Shown piece by piece: positions 1 through 64,000 of a stretch of DNA of 64,000 nucleotides (its first letter is position 1; every line of letters begins with the position of its first letter). Position numbers and translations under genes: made by a program. Source of the stretch: Arthrobacter sp. Marseille-P9274 (GTDB lineage Bacteria > Actinomycetota > Actinomycetes > Actinomycetales > Micrococcaceae); the NCBI RefSeq assembly GCF_946892675.1, contig NZ_CAMPOV010000001.1, positions 1,648,033-1,712,032 on the forward strand, written 5' to 3'. The notes beneath the pieces were generated by a model. The model was not told the DNA's origin and did not search any database. It saw only the letters and a program-made list of their open reading frames with translations.

Positions 1-2
1 TG

Positions 3-680
3 GCCTACGTTTGCGTCGGCATCGTCATTGGCCGCCAGGTCCTGACGTCAAAGAAGGTCGCGCTCAGCATCGCAGCCTGGGGAGCCGGACTGGCCCTCAG
101 CACCTGGTTCCTGTCTTACTTCCTGCTGGTCCAGGCCGGCGGCTTCCAGCGCCTGGTGGAGGCGACGCCGACGATGACCAGCGCGCAAATCAACCAAGTG
201 CTGGCCTACGGTCCTCCGGAAGCACCGCCGATGCCAGACACCACGTGGTGGTGGCTGGCCGCCGTCGGTCCCTATACGAATACCCCGCTGAACGTGGTGC
301 ACAATTTGGGGGCAGCAATGGCCCTGACCGGAGTGGCGCTGCTATTGACGCGTTCCGGCGGCAGGATTTTCTCACCGCTGGCAGCGATGGGCGCTATGAC
401 GCTGACGCTCTATTCGGCGCACCTCATCGTCCTATGGCTCGACGTCCTGGACAGCGACCAGCCGCTGGTCTCCCTGTGCATCATGATCATTTCCTTCATG
501 CTGTTCGCCCTCGCTTGGCGCAGCTCGATGGGCAAGGGCCCTCTGGAGCAGATCATCGCGGACTCCAGCGACTGGGTCCGCAACCTGATCCGGCATCCGG
601 AGGAAAAGCGCTGGATGCGGCCACGGAAACAGCTGGAGGACCGCCAGCGTACTACTCCGGCTGGTGCCGGTCGCGGATGA
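3..680 (+). CDS. Integral membrane protein, C-terminal part (DUF418/HGSNAT-like), 5' end outside window
   Basis: The reading frame is open from the first bases of the window, so the start lies upstream. The visible 225 residues hold about five hydrophobic segments. The stretches HNLGAAMALTGVALLL and MGAMTLTLYSAHLIV resemble the C-terminal half of DUF418 / heparan-alpha-glucosaminide N-acetyltransferase-like membrane proteins, where a Gly-Met-Thr-Leu-Thr-hydroxyl motif precedes the last helices. The charged tail (RHPEEKRW, RKQLEDRQR) is probably cytoplasmic. These families are thought to move acyl groups across or at the membrane; the substrate cannot be told from sequence. It runs alone into a long non-coding gap. 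The family assignment is moderate, the coding status firm. Confidence 0.7.
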   Translation, partial: AYVCVGIVIGRQVLTSKKVALSIAAWGAGLALSTWFLSYFLLVQAGGFQRLVEATPTMTSAQINQVLAYGPPEAPPMPDTTWWWLAAVGPYTNTPLNVVHNLGAAMALTGVALLLTRSGGRIFSPLAAMGAMTLTLYSAHLIVLWLDVLDSDQPLVSLCIMIISFMLFALAWRSSMGKGPLEQIIADSSDWVRNLIRHPEEKRWMRPRKQLEDRQRTTPAGAGRG

Positions 681-1178
681 TGTGGTCGATTACGTTGGCT
701 CATCACCCGTCGGACAAAAGTGGAGGCGTCTAGAAGCGCCGAGCCGTGCAATAAGACTCTGATCGATCGGGTGACCAGATAAATCTGGGCTGCAAATCCG
801 CCAACCACCGATAACGGCGCCTACGTCGTGTGATGGGAGCTCGACAGCCGGCTACTGCCGTTGGCATCCGGTCTCTCCGGGTCGACCGGCATAACATGCC
901 GTCAGATCCCCCAAAAAGGGGATTGCTGTTTGCTCAGTTTACGGGGCTGACGTTTTTACAAGTGGTCTCGTCCATCCTGAGAGTGGTCTTGATCTGCGGG
1001 AGTTTTAACTACTACCCACGGAGCAGAATCAAGACCCTTCTGGCCGGGTCCGGTTGCCTCCCCCAAAAAAGGTCCGGACCCGGCCTCCCCCAGCTGACGC
1101 TTCAGTCCCGCAACCCCGCATATTCCCGATTAATGTCGGCTGACGTAAGATTCCACGCCAGGGAACCAGGAGGGTCCG
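681..1178. other. Non-coding gap with one copy of the GATAAC repeat
   Basis: No frame here has a credible start, ribosome binding site or protein-like composition. The only structure I see is the first copy of the dispersed dif-like repeat, listed separately. Confidence 0.5.
804..831 (+). repeat. Dif-like dispersed repeat, copy 1
   Basis: Left arm ends CCGATAA, six-base centre CGGCGC, right arm CTACGTCGTGT. The 13-mer CCGATAACGGCGC is identical in copies 1, 4 and 6. The right arm diverges from the ATATG seen in copies 2 to 5. It lies downstream of the membrane protein gene. Confidence 0.55.
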
Positions 1179-1457
1179 ATGGCACTGTCGGAAGAAGAGC
1201 GCAAGCGGCTTGAAGAGCTGGAGCGTGACCTGACAAAGGATGATCCCGCTCTGGCGCAGGAACTTGCCCCGGGGCCGTCCGACGACAGTGCGGGCCGCCT
1301 CGCCGTTCTCTGCATCCTCGCAGCCGTGGCAGGACTCGTACTCCTCATTATCGGCATCGCCACCCAAATCATCGTCGTCGGAGTCCTGGGATTCCTGCTC
1401 ATGAGCGGAAGCGTCTACCGTCTGATGACCGCTCCCCCGCCCCAGGACGGACAGTAA
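1179..1457 (+). CDS. DUF3040 domain membrane protein
   Basis: A 92-residue protein with the typical actinobacterial DUF3040 arrangement: an acidic N-terminal amphipathic segment (MALSEEERKRLEELERDL) that usually anchors a helix, a short linker, then two closely spaced hydrophobic helices at about residues 40-60 and 64-80. The start is set by an AGGAGG-like site seven bases upstream. The function of the family is unknown; members are small inner-membrane proteins, often near stress or cell-division genes. It appears monocistronic. Confidence 0.85.
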   Translation: MALSEEERKRLEELERDLTKDDPALAQELAPGPSDDSAGRLAVLCILAAVAGLVLLIIGIATQIIVVGVLGFLLMSGSVYRLMTAPPPQDGQ

Positions 1458-1779
1458 CGACCAAGACCCCCGATTATGCCCCAGGCGCACCCAACAACCG
1501 ACGACAAGGGACCGGCACCGGCAAACCCCTCAGGCGGACTTCAGTTGTTCGATGTCTGCTCTTCCAGCTCGCCCGCCTGGTCCCTCTCCATAGACTGAGA
1601 CTAAACGCCCGTTTTGGCTGCCCTGACAGGGCCCGCACCCAATGACCTTCCGGTTACCAAAACGTAATGCGCGTCTTCCGTTCCTCCGACGATGTCTGCA
1701 CCTAGTGTGGGTGGCCAGTGGCCGGCAACGGAGCCGTCCGCTGGTTCGGTTACTGTCCGGTGAGGAATGGGGATTCCAT
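1458..1779. other. Non-coding gap
   Basis: No gene seen on either strand. It presumably carries the promoter of the helix-turn-helix gene that follows; I could not pick a convincing -35/-10 pair. Confidence 0.4.
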
Positions 1780-2043
1780 ATGGCAGAGAACGACGACGGC
1801 AACGAGGTGTTCCTGTCCGTTGCACAGGTTGCAGCCCGACTGAACGTCTCGAAAATGACGATCTACCGTATGGTCCATACCGGCGAAATGCCCGCTGTGC
1901 TCATCGGGCACACCTACCGGGTCCGGGAAACGGCCCTGGCGCAGTATCTCGAACACGGCCTGATCGCGGCCAAGGCCGCCTGCCCCGTGATCAGCGAATC
2001 CAGTCCATTCCGAGGGGGACAGCGTGGCAAAGATACCGTTTAA
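1780..2043 (+). CDS. Excisionase-family helix-turn-helix protein
   Basis: An 87-residue MerR/excisionase-type DNA-binding protein. Residues 9-55 form the winged helix signature: LSVAQVAARLNVSKMTIYRM, then a TGEMPAVLIGHTYRV wing and a terminal helix. The fold is that of BldC/Xis-like small regulators in actinobacteria, many of which are chromosomal regulators and not phage excisionases. I chose the ATG because the upstream part of the open frame is not protein-like and purine-rich GAGGAATGGGG lies just before it. Its last codons overlap the start of a 58-residue gene, suggesting coupled translation. Confidence 0.8.
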   Translation: MAENDDGNEVFLSVAQVAARLNVSKMTIYRMVHTGEMPAVLIGHTYRVRETALAQYLEHGLIAAKAACPVISESSPFRGGQRGKDTV

Positions 2044-2200
2044 GCCCGGCGACTACGTGGTCGCGGACGAACCGTTCAACGGCCGCAGGGAAGGCATCGT
2101 CAAAGTGATCAACGGACCCAGCATCGGCCTGCAGATCATCGGCGAATCCGGCACCGGCTACATCTACTACGACTACCGCGACGTAGCAAAACCGGACTGA
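2024..2200 (+). CDS. Small protein (58 aa) overlapping the excisionase-like gene
   Basis: A GTG-started frame of 58 residues that overlaps the end of the preceding gene by 20 bases, with a strong GAGGGGGA ribosome site five bases upstream. The product begins AKIPFKPGDYVVADEPF and continues with alternating beta-like segments (GIVKVINGPSIGLQIIG, GYIYYDYRDVAK). It looks like a small SH3/KOW-like beta-barrel protein of the kind that ends in a tyrosine-rich strand. No family is recognised with certainty. The good ribosome site, overlap and sensible composition argue that it is real and co-translated with the regulator. Confidence 0.65.
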   Translation: MAKIPFKPGDYVVADEPFNGRREGIVKVINGPSIGLQIIGESGTGYIYYDYRDVAKPD

Positions 2201-2359
2201 CCTGACCAGGCTGACCAGGCATTTGAAGCACCCCGGCCGCCATACACGGCAACCTTTCCTGTTCCTCCGCAATTAGGTTCAGGACTATGGTCAATCGCTT
2301 CATGAGAAGGCATGATTCATGTGTCGGAAGCGGACGGGCAGACAGGACGGCGACGAGCC

Positions 2360-2686
2360 ATGACAACGGTACAGGAGCAGCCCGAACAGGGGACGCTGAA
2401 TGATCCGGTCGAGCTCCGGTTCACCCCGCAGGGCGCGCCGCTGGCGGTGCGCTGGGACGGCCGGTTGTGGCCGGTAGCGGCGGAACCCCTGTACTGGAAC
2501 AACCGCCGGAACCGATGGGAACCGGCCGTTCCGGCCGGCCCAAAGCGTGGCCAGTCGGACGACATCGAATACTGGAGGCTGCAGGTCCGCGCAATGTCTT
2601 CCGCTCCCCTGCGGACCCTCGAGGTGCGCAGGCATCCGTGCCGGGAAGGCTGGCACCTGACCCGTGTCTGCGATGAGCGACCGTGA
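2360..2686 (+). CDS. DUF6504-like small protein
   Basis: A 108-residue soluble protein rich in Trp, Arg and Pro. Its layout is V-E-L-R-F, then V-R-W-D-G-R-L-W-P-V, EPLYWNNRRNRWE, IEYWRLQVR and a final GWHLTRVCD. This resembles the DUF6504 fold often found beside mutagenic translesion genes in actinobacteria, though no such genes are near. The open frame extends 16 codons upstream, but the ATG chosen here matches the start of a degraded second copy near 25.64 kb. Role unknown. See the pseudogene entry for the paralogue. Confidence 0.6.
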   Translation: MTTVQEQPEQGTLNDPVELRFTPQGAPLAVRWDGRLWPVAAEPLYWNNRRNRWEPAVPAGPKRGQSDDIEYWRLQVRAMSSAPLRTLEVRRHPCREGWHLTRVCDERP

Positions 2687-3020
2687 AAAGCCGAGGTTCT
2701 GGCCTGTTACTGGACTAGTGGCCGCCTCTATTGGTTTTGTGTCCACCGCTGTTCTGTTGAGCAGCCTTGGCGGTCATGTACGGAAAACGATGCAGCAGCC
2801 GGTTGCCCCGCGACGATGCTTGATGCGGGCCTCATGTTGTGCGCCTCGTTGCTCGCACTGGCTGGCATCTCCTCGCATTGCTAAGCCGGCACCTATCGTC
2901 AAGTCGCAGATAACTGCGCATATGACAGGTCACCATCAGGCCTGCCTCGGGCACGCCATCCCGAACCCATGCCCTGCACCCACCCGGGCATACACAAGGA
3001 CAGCCTCCCAGCAGGTGTGA
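2673..3020 (+). CDS. Doubtful membrane protein, possibly decayed
   Basis: The frame overlaps the previous gene's 3' end by 14 bases. The first 35 residues look genuine: a charged start (MSDREKPRFW) followed by one hydrophobic helix (VAASIGFVSTAVLLSSL). After about residue 45 the composition turns into a Cys/Pro/Arg-rich mix typical of unselected high-GC sequence, and copy 2 of the repeat lies inside. It may be a short membrane gene frameshifted after its helix. No clear ribosome site. Confidence 0.3.
   Translation: MSDREKPRFWPVTGLVAASIGFVSTAVLLSSLGGHVRKTMQQPVAPRRCLMRASCCAPRCSHWLASPRIAKPAPIVKSQITAHMTGHHQACLGHAIPNPCPAPTRAYTRTASQQV
2903..2930 (+). repeat. Dif-like dispersed repeat, copy 2
   Basis: Left arm AGTCGCAGATAA, centre CTGCGC, right arm ATATGACAGGT. 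It shares GATAAC-x-GCGCATATG with copies 4 and 5, apart from single changes. Confidence 0.55.
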
Positions 3021-3061
3021 TCCGTGCGCTGGCAGAGCCCTGAACTGTAAGGATCAGCGAA

Positions 3062-3160
3062 TCAGCCGAAGGTCGACAACCACCACCACGATATAAGGAT
3101 CACTCCCAACACGGAAAGGACAGCCACGATAGCGACGAAACCCCAACGTCCTGTGCTCAT
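3062..3160 (-). CDS. Very small membrane protein (32 aa)
   Basis: A 32-residue frame on the minus strand starting MSTGRWGFVAIVAV and ending WWWLSTFG. The whole middle forms one transmembrane helix capped by three tryptophans. A GGGGGA ribosome site precedes the ATG by four bases. Short single-helix proteins of this kind are common but poorly annotated. The ribosome site and clean helix support it; there is no neighbour on the same strand. Confidence 0.5.
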   Translation of the reverse strand: MSTGRWGFVAIVAVLSVLGVILISWWWLSTFG

Positions 3161-3276
3161 GATTTCCCCCAATGCTCAGGAGAGCCTCCCAGCCCTCAGC
3201 CGTGCACTTCTATACAGTTTGGCGCGGGCGGGGTAATCCGGCAACAGCCGGATTACCCCGCCCGCCGGCTGGATAG

Positions 3277-3545
3277 CCGCCGGGACCAGGTACGGGTAAG
3301 GGCTGGCCCTTGCAGCGGGCCGCCATCAACCAAGCGACCGAGCTTTCCCCGACGACCCTTGGGCATCACCTGAACGTATGGGAAGACCTCGGGGTGATCA
3401 GCGGCAACATCGCGACAGGTGAACGGCGCGGCCGATCTGTCGTCTACTCCGCCAACCACGAGTTCGTCCGGCAGCTCTGCCGGACCAAGACGGACTTCCT
3501 GCTGGGCAAGAAACCGGGACTCATCGACGCGGGCAGCTGCCAGGA
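3277..3545 (+). pseudogene. ArsR-family regulator remnant
   Basis: The translated frame shows the recognition half of an ArsR winged helix: INQATELSPTTLGHHLNVWE, then LGVISGNIATGERRGR and VVYSANHEF, which match helix 3, the recognition helix and the beta wing. The N-terminal 30 or so residues are missing, because a TAG sits just upstream and no ATG or GTG with a ribosome site is present. The 3' end runs into the border of an IS110 fragment. I read it as a regulator cut at its 5' end and abutted by transposon debris. A TTG start at 3310 for a short protein cannot be excluded. Confidence 0.6.
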
Positions 3546-3596
3546 CATGCGGCCGCCCCGGCCGGTATCGGGCCGGGGGTGTCCCTATGGTTTTCG

Positions 3597-3845
3597 TCAA
3601 GCTGCTGAGGGCAGGTCATTCGGCGTTGGGTCTTGATAGAGGGTGCCGTCGCGGGGCATGGCGAAGAGGACGTCGGAGCGACGTCGGGCGAGGGCAATGA
3701 TGGCCTGGTTGTGGCGTTTGCCTTCGGCGCGTTGGCGTTCGTAGTAGGCCCTCGAGGGCGGGTGGTACAGGGCGGCGAAGGCGGAGAGGAAGAGAGCGCG
3801 TTTGAGTTTCTTGTTTCCTCGCCGGCCTGCTGGAGGGGAAGTCAT
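3597..3845 (-). pseudogene. IS110-family transposase, C-terminal fragment
   Basis: About 82 codons encode the typical IS110 C-terminus: RRGNKKLKRALFLSAFAALY, SRAYYERQRAEGKRHNQAI and ARRRSDVLFAMPRDG. In intact elements this follows the helix-hairpin-helix part of the second domain (Transposase_20). A TGA two codons before the first ATG closes the frame, and the N-terminal RuvC-like domain is absent from the window. It is the leftover 3' end of an old insertion between the ArsR remnant and the small gene upstream. Confidence 0.85.
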
Positions 3846-3848
3846 CTG

Positions 3849-4070
3849 TCACAAGAAACCCGACCTGTGTGCGTGCTCGCCTTGTCTGAACCTGAGTTCC
3901 AGGTCTACCAGTGCCAGCCGCATTAGCGTCTGATCCCGGGCCCAGCCGGCCCGGCCGTTGCACTCTCGGAACATCTCTTCCTGTAATCGGGCCGCCAGAG
4001 TGTAAAGGTCTTCCAGCGACAGAGCAGCCAGGTCGGAAGGGAAAAACGTCTTCGGCCGGATGGAGAACAT
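3849..4070 (-). CDS. Hypothetical protein (73 aa)
   Basis: A 73-residue soluble protein, predicted helical: FFPSDLAALSLEDLYTLAA, LQEEMFRECNGRAG, RDQTLMRLALVDLELR. The start is chosen for the strong GGAGGAAGG site nine bases upstream; a longer in-frame extension lacks one. No family is recognised. It sits just upstream of the IS110 fragment, so its original downstream neighbours may be lost. The coding composition is good. Confidence 0.65.
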   Translation of the reverse strand: MFSIRPKTFFPSDLAALSLEDLYTLAARLQEEMFRECNGRAGWARDQTLMRLALVDLELRFRQGEHAHRSGFL

Positions 4071-4240
4071 GGGCGGATTTCCTTCCTCCCCAACCGCCTT
4101 GAGTCTAAGCCCGTCACCGCAGCTCCGCACACCCCTGAATCGAAGCGTCTCCGGCTGCCTGGCTGGCCCCTTTGACCAGGATTCCCGTCGGGCGGAAAGG
4201 TGCCGGCATCCGGCGGGCAGGACGTCAGGGCCCGGGACGG

Positions 4241-4393
4241 CTAGGTCGGTTCGGAGCCGGCGGGTGGAAGGTCGGGGTTCAGGTCCTCGATCCGCAGGTC
4301 CTCGGCGGCCAGCGGCACTGCGAGCTCCGCTCCTACGATGCCGGCCAGAATGGTGCCGGCGGCGAGGGAAAGCAGGGCGGCCGCTGCCCGATT
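4241..4393 (-). pseudogene. Remnant of a membrane or exported protein
   Basis: Fifty open codons give a plausible protein end: ALLSLAAGTILAGIVGAEL, then PLAAEDLRIEDLNPDLPP. An in-frame TGA lies just upstream and there is no start codon or ribosome site, so only the C-terminal tail of a gene seems to remain. It lies divergent from the TetR gene and could be the stump of its former target. This is inference from composition only. Confidence 0.3.
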
Positions 4394-4462
4394 TCAGGCT
4401 CTGAGGTTATTGCCTTGCAGCGGGGCGTAGGCTGATGCCAGCAGCCTACTGAGGGAGCTGTC

Positions 4463-5176
4463 ATGAGCGATTCCGGTGCAGAGGCGGATGGGGAGATCGC
4501 AGGACTTCCGGCGCGCAGGCACGGCCTGGACCGGCGCATGATTCTTGAGGCCGGTGCCGATTTTATCGAGACGCACGGGCTGCGCCAGTTGTCGATGCGC
4601 CGGCTGGGCGCCCGGCTCGGAGTGGAGGGCATGTCCCTCTACCGCCACGTGCCGTCGCGGGACGACTTGCTGGACGGCATCGTGGAAGTCGTACTGGATG
4701 ATCTTTATGGCGATCCCGAGGTCTATCTTGAGCCGAAGAACGGCTGGCAGGATTACCTGCTCCGTCTGGCCCGCGGGCTGCGGCGGGTGGCGCTGGCCCG
4801 CCCGCAGATCTTCCCGTTGATTGCCACCCGACCGCCCCAGGCCCCGTGGATCCGCCCTCCGCTCAGGAGCCTGCGCTGGATTGATTCCTTTTTCGGGGCC
4901 TTGGGTGCGGCCGGCTTCCGTGACGACGCCGCAGTGGCGGCGTACCGCGCTTTCAGCAGTTTCCTGCTCGGGCACCTGCTGCTGGAAGTGGCTGCGAAGG
5001 GTGCGGATATCGCACCGGTGGAAATGCCGGAACCGCAGGGGCAGATCCCCGGGGGCCTGGAAGCGTATCCGCATGTGCGGCGGCTGGAGCAGCGCCTCTC
5101 CGAGGACCGCAGCGCCGAGGAATTCGAAGAATCCCTGGCCAACCTCCTGAACCGGATCGCAGCTCTCCGAGACTAG
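4463..5176 (+). CDS. TetR/AcrR family transcriptional regulator
   Basis: A 237-residue repressor-type regulator. The N-terminal helix-turn-helix covers residues 24-70 (ILEAGADFIETHGLRQLSM, then LGVEGMSLYRHVPSRDDLL), and the helical ligand-binding half follows. The last part resembles the C-terminal domain of TetR class proteins (TetR_C_1), which bind small hydrophobic drugs. GAGGGA precedes the ATG. It is transcribed toward the envelope-stress operon but separated from it by 281 bases. Its target may be itself or the decayed gene on the opposite strand. Ligand unknown. Confidence 0.85.
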   Translation: MSDSGAEADGEIAGLPARRHGLDRRMILEAGADFIETHGLRQLSMRRLGARLGVEGMSLYRHVPSRDDLLDGIVEVVLDDLYGDPEVYLEPKNGWQDYLLRLARGLRRVALARPQIFPLIATRPPQAPWIRPPLRSLRWIDSFFGALGAAGFRDDAAVAAYRAFSSFLLGHLLLEVAAKGADIAPVEMPEPQGQIPGGLEAYPHVRRLEQRLSEDRSAEEFEESLANLLNRIAALRD

Positions 5177-5237
5177 CCTTCCTCGCCCGGCCCCCTAAGG
5201 AAGTTGAGGGAAAGTTCCGGGATCTATTGCCACCGAT

Positions 5238-5258
5238 TAGTAAGCATGCTTTGCTTAC
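5238..5258. promoter_or_regulatory. Palindrome TAGTAAGCATGCTT upstream of envelope-stress operon
   Basis: The perfect palindrome AAGCATGCTT is embedded in a wider inverted repeat (GTAAGCA, five bases, TGCTTAC) about 200 bases before the first gene of the operon. The same 10-mer, with the related flank TACTA, occurs upstream of manganese catalase. It is probably an operator for a shared regulator. Confidence 0.45.
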
Positions 5259-5457
5259 ACCGTAAACATTATCCGGTTGCGCGGGTCACCGAAGCTGCGC
5301 TCCTGAGAACGGAAAGCAGGCGCCTTACTGACCCGTCCCGGCTGATCCGCCGCGTGACGACAGGCTGCAGGGTTGACGGATCTAACTGTCCCGGATCGGG
5401 AGGGGCGCCTCCCGGCAGGTCAAAACACATGAATGCAGAGTGTCACCGGAGGTTTCC

Positions 5458-6534
5458 ATGACAGGCAGGGCCGATTTTTCACAGACAGCAGATAAGGGCC
5501 GCAAGGCTCCGGACCCCGAGGACGGCCGGAAGCCGGACAGTCCGGGAGAGGTCAGCAAGCCGAACTGGAAGTACATTCTCAAGCGGACGCTCAGGGAGTT
5601 CTCGAAGGACAACTGCACTGATCTCGCGGCGGGGTTGACGTACTTCGGTGTTCTTTCGCTTTTCCCCGCACTGCTGGCGATGGTGTCGCTGCTGGGCGTC
5701 ATCGGGCAGGCCGAACAAACCACTCAGGCCCTGCTGCAGATCGTTGAAGGCGTGGCGAGTCCGGAAGTCGTGGAGACCCTGCGGCAGCCGATCCAGCAGC
5801 TGGCCAGCGCGCCGGCGGCAGGTTTTGCCCTCGTCGTCGGTCTGGCCGGCGCCATCTGGTCCGCGTCGGGCTATGTCGGCGCTTTCGGGCGGGCGATGAA
5901 CCGGATTTACGAGGTCGACGAGGGACGGCCGTTCTACAAGCTGCGCCCGGTGATGCTGGTCATCACCGTGGTCATGCTGCTGCTGGCCGTGGTGATGGCC
6001 CTCATGCTGATCGTTTCCGGCCCCGTGGCCCAGGCCGTCGGTGACGCCGTCGGACTGGGCGGGACAGCCGTGACCGTGTGGAACATCGCCAAGTGGCCGC
6101 TGCTGGTGCTCTTCGCGATCCTGATGATCGCCGTGCTGTACTACGCGACGCCGAATGTGAAGCAGCCCAAGTTCCGGTGGATGAGCATGGGGTCCTTCAT
6201 CGCACTGGTGGTACTGGCGTTGGCTTCCCTGGGTTTCTTCTTCTACGTCTCGAACTTCGGCAATTACAACAAGACCTACGGTGCCATCGGCGGCATGATC
6301 GTGCTGCTGCTGTGGATCTGGATCGCCAACCTTTCGCTGCTGTTCGGTGCTGAGTTCGACGCCGAAATGGAGCGCGGACGCCAGCTTCAGGGCGGGATCG
6401 AGGCCGAAGAGACGATCCAGCTGCCGCCCCGGGACACCAAGGCCAGCGAGAAGAAACTCGACAAGGAAAGGAAGGACGTCAAAGACGGACGCGTGCTGAG
6501 GGAACAGCACGGCAAAAACCCTGATCAGGACTGA
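5458..6534 (+). CDS. YihY/BrkB family membrane protein
   Basis: A 358-residue integral membrane protein of the YihY/virulence factor BrkB family, formerly annotated as RNase BN, which is now considered wrong. After a cytoplasmic Pro/Lys-rich head, the family signature appears at about residue 45 (FSKDNCTDLAAGLTYFGVLS), followed by six transmembrane helices and the motif YYATPNVKQPKFRW before the last pair. The charged tail is typical of actinobacterial members. I chose the ATG with GGAGG five bases upstream; a GTG six codons earlier lacks a site. It is first in a run of five genes with envelope or stress themes. Transport or lipid functions have been proposed for the family, none is settled. 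Confidence 0.9.
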   Translation: MTGRADFSQTADKGRKAPDPEDGRKPDSPGEVSKPNWKYILKRTLREFSKDNCTDLAAGLTYFGVLSLFPALLAMVSLLGVIGQAEQTTQALLQIVEGVASPEVVETLRQPIQQLASAPAAGFALVVGLAGAIWSASGYVGAFGRAMNRIYEVDEGRPFYKLRPVMLVITVVMLLLAVVMALMLIVSGPVAQAVGDAVGLGGTAVTVWNIAKWPLLVLFAILMIAVLYYATPNVKQPKFRWMSMGSFIALVVLALASLGFFFYVSNFGNYNKTYGAIGGMIVLLLWIWIANLSLLFGAEFDAEMERGRQLQGGIEAEETIQLPPRDTKASEKKLDKERKDVKDGRVLREQHGKNPDQD

Positions 6535-6567
6535 CCGCACTACAGATCGAGCATTGGAGCAACCAGT

Positions 6568-7314
6568 ATGACGACGCAGAACCGGCAGGAACCCTCGGTA
6601 CAGGCTACGGAAGGCCTTGACCAGGGCAGCCACGCAACCACGCAAGAACCGTCAACAGCGTCCGCGGCCAAGGACGGGGCTAAGGACGTCGCCCGGCAAG
6701 GTACCCAGGCCGCGAAGGACGTGGCAGGCACCGCCGCCTCGGAGGCGAAGAACCTCACCCGGGAGGCAGGAACACAGGCAAAAAACCTGGTGAGCGCGCT
6801 GGGCTCGAACCTGAAGGACCAGGCCGGCACACAGCAGCAGAAGGTCGCCCGGGGGCTGTGGTCCCTCAGCGATGAACTGCAGTCGATGGCCCAGGGCGCG
6901 GAGAATTCGGGCCCTGCCTCGAACCTTGTCGGGCAGGCTGCCCAGCGCGCCGGGAACATGGCTGTCTGGTTCGAAGCACGTGACCCGGGGTCCCTGCTCG
7001 AAGAAGCCAAGGGCTTCGCCCGCAAGCGTCCCGGTGCTTTCCTGGCCATCGCAGCCGGAGCCGGCCTGCTGGCCGGACGCCTGACCCGCGGCCTGACCGG
7101 AAGCCAGGCAGGCACCCAATCCCCGGCCGGGACACATGTTCCACCGGCTACCCCGCCCAGTCCCGCTGCAGCGCCCAGCGCCGGCAGAACGGGCACCGCC
7201 GCGTCCGCGGATGCGGTTGATGCTTTGCCCGATCCCTGGGATGCAGAGCCGACTATTGCCCCGGGCACTCCCCCGGTGAGCACGAATCCCGGCGGGAGGC
7301 TACCGCTCTCATGA
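6568..7314 (+). CDS. Alanine/lysine-rich helical protein, LEA-like, with membrane anchor
   Basis: A 248-residue low-complexity protein. Residues 30-95 consist of repeated 11-residue-like amphipathic helix units (AKDGAKDVARQGTQAAKD, SEAKNLTREAGTQAKN), which recall late-embryogenesis-abundant and apolipoprotein-type helices. A short hydrophobic stretch near residue 155 (PGAFLAIAAGAGLLAG) resembles the glycine-zipper anchor of DUF883/ElaB-type proteins, and a Pro/Ala/Thr-rich tail follows. Its stop overlaps the next start by four bases (ATGA), so the two are translationally coupled. A role in membrane protection under stress is inferred from composition and neighbours. Confidence 0.7.
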   Translation: MTTQNRQEPSVQATEGLDQGSHATTQEPSTASAAKDGAKDVARQGTQAAKDVAGTAASEAKNLTREAGTQAKNLVSALGSNLKDQAGTQQQKVARGLWSLSDELQSMAQGAENSGPASNLVGQAAQRAGNMAVWFEARDPGSLLEEAKGFARKRPGAFLAIAAGAGLLAGRLTRGLTGSQAGTQSPAGTHVPPATPPSPAAAPSAGRTGTAASADAVDALPDPWDAEPTIAPGTPPVSTNPGGRLPLS

Positions 7315-7760
7315 CGCACCCGAATTCCAGCGGCGCCCACTCCTATGAGGTCCCGCCAACACAAGCCGAAGAGCGGGCCGCGAATGCCTCACTCGGGGAT
7401 ATCCTCGGCGACGTCAGCCGCGATATGTCCACCCTGATGCGCCAGGAACTCGAACTGGCCAAGGCCGAACTGAAGGAATCCGGCACCAAGGCCGGCAAGG
7501 GCGCCGGCCTGCTCGGCGGCGCGGGAGTTGCCGGCCACTTCGTCCTGGTGTTCCTCTCGCTGGCCCTGACGTTCGCGCTCGGCACGCTGATCGGCCTTGG
7601 CTGGTCCGCGGTGATCGTCGCCGTGATCTGGGCAATCGTCGCCGCCGTCCTCGCGGCCAAGGGCAAGAAGGCCCTGAAAGAGGTCCGCGGGATGCCGCAA
7701 ACCGCCGAAACCGTCAAGGAAATCCCCCCGACACTGAAACCAGGTGAGGAAACCCCATGA
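7311..7760 (+). CDS. Phage holin family protein (actinobacterial Holin-X, DUF1469)
   Basis: A 149-residue protein with the standard Holin-X layout: an amphipathic N-terminus (LGDILGDVSRDMSTLMRQE and LELAKAELKESGTKAGKG), two transmembrane helices at about residues 60-85 and 90-112, and a Lys-rich tail. Despite the name, this group is chromosomal and usually sits beside DUF3618 genes, as here. Both ends overlap their neighbours by four bases, showing tight translational coupling. The function is unknown and there is no lysis cassette nearby. Confidence 0.9.
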   Translation: MTHPNSSGAHSYEVPPTQAEERAANASLGDILGDVSRDMSTLMRQELELAKAELKESGTKAGKGAGLLGGAGVAGHFVLVFLSLALTFALGTLIGLGWSAVIVAVIWAIVAAVLAAKGKKALKEVRGMPQTAETVKEIPPTLKPGEETP

Positions 7761-8446
7761 GCCAGTCACCAGAAGAAATCCGTGCCGAAATTGAGCGTAC
7801 CCGTGCCGAACTGGGCACCAATGTCGATGCCGTCGCCGAGAAGATAAGCCCCGCCGGCATCGCCGGGCGCCAGAAGCGCAAGGTCCGGGACAAGCTCGGC
7901 CAGGTCAAAACCAGCATCATGGGCTCCGCCGACAAGGTCAAAACCAATGTGCTGGGCACCGGTGACGATGCCAAGTCCAGCGTTCTCGGCTCCGCAGAGG
8001 AGGCCAAGGGCACCGTAGCCGACACGGCACATCACGCAGGTGAGGTCGTGCAGAACCTGCCGCACCAGGTAACCGGGAAAACCCGGGGCAACCCGCTCGC
8101 GGCGGGACTGATCGCCTTCGGAGCAGGCCTGCTGGTTTCCTCCCTGATACCGGCCAGCGAGAAGGAAAAGGAAGCCGCTACAGCGCTGAAGTCCAAGGCC
8201 GAGCCCTTGACGACGCAGCTGCAGGACGCAGCCAAGGACATCGGCCAGGACCTCAAGGGCCCGGCCCAGGACGCCGTGCAGTCCCTGAAGGACGCCGCCC
8301 AGCGGGTCAAGGACGAAGGTGCCTCCGCGGCCTCCGACGTCCAGGACCGCGCCCGGGATGGCAAAACCAACGTCCAACACACCGAAACAGGCACGACAGA
8401 CACCCCCACCCGGCCCGGAACCGTACCCGGAACCACGCCGCTCTGA
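7757..8446 (+). CDS. DUF3618 domain-containing protein
   Basis: A 229-residue protein beginning with the hallmark of DUF3618: SPEEIRAEIERTRAELGTN followed by VDAVAEKISPAG. The central part is a helical, charged repeat region, then a short membrane segment (NPLAAGLIAFGAGLLVSSL) and a tail of amphipathic helices rich in Lys, Asp and Ala. DUF3618 proteins pair with Holin-X proteins in actinobacteria, and the gene overlaps the holin-like gene by four bases. The pair probably forms a membrane-associated complex; this is inferred from co-occurrence. Confidence 0.9.
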   Translation: MSQSPEEIRAEIERTRAELGTNVDAVAEKISPAGIAGRQKRKVRDKLGQVKTSIMGSADKVKTNVLGTGDDAKSSVLGSAEEAKGTVADTAHHAGEVVQNLPHQVTGKTRGNPLAAGLIAFGAGLLVSSLIPASEKEKEAATALKSKAEPLTTQLQDAAKDIGQDLKGPAQDAVQSLKDAAQRVKDEGASAASDVQDRARDGKTNVQHTETGTTDTPTRPGTVPGTTPL

Positions 8447-8521
8447 TTGTGCAGTCCACGCGATTCAACCATCAACAAGGACCGGGGCTCCCCCGTGCCC
8501 GGCACCAACAAAGGAAATGAA

Positions 8522-9331
8522 ATGATCAACAGAGAACACATCAATCGCCTCGCCGGCGGCAACGCCAAAGTCCTTGATTCCGAGGGCAACAAGATCGGCA
8601 GCGTCGGACAGCTGTACCTCGATGACCGGACCGAAGACCCGAACTGGGTCACCGTGAAGACCGGACTGTTCGGCACCTCGGAAACATTCGTGCCGCTCTC
8701 CGAGGCCACCAGCGACGGCGATGACATCCGCGTCCCCTACACCAAGGACCAGATCAAGGACGCCCCGCGGGTCGACCCGGACGGACACCTCAGCCCGGCC
8801 GATGAGGAACGGCTGTACTCGCACTATTCACTCGGCGGCGGCACCAACTCGGCCGGAACAACCAGCACCTACTCCGACACCCGGACCGGCACCACCGGGA
8901 GGGATCGCACGGACCAACGCGGCACGGTCGGCCACGACACCTCCGGCCCCACCACCGACGATGCCATGACCCGCTCCGAAGAGCAGCTCCGCGTCGGCAC
9001 CGAACGCCGGGAAGCAGGCCGCGCCCGGCTGCGCAAGTACGTCGTCACCGAGAACGTCACCCAGACCGTGCCGGTCAGCCGCGAAGAGGTCCGCATCGAG
9101 CGTGAACCGATCACCGATGCCAACCGCGGCGACGCCCTCTCCGGTCCGGACATCAGCGAAGAAGAGCACGAAGTCACCCTCCACGAGGAACGGCCCGTCA
9201 TCGAGAAGGAAACCGTCCCCGTGGAGCGGGTCCGCCTCGACAAGGAAACCGTGACCGACGAGGAAACGGTCACTGAGGAAGTCCGCAAGGAAGAGATCGA
9301 GACCGACGGAACCGGCACCCCAAACCGCTAA
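8522..9331 (+). CDS. PRC-barrel and DUF2382 stress-type protein
   Basis: A 269-residue acidic protein. Residues 1-95 are a PRC-barrel domain (LAGGNAKVLDSEGNKIGSV, WVTVKTGLFGTSETFVPL). A Thr/Gly/Ser-rich linker leads to a DUF2382 domain from about residue 150, recognised by LRVGTERREAGRARLRKYV, VPVSREEVRIEREPI and the duplicated V-x-K-E-T-V segments. DUF2382 proteins are related to the YsnF general-stress family. AAGGAA lies before the ATG; the same frame extends further upstream without a site. It is the last gene of the operon, ending just before a strong hairpin. Confidence 0.9.
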   Translation: MINREHINRLAGGNAKVLDSEGNKIGSVGQLYLDDRTEDPNWVTVKTGLFGTSETFVPLSEATSDGDDIRVPYTKDQIKDAPRVDPDGHLSPADEERLYSHYSLGGGTNSAGTTSTYSDTRTGTTGRDRTDQRGTVGHDTSGPTTDDAMTRSEEQLRVGTERREAGRARLRKYVVTENVTQTVPVSREEVRIEREPITDANRGDALSGPDISEEEHEVTLHEERPVIEKETVPVERVRLDKETVTDEETVTEEVRKEEIETDGTGTPNR

Positions 9332-9354
9332 GCCGGCCGTTCCGAACGCTAGCC

Positions 9355-9387
9355 GCAGTAGGCCTCCCCTCCAGGGAGGCCTACTGC
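9355..9387 (+). terminator. Hairpin terminator of the envelope-stress operon
   Basis: A perfect 14-base stem (GCAGTAGGCCTCCC) with a five-base loop lies 23 bases after the DUF2382 stop codon. No T-run follows, which is common in actinobacterial terminators. Confidence 0.75.
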
Positions 9388-9595
9388 ACCTGAATCCCTG
9401 CCCGCTCCGCCCCCGCGAAGAGGTGAAGTTCAAACGCAGAGCCGGGGCCGGGCCCTCAGGAATGAAGATGCACGTCCACCTCTACGGGAGGGGGCTTCAT
9501 CCTGGCAGCTCGGCAGCTAACCCGGGCCGCACCAGCACTCCCGCCCGACGCAGGACCGGGAACCAGCACTGACCCCATGAAGGGAACGCAGGGCC

Positions 9596-10006
9596 ATGTC
9601 GGATCTGGAGCAATGGCCAACGGCCCGCCTGCTCATCACTGCCAGCAGGCTGGTCGAGAATACCTATAACGAAGAACTGGCCGGCCTCGGTATCACCTAT
9701 GCAGGCCTGACCGTCCTCGCTGTCCTCGCCGAGCAAGGGCCACTGAAGCAGGCTGACCTGGCAGAGGAACTGAAAGTACAGAACCCGAGTGTGGGGAAAA
9801 TGATCGAACGGCTGACACGGAAAGGCTTCGTAACCGGCACCCGCTGCCGGCCTGGCCGGCGCACTCAATTGATCGCCATCAGCCCGGAGGGACAGGATGT
9901 CCTGTCCAAGGCCCGCCACCTCGAAGACGGGCTCCAGCTTCCCGAAGCATCCGGCAAGGCCAGCCTGCGCAACCATGCGCGAAGGTTGATTGCGACCTAT
10001 TGGTGA
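9596..10006 (+). CDS. MarR family transcriptional regulator
   Basis: A 136-residue winged-helix protein. The recognition helix and wing are seen at residues 56-95: LKQADLAEELKVQNPSVGKM, IERLTRKGFVTGTRC and RRTQLIAISPEGQDV. The dimerisation helices at both ends are short but present, so it is complete by MarR standards. It is monocistronic or coupled to a doubtful 33-residue frame just downstream. The nearest genes do not show which effector or operon it controls. Confidence 0.85.
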   Translation: MSDLEQWPTARLLITASRLVENTYNEELAGLGITYAGLTVLAVLAEQGPLKQADLAEELKVQNPSVGKMIERLTRKGFVTGTRCRPGRRTQLIAISPEGQDVLSKARHLEDGLQLPEASGKASLRNHARRLIATYW

Positions 10007-10737
10007 GGCAATGGAACCTGCACACCGGAGACAACTGAATCCCGGAAGCCCTTCCGTATCAACCGCTGCTCTGGATAACCTGGCGCAGGTGTCAGAGGCT
10101 GTGGCGGTCTGAATATCCATGTCTTCGCACCCCCATTTCTAGTTGACAGCTACTAATCCACCCTTGAGGACACGGATCCGCAGCATCCCTCTGCAAACAA
10201 GTCCTAGGACGACGGATAACAGTGCATATGTTCGGCTTAGGGCCACAGGTACGACGACCCTCCTCGCCGAGGAACCAGAGCGTGGTACATGCCATGAAGA
10301 AAAATCACCAGCGAGCTTCCACTTGGCGTGGACATTTCGGCGGCTGATGCTGTGTCCACCTGGTGTTCCGCTGGCTTACGTTGCCGCAATAGTCGGTTTC
10401 TTCACCAAGCCAGGACAGCGGGCGAGACGATGGAAGCGGCGCTGGAGTCAAGCAGTCGGCTTCAGCGCTTCACCGTGCTGCCCTAGCGAATGTGGCTTGC
10501 CCGGCAATTCGAGACAGCGGATCTTCGCGGCAGGTGACGGCCGGCCTTTGTCATCAGGACCCGGGGCGAGAGTCCCACGAACATCTGGCCGGCGGAAAGG
10601 TTCCGCGACGGGGTTCAGGTTCAATGTCGTTGCCTCTTTGGGCGCCCGGTGTCAGGGTCTCTCCTTTGCCAGAGTCAGGGGACCGGTTGGGCCCGATGGC
10701 ACGTTAAGTCCTGGTTTGGTCTGCCTGTGCTGCGCCT
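10007..10737. other. Long non-coding gap with repeat copy 3
   Basis: About 730 bases without a convincing gene. A 33-codon frame at 10011-10112 starts four bases after the MarR stop and could be translationally coupled, but its sequence carries no recognisable feature. Otherwise I see only the third dif-like repeat. Confidence 0.4.
10209..10236 (+). repeat. Dif-like dispersed repeat, copy 3
   Basis: Left arm CGACGGATAA, centre CAGTGC, right arm ATATGTTCGGC. It lies between the MarR gene and the convergent DAG-kinase-like gene. Confidence 0.55.
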
Positions 10738-11637
10738 TCATCCGAGAATCGGCAGGGCCGACGGTGCGCTCTCGACCTTGACGAAGGTGCCGGAGTCTAC
10801 GGACTTCACTTCGCCGTCGATTTGATAGGGCAGGGGTTTGAGCGTGGTGAACTCGTAACTGCTCACGCTTGGCTGGTCCCCCAGCCCCTGGGTAGTGGCG
10901 CGCAGGGCCTTCAGCAGGACCCGCCACTTGGGCATGTGCGGGAAGATGACCACTTCGAATTTTCCGTCCGAAAGCTTGTCATCGGCCTCGCTGAGCGTGG
11001 CGTACTTCGCCATCTCGGCGATGTTGGCGAAGACGATGCTGTCGAACTTCCGGCGCTTGCCGTCGGACTGACGTATCGCGAAGGGCTGGAACTTCGAAAA
11101 CGTCCGCACCACGGAAATCATTTCCTTGAAGGCGCCTTTGCTCCCCTTTTCCAGATCGATGGCCATCACCGGCGTCAGACCGAACCCGATATAGGAGTGT
11201 GCGTATTCGCCCGGAGCGTCCGGCCCCTGGCCGGTGTGGATGCGCAGCAGGTCAATATGCCGCACCCGGCCCTGCGCGACCGCTTCTGCCAGCGGCATCG
11301 TGCCCGTGGTCCGCCGGTGATCGTTCGCGTTTCCAGCCGCCATCACAGCACACACCGCGTTCGGGTTGCCCGCCTGCATGACACCGTTGACCACTTCGTT
11401 GTACCCGCCGTCACCGCTGACGGACACGATAAGCACGTCGCGGCCTCCGGCAGCGGCTTCATGCGCCAGCGTGACGGCATGGCCGGCATGCCCGGTTGGC
11501 TGCAGCCTGATATCCGGGGCGTAGGACAACAGTTCCCTCAGCCCGTCGCGCAAATGCTCCGCCAGCTTCGGTGCATCACCGGTGCTGTTGGGATTGAAGA
11601 TGATGACAATCGATTCAAAGCTTCGTGCAGACTCCAT
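10738..11637 (-). CDS. Diacylglycerol kinase family protein
   Basis: A 299-residue soluble enzyme of the DAGK/lipid kinase catalytic family, which phosphorylates diacylglycerol or other lipid alcohols using ATP. The nucleotide-binding signature is IIFNPNSTGDAP near the N-terminus and SGDGGYNEVVNGVM (family GGDGTxNEVxxG) around residue 95, followed by AAGNANDHRR. The second Gly-Asp-Gly position reads S-G-D-G-G instead of G-G-D-G-T, a mild deviation. The ATG is preferred because GGAG is six bases upstream; a GTG one codon earlier is possible. It is monocistronic. Confidence 0.85.
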   Translation of the reverse strand: MESARSFESIVIIFNPNSTGDAPKLAEHLRDGLRELLSYAPDIRLQPTGHAGHAVTLAHEAAAGGRDVLIVSVSGDGGYNEVVNGVMQAGNPNAVCAVMAAGNANDHRRTTGTMPLAEAVAQGRVRHIDLLRIHTGQGPDAPGEYAHSYIGFGLTPVMAIDLEKGSKGAFKEMISVVRTFSKFQPFAIRQSDGKRRKFDSIVFANIAEMAKYATLSEADDKLSDGKFEVVIFPHMPKWRVLLKALRATTQGLGDQPSVSSYEFTTLKPLPYQIDGEVKSVDSGTFVKVESAPSALPILG

Positions 11638-12058
11638 CACGCACTCCAGTAAAAACTAGTGAATGCCCACCGTGCACCGACGCCTTCGAAAATACAATGC
11701 CAGCCCCGGAATCCGCGCGCCACCCGGACAGCTGGCATGGTCCCACTTCATCATGAACAGGCCTCGCAGGCCTACCGGCAGCAGCTGGCGGCAGGCCCAC
11801 CAGAGAACATCATTCGAGCCGGGATGTGAATGAAGTCGAACGACGTTACTACCTGTCCCGGTACCCGGACAGGTACCACAAAGACCGCGGCCTTCACCAC
11901 CGTTCAGGCGTTGATCGGCTCCCCGGTGCTGCTGAGGCCGCAGGGCAGAACCGCAGATCTCGGCAAGACGCGCTTTTACACTTTTAGCAGACCCACGCCT
12001 TCCGCCTGCAGGCCATTAAACTGGTGGTCAAGTTCAGTTGGGGACTCAGGAGAGACAG
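11638..12058. other. Non-coding gap between divergent genes
   Basis: Holds the divergent promoters of the DAG-kinase-like gene and the GAF-ANTAR gene. No coding frame and no clear hairpin were seen. Confidence 0.4.
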
Positions 12059-12793
12059 ATGACGGAGAACTGGCTGGAGGAACATCCCGCCGCGCAGTGG
12101 CATGATCTGCTGTTGGACAGTAAGGACATCACGGACTTCCTCAATGACTTCACCATGATGATCGCGGACCATCTCGCCGGAGACGGCGATGAAGTATGGT
12201 GCGCCGTTACCCTGCTGCGTGAACGGAAATCCACGTGCGTGGCCAGCAGCAGCGACCGCGCCGCGGCCCTGGACGAGATCCAGTACGATTTCGGGGACGG
12301 GCCATGTCTCACGGCGGCCCGGGAACACAGGATCATCCACGTTTCCGACATGCGGCTGGAGAACAGGTGGCCTGACTACAAGGACGCAGCTGCCGCCAAC
12401 GGCATCATTTCCGTCCTCGGCTTGCCGTTCGAGCTCGAAGAAGGTGCCCGCGCGGGTCTGAACGTTTATTCCGATCAACCCGACAAGTACGACGACGCTG
12501 CGATTAAGCACGTCCACCGGGAAGTCCTGATCGCGTCCAAAGCCCTCCAGCTCGCGGTCCACATGGCACGTGACCGGGAGAAGGCAGCAGACATGGAATC
12601 GGCTATGCGTTCCAGGACGACCATCGATCTGGCTGTGGGAATCATCATGGGACAAAACAAGTGCAGCCAGGACGAGGCCTTCAACGTCCTCAAAACCGCT
12701 TCCAGCAGCCGGAACGTCAAAATCCGGGACCTCGCCGCCGACATCGTCGCAGGCATCGGCCAAGGCCCAGCCAAAACCCATTTCGACGGATAA
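12059..12793 (+). CDS. GAF and ANTAR domain RNA-binding antiterminator
   Basis: A 244-residue regulator. A GAF domain (residues 15-160) carries GDGPCLTAAREHRIIHVSDM, typical of actinobacterial GAF-ANTAR proteins. A short helix then leads to the C-terminal ANTAR domain (about 178-235), with the consensus IDLAVGIIMGQNKCSQDEAF followed by VLKTASSSRNVKIRDLA. ANTAR domains bind paired RNA hairpins and prevent transcription termination. The ATG has AGGAGAG six bases upstream. The stop lies in CGGATAACGGAGC, which partly resembles the dispersed repeat. The target transcript is not evident. Confidence 0.92.
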   Translation: MTENWLEEHPAAQWHDLLLDSKDITDFLNDFTMMIADHLAGDGDEVWCAVTLLRERKSTCVASSSDRAAALDEIQYDFGDGPCLTAAREHRIIHVSDMRLENRWPDYKDAAAANGIISVLGLPFELEEGARAGLNVYSDQPDKYDDAAIKHVHREVLIASKALQLAVHMARDREKAADMESAMRSRTTIDLAVGIIMGQNKCSQDEAFNVLKTASSSRNVKIRDLAADIVAGIGQGPAKTHFDG

Positions 12794-12945
12794 CGGAGCA
12801 AGCCTGCAGGCCCGGAGGCGCTCCCCGCAGCGCCAGGATGCCGGCTGTGCCGATGAGCCCTTGTTTCATTTCATGCTTGCTTCGGGCTGGCGGTGCTCCT
12901 CGCCCTTCGGGACTTACGGCCATCTTCCCCCTCCCCGGCAGCTGC

Positions 12946-13332
12946 AGCCGGGAGTCCCCCACCGTCGAAGCGGTCGCGCTTCAGTTGCGCAGTGAAAACA
13001 TCGCGCGGGGCAGGCCCGCCGGAGAACAGTCCGCGCTCCATGCCCTGGCCGAAATCCTGATCAGCAAAAAAGAGGAGAAAGCACCTTCGCTGCACCCGGA
13101 ACAGTCGCAGGCCGGGGCCTACTAGCTGGAAATCTACCTCGCTGCCGGCTCCGCCACCCGCACGCCCGTGCCCCCGATGCACCTCGAAGACGCCAAGGCC
13201 TGGGCGCAGAAACAGATCGAGGCCGCCGAAGCAGGGTTCGGCGCCATCTATTTTCCCAGCGGCGGCAGCGACGGGCCCGGCACAGGGGCCCTGGTCTCCA
13301 AATACGACCGGAACGTCGGCTGGTACGAATAG
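12946..13332 (+). pseudogene. Hypothetical gene interrupted by an in-frame TAG
   Basis: Two protein-like stretches lie in one frame on either side of a TAG at 13123-13125. Before it: VEAVALQLRSENIARGRPAG and LHALAEILISKKEEK. After it: LEIYLAAGSATRTPVPP, DAKAWAQKQIEAAEAGFGAI and LVSKYDRNVGWYE. The protein-like character continues without a shift, so a single base change probably broke the gene. No start codon with a ribosome site is seen at the 5' end, so the N-terminus may also be lost. Family unknown. Confidence 0.55.
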
Positions 13333-13450
13333 CCCGCACTGCCAGGACGCCGGACCCTTCCGGGGGCGCATGACCTGAGCGTATCCTCAAGGCAGGGCCG
13401 GCGGTTCGAGCAAAGGACCGCGGGGGCCCCCTTGCAGTTCCGAGGTACCC

Positions 13451-14560
13451 ATGGACGCTCGACGTTTCGATCCCAGTCCGGAGGTCCCCTGCGTCAGGCC
13501 TGTCCCGGCGCCCAAAGAGCCGAATGCGATAGCGGCCGGGTACCTGGCCTTGGCCGCCCAGGTCCACGAAGCGGGCCTGCTGCGGCGCCGGCGCGGTTAC
13601 TACATCACGCTCTTCACCCTGCTCATGCTCGCCCTGGCCGGAGCCTGGACCGGCTTCGCGCTGCTGGGCGCTTCCTGGTTCCAGCTTCTTATCGCGGCGG
13701 TGCTGGGCATCCTGTTCACCCAGTTCAGTTTCCTGGCCCATGAAGCCGCCCACCGGCAGGTCTTCGCCTCCAAACGCGTCAACGAATGGGCCGCACGGCT
13801 GATCGGCACCGGCCTGGTCGGCATCAGCTACGCGATGTGGGTGCGCAAGCACACCCGGCACCACGGCTTCCCCAACCAGGTGGACAGGGACCCCGACATC
13901 CACACCGGCGCCGTCGCCTTCCATCCCGACGCCGCCGCCGCCAGGCGCGGCCTCATGATGCCCGTGACCCGGTGCCAGGGCTACCTGCTCTTCCCGCTGC
14001 TGCTGTTCCTCGGATTCAGCCTGCATGTCGACTCGGTCAAATACCTGCTCCGGCCTGCCGCAGTCGATCACCGGTGGTTCGAGATCCCGCTCCTGGCCGC
14101 CCGCTTCACGCTCCTGGTAGGCGCCGTCTTCTTCTTCCTGCCCGCCGGCTTGGCCCTCGCCTTCATCGGTGTCCAGGTCGCAGTGTTCGGGTTTTACATG
14201 GGCGCCTCGTTCTCCCCGAACCACAAGGGCATGCCCATCTACCCCAAGTCCGCCCGGCCGGACTTCGTCACCCGACAGGTCACCGCGTCCCGCAACATCC
14301 GCGGCGGCATCATCATGGACCTGCTCATGGGCGGGCTGAACCGCCAGACCGAACACCACCTCTTCCCCGACATGCCCCGCCCCAGCCTGCACAAAGCCGC
14401 CGCCATGGTCCGCCGGTACTGCCGGACCCACAACATCCCCTACACCGAAACCGGGCTGATCTCCTCCTACGCCACCATCGTGCGCTACCTCAACGGGGTC
14501 GGCATCGCCGCCACCGACCCCTTCCACTGCCCCGTCGCCGACATCTACCGCCCCGACTAG
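13451..14560 (+). CDS. Membrane fatty acid desaturase
   Basis: A 369-residue integral di-iron desaturase. The three histidine boxes are HEAAH at residues 97-101, HTRHH at 134-138 and QTEHH at 299-303; the Gln in the third box is typical of front-end/acyl-lipid desaturases of the DesA3/delta-5,6 type. Hydrophobic segments lie at about 50-75, 78-95, 170-190 and 208-240, giving the usual four-helix topology. It would introduce a double bond into membrane lipid acyl chains using O2 and a ferredoxin-type donor, none of which is encoded nearby. Monocistronic; probably a cold or membrane-fluidity function. Confidence 0.93.
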   Translation: MDARRFDPSPEVPCVRPVPAPKEPNAIAAGYLALAAQVHEAGLLRRRRGYYITLFTLLMLALAGAWTGFALLGASWFQLLIAAVLGILFTQFSFLAHEAAHRQVFASKRVNEWAARLIGTGLVGISYAMWVRKHTRHHGFPNQVDRDPDIHTGAVAFHPDAAAARRGLMMPVTRCQGYLLFPLLLFLGFSLHVDSVKYLLRPAAVDHRWFEIPLLAARFTLLVGAVFFFLPAGLALAFIGVQVAVFGFYMGASFSPNHKGMPIYPKSARPDFVTRQVTASRNIRGGIIMDLLMGGLNRQTEHHLFPDMPRPSLHKAAAMVRRYCRTHNIPYTETGLISSYATIVRYLNGVGIAATDPFHCPVADIYRPD

Positions 14561-14755
14561 ACCACCCCGCAAGGCAAAGCACCGGCGCCCCGTCCAAAGG
14601 ATTGCTCCCCGGCCCGGACGCCCCGGTTCCTGACGGCCTCGCTGACGCAAGTACCCCGGATAGCAGGCTCGCGCTGCACGTCCCCCGGTTTCCGGCCTGC
14701 CGCAAGTTCCGCAGGCTTGCTACGTTTCGGGGCACACCCGCGAACGGGGCCTGGT
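14561..14755. other. Non-coding stretch after the desaturase
   Basis: No gene seen; GC-rich and without a clear terminator. It leads directly into the SRAP remnant. Confidence 0.4.
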
Positions 14756-14949
14756 AATGGTGCCCGAGGACTGGCAGTCAGAATGGCTGGACACCCAGAC
14801 CATTTAGAAGACCGAGGTTTGGGCAGCTGCTGGATGCCTTGCCCGAACCGGCCCTGGTTCCCTACGAGGCGTTCGTCCGGGTGAACCCGGTGCGCAACAA
14901 CGGCCCGGAACTGGTCGAACCGGTCGCCGGCGGGTCCATGAGGCCTTGA
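14756..14949 (+). pseudogene. SOS response-associated peptidase (SRAP/YedK) remnant, C-terminal end only
   Basis: A first piece, MVPEDWQSEWLDTQTI, ends at a TAG. A second frame then continues QLLDALPEPALVPYEAF and VRVNPVRNNGPELVEPV. This pattern (P-x-x-W-x-x-W-L-D, then L-L, then V-N-x-V-R-N-N-G-P-E-L-I-E-P) is the C-terminus of the SRAP family, which makes a Cys2 thiazolidine cross-link to abasic sites in single-stranded DNA. The catalytic Cys2 domain is absent, and a stop plus a frameshift separate the pieces, so this is debris. Confidence 0.65.
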
Positions 14950-14955
14950 AGCGGA

Positions 14956-15282
14956 CTAAGCGGCCTTTCTGCGCTGCCAGCGCCTTCCTTCCGGACGCCG
15001 GTGCAGTTTGGGCCGCGCGGAGCTTCGTAGCCGCCGCAGCCGGGCCGGCGCCCTGGTGACGCCCCCGGCATCCATTGGAGACGGAATGGGCGCGGCACCG
15101 TCCTGAGTTCCGGCCACCCGCTCCCGGGTTCGACGGTGCGCCATCCGGGATGCGCTCCTGCGCGCCGTGGCAGACTTTTCCATGCGCTTTTCCAGGCGCG
15201 CGTCAGGGGATTTGGCGACCAGCAGCACCACGAACGGGGTGAAGGCCAGTGCGAGGACGACGAGCGTAAATATGAATTCCAT
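14956..15282 (-). CDS. Small membrane-anchored basic protein
   Basis: A 108-residue protein. An N-terminal hydrophobic helix (FIFTLVVLALAFTPFVVLL) is followed by a short acidic/basic linker and a strongly Arg-rich C-terminal half with Ser and Pro. AGGAG lies seven bases before the ATG. The anchor makes it a membrane protein with a cytoplasmic basic tail, perhaps nucleic acid or phospholipid interacting. The low-complexity tail is common in high-GC genomes, and its length may be partly fortuitous. Confidence 0.55.
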   Translation of the reverse strand: MEFIFTLVVLALAFTPFVVLLVAKSPDARLEKRMEKSATARRSASRMAHRRTRERVAGTQDGAAPIPSPMDAGGVTRAPARLRRLRSSARPKLHRRPEGRRWQRRKAA

Positions 15283-15440
15283 GGCCGGCTCCTGCTTCTA
15301 TGACATCAGGGTAGGAGCCGCATAATCTACCCGCAAGGGGGGGTATTTCACCTGGGATCGGACAATGACAACGACCCGGTCGGGCTGTTGGGGGGAACCG
15401 CCGGAAACGCACCCTCGCATGCCGGCCTATCTGAAAGGCT

Positions 15441-15765
15441 GGCACCTCGGCCAGACGCGCGCTCACACTCATCGCACCCTACGATGCGCGATCCAGCGAC
15501 CGCCGCTGGTTCCTCATGGGCAGAGGAGCAGTCCTCGACATAGCGATCGGCGCGGCCGCAGGCAGCCTGCTCGCCGGCTATCCGAACTCTTCTTCGACGC
15601 AGGGGTCCCGGCGCTCCCCTACTTCATCGGCGGAGCCATAACCGGCAGCCTCCTGGCCCTCGCTAGCAGTTTCCTCCCCGCCGCCCACGCCCTGACCGCC
15701 GAGGCATTCCCCTGCCGCTGGCCGCCCGCCGATAACGGCGCATATGTATTGGTAGGGACCATCAG
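15441..15765 (+). pseudogene. Frameshifted membrane protein remnant
   Basis: One frame reads ALTLIAPYDARSSDRRWFLM, GRGAVLDIAIGAAAGSLLAG, then loses sense. A second frame takes over about 20 bases later with ELFFDAGVPALPYFIGGAI and TGSLLALASSFL. Together they look like a two- or three-helix membrane protein split by a frameshift near 15580. There is no ribosome site at a convincing start. The fourth repeat copy overlaps the 3' end. Family unknown. Confidence 0.35.
15725..15752 (+). repeat. Dif-like dispersed repeat, copy 4
   Basis: Left arm CCCGCCGATAA, centre CGGCGC, right arm ATATGTATTGG. This is the fullest match to the consensus. Confidence 0.6.
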
Positions 15766-15890
15766 CGTTTGTGAACGCTGCATCCGCCCCGCCGGGACGT
15801 CGTCTGAAGCCCTGATAGCGCGGCCGCGAGAAGATGAGACGATGACGGCACGGCTGGCAGCGGTGCCGCCGGACAGCTTGGGGGAAATGG

Positions 15891-16286
15891 ATGGACACGG
15901 ACTGGCGCTTTCCGGTCATGATTGCGGCATCTCTGCTGGAGTACGTCCTGCTCCTTCGACTGGTTCTCGGGCGGGTGGACTTCCGCCGGCGAACCGCCGC
16001 AGTGGCCACCGCGTCGCTCATCGTCGTGGTGGCCGGCATGCTGTTTGGAAAATACGGACTGCTCCTGGGCCTTCCATGGTGGATTTACTACCCGCTTCCC
16101 GCGCTCACCACGGTCGTGATGCCGCCGCTGGTCTTCCGGATGACGCGCAAGCGCACGGCGGCCTATCTCGTTCTTGCCGCGTTGTCCGCACCGCTCATCC
16201 ACGCGGTGTTTTCATTCTTCCTGGGATGGCACGAATACATGCCCTTCCTGCCGGTGCCGAGCTTGGCCAGCCTCCTGGGAGCCTGA
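15891..16286 (+). CDS. Four-helix membrane protein, hypothetical
   Basis: A 131-residue protein that is almost entirely membrane: helices at about residues 7-26, 36-55, 61-84 and 91-113, separated by short basic loops (RVDFRRR, RMTRKRTA) that follow the positive-inside rule. GGGGGAAATGG precedes the ATG. No family signature is evident; the size and four-helix layout resemble small actinobacterial DUF membrane proteins. It converges on the Gly-rich membrane protein gene after only 28 bases. Confidence 0.7.
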   Translation: MDTDWRFPVMIAASLLEYVLLLRLVLGRVDFRRRTAAVATASLIVVVAGMLFGKYGLLLGLPWWIYYPLPALTTVVMPPLVFRMTRKRTAAYLVLAALSAPLIHAVFSFFLGWHEYMPFLPVPSLASLLGA

Positions 16287-16314
16287 GTGAAAGTCCCGCG
16301 GTCTTGCCGCGCGA

Positions 16315-16692
16315 TCATTCACTTCCCCCACCGCCTCCGTCGCAGCCGCCGCCGCTGTCGCCACCTGACCAGCCCGGGTAGCCTCCGGAACCGGAATCGG
16401 ACCTGAAGGCGCCGAGCAGCAGGATCCCGCCGCCGGAGAAGTCCCTGGCCGAAGCCCCGAGCTCTTTTTTGTTCCTGATGCCCGCGCGGTAGGTCAGCCA
16501 CAGGAGCAAAGCCAGGCCGGCCGCCACCACGACGCCGAGCACAACGTTTTCCACCACGGGGTCCGTGACCCCGAGGCGGCTGACAATGAACGCCGTCGCC
16601 ACGAACCCGCCGAGGACGGTCATAACTGCACGGAAAATCAGCCGCCGAACCAGCGGCGCCTTCCTGATCCCTGTTCGGTTCATGGCCTTCAT
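16315..16692 (-). CDS. Membrane protein with Gly/Ser-rich C-terminus
   Basis: A 125-residue protein with two hydrophobic helices (about 15-35 and 45-65) and then a soluble part whose last 25 residues are almost only Gly, Ser and Asp with a single Cys. This tail resembles those of YgcG/TPM-domain membrane proteins. The first of two near ATGs is chosen; a longer frame upstream lacks coding character. Function unknown. It ends 28 bases from the convergent membrane gene, and the gene transcribed toward it on the same strand is only 56 bases upstream, so the two may share a transcript. Confidence 0.6.
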   Translation of the reverse strand: MKAMNRTGIRKAPLVRRLIFRAVMTVLGGFVATAFIVSRLGVTDPVVENVVLGVVVAAGLALLLWLTYRAGIRNKKELGASARDFSGGGILLLGAFRSDSGSGGYPGWSGGDSGGGCDGGGGGSE

Positions 16693-16748
16693 GCTCGGAG
16701 CATACCGGTCCAGGGAATGCACCCGGACGGCGGGCCCTGCCGTCACCG

Positions 16749-17594
16749 CTACTGGTCTGCCGCCCGGGTGGGATCGGGCGGGCGGTTCTCATTGTCGGCG
16801 TCCCAGCTGAGGTCCGAGCCTTCCCTGATGATGAGCGCTTCGATGGCCGGGTCGCGGACCAAGTCAGTGATCAGCTGCAGGCTGCCGGCGATGATTGTGG
16901 AATCGTAGTCGACCTCCGTGACGAGGACCCAGGCCTTGTCGTCGGGCCATAGGAGGCTGGGCGATTCGGCGTGGTCGTCCCGTCCCCAGGGCGCGTCGGT
17001 GGCCCAGCCCGGATCCGTGAATGTCCGGGCGCCGGCCTGGCAGAGCGCATGGTTGCGGTCGGGCAGCTCCAGCATGGGAACGGGGGCCGGCCGGGGCCGG
17101 ATCAGGGGCAGGTCAGGCAGTTCGTTGGCCGGCCCGCCCGGATACTCGGACAGTCGGGCGTACCCGACGGAGGCGTTCCACCGGCCGTTGCCTTCCCAGA
17201 TCCCGGCGATTCCCGAGTCCGGAGTCGCCGTGTGTTCGACAAGGTGGCCGGCCACCGCGGCCAGCACCGCGTGGTCGAGGGTTCCCTGGTCCGGGTCGAG
17301 GTAGCGCCAGCCCAGCACATCGATCAGCTCGCCGTATTCGTTCCGTTCCTTCGCGGCCAGGCGGTGGTACTGCGCGAGCGGGTGCATGACGGTGTGGAAG
17401 ACCTTGGCGACCTCCGTCCAGGTGATCTGTTCCTCTTCGAGGCCCAGCTCACCGGCCCGGAGGTGCCCGTGCCAGGTGCCGGTGTCGGCGGGCCGGTCCC
17501 GGGTCACCGGGTGGAAGATCCGCGCGTACGCCTCGAACCCGTGCGGGACGACGACGTGCATGTCCCGCCAGGACGGATCCAACCGTTCCCGCAA
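16749..17594 (-). CDS. Hypothetical protein (about 281 aa), start uncertain
   Basis: A soluble acidic protein with good coding composition: MHVVVPHGFEAYARIFHP near the start, VLGWRYLDPDQGTLDHAV in the middle and AWVLVTEVDYDSTIIAGS near the end. Similar proteins of unknown function are widespread in Micrococcaceae. The only usable start is TTG, but protein-like sequence (TDWVRDVSGGDWLRERL) continues about 14 codons further upstream to a TAG without ATG, GTG or TTG; a GTA stands where a start would be expected. The start codon may have mutated. It follows the lipoprotein gene by about 50 bases on the same strand, so they are probably one operon. Confidence 0.7.
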   Translation of the reverse strand: MRERLDPSWRDMHVVVPHGFEAYARIFHPVTRDRPADTGTWHGHLRAGELGLEEEQITWTEVAKVFHTVMHPLAQYHRLAAKERNEYGELIDVLGWRYLDPDQGTLDHAVLAAVAGHLVEHTATPDSGIAGIWEGNGRWNASVGYARLSEYPGGPANELPDLPLIRPRPAPVPMLELPDRNHALCQAGARTFTDPGWATDAPWGRDDHAESPSLLWPDDKAWVLVTEVDYDSTIIAGSLQLITDLVRDPAIEALIIREGSDLSWDADNENRPPDPTRAADQ

Positions 17595-17646
17595 CCAGTC
17601 GCCTCCGCTGACGTCCCTGACCCAGTCCGTGGCTACAGCCTAAGGG

Positions 17647-18102
17647 TCAGGGCTGAGGGGCTTCCGCCAGCGCGATGGCAACGGCCCACATTCCGCTCCC
17701 CGTCCCCTCGGCTGCGATGCTCACTTTGCTGGCGGGAAGCTCCATGGTGGTGGTCACCGCGGAACCGCAATCCGTGCTTCCTGTTCCGAGTTCATCGTCG
17801 GCCGCTGCGACCGTGACGGTGATGGAGCTGGCGCCCTCGCAGACCATGCCGATGTCGTACCAACCTGCCTTCTCGGGCGTGAACTCGAGGCCGCCGTCGC
17901 TGCCCGGTCCAATTTCGCCGGCGGCGCGGTGAACGTCGGGCCCTCCCCATCGCTCTCCGCTGAACTGCTGGTTGACCCACTCGTCGGGATCACGCTGTGT
18001 CTGGGTGCCCTCTGTTTCCAGGGAAACACTCACCGGCCCGCAGGCGGTCACAGACAGCAGCAGGGCCGCGGCCATGGCCCAGAGGGCCGTACGGAGAGTC
18101 AT
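17647..18102 (-). CDS. Predicted lipoprotein
   Basis: A 151-residue exported lipoprotein. The signal peptide is short with a clear lipobox, LSVTAC, at about residues 16-21, so the mature N-terminus would be a lipidated Cys. The mature domain is beta-rich (WYDIGMVCEGASSITVTVA, SVSIAAEGTGSGMWAVAI) with two further cysteines that could form a disulfide. It looks like a small carbohydrate- or ligand-binding beta-sandwich, but no family is recognised. First gene of a probable two-gene operon. Confidence 0.75.
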   Translation of the reverse strand: MTLRTALWAMAAALLLSVTACGPVSVSLETEGTQTQRDPDEWVNQQFSGERWGGPDVHRAAGEIGPGSDGGLEFTPEKAGWYDIGMVCEGASSITVTVAAADDELGTGSTDCGSAVTTTMELPASKVSIAAEGTGSGMWAVAIALAEAPQP

Positions 18103-18533
18103 GGCCGCAGCCTACCCGAAAGAACGCAACCCTGAACCCTTTAGAGCTGCAGAGAGTTTGCTGGCTGCGGATAGGCTCCCCTCATTTAGGGATGGCAGGC
18201 CGGGGCCGTGCGCTGGCACAATAAGCCAAACATCCTAGGCATTGCTGCCTGTCTGGAAAACGCCGGAGAGGCGAGACACCTGCACTGCAGGCACGAGCGT
18301 CCAACGCTAGAAGCCACCAGGAGCGGGAGGGGCGCCCCCTCATGGATTCCGGAGGTTCCCTGCCCATGCAGTCCGATGAAGGACTGCGGACCACGGTGGT
18401 GCCGCCCGGACCGGAGCGCGGGCCCAGCTAGTCCCCGCTCGTACCATCCGGTGAGGCAGCAATATCAGTCGACGGGCAGGGCTCCGACGGGGGCTCGGGC
18501 CTCGCCCGGCACATTCATGCAAGGAGCCCTGTG
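18103..18533. other. Non-coding gap
   Basis: Separates the lipoprotein gene and the secreted protein pair, which diverge. A 29-codon frame at 18342-18431 lacks a ribosome site. Nothing else recognised. Confidence 0.4.
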
Positions 18534-19010
18534 ATGATACGCAGGATAACGGCTGCCGTGACGTGCGCACTAGCAGCCGCAGGGTCTTTCGGATACTTGG
18601 TAGCCACAGCCATCCCGGCCGAGGCAGCAGCGAGCGTTGACTTCTGCTTCCGGACGGCCGGGCCCAAGTCGATCGCTTGGGGAAACAAAGTCGTTGACAT
18701 GCAGTGGACAATCACCGGCAATGCTAGTGATTGGCAGTCCTTTGGAACCATCACTACGGATGACAATGGTTGCGCTAACGTCGATGTCCCCTACTTTCAG
18801 GAGGCATTCCGCGTTCGGGGAGTGACCGCATACGAGGAGAAAAATCAGGACGGCACCATCACCCGTCATTGGATCGGCGTGACGAGCGTCGCCAGTCCGG
18901 GCGTCCACCATGAGTCCCTCGGACTCTTCGACGTTTACTGCCATCCCATGAACAATTTCAAGTGCCCTCCCGGTACACAAATTCCGCTTGAGAGAACAGG
19001 TGTGCTGTGA
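18534..19010 (+). CDS. Secreted four-cysteine protein, copy 1
   Basis: A 158-residue protein with a Sec signal peptide (MIRRITAAVTCALAAAG, cleavage near AEA-AAS). The mature part has four cysteines: DFCFRTAGP, DNGCANV, DVYCHP and FKCPPGT. They match the cysteines of the next gene in place and spacing, so two disulfides are likely. Between them lie beta-like strands (VVDMQWTITGN, FGTITTD, FRVRGVTAY). AAGGAG is seven bases before the ATG. It overlaps the next gene by four bases. No known family; a small secreted beta-sandwich of unknown role. Confidence 0.75.
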   Translation: MIRRITAAVTCALAAAGSFGYLVATAIPAEAAASVDFCFRTAGPKSIAWGNKVVDMQWTITGNASDWQSFGTITTDDNGCANVDVPYFQEAFRVRGVTAYEEKNQDGTITRHWIGVTSVASPGVHHESLGLFDVYCHPMNNFKCPPGTQIPLERTGVL

Positions 19011-19450
19011 ATAGAAGATGGGTAGGCGGCGCTGCCGCTCTGGGGCTTGCCGCACTCAGCATGTTAGCCGGGGCAGCACCGGCGCAGGCAGTAACGACCG
19101 GAGAATACTGCTTCGTCATGAAGGGACCGAGACTCCCGTACCACCCCTATGACAACCTGCCCACCACCGTGCAGCTGAATACGGAGAACACGAACAGCGG
19201 CTGGGTCAATGTCGCCGAAACCAACACCAACGACAAGGGATGTGCTGTGTTCCGGCTCGATGGCGAGGAACAGCAACTGTACGTCAGAGCTACCGCCCTG
19301 TACCTGGATAGGGGAGGGGACAAGATTTACACCATCTGGTTCGGAATCACGCCCCTTGTCGGAACCCCCGGGACCGGACACATCGATCTCGGCACTGGCA
19401 TTGTGTACTGTCAGCATGCCTTGGAGCGGTGCATACCCGGCACTACTTAA
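19007..19450 (+). CDS. Secreted four-cysteine protein, copy 2
   Basis: A 147-residue paralogue of the preceding protein. The signal peptide (LAALSMLAGAAPAQA) is followed by cysteines in EYCFVMKGP, DKGCAVF, IVYCQH and ERCIPGT, in the same order as copy 1. It also shares the W-x-x-V/F and V-R-x-T/V-A-L/Y strand patterns and an H-x-x-L-G element before the third cysteine. The GTG start overlaps the upstream TGA, so translation is coupled. Identity between the copies is low by eye, so the duplication is old. Confidence 0.75.
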   Translation: MNRRWVGGAAALGLAALSMLAGAAPAQAVTTGEYCFVMKGPRLPYHPYDNLPTTVQLNTENTNSGWVNVAETNTNDKGCAVFRLDGEEQQLYVRATALYLDRGGDKIYTIWFGITPLVGTPGTGHIDLGTGIVYCQHALERCIPGTT

Positions 19451-19581
19451 GACACCCTGTCCCGTGGGTACGGGCAGCTCGGCTGACGAGCCCGGCGCCC
19501 GGCGGCGGCCGCATGCGCCGCCCGCCATCGCCCGAGGTGGGGCGCGGCCGGCGAAGGCGTTTGCCGGCCGCGCCGGCCTGC

Positions 19582-19689
19582 CTATTCCTTATGGAGCTTG
19601 TCCTGAATGGCTCCTGCGGCCTTTTCGACGACGTTAGGGAGTTCCGTCGTTCCGTAAAAGCGCGAGTCCACGTGCGTCGGTTTAGGCAT
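19582..19689 (-). CDS. Small protein (35 aa) downstream of manganese catalase
   Basis: A 35-residue frame 22 bases after the manganese catalase stop on the same strand: MPKPTHVDSRFYGTTELP followed by an amphipathic helix VVEKAAGAIQDKLHKE. No strong ribosome site is visible, but the composition is distinctly protein-like. It could be a co-transcribed stress microprotein. Confidence is moderate because of its size. Confidence 0.45.
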   Translation of the reverse strand: MPKPTHVDSRFYGTTELPNVVEKAAGAIQDKLHKE

Positions 19690-19711
19690 CGGCGCGGTCG
19701 TGGTCGGTCCG

Positions 19712-20461
19712 TCATGGGGTGAATTCGCCCTTGCCGTCTGGCGTCGGGCCGCTGGCCCACGATCCCTCGGCGGCCGCGGGACCGTCGGAGAAGTTCAGGT
19801 ACTGGTAGGCCACGTCACGGTTTTCCTTGTTCAACGGGAAGTTGCTGGGAACGGGAAGGTTCTCGCTGCCTTCCTCCTGCAGTTCCCTGACCGCGGCCAG
19901 CCACTGGTTCTGATGCATGGTGTCGCGCGCGAGCAGGAAGGAGAGCAAGTCCCGCACACCGTGGTCATCGGTCATGTGGTAGAGCCGGGCCACCTGGATG
20001 CGGCCCTGCATCTCAGCGTTAGCGTTGGCCATGAAGTCCGCGAGCAGGTTGCCGCTCGCCGTGATGTAGCTGCCCTGCCAGGGGTTGCCGTTACTGTCCA
20101 CCGGACGCGCCCCCGCGCCGGCCACGATCGCATGCTGGACGTCGGTGCCGCCGACCACGGCCGCGACGGTGGGGTCCGACTGCACCGCATCCTCGGTGAT
20201 GCCCAGCGGGGACTTCTCCAGCAGCTGCACAATCATCTTGGCCAGCATCTCGACGTGACCGAATTCCTCGGCGCCGATGCCGAAGAGCAGGTCCTTGTAC
20301 TTGCCCGGAATGTGGATGTTCCAGGCCTGGAAGCTGTACTGCATCGCGACCGTGATTTCGCCGTACTGTCCGCCCCACACTTCCTGCAGCTTCCGCGCGT
20401 AAACGGCGTCGGGCTTGTCCGGCGTTGCCTTGTACTGGAGCTCCTGCTTGTGAAAAAACAC
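19712..20461 (-). CDS. Manganese catalase
   Basis: A 249-residue non-haem catalase that converts hydrogen peroxide to water and oxygen at a di-manganese centre in the cytoplasm. The four-helix-bundle ligand motifs are visible: GEITVAMQYSFQAWN, GIGAEEFGHVEMLAKM, NANAEMQGRIQVARLYHMTD and LLARDTMHQNQWLAAV. The C-terminus DGPAAAEGSWASGPTPDGKG is typical of the actinobacterial type. I chose a GTG with AAGGAG seven bases upstream and dropped 39 Arg-rich codons of the longer frame. The promoter region carries a palindrome shared with the envelope-stress operon. Confidence 0.93.
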   Translation of the reverse strand: MFFHKQELQYKATPDKPDAVYARKLQEVWGGQYGEITVAMQYSFQAWNIHIPGKYKDLLFGIGAEEFGHVEMLAKMIVQLLEKSPLGITEDAVQSDPTVAAVVGGTDVQHAIVAGAGARPVDSNGNPWQGSYITASGNLLADFMANANAEMQGRIQVARLYHMTDDHGVRDLLSFLLARDTMHQNQWLAAVRELQEEGSENLPVPSNFPLNKENRDVAYQYLNFSDGPAAAEGSWASGPTPDGKGEFTP

Positions 20462-20815
20462 TATTGCTCTCCTTGCGGTGGTTGAGCGGAAGACCCGCTG
20501 CCGGACGGGGCCCGGCCGCCGTCTTGTTGCCTGTGCGCGTATCGATGTGGAGATCAATCTCGTGCCGTGAACAGACACAAGACAACCATATACTAAGCAT
20601 GCTTCCCAATTAATGCGAGGGAAAACCGTAAATGCGGGTCTGACAAGTCCTCCCCCAGCTGGCGAGCAAACAAGGTGCTGGACGTCATCGGCTGCGACCG
20701 TCCGGGCGTGAGACTCAGGCCGGCGTCATTCGCTTTCTAAGCTGGCTCCCACACTTCATAAGTTGGGTGGACGGGCTGACACCCGCCCGCCCAACGATTG
20801 CGGGACATTCGGTTT
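20462..20815. other. Intergenic region upstream of manganese catalase
   Basis: Contains the AAGCATGCTT palindrome listed next and no coding frame. The DUF4189 gene upstream ends just beyond. Confidence 0.4.
20591..20604. promoter_or_regulatory. Palindrome TACTAAGCATGCTT upstream of manganese catalase
   Basis: Contains AAGCATGCTT, identical to the palindrome upstream of the BrkB operon, and 13 of 14 bases match when the flank is included. It lies about 135 bases before the catalase start. Confidence 0.45.
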
Positions 20816-21283
20816 TCAGTAGTCGCTGCTGTGTCCCAGGAAGAGGATGTAGCACTCGCCCCCGCCGCCATAGGTGTTATTGCAGAGGTTTAGGGCTTCC
20901 TTGCTGGCCACGCTCTTGGTCGGGTTGGTTCTCCAGGCCCGGGGCCCGTTGCTCCAGGAAACTGCCACTGCCAGGTACTCGTTCTTTCCCAGACCGAAGT
21001 ATTCGCAGTCATAGGCGCCCTGCGACTTGTTTTTGTTGCAGTGGTCGATGGTTGTGCGGATCAGACGGGCAGTATCCGTCCCGGAATAATAGCCGTGGGA
21101 CCCATTCAGGGCCGACGGAGAGAGAGCATACGCAATCCAACGGTCAGCCTGAACGGCGCCGCTCTCAGTTTGCAGGGCATCCGGGGCAGCGGACGCGGTC
21201 AGAGCGCCCGTGGTGAACAGGGCTGTCAGCATCACGACCAGCAGAACCAAGACGCGGGGGCGCTTTCCATGTGCCGATTTCAT
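20816..21283 (-). CDS. Secreted DUF4189 protein, copy 1
   Basis: A 155-residue exported protein. The signal peptide MKSAHGKRPRVLVLLVVML is followed by TTGALTASA with cleavage near ASA-AP. The mature domain matches the DUF4189 pattern: RWIAYALSPSALNGSHGYY, a C-x(14)-C pair near the middle, LAVAVSWSNGPRAW and a second pair in LCNNTYGGGGECYILF. AAGGAG sits seven bases before the ATG. Family function is unknown; members are small secreted or periplasmic proteins. A paralogue follows on the same strand 255 bases upstream. Confidence 0.8.
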   Translation of the reverse strand: MKSAHGKRPRVLVLLVVMLTALFTTGALTASAAPDALQTESGAVQADRWIAYALSPSALNGSHGYYSGTDTARLIRTTIDHCNKNKSQGAYDCEYFGLGKNEYLAVAVSWSNGPRAWRTNPTKSVASKEALNLCNNTYGGGGECYILFLGHSSDY

Positions 21284-21538
21284 TTTCAAACTCCTTTTTC
21301 CGGGGTCCGCCGGGGCGGCGGAACCTCGCCTCATCAAAGGAACGTGATTCAGCCGCGGACCCGGACGACGAGCAGCCAGGCCGCATCCAGGCATGCCGCT
21401 CTGCTCAGGTTTGCCATTGACGGACTCCGGCTTGGGGCACACCCGATGTTGCTGAGTGCTTGCGCGCGAAGGCCGCGGCCAGGAGGTCGTTCCGGGGCGG
21501 CTGGCTCCTCATCCGCTCCTGGTATCAGAGCAGACTTG

Positions 21539-22009
21539 TTATTGGCTGGAGTGCATGTTGAAGACGACGCGGCAGGAGTCGCCACCGCCGTAGTACTTGC
21601 ACCAGGCCAGCGCGTTCTTGCCGGCATAGGTCGCCGTTGTGCCGGCGCTATAACCTGACGGCCCGTTCTCCCAGGAAAGGGCGAGGGCCAGATACGCGTT
21701 CACCGCGTAACCTGCGGAAAGGCAGTCGTAGGCGTTATCCGACTTGTGCAGATTGCACAGGTCCAAACTGCGGTCTACAGCCCTCTGGCGATCGGATGAC
21801 CGGACCGAATACCAGCCGAGCGTGGACGGTGACCACGCCACGGAAACGTAGCGGTCGGCGGCCTGTGTTTCTAGCGACTGACTCGAGACTGCATGAGCAG
21901 ATTCGGCGATGGGAGCCGCGGCGGCCGTCAGACCCGTCATGGTCAACAGCGACGCCAGCAGCAAAGCAGCCAAAGTTAAGGGCCGGCGAGGCCCGGTTCT
22001 TGTTTTCAT
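21539..22009 (-). CDS. Secreted DUF4189 protein, copy 2
   Basis: A 156-residue paralogue of copy 1. Signal peptide LTLAALLLASLLTMTGLTA, then the mature part RYVSVAWSPSTLGWYSVRS, NAYLALALSWENGPSGYS and WCKYYGGGDSCRVVF. The four cysteines and the S-W-x-N-G-P core line up with copy 1. Of two close ATGs I chose the second, with GGAG seven bases upstream. The gap to copy 1 suggests separate promoters. The pair is probably an old tandem duplication. Confidence 0.8.
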   Translation of the reverse strand: MKTRTGPRRPLTLAALLLASLLTMTGLTAAAAPIAESAHAVSSQSLETQAADRYVSVAWSPSTLGWYSVRSSDRQRAVDRSLDLCNLHKSDNAYDCLSAGYAVNAYLALALSWENGPSGYSAGTTATYAGKNALAWCKYYGGGDSCRVVFNMHSSQ

Positions 22010-23063
22010 GATCATGCTCCGTAACACCGCTGTCCTTGGCCAACAACAGCGGCAAGCGCACCCCATGAACGGCACGAGTCAAGGACGGGACGCCGGTATA
22101 AAGCCAAGTTCAGCCATCCGCCCGTCCGGATGATCGGGAAACCCGACCAACTTCAATGGCTCATCGAGCCCGCAAGGAAGGGTCCTGCCTGGCAAGACGC
22201 CGTTCCTGCGCTGAAACTACACCCGCATGGAGACTGGTGGTCAGCGGCCTGTGGAACAAAGAACAATTTCACTTTTTGTCTCCTCCCCCGATACCGAAGC
22301 CATGGACGACGCCCTGGCTCGTCCCGGAATGTAACGAAGCACTCCAGCTGCACAAAGCCCGCCGGATAGAAGCGGTTGCAAAAGCGCGGAACCCGGCTGC
22401 CGCAACGGCGGCTACGGCCTGCGAAACTACCGATGACAGCGCATATGACACAGACCTGGGGAAGGTGGCCCAGAAATAGGGAAACGGCCCGAAGTCAGGC
22501 CTCCCCAAGCCAACTCACTTCGAGCCATTTCCCTCTGCCGCGAATCTCAGGTGTCGCCACCTCGGCCAGTCCTAGCCGCCCCCAAGGAAGACGCCGGCGT
22601 CAAACCGGAATCGGTCTCCCGATCCGTTCCGACGTTCACAACGATGGTCAATAGCAGAGCGTTTGACCACCCCCGGGATACCCCAGTTCGCACTACCGGG
22701 GCAGAGGCCTGCCAGCGAGACTGGTTCCGACAGTTGTGCGATTACCCTTCACGGGCGCTGAGGCACCCTCTACGTCCGGTCCCCGACTGGGCAGACACCG
22801 CATGGCGGGCAGGGCTGACCAACTCGGAGCGCGGGTACATTACAGTCACATGTGCCCTGGATTTCCCGTGTCCGTCACGGCGGCCGCTCGTGCCTCGGAG
22901 GACGCGAGGGCTTCCGCTCTCGTCTAGGGGAAACCGTTGATTCTTCGCTTGGACCGTGCGCGCAGCACCGCCATGCCAAGGGTTTCCCAAGTTCTGGATG
23001 ACGTACTGGGATGGTCTCTCGTTGGCTCCGGCCGCGAACTTACATGCATGGAAAGGCTTAGTG
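22010..23063. other. Long non-coding gap with repeat copy 5
   Basis: More than 1 kb without a supported gene. Several frames lack ribosome sites and look like unselected sequence. The gap holds repeat copy 5 and presumably the promoter of the multicopper oxidase. Confidence 0.5.
22426..22453 (+). repeat. Dif-like dispersed repeat, copy 5
   Basis: Left arm ACTACCGATGA, centre CAGCGC, right arm ATATGACACAG. The left arm has GATGA in place of GATAA. Confidence 0.45.
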
Positions 23064-25466
23064 ATGGGGAACAAAGCCTCCGGTTTTGCCAGCCTGCACC
23101 AGGGGGCAGCAACGCTCACCAGCCCGCGCGCTGGCATGACCGGTTCCGCGGGCGTGCTGAACTTGTATATCAACGAGGGATTCGTGCCGATGGTGGACGG
23201 AGCGCTGGTCTACCATCGCGGGTTCGGCGACCGCCCGAGCGCACTCGTTGATGCGAAGCCGAACCTGCGGATTTCGCCGCGGATCTTCACCGAATCCGGT
23301 GAAGTGGTGGCCAGCCGCACTTATCCTCCCGGGCAGCCGCTGCCGCATGCCGGCCGGCCCCTGCCCGACGGCTCCGATCCCGAGGACCGGTTCTTCTACC
23401 TGCCCCGGCGGCAGTACTGGGCCAGCTACTTCCCGGACCGCACCATCGTCGCGGAAACGGGCAGCACTATCAGGCTGCGCATCCACAACCGGCTGACCCA
23501 AACCCATGAACTGGCCATCCACGGAGCGGGCCCCAATCGGGGCGACGTCACCACCGGCGCAATCGCACCCGGAGCCACCGGCACGCTGGTCCTGGAGGCG
23601 CCGGCTCCCGGCACCTACCTCTATTCCGATCCGACCAATGCCCCGATTGAACGTACCCTCGGGCTTTTCGGCGGGCTGGTGGTCATCGATCCGGACCGGG
23701 CGTGGCATCTGGGGCCGAACGGCCCGGAGTTCGAGCGCCAGTGGCTGTGGATCTGCCACGATGTGGTTCCGGAGTGGGCGAAGGCTGCATCCCAGGGCGG
23801 CACGGTCAACGGGACAGCGACGGACATTGCGCCGCGCTATTTCACGCTGAACGATCTTGCGGGTTTCCAGTCGATTGCTGTAACCGACGACGAGGAACTG
23901 AACGAGCGCAGGGAGGAAGACACGCTGCCCTCCGGTTTCCCCCGCCGGACCGACGTGCGGAACTTCAGCCGGTCGACGGAGCCCGGCACCGTCCTGACCG
24001 GCCAGCTGATCCGGATGATGAATGCCGGGATAGTGGGCCACCAGCTGCACTACCACGGCAACCACGTGTGGACCGTCCGCGTCAACGGCAGGGATCTTCC
24101 CCGCGAAAAGGGCTCGATCATGGCCGACGGGCACGTCGCCCTGCAGCAGTGGGAGGACACGGTTTCGCTCATGCCGCTCGAGCGCAAAGAGGCCATACTG
24201 CCGATGTTCCGTCCGCCGGACGTCGTGGACGCGGTGTGGGAGGCACGCCGCGAGGACTGGAAGTACCCGATGCACTGCCACGCCGAGCCCTCACAGACGG
24301 CTGCCGGCGGGCTGTACCCAGGCGGGCTGCTGGCGGACTGGGTGCTGGCGGCGAACGAGGAGCCGGATCAGCACCACCTCTTCGACAGCCAGGTTGACTT
24401 CGCCTCGGACCAGCCGCACGAAGGCAGCCCCGAAACCCTGTTCCGGCAGCGGCCGAATGTGTCCATGGTGCTTGATTTCTTCAGCCGCAAACTCGATTTC
24501 CCTGACAAGTCCAAGCACGAGGTCTGGAGCTTCGAGAACGAGACCTCGGACGAGGGGCTGCCCGGACCGCTGGTCCGCGTCCGCGAGGGGCAGGTCTTCC
24601 ACGGCACCATCGAACCCAGCAAACGTGTGCACACGATCCACTGGCACGGCCTCGAGCCGGACCCGCGCAACGACGGCGTGGGCCACACATCCTTCGAAGT
24701 CACCGGCGACTACACCTACCAGTGGAGGCCGGATCCCGGCGAACCGGGCAACCCGATCCGGGGCGGGGCCGGCACATACTTCTACCACTGCCATGTGAAC
24801 ACCCCGCTGCACGTCCAGATGGGCATGTTCGGCCCGATCATCATCGACCCCGCCATTGACCTTGTGAACCCGCCCGCGAAGGGCACCCGGCGCGCGTTCG
24901 TCGACGGCCCGGAATACGACATCGCCACCGAAACCTTCGTGGGACCCTACTCGCTCGACCCGCGCTGGCACGAGCTGAACCATGCAGCCGGACTCTCCGG
25001 CGAGGACGCCGGCCTGAACCGGTTCAGGGCGAGGCACTATTACCTGCTGGGCGGCAATATTCCGACCAGGCCGCGCGGACGCAGGGTGTGGTCCATCTCG
25101 AGCATGAAGGCCAACACGCCGCAGAGCGGCCGGGCACCCACACTCGTGCGGACGGTCAATATCGATTATTTCCCCACTCTGACGGAGTTCACGGACATGC
25201 AGGGCAGACCCGTGCCCATGGCCGACGTCATCGCGCACGACGGACGCCCCTTCAGGGAAACCTCCGACCCTGACGGTCCGGCCCGTCCGGTCTGGTCCAG
25301 CGGCTCCCCGCTGAGGACCAGCCGCATCGCCTCGGGAGCAGCGGAGAAGTACGACTTCCTGCTCCGGCCGCCCGGCCCCGGCCAGTACCGGATGACCGTC
25401 AAATTCCTCTCCTGGGTACCGGGGGAAGTGCGCGCCACCAGGACCATCACGATCACCGCAGTGTGA
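23064..25466 (+). CDS. Large multicopper oxidase-like protein (two cupredoxin blocks)
   Basis: An 800-residue protein. The first half has cupredoxin-type strands with TQTHELAIHGAGPNRG and GHQLHYHGNHVWTVRVNG, then KYPMHCHAEPSQTAAGGL. The second half has KRVHTIHWHGLEPDPRN, FYHCHVNTPLHVQMGMFG and GPIIIDPAIDL. The H-x-H and H-C-H elements are those of type 2/3 copper sites; a full type 1 ligand set (HCHxxxHxxxGM-like) is seen as HCHVNTPLHVQMGM. There is no clear Tat or Sec signal near the ATG chosen, which is odd for this family. It probably oxidises metal ions or phenolics with O2. A small histidine-rich membrane protein lies downstream. Confidence 0.8.
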   Translation: MGNKASGFASLHQGAATLTSPRAGMTGSAGVLNLYINEGFVPMVDGALVYHRGFGDRPSALVDAKPNLRISPRIFTESGEVVASRTYPPGQPLPHAGRPLPDGSDPEDRFFYLPRRQYWASYFPDRTIVAETGSTIRLRIHNRLTQTHELAIHGAGPNRGDVTTGAIAPGATGTLVLEAPAPGTYLYSDPTNAPIERTLGLFGGLVVIDPDRAWHLGPNGPEFERQWLWICHDVVPEWAKAASQGGTVNGTATDIAPRYFTLNDLAGFQSIAVTDDEELNERREEDTLPSGFPRRTDVRNFSRSTEPGTVLTGQLIRMMNAGIVGHQLHYHGNHVWTVRVNGRDLPREKGSIMADGHVALQQWEDTVSLMPLERKEAILPMFRPPDVVDAVWEARREDWKYPMHCHAEPSQTAAGGLYPGGLLADWVLAANEEPDQHHLFDSQVDFASDQPHEGSPETLFRQRPNVSMVLDFFSRKLDFPDKSKHEVWSFENETSDEGLPGPLVRVREGQVFHGTIEPSKRVHTIHWHGLEPDPRNDGVGHTSFEVTGDYTYQWRPDPGEPGNPIRGGAGTYFYHCHVNTPLHVQMGMFGPIIIDPAIDLVNPPAKGTRRAFVDGPEYDIATETFVGPYSLDPRWHELNHAAGLSGEDAGLNRFRARHYYLLGGNIPTRPRGRRVWSISSMKANTPQSGRAPTLVRTVNIDYFPTLTEFTDMQGRPVPMADVIAHDGRPFRETSDPDGPARPVWSSGSPLRTSRIASGAAEKYDFLLRPPGPGQYRMTVKFLSWVPGEVRATRTITITAV

Positions 25467-25637
25467 AGCAACCACGGCGGACGCGGCACAACGACGTCCT
25501 AGAGAAGCACAGGCATCCGCTCGGTGGAGCCGACGACGCGGGTTTGTCGTCTGGGCGTCGTCCGGCTGCGATTCAGGGTCGATCCTGTCAGGGAAGCGGA
25601 TCCGGTCGGCCGGGACCCCCAGGCAAGGGCAAGGGCA
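25467..25637. other. Short non-coding stretch
   Basis: No gene seen between the oxidase stop and the degraded DUF6504-like copy. Confidence 0.4.
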
Positions 25638-25860
25638 ATGACAGCGGTACAGGAACAGCCGGCGGCGCGGACGCTGAATGGTCCGCTGGAAGTTCCGCTT
25701 CACTCCGCAGGAGATGCCGCTGGCGGTGCAGCGGGACGGGTGGCTGTAGCCTGCCGGTTACCGACCGCTGCAGGTGGCCAGCGGTCGGATCCGGCAGGAA
25801 TGTCCCAGCCGGAGCCGGCCCGGGTATGGGAGCCTGGACCGAAATCGAGTCCTAGCGTCT
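25638..25860 (+). pseudogene. Degraded copy of the DUF6504-like gene
   Basis: The start MTAVQEQPAARTLNGP mirrors MTTVQEQPEQGTLNDP of the gene at 2360. A frameshift follows. The next frame reads FRFTPQEMPLAVQRDGWL and then a TAG, where the intact gene reads LRFTPQGAPLAVRWDGRLW; the TAG replaces the TGG of that Trp. The rest is no longer recognisable. It is a decayed paralogue of a gene 23 kb away on the same strand. Confidence 0.75.
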
Positions 25861-25964
25861 CAAGTTGCAGGCCGCTTCCGTGTCTCCCCCGCGCCCCCTA
25901 GACGCAGCCCGCGATGAACCACCTCCAAGGCAAGCCCCCGGCTTCGTCTTGAATCGCCTGCCGT

Positions 25965-26702
25965 TCAGGCCCGTTCCAGTACCGTCCTGAGCCGGGGGAC
26001 CCGCAGAACCGCCGGCTCGTGCTGCAGCGGATCGGTGTATTCGACCGAGAACGCCGTTGCTCCGGCCGGCGCCAGATAGCTGATCCAGAATTTTTCCGAC
26101 GTCAGTGCGGCGACGGTATCCGGCCGCCGGCCGGAGCCCTGCATCGTGATGGTGGCCCCGCTGGCTTGCTCCTTCAGCCGCAGCTGCCCGGGTGAGAACA
26201 GCCTCGGCTGGTCGGACGTGTTGCTGACTTCCACATCGAGCAGGACTACATCGCCCCAAGTCAGGTTCAAGGGCATCGGCCACTCGCTGCCCGGCAGGAA
26301 ACCTCCCGAGTGGCCGTGGCCGTCAACGGCCGAGGCCAGCTGGATGCCGTCCCGCGGGGCTGGCGCAGCCGCCAGCGTCTTTCCCGTGCCCTCGAGTCTG
26401 CCCAGCGCCAGCTTGCCCGCTAGGGGCGAAGGCCGGCCGTCGGCCGACAGCCGGCCCAGTCTCGCCGCACGCAGCAAACGCACGGAGCCGAAGGACACTG
26501 CAGCGGTGGTCCTTGACCGTTCCGCCGACTTGGCAACGACACCGAAACTCGCGCCGCCGATAATGACGGCCACGCCGCCGCCGAACAGCAGGCCCAGCTG
26601 TCGCCGGCTCAGAACTGCCCCTCCCACGGGTGCGGGCGACGCAGGCTCGTCCTGCGGCTCCGTCAAGATATGGTCTTCCTGGTCTCCAAGGACTCGCGTC
26701 AT
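25965..26702 (-). CDS. Membrane-anchored exported protein, hypothetical
   Basis: A 245-residue protein. After a cytoplasmic head there is one hydrophobic helix (LGLLFGGGVAVIIGGASFGVV) preceded by SRRQ, so the protein is N-terminally anchored or exported through a Tat-like SRR signal. The mature part ends in a beta-sandwich-like domain (LTWGDVVLLDVEVSNTSDQP, KFWISYLAPAGATAFSV), similar to DUF4352-type extracellular domains. A longer frame starts 25 codons upstream without a site. It is divergent from the gene at 27.06 kb. Confidence 0.6.
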   Translation of the reverse strand: MTRVLGDQEDHILTEPQDEPASPAPVGGAVLSRRQLGLLFGGGVAVIIGGASFGVVAKSAERSRTTAAVSFGSVRLLRAARLGRLSADGRPSPLAGKLALGRLEGTGKTLAAAPAPRDGIQLASAVDGHGHSGGFLPGSEWPMPLNLTWGDVVLLDVEVSNTSDQPRLFSPGQLRLKEQASGATITMQGSGRRPDTVAALTSEKFWISYLAPAGATAFSVEYTDPLQHEPAVLRVPRLRTVLERA

Positions 26703-27056
26703 GGCCCGGACCGCCTTTCCCCCGATCGGCTGCGTCCCCCGATGCTCCCCGCTGCATCTTGAAAAAGCCTTGTACACCGGTTCTTCACCCTGGCCTGTGG
26801 CAATAGAGGGCTCGAAGCACGATGAGAGGAAACGCGCAGCTAAGAGCTAAATCAGTTCGGCGGGGGAATCGCCAGTCGTAGCCGACCGTCTGGCCACCTG
26901 CCACTTCCTTGAAGTCCTTCGCCTGCCACGCTCCTCGTGGAGATATGAAGCCGGTGTACTTAGCCTTCACCTAGAACAGCGCCAGCAGGGCGTGGTCGGC
27001 TTCTCTTTCTGTTCGGCTGGGAGCATCATGGACCTAAACCCTCGGATGACCCCTGC
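26703..27056. other. Intergenic region between divergent genes
   Basis: Contains a minus-strand 61-codon frame (GTG start at 26970) with a protein-like beginning, KAKYTGFISPRGAWQAKDF, but no ribosome site and an Arg/Pro tail; I could not decide whether it is real. Otherwise promoter space. Confidence 0.35.
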
Positions 27057-27611
27057 ATGAGCAGAACAAAAAAGGCCGCACACCGGTCGGAAACCCCGCG
27101 TGTTGCCCTTCCCCGGGCCGCTGCTGCCGGCGCGCTCATACTGGGCCTCGCCCTCGCCGCCCACACTGCCTCCGGCGGAAACCTGCCGCCCCTGCCGGTC
27201 CTGGCCGCGCTCACGGCGCTGACGGTACTTGGCGCAACCCTTGCCTCACAGCTCCGCCTGACCTTCGGCACCGTCCTCCTGCTCTCCGGTCTCTGCCAGC
27301 AGCTCCTGCACCTGGCCTTCACGCTGCTGGCTGCCCCGCTCCCCGGCACCTTCACAACACCGGCCAACGGCGGACACCACGCCGTGCCGCCCCCGCAGCT
27401 TCCCCCTCCCGGGGAAGACAGCCCGGGACCAGACGGGGAGGACCTGCATGCTGACTCTGCCATGCTGATGCTTCACGCTCACGCCGCCGCCGCCCTTCTG
27501 GCCACGGCAGTCATCAGCTCATGGACCACGACCGAAAAACGGCTATCGGCACTGATAGGCCACCGCGCGGCACACCGGCCACCGCCTCCAGCCGGGTACT
27601 CAGAGCAATAG
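27057..27611 (+). CDS. Membrane protein with His/Pro-rich extracellular loop
   Basis: A 184-residue membrane protein with about four helices (residues 20-38, 45-64, 69-92 and 138-155). A loop at 95-130 is rich in Pro, Gly, His and Asp, and HAHAAAALLATAVISS begins the last helix. This His-rich layout resembles hypothetical proteins encoded beside copper-handling genes in actinobacteria, which fits the nearby multicopper oxidase, though they are not in one operon. A function in metal handling is a guess. Confidence 0.65.
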   Translation: MSRTKKAAHRSETPRVALPRAAAAGALILGLALAAHTASGGNLPPLPVLAALTALTVLGATLASQLRLTFGTVLLLSGLCQQLLHLAFTLLAAPLPGTFTTPANGGHHAVPPPQLPPPGEDSPGPDGEDLHADSAMLMLHAHAAAALLATAVISSWTTTEKRLSALIGHRAAHRPPPPAGYSEQ

Positions 27612-27653
27612 GTTCTCCAGCGGGCAACGCCCCGACGGCAACGGAACTGTCCG

Positions 27654-27681
27654 CACGCCGATAACGGCGCTTCTGTTGCTT
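27654..27681 (+). repeat. Dif-like dispersed repeat, copy 6
   Basis: Left arm CACGCCGATAA, centre CGGCGC, right arm TTCTGTTGCTT. It lies 83 bases upstream of the histidine kinase start. Confidence 0.6.
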
Positions 27682-27764
27682 TCAGCTCGGTGGGATCATG
27701 TTCTCTTGCGCTTCGAATCGTCACGGACGGATATGATCCTGAAGCTGTGTGGTAGACGTGGTTC

Positions 27765-29270
27765 ATGGCCCGCGACGTGACCTCGCCGAGTGGCGGTCTA
27801 CTGGACTATGAGGACTTCTTCAACCACGCCCCCGTCGGGCATATGGTAGCCGCCCCGGACGGAACCATTCTCGCGCTCAACGACACGATCGAGAGCTGGA
27901 CAGGAATTCCCCTTGAAAAGCTGGTGGGAACACCTTGTTGCAGGTGTTTCCCTAAAGAGGATTATGACCGGTTCATGGCCAGTCTTACGACGACCGGGCA
28001 GGCCCGCGGAATCGTGGAGCTACTCGGTCAGCCATGGGGCCCGCGACCCGTCGTGCTCTCGGCAGTGCGCAGAGAGGGCAAGGACGGGCTCCCGGAGCTG
28101 GACCACATCGTCCTCTCTGAAGCGATATCCGGTCTCGGTACCGACAGGCAGGGGAAACCCCTGCAGACTGGAGTGCCGGCAATCGAAGTAGGCAGTGCGG
28201 AGCAGGAACTCCGCCGGAACGAAGCACTGCTCCAGGCGGTGCTCGATACTGTCGGTGTAGGTGTGGCCGTCATCGACGCCGAAGGTCAGCCGTTGCTTCA
28301 AAACAGAGCGTTCTCCGCCATCGTCCGGCACGCTTCCCCCGGGAATACAGCCGAAGCCGAAGAAGCCGACCTACTGGTTTTCGGACCTGATGGCATAACG
28401 CCTATCCCGCCGGAGAGACGGTTCCTGCCGCGCCTGTCCGAGGGAGAGTCCTTCTCAGAAGAACTGATCTGGATCGGCGGTGAAAAGGACCGGCGTGCGC
28501 TCAGTGTCACCGGTCGCTCAACCCGCAACGACGCCTTCGAAGGATCTGTAATCGCCTTCGATGACATTACCCAACTGGCCACGGCCCTGGCAGCCAAAAA
28601 CCAGTTCGTCGATACTATCTCCCACGAATTACGGACCCCGCTGACGTCCATCATGGGTTACCTGCACCTTGCCCTCGACGAAAACCTTCCCCCGCATTTG
28701 CGCCGGTCCCTCGAGACCGCCATGAGAAACAGCGAACGGCTCCTGCAGCTGGTCACCGACCTTCTCTCCGTGGCAAGCGGAACAGGAGAGCCGGAAAAGC
28801 AGGATGCAGACGTCAGCGAGATGATCACTTCAAGGATTCGTGCGGTCGCCCCGCGGGCGGAGGCCCGGCATATTCGAATCGTCCACGACTGCCCGGAGCG
28901 TCTGCCCGCGTTCATTGACCCGCAGGGCATGGCCCGCGTGCTGGATAATCTCCTGTCCAACGCGGTCAAGTTCTCCCACCCCGGGGCGCAAGTGACAGTC
29001 CAGGCCTTCCGCACAGGGCAGAACATCATCGTCCGCGTCATCGACACCGGCATCGGTATGTCCGAAGACGAACAGCGCGAAATCTTCGATACGTTCTTTC
29101 GCTCATCCCGGGCCATCAAAGCCGCCATTCCCGGCGCCGGATTGGGACTTAGCATCTCAAAGGCCATCATTGAAGCTCAGCACGGAATGATGACTGTCAC
29201 CAGCTCCCCCGGACAGGGCAGCACAGTCACCGTGATACTGCCGGACAACAACACAGCCGAACGCCGATAA
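27765..29270 (+). CDS. Soluble PAS-domain sensor histidine kinase
   Basis: A 501-residue cytoplasmic kinase without membrane helices. Two PAS-like domains occupy residues 10-110 and 150-270. The HisKA helix follows with the phosphoacceptor His287 in DTISHELRTPLTSIMGY. The ATP-binding domain shows the N box DNLLSNAVKFS, the G1 box DTGIGMS, the F box FDTFFRSS and the G2 box GAGLGLSISKA. All catalytic boxes are intact. No response regulator gene is adjacent, so it is an orphan kinase. Its stop codon lies inside repeat copy 7, and copy 6 lies shortly upstream, so the gene is bracketed by the repeat. Confidence 0.93.
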   Translation: MARDVTSPSGGLLDYEDFFNHAPVGHMVAAPDGTILALNDTIESWTGIPLEKLVGTPCCRCFPKEDYDRFMASLTTTGQARGIVELLGQPWGPRPVVLSAVRREGKDGLPELDHIVLSEAISGLGTDRQGKPLQTGVPAIEVGSAEQELRRNEALLQAVLDTVGVGVAVIDAEGQPLLQNRAFSAIVRHASPGNTAEAEEADLLVFGPDGITPIPPERRFLPRLSEGESFSEELIWIGGEKDRRALSVTGRSTRNDAFEGSVIAFDDITQLATALAAKNQFVDTISHELRTPLTSIMGYLHLALDENLPPHLRRSLETAMRNSERLLQLVTDLLSVASGTGEPEKQDADVSEMITSRIRAVAPRAEARHIRIVHDCPERLPAFIDPQGMARVLDNLLSNAVKFSHPGAQVTVQAFRTGQNIIVRVIDTGIGMSEDEQREIFDTFFRSSRAIKAAIPGAGLGLSISKAIIEAQHGMMTVTSSPGQGSTVTVILPDNNTAERR

Positions 29271-29287
29271 CAGCCCGTATGACGGTC
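29260..29287 (+). repeat. Dif-like dispersed repeat, copy 7
   Basis: Left arm AACGCCGATAA, centre CAGCCC, right arm GTATGACGGTC. The TAA of the left arm is also the stop codon of the histidine kinase gene. Confidence 0.55.
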
Positions 29288-29615
29288 AGGGCGAGGCGAG
29301 ACCAAGCCTTCGAATCCTTGTGGCGTCCATTCGTTCCCGTTGGGTGAGGGGGGACGGCCCGGGAGGGCACCGCGGAACCCTCGAACCCAACCAGTATTGT
29401 CTTCCCGCTTCTTGGCTACAACCGGGCCGACTGCGGCAGTTCAATGGCCTCGGGACACTCCTCATTCCCCGGAAGCGCCCGCCCGTTCCCGTGCTTCGGG
29501 ATTCTCCGCACCGCCTGTGCGATATCAGGCGCAAAACCTTTCGTGCGGCCCTGTACCGCTCTAAACTAAGGCGGTGTTGCCGGCAAGGGAGCCGGCCGAC
29601 GGTAAGGGGTTGTCA
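29288..29615. other. Non-coding gap with possible promoter
   Basis: No gene. A TAAACT element near 29560 could be the -10 box of the small gene pair that follows. Confidence 0.35.
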
Positions 29616-29669
29616 ATGCGCAGTAAGACCAGACTGTCCATGTTCAGACCTGCGAAGTTCCCGGCATGA
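29616..29669 (+). CDS. Possible 17-aa leader peptide coupled to the next gene
   Basis: A tiny frame, MRSKTRLSMFRPAKFPA, with AAGGGG shortly before its ATG. Its TGA overlaps the ATG of the next gene (ATGA). The next gene has no ribosome site of its own, so translation of this leader may deliver ribosomes to it. The peptide has five Arg/Lys residues and no obvious regulatory codon run. Confidence 0.45.
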   Translation: MRSKTRLSMFRPAKFPA

Positions 29670-29947
29670 CCGCGGTCGCCGTACCGCCGCCGGCGCGGAT
29701 CCCGCGGTGGAAAAGCAAGGCAGCACCCGATCCCTACCCGGTCTGCGAGCCGATCGATGCCGCCTTGGCCCGGACAGTGACCGAACACATCCACTGCGGG
29801 GAACCCATGGCCCTGATCTCCGAGGCCGACCTGCCGATTACCGGGCCGCTGATGATCCTGACCCCGGACACCGTTGTGCCGGAATATCCTGACCGGCCAT
29901 TCCCCGTCTACCGGTGCCAGTGCGGATTCACCCTGGACGCCCTGTAG
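29666..29947 (+). CDS. Hypothetical protein with Cys/His pairs (93 aa)
   Basis: A 93-residue soluble protein: Pro-rich start, then DAALARTVTEHIHCGEPM, LISEADLPITGPLMIL and PVYRCQCGFTLDAL at the end. The HIHC and CQC groups could form a small zinc site. No family is recognised. It lacks its own clear ribosome site and overlaps a 17-codon leader frame. It stands alone among non-coding stretches. Confidence 0.6.
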   Translation: MTAVAVPPPARIPRWKSKAAPDPYPVCEPIDAALARTVTEHIHCGEPMALISEADLPITGPLMILTPDTVVPEYPDRPFPVYRCQCGFTLDAL

Positions 29948-30401
29948 ACACCTACGGCGCCCATGCCTCGCTGCATTCGTCGTTGGGCCGGGATGCGCCG
30001 CCCCTCCGCCGCCACGTGTTTTCCGCGATGGGTGTGCCCCTTGCGGCTACACCCCAGCTTTAGGGCATTGTCAGATCCCCGGACCTGGCTGTGGATTCCG
30101 CGGTGAATTGCGGCAAGACTGGACTGGTCCCGGGACCGTTCATCCCAATCACTGAGCGGACGGGAGGCCGGAGCTGGATTCCTCAAACTACGGCTCCGTC
30201 TGTCCCACTAGGGGCTGCGCATTGCCTCGGAACCTCCCCCAACGGTCCGGGGCAATGTCATCGGCACCCCGGTTCTCAAGGCCGGTGTCCCGTCCGGGGC
30301 CGATCTTCAACTTGGCTGGACGATGACTTCGAGCGCGGTAGGCGTGAAGGCGCTGTTGGCAGTCCCGGCGTCTCGGGAAGAGTTCTACGACGCGAAATGG
30401 T
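29948..30401. other. Non-coding gap
   Basis: No supported gene on either strand; ends at the isomerase terminator. Confidence 0.45.
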
Positions 30402-30432
30402 GCGGGATGGTCACTTCCTGTGACCATCCCGC
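30402..30432 (-). terminator. Hairpin terminator of the catC-like operon
   Basis: A 13-base perfect stem (GCGGGATGGTCAC) with a five-base loop lies 26 bases past the isomerase stop on the minus strand. Confidence 0.75.
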
Positions 30433-30458
30433 CCCAGTACCGCTTCTGCGGCCGGGTT

Positions 30459-30740
30459 TTAGTGGATGGACGAGGGGTGCTTGGCCAGCGGGATGACCTC
30501 GATGTCCATGTAGGGGAACAGGGGGAGCTGCGAGATCATCTCGTGGAGTTCGTCGTTGCTCTCGGCCTCGAAGACTGAGTAGTTGGCGTACTCGCCGACC
30601 ACCCGCCAGATGCTGACCCATTTGCCTGCACGTTGAAGGCTCTGCGAGTAGTCCTTCTCGACGGCCTTGATTTCGGCTGCCTTGTGTTCGGGCATGTCGG
30701 TGGGCAGGTTGACGTCCATGCGGACCAGAAACTGCATCAT
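30459..30740 (-). CDS. catC: Muconolactone delta-isomerase
   Basis: A 93-residue enzyme of the CatC family, which shifts the double bond of (+)-muconolactone to give 3-oxoadipate enol-lactone in the ortho-cleavage (catechol) branch of the beta-ketoadipate pathway. The signature is FLVRMDVNLPTDMPE, WRVVGEYANYSVFEAESN and LPLFPYMDIEVIPLAKHP. The length is normal. Two ATGs follow each other; either may be used. It sits just downstream of an AtoE-like transporter gene, without catA or catB nearby, so the rest of the pathway must be elsewhere, or the isomerase acts on a related lactone. Confidence 0.9.
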   Translation of the reverse strand: MMQFLVRMDVNLPTDMPEHKAAEIKAVEKDYSQSLQRAGKWVSIWRVVGEYANYSVFEAESNDELHEMISQLPLFPYMDIEVIPLAKHPSSIH

Positions 30741-30766
30741 TTTCTCTTTCTCTTCGGATCCGGGGG

Positions 30767-32155
30767 TCAGCCCAGGAAGCCCCAGGCGAGGATGGCGGTG
30801 ATGTAGACGATGCCGACCCAGAACATCATGATCACGGTGTAGCCCATGATGTCCTTGAGCTTGAGTTTGGACAGTGCCAGTGCGGGCAGGATCCAGAACG
30901 GCTGGACCAGGTCGTTCCAGGCGTTGCCGAGCATGACCGACATGGCTGTCTGCGGGAGTGAGGCACCGATAGCGTTGGCGGCGTCGATCATGAACGGGCC
31001 CTGGACCATCCAGTGACCTCCGCCGGAGGGGGCGAAGAAGTTGATCAGCCAGGAGCTGACCAGGCCCCAGAAGGGCAGGGTTTCCGGAGTGGAGATGTTC
31101 GTGAACACCGCGGAGATGGTCACGACGAGGCCGGAGGCCGCCATGATCGCCATGATTCCGGCGTAGAAGGGGAACTGGAGGATGATGCCGGAGATCGTCT
31201 TGATGCCCTCGTTGAGTTGGCGCAGGTAGGCGTTGGGAGTGCCCAGCAGCAGGATGCCGAGGAAGAGGATGAAGAAGTTGATCAGGTTCAGGTCCACGGC
31301 GCCGCCGCGCACGAAGTGGATCACGACGTAGGCCATTCCGAAGGCGCCGATGGCCATGGCGAGGACACGGCTGTTGTTTAGCTTGGATGCGATGGTGCTG
31401 GCGTCGTCATCCACGATGACCGGCTTGGACGCGGCTCCGGCATGCTGTGAACGATCAATTTCTTTCACCGGCTGGCCGGGCTTGGGGTGCAGCATGGCGT
31501 TAAGCACCGGCAGGGTGACCAGGACGACGGCCGCGGTGACGAGCATGAACGGGGAGAAGATCGTCTCGGCCAGGCTGATGATGCCCATCTGCTCTTCCAT
31601 GGGGTGCCCCGGTGTGGAGATGACCATGGGGATCGTCGCCGAGAGGCCTAGCCCGTACATGGTGAAGCCGCTGTAGGCGGCGGCGATGATCAGCGGGTAA
31701 TGCACGTTCTTCACGTGGAGGGCCAGCTTTTTGGCGACGATGCCGCCGATCACCAGGCCGAAGCCCCAGTTCAGATAGGAGCCGATGGCCCCGACCAGGG
31801 TGGCCACGACGACGGCGGTGCGCGGCTTTTCGACGCGGCTAACGATCGTGTCCAGCAAACGGTCGACCACCGGTGCGTTGGCCAGGACGTAGCCCATCGC
31901 CAGGATCACTGCCATCTGGGTGGTGAAGGCCAGCAGGGACCAGAAGCCCTCTCCCCATGCTGCGGTTATATCGGGGAAGCTTTGGCCCTCGATAGTGATG
32001 GCCAGGACGACCGTCAGAATCGTCAGGATGATGGCGAAGACGAAAGGGTCGGGCAGGTAACGGCGCATCAGCTCCGTGAAGAATCCCGCGATCTTTTGCA
32101 TCGCGCCGGCGCGTTTTACCTCTGCGGGCCGGACGTCGGGCAGGGTTTGGTTCAT
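30767..32155 (-). CDS. Short-chain fatty acid transporter (AtoE/TIGR00366 family)
   Basis: A 462-residue transporter with about 11 helices. Family marks are RYLPDPFVFAIILTILTVV, GFWSLLAFTTQMAVILAMGY, SYLNWGFGLVIGGIVAKKLA, PSGGGHWMVQGPFM and LGNAWNDLVQPFWILPAL. AtoE-type carriers import short-chain fatty acids or other monocarboxylates. The ATG has GAGGAC about six bases upstream; an Arg/Pro-rich extension is excluded. It is the first gene of a two-gene operon with the isomerase, so the real substrate may be an aromatic-pathway lactone or acid. A divergent LysR gene lies 308 bases away. Confidence 0.88.
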   Translation of the reverse strand: MNQTLPDVRPAEVKRAGAMQKIAGFFTELMRRYLPDPFVFAIILTILTVVLAITIEGQSFPDITAAWGEGFWSLLAFTTQMAVILAMGYVLANAPVVDRLLDTIVSRVEKPRTAVVVATLVGAIGSYLNWGFGLVIGGIVAKKLALHVKNVHYPLIIAAAYSGFTMYGLGLSATIPMVISTPGHPMEEQMGIISLAETIFSPFMLVTAAVVLVTLPVLNAMLHPKPGQPVKEIDRSQHAGAASKPVIVDDDASTIASKLNNSRVLAMAIGAFGMAYVVIHFVRGGAVDLNLINFFILFLGILLLGTPNAYLRQLNEGIKTISGIILQFPFYAGIMAIMAASGLVVTISAVFTNISTPETLPFWGLVSSWLINFFAPSGGGHWMVQGPFMIDAANAIGASLPQTAMSVMLGNAWNDLVQPFWILPALALSKLKLKDIMGYTVIMMFWVGIVYITAILAWGFLG

Positions 32156-32463
32156 GGTTTTGTCCTCTGTGAAACGGGAAAAGCCCGGTTCGTCAGCGTG
32201 CCGGACCGTGTCTTCCCCGCGCTTTGCCGGGCCGGCGTCGCTACCGTCCAGCAAAAATTCGGGTACATCGGTCACGGGTGCCGGTCCCCAACCGCCGCAC
32301 CGCTTTCCCTCTCCGAGCCGGCACATCCGAGGGGTGCCTGCGGGATGTACCAGCGCACATACCTTCGTTGCGTGCGCCACAGCAAAGATGCCACCAGCGC
32401 CGAAATTATGTCCAATGGAGAATCGCGAGGACTTCGATAAGGCAATCGATATAGATTGAGTCC
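32156..32463. other. Divergent promoter region of the transporter-isomerase operon and its LysR gene
   Basis: No gene. It should hold both promoters. A dyad close to the LysR start is listed next. Confidence 0.5.
32444..32457. promoter_or_regulatory. Possible LysR-type operator
   Basis: The dyad AATC-GATATA-GATT ends six bases before the GTG of the LysR gene and fits the usual short inverted repeat bound by LysR regulators near their own promoter. Confidence 0.4.
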
Positions 32464-33381
32464 GTGGACCTGAAATACCTGCAGGCCTTCTCCGTGCTTG
32501 CAGAGGAACTCCACTTCGGCCGGGCCGCCGACCGGCTGGGCGTTGCCCAGCCCCAGCTCAGTGTCTGGATCCGCCGGCTGGAACGGGAACTCGGCGTTGA
32601 GCTCTTCGACCGCAGCAACCGTGCTGTTCGGCTCACCGCGGCGGGGGAAGCGGTCCGCGAACCCGTCCGGCGCACGCTGCTGGCGATGCAGATGGTCAAA
32701 CGCGTCGCGCTGCTGGGCGAATCCGGCATTGTCGGCCAGGTGAGGATCGGGTATCCCGGCGCCAGCAGCCGGAGCGTCCTACCGCAGCTGACCCGGGCCG
32801 TACGCTCGAGGCACCCTGGCATCGACCTGAAACTCCAGTCCCAGGTCTACGGCGGATCCGCTCCGGCCCAGGTCGCGGCGGGCGCTATCGACATCGGCTT
32901 CTCCCGCCTGCCCGTCCACAACAAAGACGTGAACGTCCGCATCTTTACCTACGAACGCATCGTCGCGGCCCTGCCCGCGGACCACAGGCTGGCGTCGGCG
33001 CCGACAGTCCGCCTCCAGGACCTGGCAGTCCAGCCGTTCGTCAGCTTTCCCGCAACTCAAGGCTCTACCGTTCGGGATGCCGTCACGCGGCTGACCGGGG
33101 AGGCAGGCTTTGAACCCCGGATCCTCCAGGAAGCTCCTGATTCCCACGCCATCCTCGGCTTGGTCGCCGCCGGCGTCGGCGTCACCCTCACGGTCTCCTC
33201 GGTCCAGCACATCCAGTTCCCCGGTCTGGTCTACCGCGACCTCGCGGGCGAGGCCACCTATCTGGCCTCCGTCGTTGTTTGGCCCAGGCACAACGTAAGC
33301 CGGCCCGCACAAGCCGTGCTGGACGTCATGGAGCAAATCATGCCCACCCCCGAGAAGCCACGGGGCCGGGTCTTACCCTAA
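32464..33381 (+). CDS. LysR family regulator (CatR/BenM-like)
   Basis: A 305-residue LysR-type regulator. The N-terminal winged helix reads LKYLQAFSVLAEELHFGR and AADRLGVAQPQLSVWIRRLE, which is the arrangement of the CatR/CatM/BenM/ClcR subgroup that responds to muconates. The effector domain has the expected RIGYPGASSRSVLPQL and VPGVTL-like GVGVTLTVSSVQ segments. GTG start, with weak TTGAG upstream. Divergent from the transporter-isomerase operon, its probable target, with muconate or a related acid as inducer. Confidence 0.9.
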   Translation: MDLKYLQAFSVLAEELHFGRAADRLGVAQPQLSVWIRRLERELGVELFDRSNRAVRLTAAGEAVREPVRRTLLAMQMVKRVALLGESGIVGQVRIGYPGASSRSVLPQLTRAVRSRHPGIDLKLQSQVYGGSAPAQVAAGAIDIGFSRLPVHNKDVNVRIFTYERIVAALPADHRLASAPTVRLQDLAVQPFVSFPATQGSTVRDAVTRLTGEAGFEPRILQEAPDSHAILGLVAAGVGVTLTVSSVQHIQFPGLVYRDLAGEATYLASVVVWPRHNVSRPAQAVLDVMEQIMPTPEKPRGRVLP

Positions 33382-33682
33382 GCGCCGCCAGCCCTCTTCG
33401 GGATTGCCGGCTACGTCCCAGGGCTCTTCAACCGTCAGCGTCCCACATCCCGGGAAGCGAGGTTACCGGCAGAAAACACCTTGTCCAGGACAGGCACAGG
33501 GATGTCCACACGGCACAGATTCCTGCGTGCCGGCGCACGGCGACGCCTGTCCCGGGCCTTCACTTCGATGCCTGGCATGATGCAGTACTTCTGTTGTCTC
33601 CGCTCTTCAGGGCGCAGTGGCTGGAGGACCTGATAAAACGGTTCGTCCCGGCGTCCTGCGCAATAGACCTTAACGTACGCAG
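33382..33682. other. Non-coding stretch
   Basis: No gene seen; the iron box begins at its end. Confidence 0.45.
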
Positions 33683-33701
33683 TTAGGTCAGGCTTACCTA
33701 C
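33683..33701 (+). promoter_or_regulatory. DtxR/IdeR-type iron box
   Basis: TTAGGTCAGGCTTACCTAC matches 16 of 19 positions of the consensus iron box (TTAGGTTAGGCTAACCTAA). It lies 13 bases before the GTG start of the fusion gene and should make its transcription iron-repressed. A TATGCT element follows at once and may be the -10 box. Confidence 0.8.
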
Positions 33702-33714
33702 TTATGCTTCTGCG

Positions 33715-36327
33715 GTGACTATTGAGCTGGATGTTGCCCGCGTCTGTTTCGCCGCCGATCTGGCGGGCCACGGCGACCGCCCCGCCGTTCTCACGGCGGG
33801 CGGGACGCTGACCTACCGCGAGCTGGCGGACCGGGTGGACGACCTCGCGGCCCGGCTGGGTCCGGTGCGGCGGCTCGCCGTGCTGGAGGCGGGCAACGAC
33901 ATCGATTCCCTCGTCGCGTACCTGGCGGCGCTGTCGGCGGGGCATCCGCTCATCCTCGTGCCGGCGGACAAGCCGGCGGCGCTCGAGTCGGTGCTGGCAG
34001 CCTACGATCCGGACGTGGTCCTGCGCCCCGGCGGCGGAGAGCCGGTGTTGCAGGAACGGCGGGAGGGCACGCGACACGAGCTTCATCCGGAACTGGCGCT
34101 GATGCTCAGCACCTCCGGCTCCACCGGCTCGCCCAAGCTGGTGCGCCTCTCGCAGGAGAACCTGCAGTCCAACGCCGAGGCGATCGCGGCGTACCTGGAC
34201 ATCCGGCCCGGTGACCGGGCAGCGACCACGCTGCCCATGTCCTACTGCTACGGCCTTTCGGTCATCAACAGCCACCTGCTGCGCGGCGCCGCACTGGTGC
34301 TCACCGATCTCTCCGTGGTGGACCCGTGCTTCTGGGAACTGTTCAGGCACCAGCGTGCGACGACGTTCGCCGCGGTTCCGTACACGTTCGAACTGCTGGA
34401 GCGGGTCGGGTTCGCGGACATGGACCTGCCCGGTCTGCGGTACCTCACCCAGGCCGGCGGCCGGCTTGATCCGGACACGGCGCGCCGCTACCGGGAGCTG
34501 GGCGAACGCCGCGGCTGGGACCTGTTCGTGATGTACGGGCAGACCGAGGCGACCGCGCGGATGGCGTACCTGCCGCCGCGGCTGGCGGCCAAGAACCCGG
34601 GAACGATCGGGATTCCGGTGCCGGGCGGGGCGTTCCGGATCGATCCGGTGCCCGGCCTGGAGGACGGGGAACTGGTGTACACCGGGCCGAACGTCATGCT
34701 CGGCTATGCGCAGCGGCCGGAGGATCTGGCCCTGGGGCGCATTGTCGACGAACTGCGCACCGGCGACCTGGCCCGGCTGCGCCCCTCCGGCATGTACGAG
34801 GTGGTCGGGCGGCGCAGTCGGTTCGTGAAGATCGTGGGGCTGCGGATCGATCTGGGCCAGGTGGAGAAAATCCTGGCCGGGCTCGGCGTGACGGCGGCCG
34901 CTGCCGGGTCGGACCGGACCCTGATCGTCGCCGTCGAGGGGGACCACGACCCGGGTCTGCTGGGCAAGGTCCTGGCCCAAAGGCAAGGGCTGCCGCGCGC
35001 CGCAGTGGAGGTGCACGCCGTCGCCGACATCCCCCGGCTGGCCAACGGGAAGGTGGACTATCCCGCGGTGCTGACGCTCGCGACGCCGGAACCGGACCCC
35101 TTCGAACCAGCACCGGAGCAGGTGCCCGCCGGGCCGCCGGAAGACGTCCGGACCATCTTCGCCGAGGCCCTGGACTGCGACGACGTGCGGGAGGCGGACA
35201 CGTTCGTCTCGCTGGGCGGGGACTCGCTGTCATACGTGGCAGCGTCGGTCCGGCTCGAGCGGGCGCTCGGCTATCTGCCGGCGGACTGGCATGTCACGCC
35301 GGTGGGCGAACTCGCGCCCCGGGCTCGCCCGGCGGCGACAGGCCGGCGGCGATGGTTCGCGCCCCTGGAGACCGGCGTTGTCCTGCGCGCGCTCGGGATT
35401 GTCGCCATCATCGGCACGCACGCGCAGCTCTTCCACTGGCCGGGGATGGCGCACGTGCTCTTTGCCGTGGCCGGGTTTAACTTCGCCCGCTTTCAGCTCG
35501 GCGGCGACCGGCTCCCGAGGCTGAAGCGGCAGGCGCGCAGCCTCGGACGGATCATCGTGTCGAGCGTGGCCTTTATCGCCGGGGCGTATGTGCTCACCGA
35601 CAGGTACGGTCCGGAGAATATCCTGCTGCTGAACTCCTTTGTGGGCCCGGAGACCTGGTCGACGCGCTGGGACTTCTGGTTCGTCGAGATGCTCGTGTAC
35701 GTGCTGGTGTCCGTGGCGGCGCTGCTCGCTGTTCCCCGGGTGGCGCGGGCCGAGCGGCGCTTCCCGTTCGCCTTCCCGCTGGTGCTGGCCGGCGTCGGGC
35801 TGCTGACCCGGTTCGAGATCCTCGTCCTGCCCGCGCCGAACCCCGCCCCCGTCCTGTGGCTGTTCGCCCTCGGGTGGGCCGCTGCCCGCGCGCCTGCGCT
35901 CCCCCGGCCGGCACCCGCCGGCGGGGTACGGCGCTCCACCCGGTCCGCTTTTGTCCCCCGGTTGCGCAGCTTGGCCCCGCGGCTGACTGTCTCGGCCTTT
36001 GCCGCGCTGACCGTGCCCGGCTTCTTCGGCGAGCCCTCCCGCGACGCCACCATCCTCGCCGGCATCCTCCTGCTCACCTGGCTGCCGGCCCTCCCTGTTC
36101 CCGCCGGCTTCCACCGCCTGCTCGGCGTTCTCGCTGCCTCGTCCCTGTATGCGTACCTCACCCACTGGCTGGTCTACCCCGGCCTCGCCCCGCTAAGTCC
36201 CGCGCTGGCCGTCGCCGCCTCCCTGGCCGCAGGAGTCGCCTACTGGGCCCTGTCCATGCGCCTCATGGCCATGGCGTCCCGCCGGATGACACGGATCCGC
36301 ACCCGCCGATCGATGCCAACCGCGTAA
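33715..36327 (+). CDS. Adenylation - carrier protein - membrane acyltransferase fusion (NRPS-like)
   Basis: An 870-residue multidomain protein. Residues 1-460 are an AMP-binding (adenylation) domain: A3 core LMLSTSGSTGSPKLVRLS, A5 VMYGQTEATARM, A8 GRRSRFVKIVGLRIDLGQ and A10 LANGKVDY. A peptidyl carrier domain follows with the phosphopantetheine serine Ser504 in LGGDSLSY. From about residue 555 to the end there are 9-10 membrane helices beginning VLRALGIVAIIGTHAQLF, which resembles acyltransferase-3 family proteins (Arg then His signature). The layout recalls D-alanylation and poly-lysine systems: load an amino or hydroxy acid, then transfer it at the membrane. An iron box precedes the GTG start. 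No siderophore genes are nearby. Confidence 0.88.
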   Translation: MTIELDVARVCFAADLAGHGDRPAVLTAGGTLTYRELADRVDDLAARLGPVRRLAVLEAGNDIDSLVAYLAALSAGHPLILVPADKPAALESVLAAYDPDVVLRPGGGEPVLQERREGTRHELHPELALMLSTSGSTGSPKLVRLSQENLQSNAEAIAAYLDIRPGDRAATTLPMSYCYGLSVINSHLLRGAALVLTDLSVVDPCFWELFRHQRATTFAAVPYTFELLERVGFADMDLPGLRYLTQAGGRLDPDTARRYRELGERRGWDLFVMYGQTEATARMAYLPPRLAAKNPGTIGIPVPGGAFRIDPVPGLEDGELVYTGPNVMLGYAQRPEDLALGRIVDELRTGDLARLRPSGMYEVVGRRSRFVKIVGLRIDLGQVEKILAGLGVTAAAAGSDRTLIVAVEGDHDPGLLGKVLAQRQGLPRAAVEVHAVADIPRLANGKVDYPAVLTLATPEPDPFEPAPEQVPAGPPEDVRTIFAEALDCDDVREADTFVSLGGDSLSYVAASVRLERALGYLPADWHVTPVGELAPRARPAATGRRRWFAPLETGVVLRALGIVAIIGTHAQLFHWPGMAHVLFAVAGFNFARFQLGGDRLPRLKRQARSLGRIIVSSVAFIAGAYVLTDRYGPENILLLNSFVGPETWSTRWDFWFVEMLVYVLVSVAALLAVPRVARAERRFPFAFPLVLAGVGLLTRFEILVLPAPNPAPVLWLFALGWAAARAPALPRPAPAGGVRRSTRSAFVPRLRSLAPRLTVSAFAALTVPGFFGEPSRDATILAGILLLTWLPALPVPAGFHRLLGVLAASSLYAYLTHWLVYPGLAPLSPALAVAASLAAGVAYWALSMRLMAMASRRMTRIRTRRSMPTA

Positions 36328-36746
36328 CCACAAAACGCAGCTCAGCACCTCTGCCCGGGCGCACGCCGGTTGCAGGCCACTCAGATGTCCAGGTTCAGGC
36401 CGCCCAGGCCATGTACCGCGGTGTGGAGCAAAAGGAAGGTCCCCGCCAGTCTCGGAGCGGGGACCTTCGGTAGCGCGGCGGGCCATGCGATGGGGCGATC
36501 ACGGGAAGAACGCCCGCTTTGCGGCCAGGTTTCTTGGGGGAATGAGTGGCCGCTGCGCTGAAGACGATATTACATGCGTATACACGCAACCATGACTTGT
36601 CACACCTGCAAGCCAAGGCCTTCTTACGCAATCGGTGTGCAGTGACGTTGACACCGCATACGTTCGGCAGCATCCGCGAATTGCAGTGAGTGCGAATCTG
36701 CCGGCCTGTGGACCAACGCCGGTGCTGCTTCCATCCGAAGCCGGGT
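36328..36746. other. Intergenic region between convergent genes
   Basis: Contains the bidirectional-type terminator listed next; no gene seen. Confidence 0.45.
36436..36467. terminator. Bidirectional hairpin terminator
   Basis: An 11-base stem (AAGGTCCCCGC) with a ten-base loop between convergent genes. On the minus strand it is followed by CCTTTTGC. Confidence 0.65.
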
Positions 36747-36881
36747 TCATGGAGCCCCGATGCCCCACAGGTCCAGGATCGCCCGGGCCAGTGCGAGGGC
36801 AAGGCCCGCTGCTGCGATCCACACCCCGGCCAGCTGCAGCCGGTACGACTTCTTCTGCTGGTCCTGGCCGGTCCGTGACAT
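36747..36881 (-). CDS. Very small membrane protein (44 aa)
   Basis: MSRTGQDQQKKSYRLQLAG, then one hydrophobic helix VWIAAAGLALALARAILDL and a short end. A strong AAAGGAGGAAAG site precedes the ATG. The polar Gln/Lys-rich head with a single helix is typical of small inner-membrane proteins. No family known. It is convergent with the fusion gene and divergent from the DUF4193 gene. Confidence 0.65.
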   Translation of the reverse strand: MSRTGQDQQKKSYRLQLAGVWIAAAGLALALARAILDLWGIGAP

Positions 36882-37152
36882 CCTTCGCTTTCCTCCTTTA
36901 GGCGGAGAAACATCCTAGGCCTTCCGGCCTGCTGCCCGGACGGCTTCATGCCCGCGGCGCACGGGCTGCGCACAGGACATCCACAAAAGCCCGCGCCGGA
37001 CTCCGGCGCCCTGCCCGGAAAAGTGGATAACCCGTCCACAGAAGCCGGCCGGCGCGCCCCGAACACCGGGTGTGTCGCCGGCAGGAATAAGGCCAGGGGC
37101 GCGATATGTTGTTCGCTTCAAACCACCCGCATGCACCACAGGAGAGAGAACA
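36882..37152. other. Intergenic region before the DUF4193 gene
   Basis: No gene; it should contain the promoters of the small membrane gene and the DUF4193 gene. Confidence 0.4.
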
Positions 37153-37452
37153 TTGGCTACCGACTACGACGCGCCGCGGACGAAAGACGACGACCAGGGC
37201 GCCCAGTCGCTGGAGGCTTTGCAGGCAAGCCGGGCAGGTGCCCAGACCGCGGTCATCGACCTCGACGAGGCCGACACCGCCGAAGGCGTTGACCTTCCCG
37301 GGGCGGATCTGTCCGGCGAAGAGCTGGTCGTCACGATCGTTCCGCCGCAGCAGGACGAGTTCACCTGCATGTCCTGCTTCCTGGTCCGCCACCGCTCCCA
37401 GGTCGCCCGGGAGAAGGACGGCATGAAGTTCTGCCGCGACTGCGAAGCCTGA
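37153..37452 (+). CDS. DUF4193 domain protein
   Basis: A 99-residue actinobacterial protein with the full DUF4193 pattern: ATDYDAPRTKDDDQG, then an acidic DLDEADTAEG, LPGADLSGEELVVTI and FTCMSCFLVRHRSQVA, closing with FCRDCEA. The two C-x(2)-C groups probably bind zinc. The start is TTG with GGAGAG just upstream, matching the length of homologues. Function unknown; a transcription or ribosome-linked role is often suspected for such small zinc proteins. It stands alone. Confidence 0.92.
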   Translation: MATDYDAPRTKDDDQGAQSLEALQASRAGAQTAVIDLDEADTAEGVDLPGADLSGEELVVTIVPPQQDEFTCMSCFLVRHRSQVAREKDGMKFCRDCEA

Positions 37453-37714
37453 TCCCACTTCCGAGGGGAGCGGCCTTCCTGCAGGTAGCGGGCCGGTCCG
37501 GGTGCTCGCATGGAAACAGGAACTTCCCGAATTCCTTCCCCCGGTCTCGGCGTTTTTCCAATGTTGAACCCCTATTGTTCGGGGCGGCGGCACCGCTAGG
37601 GTAACTGGCGGCGCCGTCGGTCCCTCCCCCGTAGGGGGACGACATCGCCCCGAGACTGCGCCTCAGACCGGGGAGATGTCTTAAGGGCCAGGTCTTAGGG
37701 CGGAGGCCCGACCG

Positions 37715-38516
37715 TCAGGCCGAAGTCCAAGGGGGTCGGGGTCCGGCCAGCAGGGCGGTATAGAGGTTCAGGTGATCGGTTGTCATTCGGTGGGCGCTGA
37801 AGCGTTTTTCGACGGCGGCGCGGCAAGCGCGGCGGTCCAGGAGGGCTGCTTGAGGCAACGGCCGGGCCAGGTCCCGGGGGTCTTGGGCGAGGTAGCCGGT
37901 GCGGCCGTGGTCGATGATTTCCGGCGCGGCTCCGAACGGTGTGGCGACCACCGGTGTTCCGGCGGCCAGTGCTTCGATCATGACCAGGCCGAAGGGTTCG
38001 ACCCATTGGACGGCGTTCAGCAGTGCCATGGCCCCGCCGAGCAGGCGGTACTTATCCGAGCCGCCAACCTCGCCCAGGAACTCCTCGTCGGGCCCGAGCA
38101 TGGGTTCGGCGACGGCGTGGAAATACCGCAGTTCCTCCGGTTCACGCATTTTGGCGGCGATCTTCAGCGGCACCTCCGCTGCCTGGGCAATGGTGATGGC
38201 CTGCGCTATGCCCTTCTCCGGACACATCCTGCCCAGAAAACAGGCATATCCGCCCCGGCCTTCTCCAAAAGCACGGTTGCGGTGTCGATGCCGTGATGGA
38301 TCACGGCCGCGGCCCGCAGACCGGTGCCGGCGATCTGGCGCGGTGCGAGATGGCAACCACCGAGACTTCGCGCGCGGCGGCGCGGTAGATCACGGCCAGC
38401 TGCGGGGTGAGCACCCCGTGAACAGTCGTCACCAATCGAATCGGTGCGCGTCCCGCCCGTACAGCGGCCCCGCCACGGAGTGGTCATGGATGATGTCTAC
38501 ACCCTCCAACCCTTAG
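37715..38516 (-). pseudogene. Glycosyltransferase family 4, frameshifted and 5'-truncated
   Basis: Reading across three frames gives VDIIHDHSVAGPLYGRDAH, VTTVHGVLTPQLAVIYRAAA, LRAAAVIHHGIDTATV, GYACFLGRMCPEKGIAQAI and EPFGLVMIEALAAGTPVVAT. These are donor- and acceptor-side motifs of GT4 glycosyltransferases, including the E-x(7)-E element. At least three frameshifts are needed (near 38430, 38345 and 38260), and the first 80 or so residues are missing. The gene is dead, though the C-terminal half is intact enough to be misannotated. Confidence 0.85.
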
Positions 38517-38858
38517 CGCCGGGAAAGCCCCCGGCCGGTGCACCGCGGCGGTCACTGTCTCCAAATGAACCAAAGGGAAGGGCTCTCTCCTCGTCAATGC
38601 GATTGCATCCCCACCATAAGCAAAAACCAAATTAGTAAGCAAACTTGGTATCGGCACATCTGGAGGTCAATACCCCGCCGCGGACCCTGCCCAGCACAAC
38701 GAAGAGATCGTCCTTCTGCTGCAGCGTGTATTTTCTGGCGGATCGTGGTTTTCCCGTTAAAAGCGGCACGGTCGTTGCAGCTCCCAAAAATTCTGGGTGT
38801 TGCAACGACCGTTATAACCCGCCATGTCCAACCGGGCCCTGTATCTGAGGGAAGGAGG
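38517..38858. other. Boundary gap between accessory region and nrd cluster
   Basis: No gene. It holds the nrdF terminator hairpin and, at 38633-38646, TAGTAAGCAAACTT, which resembles half of the stress palindrome. Confidence 0.45.
38768..38812 (-). terminator. Long hairpin downstream of nrdF
   Basis: A 12-base perfect stem (ACGGTCGTTGCA and its complement) encloses a smaller CCCA/TGGG stem. It lies about 46 bases past the nrdF stop and probably ends the nrd transcript. Confidence 0.7.
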
Positions 38859-39969
<1,111 letters not shown>

Positions 39970-39989
39970 TTTTCAGTTGCGTGAAGCTA

Positions 39990-42152
39990 CTACAGCATGC
40001 AGCTGACGCAGCCCTCCACCTCGGTCCCTTCCAGGGCGAGCTGGCGCAGGCGGATGTAGTAGATCGTCTTGATGCCCTTGCGCCAGGCGTAGATCTGGGC
40101 CTTGTTGATGTCCCGGGTGGTGGCGGTGTCCTTGAAGAACAGCGTCAGCGACAGGCCCTGGTCCACGTGCTGCGTGGCGGCGGCGTAAGTGTCGATGATC
40201 TTCTCGTAGCCGATTTCGTACGCATCCTGGTAGTACTCCAGGTTGTCATTCGTGAGGTACGGCGCCGGGTAGTAGACGCGGCCGATCTTGCCTTCCTTGC
40301 GGATCTCGATCTTCGAGGCCACCGGGTGGATGGAGGAGGTCGAGTTGTTGATGTAGGAGATCGAGCCGGTCGGCGGCACGGCCTGCAGGTTCTGGTTGTA
40401 GATGCCGAACTCCATGACGGAGGCCTTCAGCGCTTCCCAGTCCTGCCGGGTCGGGATGTGGATGTTCTGGAACAGCTCCCTGACCTTCTCGGTCTGCGGC
40501 AGCCAGTCCTGCTCGGTGTACTTATCGAAGAACTCTCCGGTGGCGTACTTCGAGTTCTCGAAGCCGCCGAAGGTCTCCCCGGTTTCCTTGGCGATGGCGT
40601 TGGACGCGCGGAGGCAGTGGAAGAGCACGGTCGCGAAGTAGATGTTGGTGAAATCCAGGCCCTCTTCGGAGCCGTAGTGGACCCGCTCGCGGGCCAGGTA
40701 GCCGTGCAGGTTCATCTGGCCGAGGCCGATGGCGTGCGACTGGGCGTTGCCGGCAGCGATGGAGGGCACGGAGTTGATGTACGACATGTCCGAGACCGCG
40801 GTCAGGGCGCGGATGGACGTCTCGATGGTGGCGCCGAAGTCCGGGGAATCCATGGTCTTGGCGATGTTCATCGACCCGAGGTTGCAGGAAATGTCCTTGC
40901 CGACCTCGGCATACGTCAGGTCCTCGTTGTACTCGGACGAGGTGGAGACCTGCAGGATCTCCGAGCACAGATTGCTCATGGTGATCTTGCCGGCGATCGG
41001 GTTGGCCCGGTTCACCGTGTCCTCGAACATGATGTACGGGTAGCCCGATTCGAACTGGATCTCGGCGAGGGTCTGGAAGAACTCGCGGGCGTTGATCTTG
41101 GTCTTCTTGATCCGGGCGTCGTCCACCATCTCGTAGTACTTCTCGGTGACCGAGACGTCGGAGAAGGGCATACCGTAGACGCGCTCGACGTCGTACGGGG
41201 AGAACAGGTACATGTCCTCGTTGCGCTTGGCGAGCTCGAAGGTGATGTCCGGAATCACCACGCCGAGGGAGAGGGTCTTGATGCGGATCTTCTCGTCCGC
41301 GTTCTCGCGCTTGGTGTCCAGGAACCGGTAGATGTCCGGGTGGTGGGCGTGCAGGTACACGGCGCCCGCGCCCTGGCGCGCGCCGAGCTGGTTAGCGTAG
41401 GAGAAGGAGTCTTCCAGGAGCTTCATGACCGGGATGACGCCGGAGGACTGGTTCTCGATCTGCTTGATCGGGGCGCCGTGCTCGCGGATGTTGGTCAGGG
41501 ACAGCGCGACGCCGCCGCCGCGCTTGGACAGCTGGAGGGCCGAGTTGATGCCGCGGGCGATGGACTCCATGTTGTCTTCGATCCGCAGCAGGAAGCAGGA
41601 GACCAGTTCGCCGCGCTGCTTCTTGCCCGCGTTCAGGAAGGTCGGCGTGGCCGGCTGGAACCGTCCCTCGATGATTTCGTCGACCAGCCGGGTGGCCAGT
41701 TCCTCATCGCCGCGGGCCAGGTGCAGGGCCACCATGCAGACGCGGTCCTCATAGCGCTCCAGGTAGCGCTTGCCGTCGAAGGTCTTGAGTGTGTAGGACG
41801 TGTAGAACTTGAAGGCGCCCAGGAACGTCTCGAACCGGAACTTCTTCTTGTAGGCGTGGCTGAACAGGTCGCGGATGAAGTTCATCGTGTACTGGTCAAG
41901 CGTTTCGCGCTCGTAGTAGTCGTGCTTGACCAGGTAATCGAGCTTCTCGTCCACGTCGTGGAAGAAGACGGTGTTGGTGTTGACGTGCTCCAGGAAGTAC
42001 TGGCGCGCCGCCCATCGGTCGGCTTCGAACTGGATCTTGCCGTCCGGTCCGTAGAGGTTCAGCATCGCATTGAGCTCGTGGTAACCGAGCCCCTTGTACG
42101 CTGCGGGCAGTTCCTTAGCGGCTACGGCCGCGTCTGCGACTGTCGTTTCCAA
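39990..42152 (-). CDS. nrdE: Class Ib ribonucleotide reductase, large subunit
   Basis: A 720-residue catalytic subunit. Active-site cysteines are in [18 protein letters not shown] and the SNLCSEIL motif; the C-terminal redox pair is CVSCML. Other marks are [19 protein letters not shown] and [19 protein letters not shown]. There is no ATP-cone domain at the N-terminus, as expected for NrdE. Its start overlaps the end of nrdI by 31 bases, so nrdH-nrdI-nrdE form one operon and nrdF follows. Confidence 0.97.
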
Positions 42153-42607
42153 AAGTCTTCCAATCCTTGTTTGACCCGGTCCACGTCTTCGGACGTCCCC
42201 ATAAGTTCAAAGCTGTATAAGTGCGGCACCTGGCACTTTGCGGCGATCTTCTTTGCCGCCAGGCAGTACGTGGTGCCGAAGTTGGTGTTGCCGGAACCGA
42301 TGACTCCGCGGAGCAGGTTTCGGTTGCCCTCGTGCTTGAGGAATTTGAGGACCTGCGGCGGAATCGAGTTCCGGCCGCCCTCGCCGCCGTACGTCGGGAT
42401 GACCAGGACATACGGCCGGCGGGCGTAGATGGTTTGGTCCCGGGAAAAAACCGGAATCCTCGCCGCTTCCACACCGAGCTTCCCGATGAAGCGGTGGGTG
42501 TTTTCGGAGGTCGACGAGAAGTAGATCAGGGATGCAGCCGTTGTGGAGCCGGGCCCGCCTCCGAACCCGTGCTCGATGGCCCCTCCGGCCGTCAGCAGAG
42601 CCGTCAT
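42122..42607 (-). CDS. nrdI: NrdI flavodoxin-like protein
   Basis: A 161-residue flavoprotein that provides oxidant for manganese-tyrosyl radical assembly in NrdF. FMN-binding parts are [14 protein letters not shown] at the start, [12 protein letters not shown] in the middle, and [18 protein letters not shown]. The ATG chosen follows AAAAGGCGG; the longer frame upstream is Arg/Pro-rich and overlaps nrdH. Its 3' end overlaps nrdE. Confidence 0.94.
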
Positions 42608-42635
42608 GGAGACCGCCTTTTCGAATCCGTTCCGG

Positions 42636-42881
42636 CTAGGCCACAGTAGCGGCCGCAGACTGGGCGAGGCCCTCGATCTTGTCCGGGCGGAAGCCGGACC
42701 AGTGGTCCTGTTCGGTAACGACCACCGGAGCCTGCATGTAGCCCAGGGCCCGGACGCGGTCCAGGGCTGCGGGGTCCTGCGAGAGGTCAACGGTCTCGTA
42801 GGCGATGCCCTTCTTGTCCAGCGCCCGGTAAGTCGCGTTGCACTGCACGCATGCCGGCTTGGTGTAAACCGTTACAGTCAT
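42636..42881 (-). CDS. nrdH: NrdH glutaredoxin-like protein
   Basis: An 81-residue redoxin that reduces NrdE. The redox motif is C-V-Q-C in [17 protein letters not shown]; the cis-Pro segment [19 protein letters not shown] is typical of NrdH. First gene of the nrdHIE operon, preceded by paired NrdR-like boxes. Confidence 0.96.
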
Positions 42882-43425
42882 GGTCCCTCTCCCCTAAAGT
42901 CTGTGGCTATTCTTCGCTGTCGCCCGGTGCCGTCCCGCGGTCACACCGGCTGGTCTTGTCCTTCACCCGCCAGCGGCTTTCAATCTACTACATCTAGTGC
43001 ACGCATCTCGCCGCGACCCCTAGATGATGTATTACAAGTATGTCATTCATCCCCCGCGTCGTCCACAGGAACCCGGGATTCGATTAATGATGAAACCGTT
43101 GATTTTCCGCGGTTCCGAAGCCTCCGCCGGAACGCCATCCACAGCCTGTGGACGGACTTGCCAACAGGCCGGAAATCCTTCGTGTCGCGTGTTCTTCGGC
43201 GTGTCGTTCCGCCCACGTCGTGTCTTCGGAGCCGGGCACGCCACTTCAGCGGGCAACCTTAAGTACAACACCCGGGACTGAGGATCCATTCCTGCGCCGC
43301 GGTGGCCGGCCGCACGCGGCGGGGCCTCCCCCGTACCGGCGCTTCATCCCCTCCCGACGCCGGAAACGGCGCGATCGTGCCTAAGATGCTGTGATGGAGC
43401 ATCCTTCCAAGCGTCAGGAGAACTG
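42882..43425. other. nrd promoter region and non-coding sequence
   Basis: No gene. It contains the tandem NrdR-type boxes listed next and the promoter of the LysR gene. Confidence 0.5.
42987..43030 (-). promoter_or_regulatory. Tandem NrdR-type boxes upstream of nrdH
   Basis: Box A is ACTA-CATC-TAGT (a perfect dyad). Box B, CCTA-GATG-ATGT, has one good arm. Their centres are 32 bases apart, about three helical turns, which is the spacing typical of paired NrdR sites. NrdR represses ribonucleotide reductase genes when dATP/ATP is high. Confidence 0.65.
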
Positions 43426-44349
43426 ATGGTCAATACGGTGCACCTGCGCACACTGCTGGAAGTGACCAGGCGCGGCTCCTTCGCGGCCGCCGCCGGCCAG
43501 CTGGGCTACACGGCATCAGCGGTGTCCCAGCAGATGTCGGCGCTGGAACGCGAGACAGGCGTCAAGCTCTTCGAGCGGTCGGCCCGCAGCGTCCAGCCCA
43601 CCGAAGCCGCGCAGATCATGTCGCGCCACGCTGCCAAGGTGCTGACCGACATCGAGGCGCTGCTCGCCGCGACGGCCGGCAGCCACGATGCCAGTGCACA
43701 GGAGATCAAGCTGGGCATCTTCCCCAGCCTGGCCACCTATGTGCTGCCCCGCCTGCTGAGCGCCTCCGACTGGTCCGGCCTCGGCATCAAACTCAAGGTC
43801 TATGTGGCCGAACCCGGCCAGACGATCCAGGGGCTGCGGAGCGGCGGCGGACTCGACGTCGCGCTGGTCTTCCAGGTCGGACAGGGCGGGCTGGCCTGGC
43901 CGCACAACATCAGCCGGCAGTGGCTCGGGGACGACAACTACCGGGTGGTGCTGCCGCAGTCCTGGGGCATCCGCCACGGCGCCACTGTCACGGCCTCCCA
44001 GCTGGCCGAAATGCCGTGGATCATGCACCACCCCGGGACGAGCGACGCGACGGTGATCGAGCGGCTTTTCGCCAGCTGCGACCTGCATCCGCGCGTGGCC
44101 GCCTACTGCGATGACTTCAACGCCAGCCTGGCCATGGCCGCCTCCGGTCTGGGCGCAGCACTAGTGCCGGAACTGGCGCTGCAGGACGGACCGGACGGCA
44201 TCGTCGTCATCGACGTCCCCGAGGTAAGACTGGCCCGGAACATCTTCGCACTGCTTATGAACGACCGGCAGAACCCGAGGCTGGATGTCTTCATGGACCG
44301 GCTCTCCGGCATCCTGCACGAGTCGAGCATCGCCCGCAAGCGCCGCTAA
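43426..44349 (+). CDS. LysR family transcriptional regulator
   Basis: A 307-residue LysR-type regulator. The winged helix reads VHLRTLLEVTRRGSFAAA and LGYTASAVSQQMSALERE, the usual actinobacterial form. The effector domain follows, with KLGIFPSLATYVLPRLL and a late ASGLGAALVPELAL. CAGGAGA precedes the ATG. It is followed by a SulP transporter on the same strand after about 155 bases, but no evidence ties the two functionally. Confidence 0.88.
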   Translation: MVNTVHLRTLLEVTRRGSFAAAAGQLGYTASAVSQQMSALERETGVKLFERSARSVQPTEAAQIMSRHAAKVLTDIEALLAATAGSHDASAQEIKLGIFPSLATYVLPRLLSASDWSGLGIKLKVYVAEPGQTIQGLRSGGGLDVALVFQVGQGGLAWPHNISRQWLGDDNYRVVLPQSWGIRHGATVTASQLAEMPWIMHHPGTSDATVIERLFASCDLHPRVAAYCDDFNASLAMAASGLGAALVPELALQDGPDGIVVIDVPEVRLARNIFALLMNDRQNPRLDVFMDRLSGILHESSIARKRR

Positions 44350-44504
44350 GCCGGTGCCGCGGTGATAGGCGTGGTCCCCGCGCCCAGCGGCAGCAACCCG
44401 GCAGGGCAACCGTGGCTGGCCCCGCCGGGTGCGGTGGATAATGGGCTCAGCCCCGGGCGCGCAGCCGGAGCGTTCACGTCGACCGACCTTGGGGCGGAGC
44501 TCGA

Positions 44505-46199
44505 GTGGGACAGCGTAAGTGGATCGACAGGTTCTTCCCCGGGATCGGCGTGGCCCTGCGCTATGACCGCTCGTGGCTGCGCTCCGATCTCGTGGCCGGG
44601 GCGGCGCTCTTCACCCTGCTGATCCCGGCGGGGATGGCCTACGCCGCCGCGGCCGGGCTACCGCCGGTCACCGGCCTCTATGCGACCATCGTTCCGCTGC
44701 TGGCCTACGCGGTTTTCGGCCCCTCACGGCTGCTGGTGATCGGGCCGGACTCGTCGCTGGCGCCGATGATCGCCGCCGCCGTGCTCCCCTTGGCGCTGGA
44801 GGACCAGGACCGCGCCGTGGCCCTCGCCGGACTGCTGGCCGTGCTGACCGGGCTCATCCTCGTCGCCGGCCGGGCGCTGAAGCTGGGCTTCGTCACCGGG
44901 CTGCTCTCCAAGCCCATCCGTTCCGGCTACCTCAACGGCATTGCGCTGGTGGTCTTCGCCAGCCAGCTTCCCAAGCTGATGGGCGTCCCGGGCTCCGGGT
45001 CCTCGACTTGGGAGAATTTCGGCCTTGCCGCGGGTGGGCTCACCGACGGCGGCGTCAACGGCACGGCCTTGGTGATCGGCCTGGCATCACTGGTGGCGAT
45101 CGCCGTTCCCAAGCTGCTGGGGTGGAAGCTCCCGGGCATCCTTATCGCGGTTGCGGGGTCCATGATTGCGACGGCGGTGCTGGGGCTTGCATCCGAGGTC
45201 CCCGTGGTCGGCGCCCTGCCTCAGGGGCTGCCCGCGCCGGCCCTCGGCGGGGTGCGGCCCTCCGATGTCCTGGCCCTGGTCGGCCCGGCCGCCGGGATCG
45301 CCCTGATTGCCTTCGCCGATACCGGCGTCCTATCCCGGACACTGGCGGACCGCTACGGGTACCGCGTGGACGGCAGCCAGGAGATGGGCGCCCTGGGCAT
45401 GGCCAACGTGTCGGCGGGCCTGCTCGGCGGGTTCCCGATCTCCGGCAGCACGTCGCGCACCCCGGTTTCCATCGACGCCGGGGCCCGTACCCAGCTGGCC
45501 AGCTTCGTGGCGGCGCTGCTCGTCGCGGGCTTCATGCTGCTGGCACCGGGTCTCACGGCGTACCTGCCGCAAAGCACCCTCGCCGCCGTCGTGATCGCCG
45601 CCGTCGCCTCCCTGGTGGACGTCAGGACCCTGATGCGACTGGCGCGCATGAGCCGTACCGAAACCGTCCTGCTTATCGCCGCCTTTCTGGGCGTCGTCTT
45701 CGTGGGCGTGCTCCAAGGCATCGCCATTGCCGTCGGCCTGGCTTTGCTGGCCTTCGTGCGGCAGGCCTGGAGCCCCTACCGCACGGAACTCGTCAAAGTG
45801 CCCGACGTGCCGGGCTTCCACGACGTCGACAGGCATCCGGAGGGAGAACGGATTCCCGGGCTGGTCATCGCCCGTTTCGATGCCCCGCTGTTCTTTGCCA
45901 ACAGCGCCCTGTTCAGCGACCACATCAGGACCCTGGTCGAGGAAGCTCCCCCGCCTGTACGGATGGTCATTGTTGCTGCCGAGCCGATCACCGGCCTGGA
46001 TACCTCGGCCACGGACACCCTGGTGGAGCTCGACAAACATCTGGAGCGCGAGGGCATCGAGCTGGTGTTCGCCGAGATGAAGGGCCCGGTCAAGGACCGG
46101 CTCGTCAAGTTCGGCGTGGGCAGCCGGTTCGGTCCGGACCACTTCTTCCCGACCACCAATAATGCGGTCAAGTCGTACCGGGGAATCGTGGACGATTGA
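44505..46199 (+). CDS. SulP family anion transporter with STAS domain
   Basis: A 564-residue transporter. About 12 helices start after LRSDLVAGAALFTLLIPAG; SulP marks include GLPPVTGLYATIVPLLAYAV, FGPSRLLVIGPDSSLAPM and ISGSTSRTPVSIDAGARTQL. The C-terminal STAS domain is at about residues 455-555 (VIARFDAPLFFANSALFSD, ITGLDTSATDTLVEL). Substrates in the family are sulfate, bicarbonate or other anions; this one cannot be assigned. The start is a GTG with GGAG upstream. It ends before the tRNA genes on the opposite strand. Confidence 0.92.
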   Translation: MGQRKWIDRFFPGIGVALRYDRSWLRSDLVAGAALFTLLIPAGMAYAAAAGLPPVTGLYATIVPLLAYAVFGPSRLLVIGPDSSLAPMIAAAVLPLALEDQDRAVALAGLLAVLTGLILVAGRALKLGFVTGLLSKPIRSGYLNGIALVVFASQLPKLMGVPGSGSSTWENFGLAAGGLTDGGVNGTALVIGLASLVAIAVPKLLGWKLPGILIAVAGSMIATAVLGLASEVPVVGALPQGLPAPALGGVRPSDVLALVGPAAGIALIAFADTGVLSRTLADRYGYRVDGSQEMGALGMANVSAGLLGGFPISGSTSRTPVSIDAGARTQLASFVAALLVAGFMLLAPGLTAYLPQSTLAAVVIAAVASLVDVRTLMRLARMSRTETVLLIAAFLGVVFVGVLQGIAIAVGLALLAFVRQAWSPYRTELVKVPDVPGFHDVDRHPEGERIPGLVIARFDAPLFFANSALFSDHIRTLVEEAPPPVRMVIVAAEPITGLDTSATDTLVELDKHLEREGIELVFAEMKGPVKDRLVKFGVGSRFGPDHFFPTTNNAVKSYRGIVDD

Positions 46200-46269
46200 G
46201 CCGGCCCCACGCTGGACCGCCACGTAGGTCTTTGGCGAAATCGGGAGAGGCTTGTCCGGGAAACAAAAA

Positions 46270-46314
46270 GAGGCTTACCGCCTGCCGGTCTCTCTCCGGC
46301 GGGCGATAAGCCTC
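46270..46314 (-). terminator. Strong rho-independent terminator after tRNA-Ala
   Basis: A 19-base stem with one mismatch and one G-U pair and a seven-base loop, followed on the minus strand by TTTTTGTTT. It lies directly after the second tRNA-Ala gene. Confidence 0.9.
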
Positions 46315-46319
46315 GTTGG

Positions 46320-46392
46320 TGGAGCTGAGGGGACTCGAACCCCTGACCCCCTGCATGCCATGCAGGTGCGCTACCAGCTGCGCCACAGCCCC
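46320..46392 (-). tRNA. tRNA-Ala(GGC), second copy in transcription order
   Basis: A 73-nt cloverleaf without encoded CCA. Acceptor GGGGCTG pairs with CAGCTCC (one G-T pair), D-loop GCGCAGCTGGTAGCGC, anticodon loop ATGGCAT (anticodon GGC), T-arm AGGGGTTCGAGTCCCCT. Identical to the other copy. Followed by a strong terminator. Confidence 0.97.
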
Positions 46393-46474
46393 GTTAGGAA
46401 ATACCTGCCGGCCAAAAGTGCCGGACTGTTGTGTTCCACGGCGTGGTTCCATCTGTTCCAGATGCTTCCACGAG

Positions 46475-46547
46475 TGGAGCTGAGGGGACTCGAACCCCTG
46501 ACCCCCTGCATGCCATGCAGGTGCGCTACCAGCTGCGCCACAGCCCC
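46475..46547 (-). tRNA. tRNA-Ala(GGC), first copy in transcription order
   Basis: Same 73 bases as the copy 82 bases downstream, with anticodon GGC. The two genes are probably co-transcribed, downstream of rsfS. Confidence 0.97.
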
Positions 46548-46659
46548 GTATTCGGTGGTATTTCCTTATCGCCCCGTCCGGGGCAACTTGAATATTCTAC
46601 GCAGAAGCTGCCGGGGATGCCAAATCGGGCGCGCGGTGCGTCCGTCCCCGGCTCGCGGG

Positions 46660-47046
46660 CTACTCCGAGTCCGCCGGCGCCGGCTGCGCTTCCAGCTGAA
46701 GGTCGATGCTCGGGCAGTCCTTCCACAGGCGCTCGAGGGCATAGAAGACGCGGTCTTCCTCATGCTGGACGTGGATAACGACCTCGGCGTAGTCGAGCAG
46801 GACCCAGCGGCCCTCGGAACGCCCCTCGCGGCGAACGGGGCGCAGGTCCATCTTGTGCAGGGCCTCCTCGACACCGTCGACAATGGCGTTGACCTGCCGC
46901 TCGCTCGGCGCCGACGCGATTAGGAAGACGTCGGTGATGGCCAGCCGGTCGCTGACGTCGATCGCCACGATGTCCTTGGCGATCTTGTCCGCGGCCGCAC
47001 GGGCTGCTGCGCGGGCGATGGAGATGGAATTTTCGGAAGCGGTCAC
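46660..47046 (-). CDS. rsfS: Ribosome silencing factor
   Basis: A 128-residue protein of the RsfS/Iojap family, which binds ribosomal protein L14 and blocks joining of the ribosomal subunits when nutrients are short. Marks are DIVAIDVSDRLAITDVFLIA, SAPSERQVNAIVDGVEE and EGRWVLLDYAEVVIHVQHEE. It follows the Pro/Ala-rich membrane protein gene after 24 bases, in the usual actinobacterial nadD-x-rsfS operon. Confidence 0.95.
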   Translation of the reverse strand: MTASENSISIARAAARAAADKIAKDIVAIDVSDRLAITDVFLIASAPSERQVNAIVDGVEEALHKMDLRPVRREGRSEGRWVLLDYAEVVIHVQHEEDRVFYALERLWKDCPSIDLQLEAQPAPADSE

Positions 47047-47070
47047 TGAGGTCCCCTTGGTTGGTGCGGT

Positions 47071-48492
47071 CTAGCCGCTGAAGCTGATGATCATCATGGT
47101 GATGCCGGCGATGAACGCCAAAGCACCCAGGGCGAGGGCGGCTATGACGGCAATCCGCATGCGGTTGGCCTGGCCGAGTCCTGCCGTTCGTGCGTCGAGC
47201 GGGTCCAGCCCGTGCGCGTTGGTTGCGCGCAGCGGCTGGATCTTGTTGTCCGCAACGTTTTCGGCGTGGGCCAGCAGCCGGGAACGCGGCGCGGGCCCGG
47301 CGGGCTCCTGGGCCGCGGGTTTGCGCGGCGCGGGCTTGGCCGCCGGCCTGTTCCGCGCCGCCGCGGACATGGTGTCCTTCCGCGGCGGTACGGGCGTTGC
47401 GGCCTTGGCGGCGTCAGCGGGACGGGCGGGCGCCGGCGCCGCTCCCGCCGCTGCCTTGGTCCGGGCGTCGGGCAGCGGCGTGGCCGGACCCGTGACCTTC
47501 TCCGGACGGCCGGCGGGGCGCGCCTTCTGTGGCCGGTCCGCCACAATCGGCACGTGCGAGGTGGCCGATGGACGCAGGACGTGCTTCTCGCTCCCGGGCA
47601 TGCGCACGAACTCCATCGGGGCGGAAGCCAGGTCCTGGACCGGGGGCTGTCCTGTTGCAGTGGTGCGTTGCTGGCGGGCCTCGGCGCTCAGGCGCTGCTT
47701 GTCCGCGGCGCGGCGGTTGAGCACGGCGGCGCGTTCTGCCAGGGCCTTCTGCTGCGCCAGCACTTCCAGGTCCACCTTGCGTGGGTCCTGTTCCTGTGCC
47801 GCGAGCACGTTGGCCATGTTCTTGGCCTGTCCGATCAGCAGCTCCCGGGCGGCGAGTGCCTGTTCCACCGACATCTCCCCCGCCTCTACTGCCTTGGCGG
47901 CGGCCGGCGGGAGCTCGGGAACGGCAGCCGTCGCCGCGGCATTGTCCGGCTGCGCCGGCTGCTCACGCTTGCGGCGGTCGCGGCGGCCGCCTTCCACCGG
48001 CGGATGCTGAGGCTGGTAGCCGGCGTCGACCGTCATCCCGCCGTCCGCCTTGCCCGAGGTGCCATCGTCCTTGTTACCGGCCGTGGCGCCGTCGTTAGTG
48101 CCCGAAACGGCAACGCCCTCTGCCGGCTTGGCCCGCAGCTGGCCGGCAGCCTGGGCGCCGCGCTCGCGTTCCAACTGCTGGAGCCGGAGCTGCCTGCGGG
48201 TCGGCGGGTTCTGCTGTTCCCGGGGCGCAGGAACCTTCGGCAGCGCTTCGGTCAACGCCTTGTAGGCCTGGTGTGCTTCGCGGTCGCGGGCCCGTGCCTG
48301 CGAGGAGCGTTCGGCGGGGCGCTGCTGTCCCGCCTTGGGATCCCGGGAGGGTGCATCGGGCGCACCGGCAGGAATCTCCGATGCGCCGGCTTCGCTCCCG
48401 GCGACGTCCCGGTCCTGGGGATGGTCGGCGGCTTCGCTGCGCTGCAGCCGAAGTTCCCTCCGGCTGCGAGGCTGCTGCGATTCCTTGCTCAT
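47071..48492 (-). CDS. Long Pro/Ala/Arg-rich membrane-anchored protein
   Basis: A 473-residue low-complexity protein. Most of the length is a disordered Arg/Ala/Pro/Gln region with repeated RRELRLQ / RRQLRLQQLE motifs at residues 11-17 and about 100. A single C-terminal transmembrane helix (MRIAVIAALALGALAFIAG) anchors it with the long tail inside. Proteins like this sit between nadD and rsfS in Micrococcaceae genomes. The repeated basic LQxLE motif may bind a partner; function unknown. Coding status is firm from context. Confidence 0.85.
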   Translation of the reverse strand: MSKESQQPRSRRELRLQRSEAADHPQDRDVAGSEAGASEIPAGAPDAPSRDPKAGQQRPAERSSQARARDREAHQAYKALTEALPKVPAPREQQNPPTRRQLRLQQLERERGAQAAGQLRAKPAEGVAVSGTNDGATAGNKDDGTSGKADGGMTVDAGYQPQHPPVEGGRRDRRKREQPAQPDNAAATAAVPELPPAAAKAVEAGEMSVEQALAARELLIGQAKNMANVLAAQEQDPRKVDLEVLAQQKALAERAAVLNRRAADKQRLSAEARQQRTTATGQPPVQDLASAPMEFVRMPGSEKHVLRPSATSHVPIVADRPQKARPAGRPEKVTGPATPLPDARTKAAAGAAPAPARPADAAKAATPVPPRKDTMSAAARNRPAAKPAPRKPAAQEPAGPAPRSRLLAHAENVADNKIQPLRATNAHGLDPLDARTAGLGQANRMRIAVIAALALGALAFIAGITMMIISFSG

Positions 48493-48526
48493 GCTCTGCT
48501 AATCACCCATGTGGTCTCGTCTGCGG

Positions 48527-49189
48527 CTAGTTCTGTGATTCTGGCGCTCCCGGAAGTGCGGAGCGGTACAGGCCGTACTTGGCTATGTACTGTACTACGC
48601 CGTCCGGCACCAGGTACCAGACGGGCTGGTCTTCGGCGACCCGGTCACGGCAATCCGTGGAGGAGATGGCCATTGCCGGCACCTCCAGCAGGCTCACGTC
48701 CTTGCGTCCGAGGTCGTGGAGGACATGGCCCGGCCGGGTGACCCCGACGAAGTGCGCCAGCGACCACAGCTCATCGATGTCCTTCCAGGACAGGATCTGC
48801 GCCATGGCGTCCGCGCCGGTGATGAAGAACAGTTCGGCGTCCGGCCGGGCGGCGCGCAGGTCGCGCAGGGTGTCGATGGTGTAGGTCAGGCCGGGACGGT
48901 CGATGTCCACGCGGCTGACCGTGAAGCGCGGGTTCGATGCTGTGGCGATCACCGTCATGAGGTAGCGGTGCTCGGCCGGCGAGACGTCCCGGGACGATTT
49001 CTGCCACGGCTGGCCGGTCGGCACGAAGACGACCTCGTCCAGATCGAAGACGGCGGCGACTTCGCTCGCGGCCACGAGGTGGCCATGGTGGATCGGGTCG
49101 AAGGTCCCGCCCATCACTCCGAGCCGGACGCGCCGGCCGGCGCCCCCCGCGGAGCGGGAGGCCGCATCCGCAGGTGACGCGAAGGGCAT
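48527..49189 (-). CDS. nadD: Nicotinate-nucleotide adenylyltransferase
   Basis: A 220-residue enzyme that adenylates nicotinate mononucleotide to deamido-NAD in NAD biosynthesis. The nucleotidyltransferase signature is [19 protein letters not shown] near the start; ISSTDCRDR near the end replaces the usual I-S-S-T-x-I-R. The preceding 75-residue gene ends two bases upstream of the start, so they are likely co-transcribed. Confidence 0.95.
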
Positions 49190-49190
49190 C

Positions 49191-49418
49191 CTAGTGGCGG
49201 GCCTGGCCGTGGTCGTGCTTGTTCGGATGCTGGCGGTGCGGGTCGACGTGTTCGTCGACCGCAGGGTGCCGGTGGCCGACGCTGGTGAAAGCCATCGTGG
49301 CGAACATCAGGATGACGAAGACCACGAAGATGCCTCCGCCGATTGCCTCGGCCGGAACCGGCAGTTCAACATGAGGTTCGGCTGCCGCCAGTGCGGCGCT
49401 GTATACCTGAGTCAGCAT
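49191..49418 (-). CDS. Small membrane protein (75 aa)
   Basis: A 75-residue protein with a hydrophobic helix at residues 28-46 ([19 protein letters not shown]) and a His-rich tail ([19 protein letters not shown]). It lies immediately before nadD on the same strand. Similar small His-tailed membrane proteins accompany nadD in related genomes; the tail could bind metal ions. Function unknown. Confidence 0.7.
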
Positions 49419-49537
49419 TGTTCTCCCTCTGAGAATGCGTCGAGCGCCATTACGCGGCGCGGGTCTGCTTCTGTCTAATCGTACGCGTTGAGCGGCGGCA
49501 AGCCCGCATTGGCAAGCCGCCGGGGCCGGTCATGCGG

Positions 49538-50857
49538 TCAGCCGCGGACCTGGCCTTCGCCTTGGACGATCCACTTGGTGGTGGTCAGTTCACGCAGCCC
49601 CATCGGGCCGCGCGCGTGCATCTTCTGCGTGGAAATGCCCACCTCGGCTCCCAGCCCCAGCTCGCCGCCGTCGGTGAAGCGTGTTGAAGCGTTGACGATC
49701 ACGGCAGCGGAATCGATCTCGGCGATGAAGCGCTCGGCGTTGGCCAGGTCGTTGGTGATAATCGCCTCGGTGTGGCCGGTCGTCCAGTGCCGGATGTGCT
49801 CCAGGGCCTCGTCCATCGAATCCACCACGCCGACTGCCAGGTCCAGGTCCATGTACTCCTGCGCCCAGTCCTCATCGGTGGCGGGCGTGGCGTTGGCGCC
49901 TTCGGGCAGCAGCTCCGCGGCGCGCCGGTCAGTATGCAGCCGGACGCCCGCCTCCGACAGCGCGCGCAGGACCTCGGCGGCCGCATGGGCATTGGAGTGC
50001 AGTAGCAGGGTCTCCACCGTGTTGCACACTGAGGGCCGCTGGGTCTTGGCGTTGAGCAGGATGTCGACGGCCATCTCGGTGTTGGCCGATTCGTCGAGGA
50101 AGATGTGCACGTTGCCCTCGCCCGTCTCGATGACGGGGACCTTGGCGTTGTTGACCACGGTCTGGATCAGGTCGCGGCCGCCGCGGGGAATCAGGACATC
50201 GATCCGGCCGCGCGCCTGCATCAGCGCGTTGGCACCCTCGCGGCCATACTCGTCGACGCTCTGCACGGCGTCGGCCGGCAGGCCGACCCTGTCCAGGGCG
50301 TCGCGGATGACCCCGATCAGCGCAACGTTCGTCTGCGCCGCCGCGCTGCCGCCGCGCAGGACCACGGCGTTGCCGCTCTTGAGCGCCAGGCCGGCGATGT
50401 CCACGGTGACGTTGGGCCGGGCCTCGTAGATCGCGGCCACCACACCCATCGGCACGTGGACCTGGCGCAGGCGCAGGCCGTTCGGCAGCGTCTGGCCGCG
50501 CATGACCGTGCCGACCGGATCCGGCTGGCCCGCGAGGTTCTTCAGCGCATCGGCGAGCGACGCGATGCGTTCGGCCGACAGGCTGAGCCGGTCCAGCAAG
50601 GCGGTGCTTGTGCCGTTTTCGCGCCCGGCTTCGACGTCCAGGCGGTTGGCGTGCAGGATCAGGTCCCGCTTAGCCAGCAGCGAGTCGGCGATCTCCAGCA
50701 GGGCCTTGTCCTTCCAGGACCGGTTGGCCCTGGCCATGCGGCGCGAGGCGGTCCTGGCCCGGTCTGCGATGGCCCGGACGGCCGTCACTGCATCCGGCCG
50801 CTCGGCAGCGGCCTGCTCGTCACCGGAAGTTGCCTGGGAAGGAGCTGTCTGGGTCAT
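49538..50857 (-). CDS. proA: Glutamate-5-semialdehyde dehydrogenase
   Basis: A 439-residue enzyme of proline biosynthesis that reduces glutamyl-5-phosphate with NADPH. The catalytic cysteine lies in NAKTQRPSVCNTVETLLLH; other marks are MGVVAAIYEARPNVTVDI, KSGNAVVLRGGSAAAQ and RMARANRSWKDKAL. Downstream of proB in the same direction after about 50 bases. Confidence 0.96.
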   Translation of the reverse strand: MTQTAPSQATSGDEQAAAERPDAVTAVRAIADRARTASRRMARANRSWKDKALLEIADSLLAKRDLILHANRLDVEAGRENGTSTALLDRLSLSAERIASLADALKNLAGQPDPVGTVMRGQTLPNGLRLRQVHVPMGVVAAIYEARPNVTVDIAGLALKSGNAVVLRGGSAAAQTNVALIGVIRDALDRVGLPADAVQSVDEYGREGANALMQARGRIDVLIPRGGRDLIQTVVNNAKVPVIETGEGNVHIFLDESANTEMAVDILLNAKTQRPSVCNTVETLLLHSNAHAAAEVLRALSEAGVRLHTDRRAAELLPEGANATPATDEDWAQEYMDLDLAVGVVDSMDEALEHIRHWTTGHTEAIITNDLANAERFIAEIDSAAVIVNASTRFTDGGELGLGAEVGISTQKMHARGPMGLRELTTTKWIVQGEGQVRG

Positions 50858-50909
50858 ACTGCGATTTTAGCCGGTGTGGAGCGGCGCGCCGTCCAGCGTT
50901 ACGGACGCG

Positions 50910-52040
50910 TCACAGGACCACCAGGTCGTCAACATGCACGACCTCGCGCTCGTACTGCCGGCCGAGGCTCGCGCCGAGTTCCTTCGTGGAGCGTCCCAGC
51001 ATGCGGGGCAGTTCGTAGGAGGAGAAGTTGACGAGCCCGCGCGCGACGATGTGGCCCTCCAGATCCGCCAGTTCCACCGGGTCGCCGGGCTCGAATGTGC
51101 CCTTGACCGTGGTGATCCCGGCGGGCAGCAGCGACCGGTGACGCTCACGCACCGCCTGCACGGCGCCGTCGTCAAGGGTCAGGCGCCCCTGCACGGTGGC
51201 CAAATGTGCCAGCCACAAGAGCCGAACCGGGCGGCGGGAACCGTTGACGCTGAACCAGGTGCCGACGTCGTTCCCCTCCAGCGCTTCCGCGGCGTTCGGG
51301 GTCGAGGTGACCAGCGCCGGGATCCCGGATTCGGCGGCGATGGTGGCGGCCTCGACCTTGGTCACCATGCCGCCGGTTCCGACCCCGGCCTTGCCCGTGC
51401 TCCCGATGCTGACGCCCTCGAGGTCCTGCGGGCCGTTGACCTGCGGAATCCGCTTGGCACCGGCCTTGGGCGGTCCGTCGTAGAGCGCGTCGACATCGGA
51501 GAGCAGCACGAGCGCCTCCGCCTTGACGAGGTGCGCGACGAGGGCGGCGAGGCGGTCGTTGTCCCCGAAGCGGATTTCGTGGGTCGCCACCGTGTCGTTT
51601 TCGTTGACAATGGGAACGACGCCGAGGTGCAGCAAGCGGTTCAGCGCGCGGTATGCGTTGGCGTACTGCTGGCGGCGCATCAGGTCCTCGGCCGTCAGCA
51701 GCACCTGGCTGACGGCGACGCCATGGGCGCCGAAGGCCTGCGTGTAGCGGGCCATCAGCAGGCCCTGGCCGACGCTGGCCGCGGCCTGCTGGGTGGCCAG
51801 GTCCCGCGGGCGGCGGGCGAGACCCAGCGGGGCCAGCCCCGCCGCGATCGCCCCCGAGGAGACCAGGATCAGCTCGGTGCCCCGGTTGCGCCGGGCGGCC
51901 AGCACCTCCACCAGGTCCAGCAGCGCGTCTTCCGCGATGCCGCCGGCAACGGAGGTCAGCGAGGACGATCCGACTTTGACGACCAGGCGGCGCGCGGTCC
52001 GCAACATGGACCGGTCCACCGCGGGGACCTTACTGGTCAT
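50910..52040 (-). CDS. proB: Glutamate 5-kinase
   Basis: A 376-residue kinase of proline biosynthesis with the amino-acid kinase domain ([44 protein letters not shown]) and a C-terminal PUA domain from about residue 290 ([20 protein letters not shown]). Its start overlaps the end of obgE by 11 bases, and proA follows. Confidence 0.95.
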
Positions 52041-53595
52041 CGCCGTCTTCCGCAGCGGCCCCCTTGTAGTTGGCCGATTCGGTCCAGATGCCTGCCTTGC
52101 GCTCCGCTTCGAGTTCGGCGCGGGCGGCGGCCTTGGCGTCCTTGCGGTCCTGCTGTTCCTGGCGCTTCTGGCTGCGGGTGGGCCGGCTGCTGAAGTCTGC
52201 GAGGCGCAGATCCGTGCCGCGCGGGGTGCCGGCGAGCAGCTCGGCGCCGCCCATCATGGTCGGCTCCCAGTCGAAGACCACGGCGTCGTCCTCGCCGATC
52301 ACCACTGTTGAACCGGGCACCGCACCGGCCTTGAACAGCTGGTCCTCGACCCCAAGCTTCGCCAGCCGGTCGGAGAGGTAGCCGACGGCCTCGTCGTTGT
52401 TGAAGTCCGTCTGCTTTACCCACCGCTCGGGCTTCTCCCCCAGCACGCGGTAAAGCGGCTCCAGGTTCTTCTCTTCCTTGCGGATGGTGAAGCCGGCCTC
52501 GTTGACCGCCTTGGGCCGCAGCACGATCCTCGCCGGGGCGGGAGCGGAGGCCGCGTTGGTGCGGGCGGCGGAAACGATCTCGGCCATGGCGAAGCTCAGC
52601 TGGCGCAGGCCTTCGTGGCTGACAGCGGAGATCTCGAAGACGCGGTAGCCGCGGCGCTCCAGTTCCGGCCGCACGTATTCCGCCATGTCCCGTCCGTCCG
52701 GGACGTCCACCTTGTTGAGGGCGACCAGCCGGGGCCGTTCGTTCAGCGGCACGACGCCCTCGCTGCCCGCGTAGCTCATGTCGACGGCGTAGGCGCCCAG
52801 CTCCTCCTCGATCACCTCGAGGTCCGTGATCGGGTCGCGGTCCGACTCGAGGCTGGCGCAGTCCAGCACGTGCACCAGTGCCGCGCAGCGCTCGACATGG
52901 CGGAGGAACTCGTGGCCCAGGCCCCGGCCTTCGCTGGCGCCGGGGATGAGTCCGGGGACGTCCGCGATCGTGAAGCGGACATCGCCCGCCTGCACGACGC
53001 CGAGGTTGGGCACCAGGGTGGTGAACGGGTAGTCGGCGATCTTGGGCCGGGCCGCGCTCAGCGCCGCGATCAGGCTTGACTTGCCCGCCGAGGGATAGCC
53101 GACCAGCGCGACGTCGGCGATGGTCTTCAGCTCCAGCAGCACGTCCCGCTCGTCCCCGGGAACTCCGAGGAGCGCGAAGCCCGGCGCCTTGCGCTTCTGG
53201 GACGAAAGCGCCGCGTTGCCCAGGCCGCCCTGGCCGCCCGCGGCCACGACGTACTCGGCGCCCTCGCCGACCAGGTCGGCCAGGACCTTGCCGTCCTTGG
53301 TCTTGACGACCGTTCCGTCCGGGACCGGCAGGACGAGGGTTTCCCCGTTGCTGCCGTGACGCATGTCGCCCTTGCCGAAGTCGCCGTTGCTGGCATGGCG
53401 ATGCGGCGCGTGGTGGTAGGACAGCAGCGTGGTGGTCTGCGGGTCGACCCGGAGGATGACGTCGCCGCCGTTACCGCCGTTGCCGCCGTCGGGACCGCCC
53501 AGTGGCTTGAACTTTTCGCGTCTCACGGAAACGCAGCCGTGGCCGCCGTCTCCACCGGATACGTGCAGTACAACCCGGTCAACGAAAGTTGCCAC
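52030..53595 (-). CDS. obgE: Obg family GTPase
   Basis: A 521-residue ribosome-associated GTPase. The Gly-rich Obg fold is at the N-terminus ([34 protein letters not shown]). The G domain has the P-loop [15 protein letters not shown]3 [14 protein letters not shown] and G4 NKVD. The C-terminal OCT domain is at about residues 355-435, followed by a basic tail. The GTG start is chosen because GAGGAG lies six bases upstream and homologues begin M-A-T/S-F-V-D-R. Its end overlaps proB. Confidence 0.96.
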
Positions 53596-53723
53596 GTTCA
53601 ACTCCTCTTGCGTGCGGCGGACCTGTCGCGCACGGACGGTCCATGGGTGATTCTAGTCGGGTTAAATACCAGTGAGGCGGACCAGCCGGCCCGCCTCACT
53701 GGAAAGCTGTCTACAGCCGAAAA

Positions 53724-53987
53724 CTACTCGGCGGCTGCAGCAGCAACGATGTTGACCACACGACGTCCGCGGCGGGTGCCGAATTCAACGGCTCCGGCCT
53801 CGAGGGCGAACAGAGTGTCGTCGCCGCCGCGTCCAACGTTGGCGCCCGGGTGGAAGTGGGTGCCGCGCTGGCGGACGATGATCTCACCAGCGGAGACCAC
53901 CTGGCCACCGAAGCGCTTCACGCCCAGACGCTGAGCGTTGGAATCGCGACCGTTGCGAGTGGAGCTCGCACCTTTCTTATGTGCCAT
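53724..53987 (-). CDS. rpmA: Ribosomal protein L27
   Basis: An 87-residue large-subunit protein with the standard start [18 protein letters not shown], then [20 protein letters not shown] and [20 protein letters not shown]. Between rplU and obgE, the usual L21-L27-Obg order. Confidence 0.98.
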
Positions 53988-54041
53988 TTGCTATGCCTAC
54001 CTTTGTGTCTTTGGAAACTGCTGGAAGCCTGCCGACCGCAA

Positions 54042-54350
54042 TTAAGCGATGGAGGTGACCTTGACCTTGGTCAGTTCGGAACGGTAGCCCTGGCGCTTCT
54101 TGTAGCCGGTCTTGTTCTTGAACTTCTGGATGACAATCTTCGGGCCGCGAAGATTCTCAACGATCTCGGCAGTGACCTTGACCTTGGCCAGTTCGTCAGC
54201 TGCGGAGGTGACCTTGTCGCCATCGACCAGGAGCAGTGCAGGCAGCTCGAAGGTGCTGCCGGCTCCACCGGGGACGCGGTCAAGGGTCACGAGGTCTCCT
54301 ACGGAAACCTTTTCTTGGCGGCCGCCTGCGCGGACAATCGCGTACACCAC
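54042..54350 (-). CDS. rplU: Ribosomal protein L21
   Basis: A 102-residue protein starting at the GTG that gives [18 protein letters not shown], the conserved L21 N-terminus; four codons upstream (S-S-Q-V) could also be included by an earlier GTG. The end reads [19 protein letters not shown] and [12 protein letters not shown]. First gene of the rplU-rpmA-obgE block. Confidence 0.97.
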
Positions 54351-54477
54351 TTGGGAACTCACTTCTCTCGACGTTTGATACCTTTACGCGCTCTTCTGCG
54401 GGCTTGCTTAGCTCCGCGCCAGCGCTGTGCAGTCACGCCAACGGGATGATCCCTTCGAAGGCGTTTGCACCGAAGAT

Positions 54478-56058
54478 CTAGGTTACGCTATATCCGCTCC
54501 AACCCGCAAATACCGGCTGGTCGGGCGTGGCGTGTCCCGCCGATCCGGCCCCTGCCCAGGCCGACGAACCTCCGGCGTACAGCCGCGGTGCGTCGAAGAA
54601 CCGGAGCTCGTAGCGCGAGGACTCACGGAATGCCTCAAGCATCCGCCGCCGCACGTCCTCGGTCGAACGGGCGGCAACATCGTCCATGATACCGACCGCC
54701 TGCCGCGTCGCCTCCGCGAACCCCTGGTCTGCGTAGGTTTCCAGCCAGCCCCCGTACGGGTGCCCGGCCGCTCCCGACGCGCGGTATGCGCCGTGGAGCA
54801 CCTCACCAACATGCGCATACAGCCAGTAGCACGGAATGACGGCCGCAACGAGCTCGGCGTAGCCACCGGAGGCGGCCGTCGCCAGCAGATGGTCGACGTA
54901 CTGCTTGGTCACCGGCCCGAGCCTGCCGGAAACCTCCCGGTTGCTAAGCCACTCCCGGTGCAACTGCGCCTCCACCTCGATGCAGTCGCGGGCGCCCTTC
55001 GCCCAGAACAGCTGCTCCCCCGCCGTCGGCGCCAAGCTGCTGGCCAGCGCCAGCGCGCGCGAATAGCCGGACAGATAGAGCGCGTCCTGCGCGAGGTAGT
55101 AGCCGAAGTCCGCCTCCGGCAGCGACCCGTCACCCAGCTGGCGGATGAAGTCGAGGGCGAAAATTCCCTTGCGCAGGCCAGTGATGTCTTCCCAGCACTC
55201 GGCGCTGAAGGCGGTTGGTGGCAGCGGGGTGTGGTGGTGGAAGTGGTGGATCGGCCCGTTGCCGCGGCCGACTTCCAACTCGTCGGCGCGGACCAGCGCG
55301 CCGAAGAGCCACTCCTTCACCTGCTTCAGCGACTCGGTCCAGTCCCCCGTCCGGGCCTGAACCGTCGCCATCGCCGAGGAGAGGGAGCAGCCGGTGCCAT
55401 GCGTGTTGGCCGTGGCCACGCGCGCCGAACGGAATTCGACGACGTCGTCAGCGAGCCGGCCGTTCACGTCCACCAGTGCGTCGGGGCAGTCGCCGCCGGG
55501 CAGATGTCCGCCCTTCACCAGCACGATGGTCCCGTAGCGGCGCGAGAGCGTACGGCCCTGCGCCAGCGCCGCATCCCAGTCTTCCGCCACCGGCTCGTTG
55601 AGCAGTACCCCGAGTTCCGGAAGGTTGGGAGTGACCAGGTGGGCGTGCCGCAGCAGCAGACGCAGGGATTCCTCCGCCGCCGGTTCCAGCAGCCGGTCGC
55701 CGCTGGTCGCCACCATCACCGGATCAATAACGACGACGGCGGGCGCGGTTTCCGCGAGCCACTCACCGACCGCCTCAATAATGTCCGCCGAGCCGAGCAT
55801 GCCGATCTTCACGGCGTCGATCTCGACGTCGTCGCTGACCGATGCCAGCTGTTCCGCCAGGAACGAGGGCGGCGGCGTGTGCACGCTCCGCACACCCCGC
55901 GTGTTCTGGGCGACCAGCGCCGTGACGGCGGCCATGCCGTACCCGCCGTTGGCCGCGATGCTCTTCAGGTCTGCCTGGATGCCGGCGCCGCCGGTCGGGT
56001 CGGTTCCGGCGATGCTCAATACCCTGGGGATGCTGCGGGTTTCCACTGCTGGCTCCAT
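54478..56058 (-). CDS. Bifunctional HMP/HMP-P kinase - TenA thiaminase II fusion
   Basis: A 526-residue fusion. Residues 10-270 are ThiD (hydroxymethylpyrimidine and HMP-phosphate kinase): VLSIAGTDPTGGAGIQADL, VVVIDPVMVATSGDRLL and GTGCSLSSAMAT. Residues 290-510 are TenA, which hydrolyses aminopyrimidine breakdown products of thiamine: FGYYLAQDALYLSGYSRAL and the catalytic Cys in AVIPCYWLYAHVGEVL. The pair feeds salvaged pyrimidine into thiamine synthesis. A TPP riboswitch upstream controls it. Confidence 0.94.
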   Translation of the reverse strand: MEPAVETRSIPRVLSIAGTDPTGGAGIQADLKSIAANGGYGMAAVTALVAQNTRGVRSVHTPPPSFLAEQLASVSDDVEIDAVKIGMLGSADIIEAVGEWLAETAPAVVVIDPVMVATSGDRLLEPAAEESLRLLLRHAHLVTPNLPELGVLLNEPVAEDWDAALAQGRTLSRRYGTIVLVKGGHLPGGDCPDALVDVNGRLADDVVEFRSARVATANTHGTGCSLSSAMATVQARTGDWTESLKQVKEWLFGALVRADELEVGRGNGPIHHFHHHTPLPPTAFSAECWEDITGLRKGIFALDFIRQLGDGSLPEADFGYYLAQDALYLSGYSRALALASSLAPTAGEQLFWAKGARDCIEVEAQLHREWLSNREVSGRLGPVTKQYVDHLLATAASGGYAELVAAVIPCYWLYAHVGEVLHGAYRASGAAGHPYGGWLETYADQGFAEATRQAVGIMDDVAARSTEDVRRRMLEAFRESSRYELRFFDAPRLYAGGSSAWAGAGSAGHATPDQPVFAGWSGYSVT

Positions 56059-56135
56059 CGATCAGAGGCGGAGCGAACGTTGCACGGCAGCGCGGCGGAA
56101 CAAGCGGAACGAAGAGGCAACGCCGATGGAGCCGT

Positions 56136-56220
56136 GTGACAATCCCTCCGCCAGTCCTAACTGGTTCAGGTTCAACGGGTATCCATCTCAGCCGGCGTTG
56201 CCGGCACCCCGTGTCACTGA
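56136..56220 (-). promoter_or_regulatory. TPP riboswitch (THI element)
   Basis: On the minus strand: CACGGGGTGCCGG, the conserved GGCTGAGATGGATACCCG, and TTGAACCTGAACCAG, all parts of the THI box core, closed by a GTGAC/GTCAC P1 stem. It precedes the thiD-tenA fusion by about 80 bases and should repress it when thiamine pyrophosphate is plentiful. Confidence 0.95.
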
Positions 56221-56287
56221 CGCCAGCATAGCAAAACGCCGCCGGGTGCTCAGCAGGAGGCACCCGGCGGCGTCGTTGCTGCCGCGA

Positions 56288-59200
56288 TCAGAGTTCGGAA
56301 GCGGGAACTCCGACGCCCAGGATCACCGGTTCGGCGGCCTTCTTCTCCGGCTGGGCCGGCTTGGCCTCCGGCGCGGAGACAGACACCCTGCGGGCTGCGC
56401 CGGCAACACCGGCGGCAACCGCGGGCTCATCGGGGCGCTGCTGGACGGGTTCGGCGTTAGCCGCTCCCTGCGGCCGTACGGCGGCCCGGTGGCGCCGGCG
56501 CCGACCCGTCGGTGCGGTCGGTGCCGTCGCCGGTTCCGCCTGCACAGGTGCAGACTGCAGGGGTTCAGCGGCGGGTGCGGCGGCGTCTGCGGACGGCTCC
56601 GGCGCCGCGCTCGGCCGGGCCTCGGCCGCGGCGGCCTTCTCCGCCTTGACCTCGGGGCTGACCCGGTCGAAGGCCTCGGTCAGGTTCTCGAGCGTCAGGG
56701 CCGGCTTTTCGCTGGCGGCGGCCGGGCTGTGCTCGGCCCGCGGCAGCGCCACTTCCTCGCCGTTGATCTTCAGGACCGGCCCGGACGGGGCGGTGCCCGC
56801 CTCGGCCAGCTCATGGGCGTGGTCCTCGGCCTCATGCGCGGCCTGGGCTGCGGCGGCAATGTTCGCCAGCGCGGCCCGGGTGGCCTGGGCCTTGGCCTGG
56901 CGCTCCGCGTCGTCCGGCTGCGGCGCCTCGTGGACAGCCTCCGCCGGCTGGCCCGCGCCCTGGCTGCCTTGGCCGCGGTTCCGGCGCTTCTCGCTGCGCG
57001 ACGGCCGCTCCGGACGCGGGGGCTTCTCCGCGCGGACGTGGTGCTGATGGTGCTCCGCGGCGACTGCCGCCCGGCGGTGCTCGATCGGTTCGTCGTGGGT
57101 CACAACGCCCCTGCCGCCGCAGTGCTCGCAGTTTTCGCCGAACACCTCCAGCAGGCCGGTGCCCATGCGCTTGCGCGTCATCTGGACCAGGCCCAGGGAC
57201 GTCACCTCGGCCACCTGATGCTTGGTCCGGTCACGGCCGAGGCATTCAACGAGCCGCCGCAGGACCAGGTCGCGGTTGGCCTCGAGCACCATGTCGATGA
57301 AGTCGATGACGATGATGCCGCCGATATCGCGCAGGCGCAGCTGCCGGACGACTTCCTCCGCCGCCTCGAGGTTGTTCTTGGTAACGGTCTCTTCGAGGTT
57401 GCCGCCCGATCCGGTGAACTTGCCGGTGTTGACGTCCACCACGGTCATGGCCTCGGTCCGGTCGATCACGAGGGAGCCGCCGGAGGGCAGGAAGACCTTG
57501 CGCTCGAGCGCCTTGTGGATCAGTTCGTCGATCCGGTTGGCCGAGAAGATGTCCTCGTCCGCGCTCCACTTCTCCAGGCGGTCCACCAGATCCGGGGCCA
57601 CGTAGGTCACGTAGGCCTCGATGGTGTCCCAGGCTTCCTCGCCGGAGACGATGAGCTTGGAGAAGTCCTCGTTGAACACGTCGCGTACGACCTTGATGGT
57701 CAGGTCAGGCTCGGCGTAGAGCATCTCGGGCGGCAGCGTCTTGTTCGACTTGGCCCTGCTGTCGATGCCTTCCCACTGGGCGCGCAGCCGATTGATGTCA
57801 TTCATCAACTCTTCCTCGCTGGCGCCTTCTGCAGCCGTGCGCACGATGACGCCGGCGCCCTCGGGCACGTGCTCCTTGAGGATCTTCTTGAGCCGGTTGC
57901 GCTCGACATCCGGCAGCTTGCGCGAGATGCCTGTCATCGACCCGCCGGGCACGTAGACCAGGAACCTGCCGGGCAGGGAGACCTGGCTGGTCAGCCGGGC
58001 TCCCTTGTGGCCGACGGGGTCCTTGGTGACCTGCACCAGCACTGAGTCGCCGGACTTGAGGGCGTTCTCGATACGGCGGGGCTGGCCGTCCAACTGCGCT
58101 GCGTCCCAGTTGACCTCGCCGGCGTAAAGCACGGCGTTGCGGCCGCGTCCGATGTCAACGAACGCCGCCTCCATGCTCGGCAGGACGTTCTGGACCTTGC
58201 CCAGGTAAACGTTGCCGATCAGCGAGTCCTGCTGGGTCTTCGAGACGAAGTGCTCGGCCAGCACGCCGTCCTCGAGGACGGCAATCTGGATGCGGTCATC
58301 GCGCTGGCGTACGACCATCTGCCGGTCCACGGACTCCCGGCGTGCGAGGAACTCGGCCTCGGTGATGACCTGGCGGCGGCGGCCCGACTCCCGGGACTCC
58401 CGGCGCCGCTGCTTCTTGGCCTCGAGCCGGGTCGAGCCCTTGACGGAAGAGACGCGGTTGCTCGGCGCGGTTTCGCTGACCGGCCGGGGTGCGCGGACCC
58501 GCGTGATCGTGTTGGGCGGATCATCGTCGTGGCCGCCCGTCAGCTCCAGGTCCTGGTCGCCGCGGCGGCGACGGCGACGGCGGCGTGCCGTCACCCCGTC
58601 AGCCGCTTCGGGGGCGGCTTCCTCTTCCGTGGCGGCAGGGGTTTCTTCCGCGGTGGCCTCTTCGACGACGTCGGTACGGTTCTTGCTCTTCGAGCGCCGG
58701 TTCCGTCGGCTTCGGCGCCGGCCGCCCTCCTCCTCCTCCTCGGCCGCTTCGGCCGGCTCGGGCTCCTCCGCGGGCCGGGCGGGGCGGACCGTGGTCAGGT
58801 CCGGCGCATGGAACAGCAGCGACACCGGCGACTCGGGCACAGCGAACGGATCCAGCGGCGCTTCCTCCCCGGCCGGGGTTTCACCGGCGGGCTGGTCGGC
58901 GGCGGGCTGGTCCTTGGGGGTTTCCGTCGCTTCGGCACGGGTCCCCGCTGCGGGGGCGGCTTCACCAGCGGGAGCCGCTGCCGGGGCGGCCTCGACGGCT
59001 GAGCCAGCCGCAGGCGCGGCCGCGGCGGAATCAGCGGAGGCTTCGTCAGGTTTCGCGGCCGGCTTCGTCCGCGACGAAGTGCGGGTCCGGCGGGCCCGTG
59101 CCGGCGCCGGGGCCGACTCCACGGAGTCCGCTTCGGTGCCGGCGGTTTCGGCTTCGGTGCCAGCCGTCTCAACTGCCGCGGGCTGCTCCGGGGTGCCGGC

Positions 59201-59710
59201 TGCCTCCGGCGCGGGTGCCGCCGGGGCGGCGGCCACCTCGGCGGGGGCCTCGCTGGTGGCGGCGTCGGCTGCTGCCTGGCCGACCGAGGTCCCGGCGGGC
59301 TGCTCGGCCGGAGCCTCGGCCTTGGGCGCAGCCTTCCTGCGGCGGGTCGTCTTGGGCTTGGCCGGAGCCTCCGTCCCGGCGGGCTGGGCGTCGCTGTCCT
59401 GCGCCGGTGCCGCATCGGCGGGCCCTTCCGGGGCGCCGACGGCCGGCGGCTCGGCCGGCATCGGCGGGATGTCGACGGAGTCCTTGGCGGCGGAAGACAC
59501 CTCCGCGGTTTTTCGGGTGCGGCGCACGCGGGTCCGGGCCGGCACCGGCGTCTCCAGGGGCAGTTCGTCCGACGACGCCGCCAAGTCCAGTTCGACGGCG
59601 GCCTTCCGGCGGGTCCGCACGGCCCGCTTCGCCGGGGGCGTGGAAGGCCCTGTCCCCGTCTCTACGGCTGCGTCGCCTTGTGCTTCCGGGTTCTGCTGTT
59701 CAATATCCAT
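56288..59710 (-). CDS. rne: Ribonuclease E/G with long N- and C-terminal extensions
   Basis: A 1140-residue endoribonuclease. The first 450 or so residues are Ala/Pro/Glu-rich and disordered, with a basic RRSRRNRRSKSK-like patch. The catalytic part follows: S1 domain IGNVYLGKVQNVLPSMEAA, the 5' sensor and DNase-like region, metal-binding Asp in VVDVNTGKFTGSGG and VIDFIDMV, and the Zn-link C-E-H-C in NCEHCGGRGVV. The C-terminal 260 residues are again Ala/Pro-rich. The organisation is typical of actinobacterial RNase E, with the unstructured arms on both sides acting as scaffold. The ATG is chosen where the acidic coding part begins. Downstream lies the TPP-controlled thiamine gene. Confidence 0.95.
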   Translation of the reverse strand: MDIEQQNPEAQGDAAVETGTGPSTPPAKRAVRTRRKAAVELDLAASSDELPLETPVPARTRVRRTRKTAEVSSAAKDSVDIPPMPAEPPAVGAPEGPADAAPAQDSDAQPAGTEAPAKPKTTRRRKAAPKAEAPAEQPAGTSVGQAAADAATSEAPAEVAAAPAAPAPEAAGTPEQPAAVETAGTEAETAGTEADSVESAPAPARARRTRTSSRTKPAAKPDEASADSAAAAPAAGSAVEAAPAAAPAGEAAPAAGTRAEATETPKDQPAADQPAGETPAGEEAPLDPFAVPESPVSLLFHAPDLTTVRPARPAEEPEPAEAAEEEEEGGRRRSRRNRRSKSKNRTDVVEEATAEETPAATEEEAAPEAADGVTARRRRRRRRGDQDLELTGGHDDDPPNTITRVRAPRPVSETAPSNRVSSVKGSTRLEAKKQRRRESRESGRRRQVITEAEFLARRESVDRQMVVRQRDDRIQIAVLEDGVLAEHFVSKTQQDSLIGNVYLGKVQNVLPSMEAAFVDIGRGRNAVLYAGEVNWDAAQLDGQPRRIENALKSGDSVLVQVTKDPVGHKGARLTSQVSLPGRFLVYVPGGSMTGISRKLPDVERNRLKKILKEHVPEGAGVIVRTAAEGASEEELMNDINRLRAQWEGIDSRAKSNKTLPPEMLYAEPDLTIKVVRDVFNEDFSKLIVSGEEAWDTIEAYVTYVAPDLVDRLEKWSADEDIFSANRIDELIHKALERKVFLPSGGSLVIDRTEAMTVVDVNTGKFTGSGGNLEETVTKNNLEAAEEVVRQLRLRDIGGIIVIDFIDMVLEANRDLVLRRLVECLGRDRTKHQVAEVTSLGLVQMTRKRMGTGLLEVFGENCEHCGGRGVVTHDEPIEHRRAAVAAEHHQHHVRAEKPPRPERPSRSEKRRNRGQGSQGAGQPAEAVHEAPQPDDAERQAKAQATRAALANIAAAAQAAHEAEDHAHELAEAGTAPSGPVLKINGEEVALPRAEHSPAAASEKPALTLENLTEAFDRVSPEVKAEKAAAAEARPSAAPEPSADAAAPAAEPLQSAPVQAEPATAPTAPTGRRRRHRAAVRPQGAANAEPVQQRPDEPAVAAGVAGAARRVSVSAPEAKPAQPEKKAAEPVILGVGVPASEL

Positions 59711-60138
59711 CTTTAAATCTGCACTCCAGCCCCCTCTGGCGCCGGCCACATTCCGGCGCCCCCAAGGGCGGTTTGCCGGTTATTCTTCGGGCCTTTCGGC
59801 CGCCCGTCACCGGAAGTCATTGTTATATCGCCCGGGTTCGCGCCATCTAGGGAGCGCAGCACACCCGGGGACCAGCGGCGCTTTTCCTACTACCGCGTCT
59901 ATTCTCTTCATCGGTAGGGTTGTCTGGCGGATTCCGCGCGTCCCATCCGGATGATGGGACTTGCTAACCGGAAGCATCGCCGACAAACCTGGAAGCCTGT
60001 CGCTGGACCGGTAGTGGCATGTGGTTCCATTACCAGCCAAGAGCCATTCTCTCATACGGGTGCCCGTTTGGCTGTTATTTGCCACTTCTACTGTGGATAG
60101 AATCAAGCATCATCCCTGATGGAAAAGGACTTCTTCCG
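59711..60138. other. Intergenic region between divergent rne and VKOR genes
   Basis: No gene. It holds the promoters of both genes. Confidence 0.45.
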
Positions 60139-60795
60139 GTGAACACTACTCCTGACCGGTCCGGGACTGGAACCGCCGCAATACCGGCCGCCCACGCCGC
60201 GGACGCCAGCGTGGCGGCGCCTGCGCGGCATAAACCCTTCGCCTGGCTGCTGCTCGTGACCGGCGTTGTCGGCTGGATCGCCTCCTCGATCCTCGTGCTC
60301 GAGCGCATCGCAACGTACGTCAATCCGGATTACGTCACCAGCTGCGACGTCAGCCCCTGGGTCTCCTGCGGTGCCGTCTTCCAGACGTGGCAGGCCTCGC
60401 TGTTCGGATTCCCCAATCCGCTGATCGGCATCGTGGCCTTCGTGGTGCCCATTACGACGGCGATGGCCATGCTGGCGGGGGCCAGGTTCCGGCGGTGGTA
60501 CTGGATCGGCCTCCAGGCCGGCGTCACCCTGGGCTTCGTCTTCGTCGTCTGGCTCTGGAGCCAGGCGCTCTTCGACATCTTCATCCTGTGCATCTACTGC
60601 ATGGTCGTCTGGGCCATGATGATTCCGATGTTCGTCATGGTGACGGTGCGCAACCTGGCGCACGGCGTCATCAAGGCACCGGAGTCCGTGGTCCGTTTTG
60701 CCGGCGACTGGGCCTGGACGATCACCGCGGTGCTCTGGATTGCCACGGCGGCCAGCGTGTTCATCCGGTTCATGAACGCGTTCCTCGGCGGCTGA
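60139..60795 (+). CDS. Vitamin K epoxide reductase family protein
   Basis: A 218-residue membrane protein of the bacterial VKOR family, which reoxidises the periplasmic disulfide catalyst. The essential cysteines are present: the loop pair in TSCDVSPWVSCGAVF and the active CIYC in ILCIYCMVVW. Five helices fit the family topology. A GTG start is chosen, with GGAAAAGGAC eight bases upstream; a longer frame into the rne promoter is unlikely. Divergent from rne. Confidence 0.92.
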   Translation: MNTTPDRSGTGTAAIPAAHAADASVAAPARHKPFAWLLLVTGVVGWIASSILVLERIATYVNPDYVTSCDVSPWVSCGAVFQTWQASLFGFPNPLIGIVAFVVPITTAMAMLAGARFRRWYWIGLQAGVTLGFVFVVWLWSQALFDIFILCIYCMVVWAMMIPMFVMVTVRNLAHGVIKAPESVVRFAGDWAWTITAVLWIATAASVFIRFMNAFLGG

Positions 60796-60816
60796 CTCCC
60801 GGCCTGCCGTAACCAC

Positions 60817-60855
60817 AGAAGGCCGTCCGCATCGTCACGATGCGGGCGGCCTTCT
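60817..60855. terminator. Bidirectional terminator between VKOR and ndk
   Basis: An 18-base stem with one G-U pair and a three-base loop, 21 bases past the VKOR stop and 27 bases past the end of ndk on the other strand. Confidence 0.85.
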
Positions 60856-60882
60856 GTTCTGCGGCGGGCTTGCCGGACGGCT

Positions 60883-61299
60883 TTAGCCGAACCAGATGCC
60901 GATTTCCCGCTCGGCCGACTCCGGGGAGTCCGAGCCGTGCACCAGGTTCTGCTGGACCTTCAGGCCCCAGTCGCGTCCGAAATCGCCGCGGATGGTTCCT
61001 GGCGCTGCCATGGTCGGCTCGGTCGTCCCGGCCAGTGACCGGAAGCCTTCGATGACGCGATTGCCCTCGAACACGGCTGCCGCCGTCGGCCCGCTCAGCA
61101 TGAATTCCACCAGCGGCTCGTAGAAGGGCTTGCCGACGTGCTCTTCGTAGTGGCGCTCCAGCAGTTCGCGGGTAGCATCCACCAGCTTCAGCTGGACGAG
61201 CTTGTAGCCCTTCGCCTCCACCCTCGCCAGGATGGTGCCGGTCAGACCCCGGGCAACGCCGTCGGGCTTTACCAGTACCAAAGTGCGCTCATCGCTCAC
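60883..61299 (-). CDS. ndk: Nucleoside diphosphate kinase
   Basis: A 138-residue enzyme that transfers phosphate between nucleoside di- and triphosphates. Marks are [18 protein letters not shown], the active His in [16 protein letters not shown], and RGDFGRDW. The GTG start follows GGAGAG by five bases. The last member of an ileS-folC-DUF4233-ndk run. Confidence 0.97.
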
Positions 61300-61376
61300 G
61301 TAACTCTCCTCAATTCGCTTGGCCTGCGGCTGCAGAGTTTCCCGATCCATCCTATGCGAACCGCCCGGGGCCCCGG

Positions 61377-61826
61377 TCAGGCGCCTGGCCCGGGGGCCGG
61401 CGGGTTGTTCCGCTCCCACTCGGCCTGCTCCGCGTCGCGCGCGGCGTTCTCGCGGTCGAGCCGGATGCCCGTCCGGACGCCATACCACCACGAGAGCGCG
61501 AACATGAGTCCGACGACGAACATCATCGGCTCCACGAAGCCCGTGGCGATAATGACCAGCTGGAGGATCCACCCGATGGCGTAGCCCGCCGGCCGGCGCA
61601 ACAGGGCGCAGTTGAGGACCAGCAGCAGGCTGAGCGCGAGTCCAACGCCCAGCACTACGGGCTGCGGGAAGCGGTCCTTGTGGAGTCCGAAGGCCACCAG
61701 GGTGGCGAAGAACACCACGAAGGCTTCGAGGGTGAGCACCATCGAGCAGAAGGTCACCTTGATGGACCGGCGCTTCTTGGGCATGTCCGGGCGCCATTCC
61801 CGCTGGGCTTTGGTCAGTCGTGCCAT
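61377..61826 (-). CDS. DUF4233 membrane protein
   Basis: A 149-residue membrane protein with about four helices after the cytoplasmic start [20 protein letters not shown]. Helices lie at about 30-48, 55-75, 80-98 and 102-122; the tail is charged and Pro-rich. DUF4233 genes regularly sit between folC and ndk in actinobacteria, as here. Start set by the ATG after the folC stop; the longer frame into folC is rejected. Confidence 0.9.
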
Positions 61827-61839
61827 GTTCTGATGTGTT

Positions 61840-63192
61840 TCACTTTCCGAGCAGGATTCGGGCGTCAGCCACGAGCGTGATGGAGCCGGTGATGAGGACG
61901 GCACCGGAGAGATCGTTGAGTTCTTCCGCGCGTTCGACCGCCCATTCGATCGCGTCGTCGAGCCTGGGCGCGACGTGGATGGACTCCTCCGCGAAACCTG
62001 CGGCCATCGCGTCCTCGGCAAGGTCCTCGGCGGAGATGGCGCGCGGCGAGTCGGACGCGGTGACGCAGATCTGGTCCACCCAGTCCCCAAGCTGTTCACG
62101 CAGCTGCTCCAGCACGCCCACGGAGTCCTTCTCGTGCAGCACCCCGACGATGGGCACGAGCCGGGTGAAGTTGAACGCCTCCTTCAGCGCGATGGCGGAC
62201 GCCTTCATGCCGTCCGGATTGTGCGCGGCGTCCACGATGATGGTCGGCGCGGTGCGGACCACCTCCAGCCGGCCGGGCGACGTCACCTGGCGGAAGCCCT
62301 CGCGGAGCACGTCCGCGTTGAGCTCCTTGCTCCCGCCGCCCAGGAACGCCTCCAGGGCGGCAACGGCGACGGCGGCGTTCTGCGCCTGGTGGGCGCCGTG
62401 CAACGGCAGCAGGATGTCCTCGTAGCGGCCGGCCAGGCCTGAGATGACCAGCTGCTGTCCGCCGACCGCCAGCACGCGCGACTCCACCCCGAACTCGACG
62501 CCTTCGAAGCGGTACGGCACCCCGGCCTCCTGGGCCTTCTCCAGCAGGATCTGCGCCGCCTCTGCCGGCTGCGCGGCGCTGACCAGGAAACCGCCGTGCT
62601 TGATGATCCCGGCCTTCTCCGCCGCGATCTCCTCGACGCTGTCGCCCAGCAGGTCGGTGTGGTCCAGGGAAATGGGGGTGACGACGGCAACCTGGCCGTC
62701 CACGACGTTGGTCGCATCGGTGATGCCGCCCAGTCCGACCTCGATCACGGCAACTTCCACCGGCTCATCGGCGAAAACCGCGATGGCCAGGATGGTGACG
62801 CATTCGAAGTACGTCAGCCGGGGCTCGCCGGCTCCGGCCAGCTCGGCATCCACGATCTCCAGATAGGGCCGGATTTCGTCCCAGATCCGCACGAAGGTCT
62901 CATCGGCGACGGGCTCGCCGTCGATGCTGATCCGTTCCGTCACCTTGCTCAGGTGCGGGCTGGTGTAGCGGCCGGTGCGCAGGCCGTGGGCGCGCAGGCC
63001 GGCCTCGATCATCCGCGCGGTGGATGTCTTGCCGTTCGTGCCGGTGAGGTGGATGCTGGCGAACGATCTCTGCGGCTCGCCGAGGATCTCCATGGCGCGG
63101 AACAGCGGGTCCATCCGCGGCTCCATCTTGTTCTCGGGCGCCCTGCTCAGCAGTTCCGCGTAGACGCTTTCGACGCCGAATTCGTCGCTCAT
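61840..63192 (-). CDS. folC: Dihydrofolate synthase / folylpolyglutamate synthase
   Basis: A 450-residue Mur-ligase-type enzyme that adds glutamate to dihydropteroate and folates. The P-loop is LTGTNGKTSTARMIEAGL; other marks are YTSPHLSKVTERISI, VEVAVIEVGLGGITDATNV, DHTDLLGDSVEEIAAEKAG and IIVDAAHNPDGMKAS. Its start overlaps the ileS stop by four bases (ATGA). Confidence 0.96.
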   Translation of the reverse strand: MSDEFGVESVYAELLSRAPENKMEPRMDPLFRAMEILGEPQRSFASIHLTGTNGKTSTARMIEAGLRAHGLRTGRYTSPHLSKVTERISIDGEPVADETFVRIWDEIRPYLEIVDAELAGAGEPRLTYFECVTILAIAVFADEPVEVAVIEVGLGGITDATNVVDGQVAVVTPISLDHTDLLGDSVEEIAAEKAGIIKHGGFLVSAAQPAEAAQILLEKAQEAGVPYRFEGVEFGVESRVLAVGGQQLVISGLAGRYEDILLPLHGAHQAQNAAVAVAALEAFLGGGSKELNADVLREGFRQVTSPGRLEVVRTAPTIIVDAAHNPDGMKASAIALKEAFNFTRLVPIVGVLHEKDSVGVLEQLREQLGDWVDQICVTASDSPRAISAEDLAEDAMAAGFAEESIHVAPRLDDAIEWAVERAEELNDLSGAVLITGSITLVADARILLGK

Positions 63193-64000
63193 GCCTGTGC
63201 CTCCACCTTCTCAACGGTGACCTGCTGGCCGTCGCCGGGCAGCAGGACCAGCTCCACGGTCAGGGTTTCCTCCGACACCAGGTCCTGGTGCCGGCCAAGC
63301 GCCGCGAGCACGTCCGGCCCGGCGGCCACGGTGGTGCGGATCCGGTCGCTGACCACGAGTTCGGCGTCCTTGCGGGCCTGCTGGATGGTGCGGACAAAGT
63401 CGCGGGCCAGTCCCTCGGCTTCGAGCTCCGGAGTGACCTCGGTGTTCAGGACCACGAAGCCTCCGCCGGGCAACATGGCCACGGATGCGGACGCCCCGCC
63501 AGCCTGCTCCGAGACGACGGTCTCCAGGGTGTACTCCTGCGGCTCGAGCGCGAGCCCGCCGGCCGTGACCTTGCCGTCGGCGTCCACCGACCAGTCCCCC
63601 GACTTGGAGGCCTTGATGGCCGCCTGGACGTTCTTGCCCAGCCGCGGACCGGCCGCGCGGGCATTGACCACCAGCTTCTGCTCGACCCCGAACTCCTCCG
63701 GCGAGGCGCTGCCGGCGTCGACCAGGCGGACCGACTTGATGTTCAGTTCGTCCTTGATGATCTCCTCGTAGCCGCCGGCCAGCTCCGCCGCTCCGGCAGT
63801 GACCACGGTCAGCTCGGACAGCGGCAGGCGCACGCGCAGGTTCGCGGCCTTGCGCAGGCTGGAGCCGGCCGAACAGATGCCCCGCGTGCTCTCCATCCGG
63901 GCGACCAGGCCGGCCTGCTCCGGGAACAGCCCGGCGTCCGGCCAATCGGTCAGGTGCACCGAACGGCCGCCGGTCAGTCCGCGCCAGATCTCCTCGGTCA
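63189..64000 (-). CDS. ileS: Isoleucyl-tRNA synthetase, C-terminal part (start beyond the window)
   Basis: The final 270 residues of IleS. The frame is open to the last base of the window. Seen are the end of the anticodon-binding domain (TEEIWRGLTGGRSVHLTDWP, LRKAANLRVRLPLSELTVV) and the C-terminal domain (ELNIKSVRLVDAG, GLARDFVRTIQQARKDAEL). The catalytic HIGH and KMSKS motifs lie outside. Its stop overlaps folC by four bases. Confidence 0.95.
   Translation of the reverse strand, partial: TEEIWRGLTGGRSVHLTDWPDAGLFPEQAGLVARMESTRGICSAGSSLRKAANLRVRLPLSELTVVTAGAAELAGGYEEIIKDELNIKSVRLVDAGSASPEEFGVEQKLVVNARAAGPRLGKNVQAAIKASKSGDWSVDADGKVTAGGLALEPQEYTLETVVSEQAGGASASVAMLPGGGFVVLNTEVTPELEAEGLARDFVRTIQQARKDAELVVSDRIRTTVAAGPDVLAALGRHQDLVSEETLTVELVLLPGDGQQVTVEKVEAQA

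Follow-up and report, generated by a model that had tools for sequence, protein, structure and literature searches.

The window, i.e. the whole stretch of 64,000 nucleotides analysed here, contains an open reading frame at 33715-36327 (+ strand, GTG start) that encodes a protein of 870 aa. By Pfam scan, the domain order in this chain is adenylation (A)-carrier (PCP)-acyltransferase-3 (AT3), and a candidate iron box precedes the gene. The features were assigned as follows:

33683..33701, + strand: DtxR/IdeR-type iron box, 16/19 to the consensus (consensus match, boxes in relatives)
33715..36327, + strand: A-PCP-AT3 fusion gene, 870 aa (ORF, Pfam and relatives)
33754..35070, + strand: adenylation domain, residues 14 to about 452 (PF00501, VinN/LgrA alignments, conservation)
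34246-34248, + strand: pocket Cys178 (alignments, conservation)
34558-34560, + strand: pocket Arg282 (alignments, conservation)
35143..35271, + strand: carrier domain, residues 477-519 (PF00550)
35224-35226, + strand: carrier Ser504 (invariant, 107/107 fusions)
35380..36216, + strand: acyltransferase-3 membrane domain, residues 556-834, with Arg558-x10-His569 (Pfam, AF2 model, hydropathy, conservation)

The Pfam matches were AMP-binding (residues 14-331, E 3.3e-47), PP-binding (residues 477-519, 26.8 bits at a cut-off of 20.8) and, barely over threshold with the whole protein, Acyl_transf_3 (residues 556-834, 31.2 bits, cut-off 31), and they bear out the three-domain build in one 870-residue chain described in a first-pass annotation. 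The intact A3, A5, A8 and A10 motifs and the carrier serine in LGGDSL named there were confirmed in the translation: LSTSGSTGSPK, MYGQTEAT, GRRSRFVKIVGLRIDLGQVE and NGK with Lys446, which we take to be A3, A5, A8 and A10, respectively, were read in the A domain, and LGGDSL holds Ser504. With adenylation motifs and carrier Ser intact, this part corresponds to an NRPS-like A-PCP module. No condensation domain was detected in the fusion protein by the Pfam scan, and the features of a siderophore NRPS pathway (a condensation domain or several building blocks, with pathway genes adjoining) were not found. Two genes of the phosphopantetheinyl transferase family (PF01648) are present in the window's genome. 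The AF2 model of the full-length fusion had a pTM of 0.55, and the predicted domain arrangement was therefore left unused.

Scanned alone, the AT3 domain scored 34.8 bits against PF01757 (cut-off 31), and 41 of 42 AT3 domains of the family matched PF01757 at E ≤ 0.01; the whole protein of locus L051 reached only 24.1 bits, which is under the cut-off. Hydropathy analysis gave 9 segments in the AT3 part and the AF2 model of the domain (mean pLDDT 90.9) 11 helices of at least 12 residues, which makes the earlier count of 9-10 helices about right. The charged loops and the ends of this part fit cytosolic N and C termini by hydropathy, as a cytosolic A-PCP requires. The R-x10-H motif in helix 1 (Arg558, His569), called absolutely conserved in AT3 in the available part of PMC9833829, was invariant in 107/107 fusions; in the RXXR motif of helix 3, Arg602 is kept in 100/107 and Arg605 in only 60/107. 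The family matches, the model confidence and the invariant motif support the previous assignment of the membrane part to an acyltransferase family. Searches against the PDB gave 0 matches at E ≤ 0.001 for the structural model of the domain and 0 matches to PDB chains for its sequence (E ≤ 5) and profile (E ≤ 1); a search with the model returned one 637-residue viral model at E 5.5e-4.

Residue conservation was counted in 107 non-redundant fusions, the window included. All of them keep Ser504, Lys446, Arg558 and His569, as well as Tyr177, Ser182, Ala247, Met273, Ala281 and Arg282 of the A domain; Thr245 is kept in 106 and Tyr179 in 105. Gln276 belongs to the YGxTE-type motif of the window, a position occupied by Q in 84 and A in 23 fusions. 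At residue 178, 96 fusions have C, 9 have V, 2 have S and none has D. This residue aligns with the pocket Asp of the first A domain of LgrA, and thus Cys178 stands in the window where alpha-amino acid A domains carry an Asp (position 235). Arg282 aligns with an Arg of VinN that is taken to be R331 in the numbering of the available part of PMC11253843, with an inferred chain offset. According to the same excerpt, small or hydrophobic residues replace Asp235 in A domains for alpha-hydroxy and alpha-keto acids, and the conserved Pro of alpha-amino acid A domains is altered in an alpha-keto acid domain (PMC11253843); the motif concerned corresponds to the one that holds Gln276 here. Because the pocket is without the Asp for the alpha-amino group and Arg282 is invariant, the substrate is probably a hydroxy, keto or dicarboxylic acid, which fits the pocket better than the parallel to D-alanylation drawn in the first-pass annotation. 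Neither a close parallel of that kind nor an ordinary alpha-amino acid as substrate is supported by the Cys178/Arg282 pocket. An aryl-acid substrate was considered from Tyr179 and Ser182 and set aside, because a Tyr at the position of Tyr179 is common in the superfamily and Arg282 suits a carboxylate better.

The box TTAGGTCAGGCTTACCTAC is identical at 16 of 19 positions to TTAGGTTAGGCTAACCTAA, presumably the DtxR/IdeR consensus, and ends 13 bases before the GTG start, as had been described. It is the only site in the window with ≤3 mismatches, and no such site appeared when the window was shuffled 100 times. Many Arthrobacter-type relatives have a box, located near -31. Among the matches listed, boxes were counted in 45 loci that lack fbpABC (which encodes a ferric-iron importer) next to the fusion, in a stretch reaching from 200 nt ahead of the match start to 20 nt into the match; this set contains the window and three loci with broken frames, and 1,340 dinucleotide shuffles served as controls. 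A box with ≤4 mismatches was found in 34/45 of these loci vs 0/1,340 shuffles, and one with ≤5 mismatches in 38/45 vs 2/1,340. The 11 loci without a ≤4-mismatch box have 5 to 9 mismatches, with 6 in the closest relative, L001. Genome-wide, six sites had ≤3 mismatches to the symmetric consensus, compared with 1 for the reversed pattern. Downstream of three of the five other sites, Pfam identifies iron genes (FecCD/ABC/siderophore-interacting protein; an ABC ATPase with Peripla_BP_2; FTR1/imelysin/Dyp peroxidase), and no iron gene was read in the 3-kb stretches at the remaining two (L092, L093). A near-consensus box before the gene that is conserved in relatives is the mark of DtxR/IdeR regulon members, and together with the boxed iron genes it supports the predicted iron control of the fusion gene by a DtxR/IdeR-type repressor, which had been proposed from the window's box.

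A scan of GTDB genome contigs, with patterns made from the window's protein and near relatives hence over-represented, yielded at least 80 relatives. Among those listed, 63 encode fusions of >780 aa and 13 the A domain only (including L079, a weak partial match); three have broken frames (L057, L065, L066), and L061 ends at its contig edge. At E ≤ 1e-150, the fusion was found in 7/9 other genomes of the genus, 1/27 genomes from other genera of the family and 4/22 in the order. The fusion is shared by Arthrobacter, Streptomyces, mycobacteria and alphaproteobacteria, which differ in their envelope polymers. A search of 296 class genomes with the AT3 domain gave matches in 46 genomes, the own one included, each in an open frame of at least 845 aa; among these 296 genomes, this AT3 branch is seen only in fusion-sized proteins.

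A search for conserved neighbours, suggested as a check in the first-pass annotation, covered the 45 class-sample genomes that have the fusion besides the window's own; 37 of them carry fbpABC within about 10 kb of it, which places the fusion with FbpABC ferric uptake modules in these genomes. The fusion is last in 13 of the 37 linked loci, first in 5, divergent in 6, convergent in 10 (in some cases with 1-4 kb between fusion and fbp genes) and in mixed arrangement in 3. The other 8/45 had no fbpA in the stretch read, one of which (L178) ends at its contig edge. Among the matches listed, fbpABC lies near 22/66 fusion loci (in 15 both run in one direction and the fusion comes last, in 6 they are divergent, and 1 is mixed), and L042 keeps the fusion without fbpABC and without a box. 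In the window's genome, FbpABC is unlinked and encoded on another contig than the fusion, with no box of ≤6 mismatches in 800 bases around the start of fbpABC.

Boxes in the class sample were distributed over both partners. Before the fusion itself, a box with ≤4 mismatches was present in 13/45 and one with ≤5 mismatches in 27/45 loci; counted before the fusion or fbpA, the numbers were 28/45 and 39/45. Where the fusion is last, a box before fbpA was found in 8/13 (≤4 mismatches) and 11/13 (≤5 mismatches) class-sample loci, and in 11 of the 15 co-directional fusion-last loci among the matches listed (≤5 mismatches). Locus L028 has a 4-mismatch box ahead of its fbpA match.

The FbpA proteins linked to fusions fall into three subfamilies with 30-36% mean identity between groups; fusions partnered to different subfamilies are up to 65% identical. 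A YY motif, a mark of ferric-binding proteins, was present in 60/61 linked FbpA sequences (that of L028 is partial). Co-occurrence was determined in 60 class genomes, using one FbpA query at E ≤ 1e-30 and re-running the fusion search on the same 60. FbpA was found in 22/60 and the fusion in 13/60 genomes; 13/13 genomes with the fusion hold FbpA vs 9/47 without it (hypergeometric 1e-7, uncorrected for shared ancestry). Six of the 13 fusion genomes hold FbpA unlinked; for three unlinked FbpA matches the identity is as low as 32-37%.

The description of the fusion gene as standing alone holds for the window, where no ORF within 8 kb, apart from those that overlap the fusion gene, has relatives in at least 3 other loci, and for most Arthrobacter relatives fetched; it does not hold for the family, given the linkage in 37/45 genomes, nor for some Arthrobacter. 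The Arthrobacter loci L027, L028, L029 and L035 adjoin fbp genes, and fbp genes precede the fusion in 3/8 loci of the own genus (L181, L183, L186). In two of these, L181 and L183, fbpC is followed by a box and then the fusion, with the box at -31 as it is in the window, an arrangement which looks like a step between the linked and lone forms. On a tree of 108 fusions (FastTree, midpoint-rooted, with the root position not settled), fbp linkage switches no fewer than 14 times. The window falls in a group of 5, which together with three fbp-linked Micrococcaceae belongs to a clade of 9 tips (support 0.92). This suggests the lone gene as the derived state, with the direction left unsettled by the tree. 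In 46 loci processed with a simple ORF caller, which recovered the fusion in 44, the neighbour clusters present in at least 4 loci were the fusion, fbp-type genes, clusters from single families (some presumably ZnuA- and Zur-like, by reading) and one unidentified cluster (5 loci, about 8 kb from the fusion). No identified neighbour other than fbpABC was conserved across lineages in these 46 loci. An A-PCP protein of the own genome (L101) was considered as a partner and rejected, with no ≤4-mismatch box in the 10 kb read.

Genomically, the fusion is thus coupled to FbpABC. Because the iron control site and the fbpABC genes beside the fusion recur in many relatives, we propose, with a probability of about 0.5, that the fusion is an iron-starvation enzyme which loads one carboxylic acid and passes it on via its own AT3, giving an Fe3+ ligand for FbpABC. 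At low iron, DtxR/IdeR would leave the box and the fusion gene would be expressed, as the conserved box suggests. The A domain would adenylate one carboxylic acid other than a standard alpha-amino acid; judging from the pocket, a hydroxy, keto or dicarboxylic acid is the likeliest, and its second charged group would meet Arg282. The intact motifs point to subsequent loading of this acid as a thioester onto the protein's own carrier Ser504. For AT3 proteins, a pore model has acyl-CoA entering the membrane domain and the acyl group being presented outside (PMC9833829, available part). By extension from this AT3 biology, the fused domain would take the acyl group from the phosphopantetheine arm of the carrier, not from acyl-CoA, and carry it through the membrane to an acceptor that is extracytoplasmic or part of the membrane. 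The product may be a small exported or surface-held Fe3+ ligand, which would offer iron to FbpA for import via FbpB/FbpC. The Fe3+ taken by FbpA-type proteins has few organic ligands or none; the ligand can therefore be small, and one activation module may be enough. To our knowledge, it is poorly explained how FbpABC importers get Fe3+ when the bacterium has no outer-membrane receptor. If the fusion makes a ligand, a single gene would replace a siderophore pathway.

Envelope decoration under iron limitation is the main rival, because the A-domain relatives seem to serve glycans and AT3 proteins mostly acylate glycans; we consider it rather unlikely. Here, a small acid would be esterified to a wall glycan, a teichoic-type polymer or a lipid, and the change in surface charge would let Fe3+ reach FbpA or bind at the surface, a Dlt-like logic with AT3 in place of DltB. 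Consistent with this, characterised AT3 proteins mostly acylate extracytoplasmic glycans according to the available part of PMC9558356. The A-domain-only relatives have genes like SDR, LuxE and LuxC as neighbours and seem to lie in surface-glycan islands (read from the ORFs of 8/13 loci, with Pfam for L070 only), similar to islands described in the accessible parts of PMC7874193 and PMC4875605. However, the same fusion, catalytic residues included, is shared by bacteria whose envelopes differ, and the genes that recur near it in the class sample include no identified glycan gene. Since the fusion spans such differing envelopes, a small ligand is somewhat more likely than envelope decoration. 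Improbable in our view is a stand-alone NRPS-like enzyme of secondary metabolism, for which the box and the fbpABC linkage would mean co-regulation only and the product would be no iron ligand: the A-PCP build and the patchy spread over genus, family and order at E ≤ 1e-150 agree with it, but the several orientations, the three FbpA subfamilies and the unlinked co-occurrence exceed what shared regulation needs. That AT3 modifies FbpA or another lipoprotein with the loaded acid, so that the binding protein is matured and no free ligand arises, is very improbable, since FbpA is present without the fusion in 9/47 genomes and three divergent FbpA subfamilies pair with the fusion, even though all 13 fusion genomes of the 60-genome sample hold FbpA and the FbpA start of L051 reads as a lipoprotein signal.

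In the overall weighing of a ligand-making function, the linkage, the three FbpA subfamilies, the co-occurrence, the boxes and the invariant residues were counted in favour, as were the fusion-only AT3 branch, the two PF01648 genes and the pore model (PMC9833829, available part). Counted against it were the own-genome FbpABC elsewhere and without a box, the 8/45 unlinked fusions, L042, the unlinked state of 11/13 proteobacterial plasmid loci, the presence of a ≤4-mismatch box before the fusion in only 13/45 loci, and the position of A-domain-only relatives in apparent glycan-modification islands, not iron loci.

Each part of the protein is of a known kind. The DltA-DltC-DltB system activates one small acid, loads a carrier and hands the acid outward by a membrane acyltransferase, as is proposed for the fusion; it consists of separate proteins with an MBOAT, not an AT3, and uses D-alanine, whereas the fusion is one chain with AT3, the Cys178/Arg282 pocket and an iron box. 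In petrobactin biosynthesis, a possible parallel, AsbC-AsbD-AsbE combine adenylation, carrier and transfer of one acid to give a small amide chelator under iron limitation, but as separate soluble proteins for an aryl acid and without AT3. OafB, OatA and VanT (AT3, PF01757) share the R-x10-H motif and a multi-helix membrane domain with the fusion. In the available parts of two surveys, the fusions named for AT3 are with SGNH, racemase and NRF domains, none being A-PCP, and the AT3 enzymes described use an acyl-CoA donor, whereas the fusion has its own carrier. The best PDB match to fusion residues 120-455 was VinN (3-methylaspartate adenylation enzyme, 3wvn), which has the MYGQTE motif and the aligned Arg (PMC11253843, available part); VinN keeps Asp230 for the amino group where the fusion has Cys178, and its chain is without AT3.

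The A-domain-only relatives, 34-43% identical to the fusion, are without a fused carrier or AT3, and their neighbours read as ACP, SDR, LuxE and LuxC. Going by gene order, they probably belong to the same family as the AMP-dependent synthetase of flagellin glycosylation islands (orf3, CaiC). In 16 non-fusion rows of the pocket alignment, three of which are cut fusions, Arg282 is kept in 16/16, Ser182 and Met273 in 15/16, Thr245 in 14/16 and Tyr179 in 13/16. The gene of the Acinetobacter acyltransferase AimS is induced by iron and by zinc limitation; the available part of PMC13345540 names no A-PCP and reports that AimS acts via pilin repression and energy sparing. In the open-access literature searched (titles and starts of abstracts), no description of an A-PCP-AT3 fusion or of its fbpABC link was found, and the passages available from a study of the DmdR1 regulon (PMC12161575) contain no mention of such a protein. 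The combination and its pairing with fbpABC thus appear undescribed in that literature.

A wider proposal, which we advance tentatively and regard as possible but doubtful, is that of a one-protein iron-ligand factory: an AT3 with a carrier donor in the same chain would make a minimal Fe3+ ligand and bring it across the membrane to the naked-iron importer FbpABC, the whole being a portable module common to Actinobacteria and Alphaproteobacteria. If true, AT3 chemistry would extend from acyl-CoA donors to carrier-bound donors. 

On plasmids, 17 loci from 90 matching records were inspected. Iron transporter genes accompany the fusion in 3/4 actinobacterial and 2/13 proteobacterial loci: genes labelled 'iron ABC transporter' lie with it on plasmids of Rhodococcus opacus, R. 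fascians and Mycolicibacterium chubuense, and the plasmid of Pseudarthrobacter defluvii has the fusion without such genes. On the plasmids of Pararhizobium and Paracoccus a 'Fe(3+) ABC transporter' adjoins the fusion, the other 11/13 proteobacterial loci being unlinked. All 11 plasmid-borne fusions compared, proteobacterial ones included, keep Arg282, Ser504, Arg558 and His569; at residue 178, 8 of them have S and 3 have C.

A stand-alone adenylation-carrier (A-PCP) protein was located elsewhere in the window's own genome, at the locus designated L101:

L101:1960-6718 (within C1:1376000-1386000), gene for the A-PCP protein (PF00501, PF00550) with the two genes that come after it

Its gene is followed by a dioxygenase-like ORF, assigned by reading, and then by a gene for an ornithine cyclodeaminase-family protein. 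No DtxR/IdeR-type iron box with ≤4 mismatches to the 19-base consensus was found in the 10 kb scanned at this locus. Homologues of the fusion's adenylation domain that carry neither a fused PCP nor a fused AT3 (L067, L069-L073, L080) were located in cassettes that also contain genes resembling LuxE and LuxC, mostly together with an SDR gene and in some cases with an ACP, all named by reading; LuxE and LuxC were confirmed by Pfam in L070, alone among these cassettes. These relatives and the fusion may have an acyl substrate in common.

One draft genome of Arthrobacter liuii holds three copies of the fusion (L020, L022, L065), one of them with a broken frame, and G003, from the same genus as the window, holds two (L180 and L181), one without fbpA nearby and the other preceded by the ferric-iron importer genes fbpABC. 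The Mycolicibacterium wolinskyi locus L042 retains the fusion and lacks the iron box; it shares its ComM-like and CoA-transferase-like flanks with L043, and a sulfatase-like ORF occupies the position of fbpABC in the latter (names by reading). ZnuA-like and Zur-like genes, likewise recognized by reading, lie near the fusion and fbpABC in L138-L146, which belong to one family, at a guess Streptomyces-like.

Downstream of the fusion in the window, the ORF at 37715-38356 (minus strand) resembles, on reading, a C-terminal glycosyltransferase fragment; its N-terminus is unusual, and the gene is possibly a decayed one.
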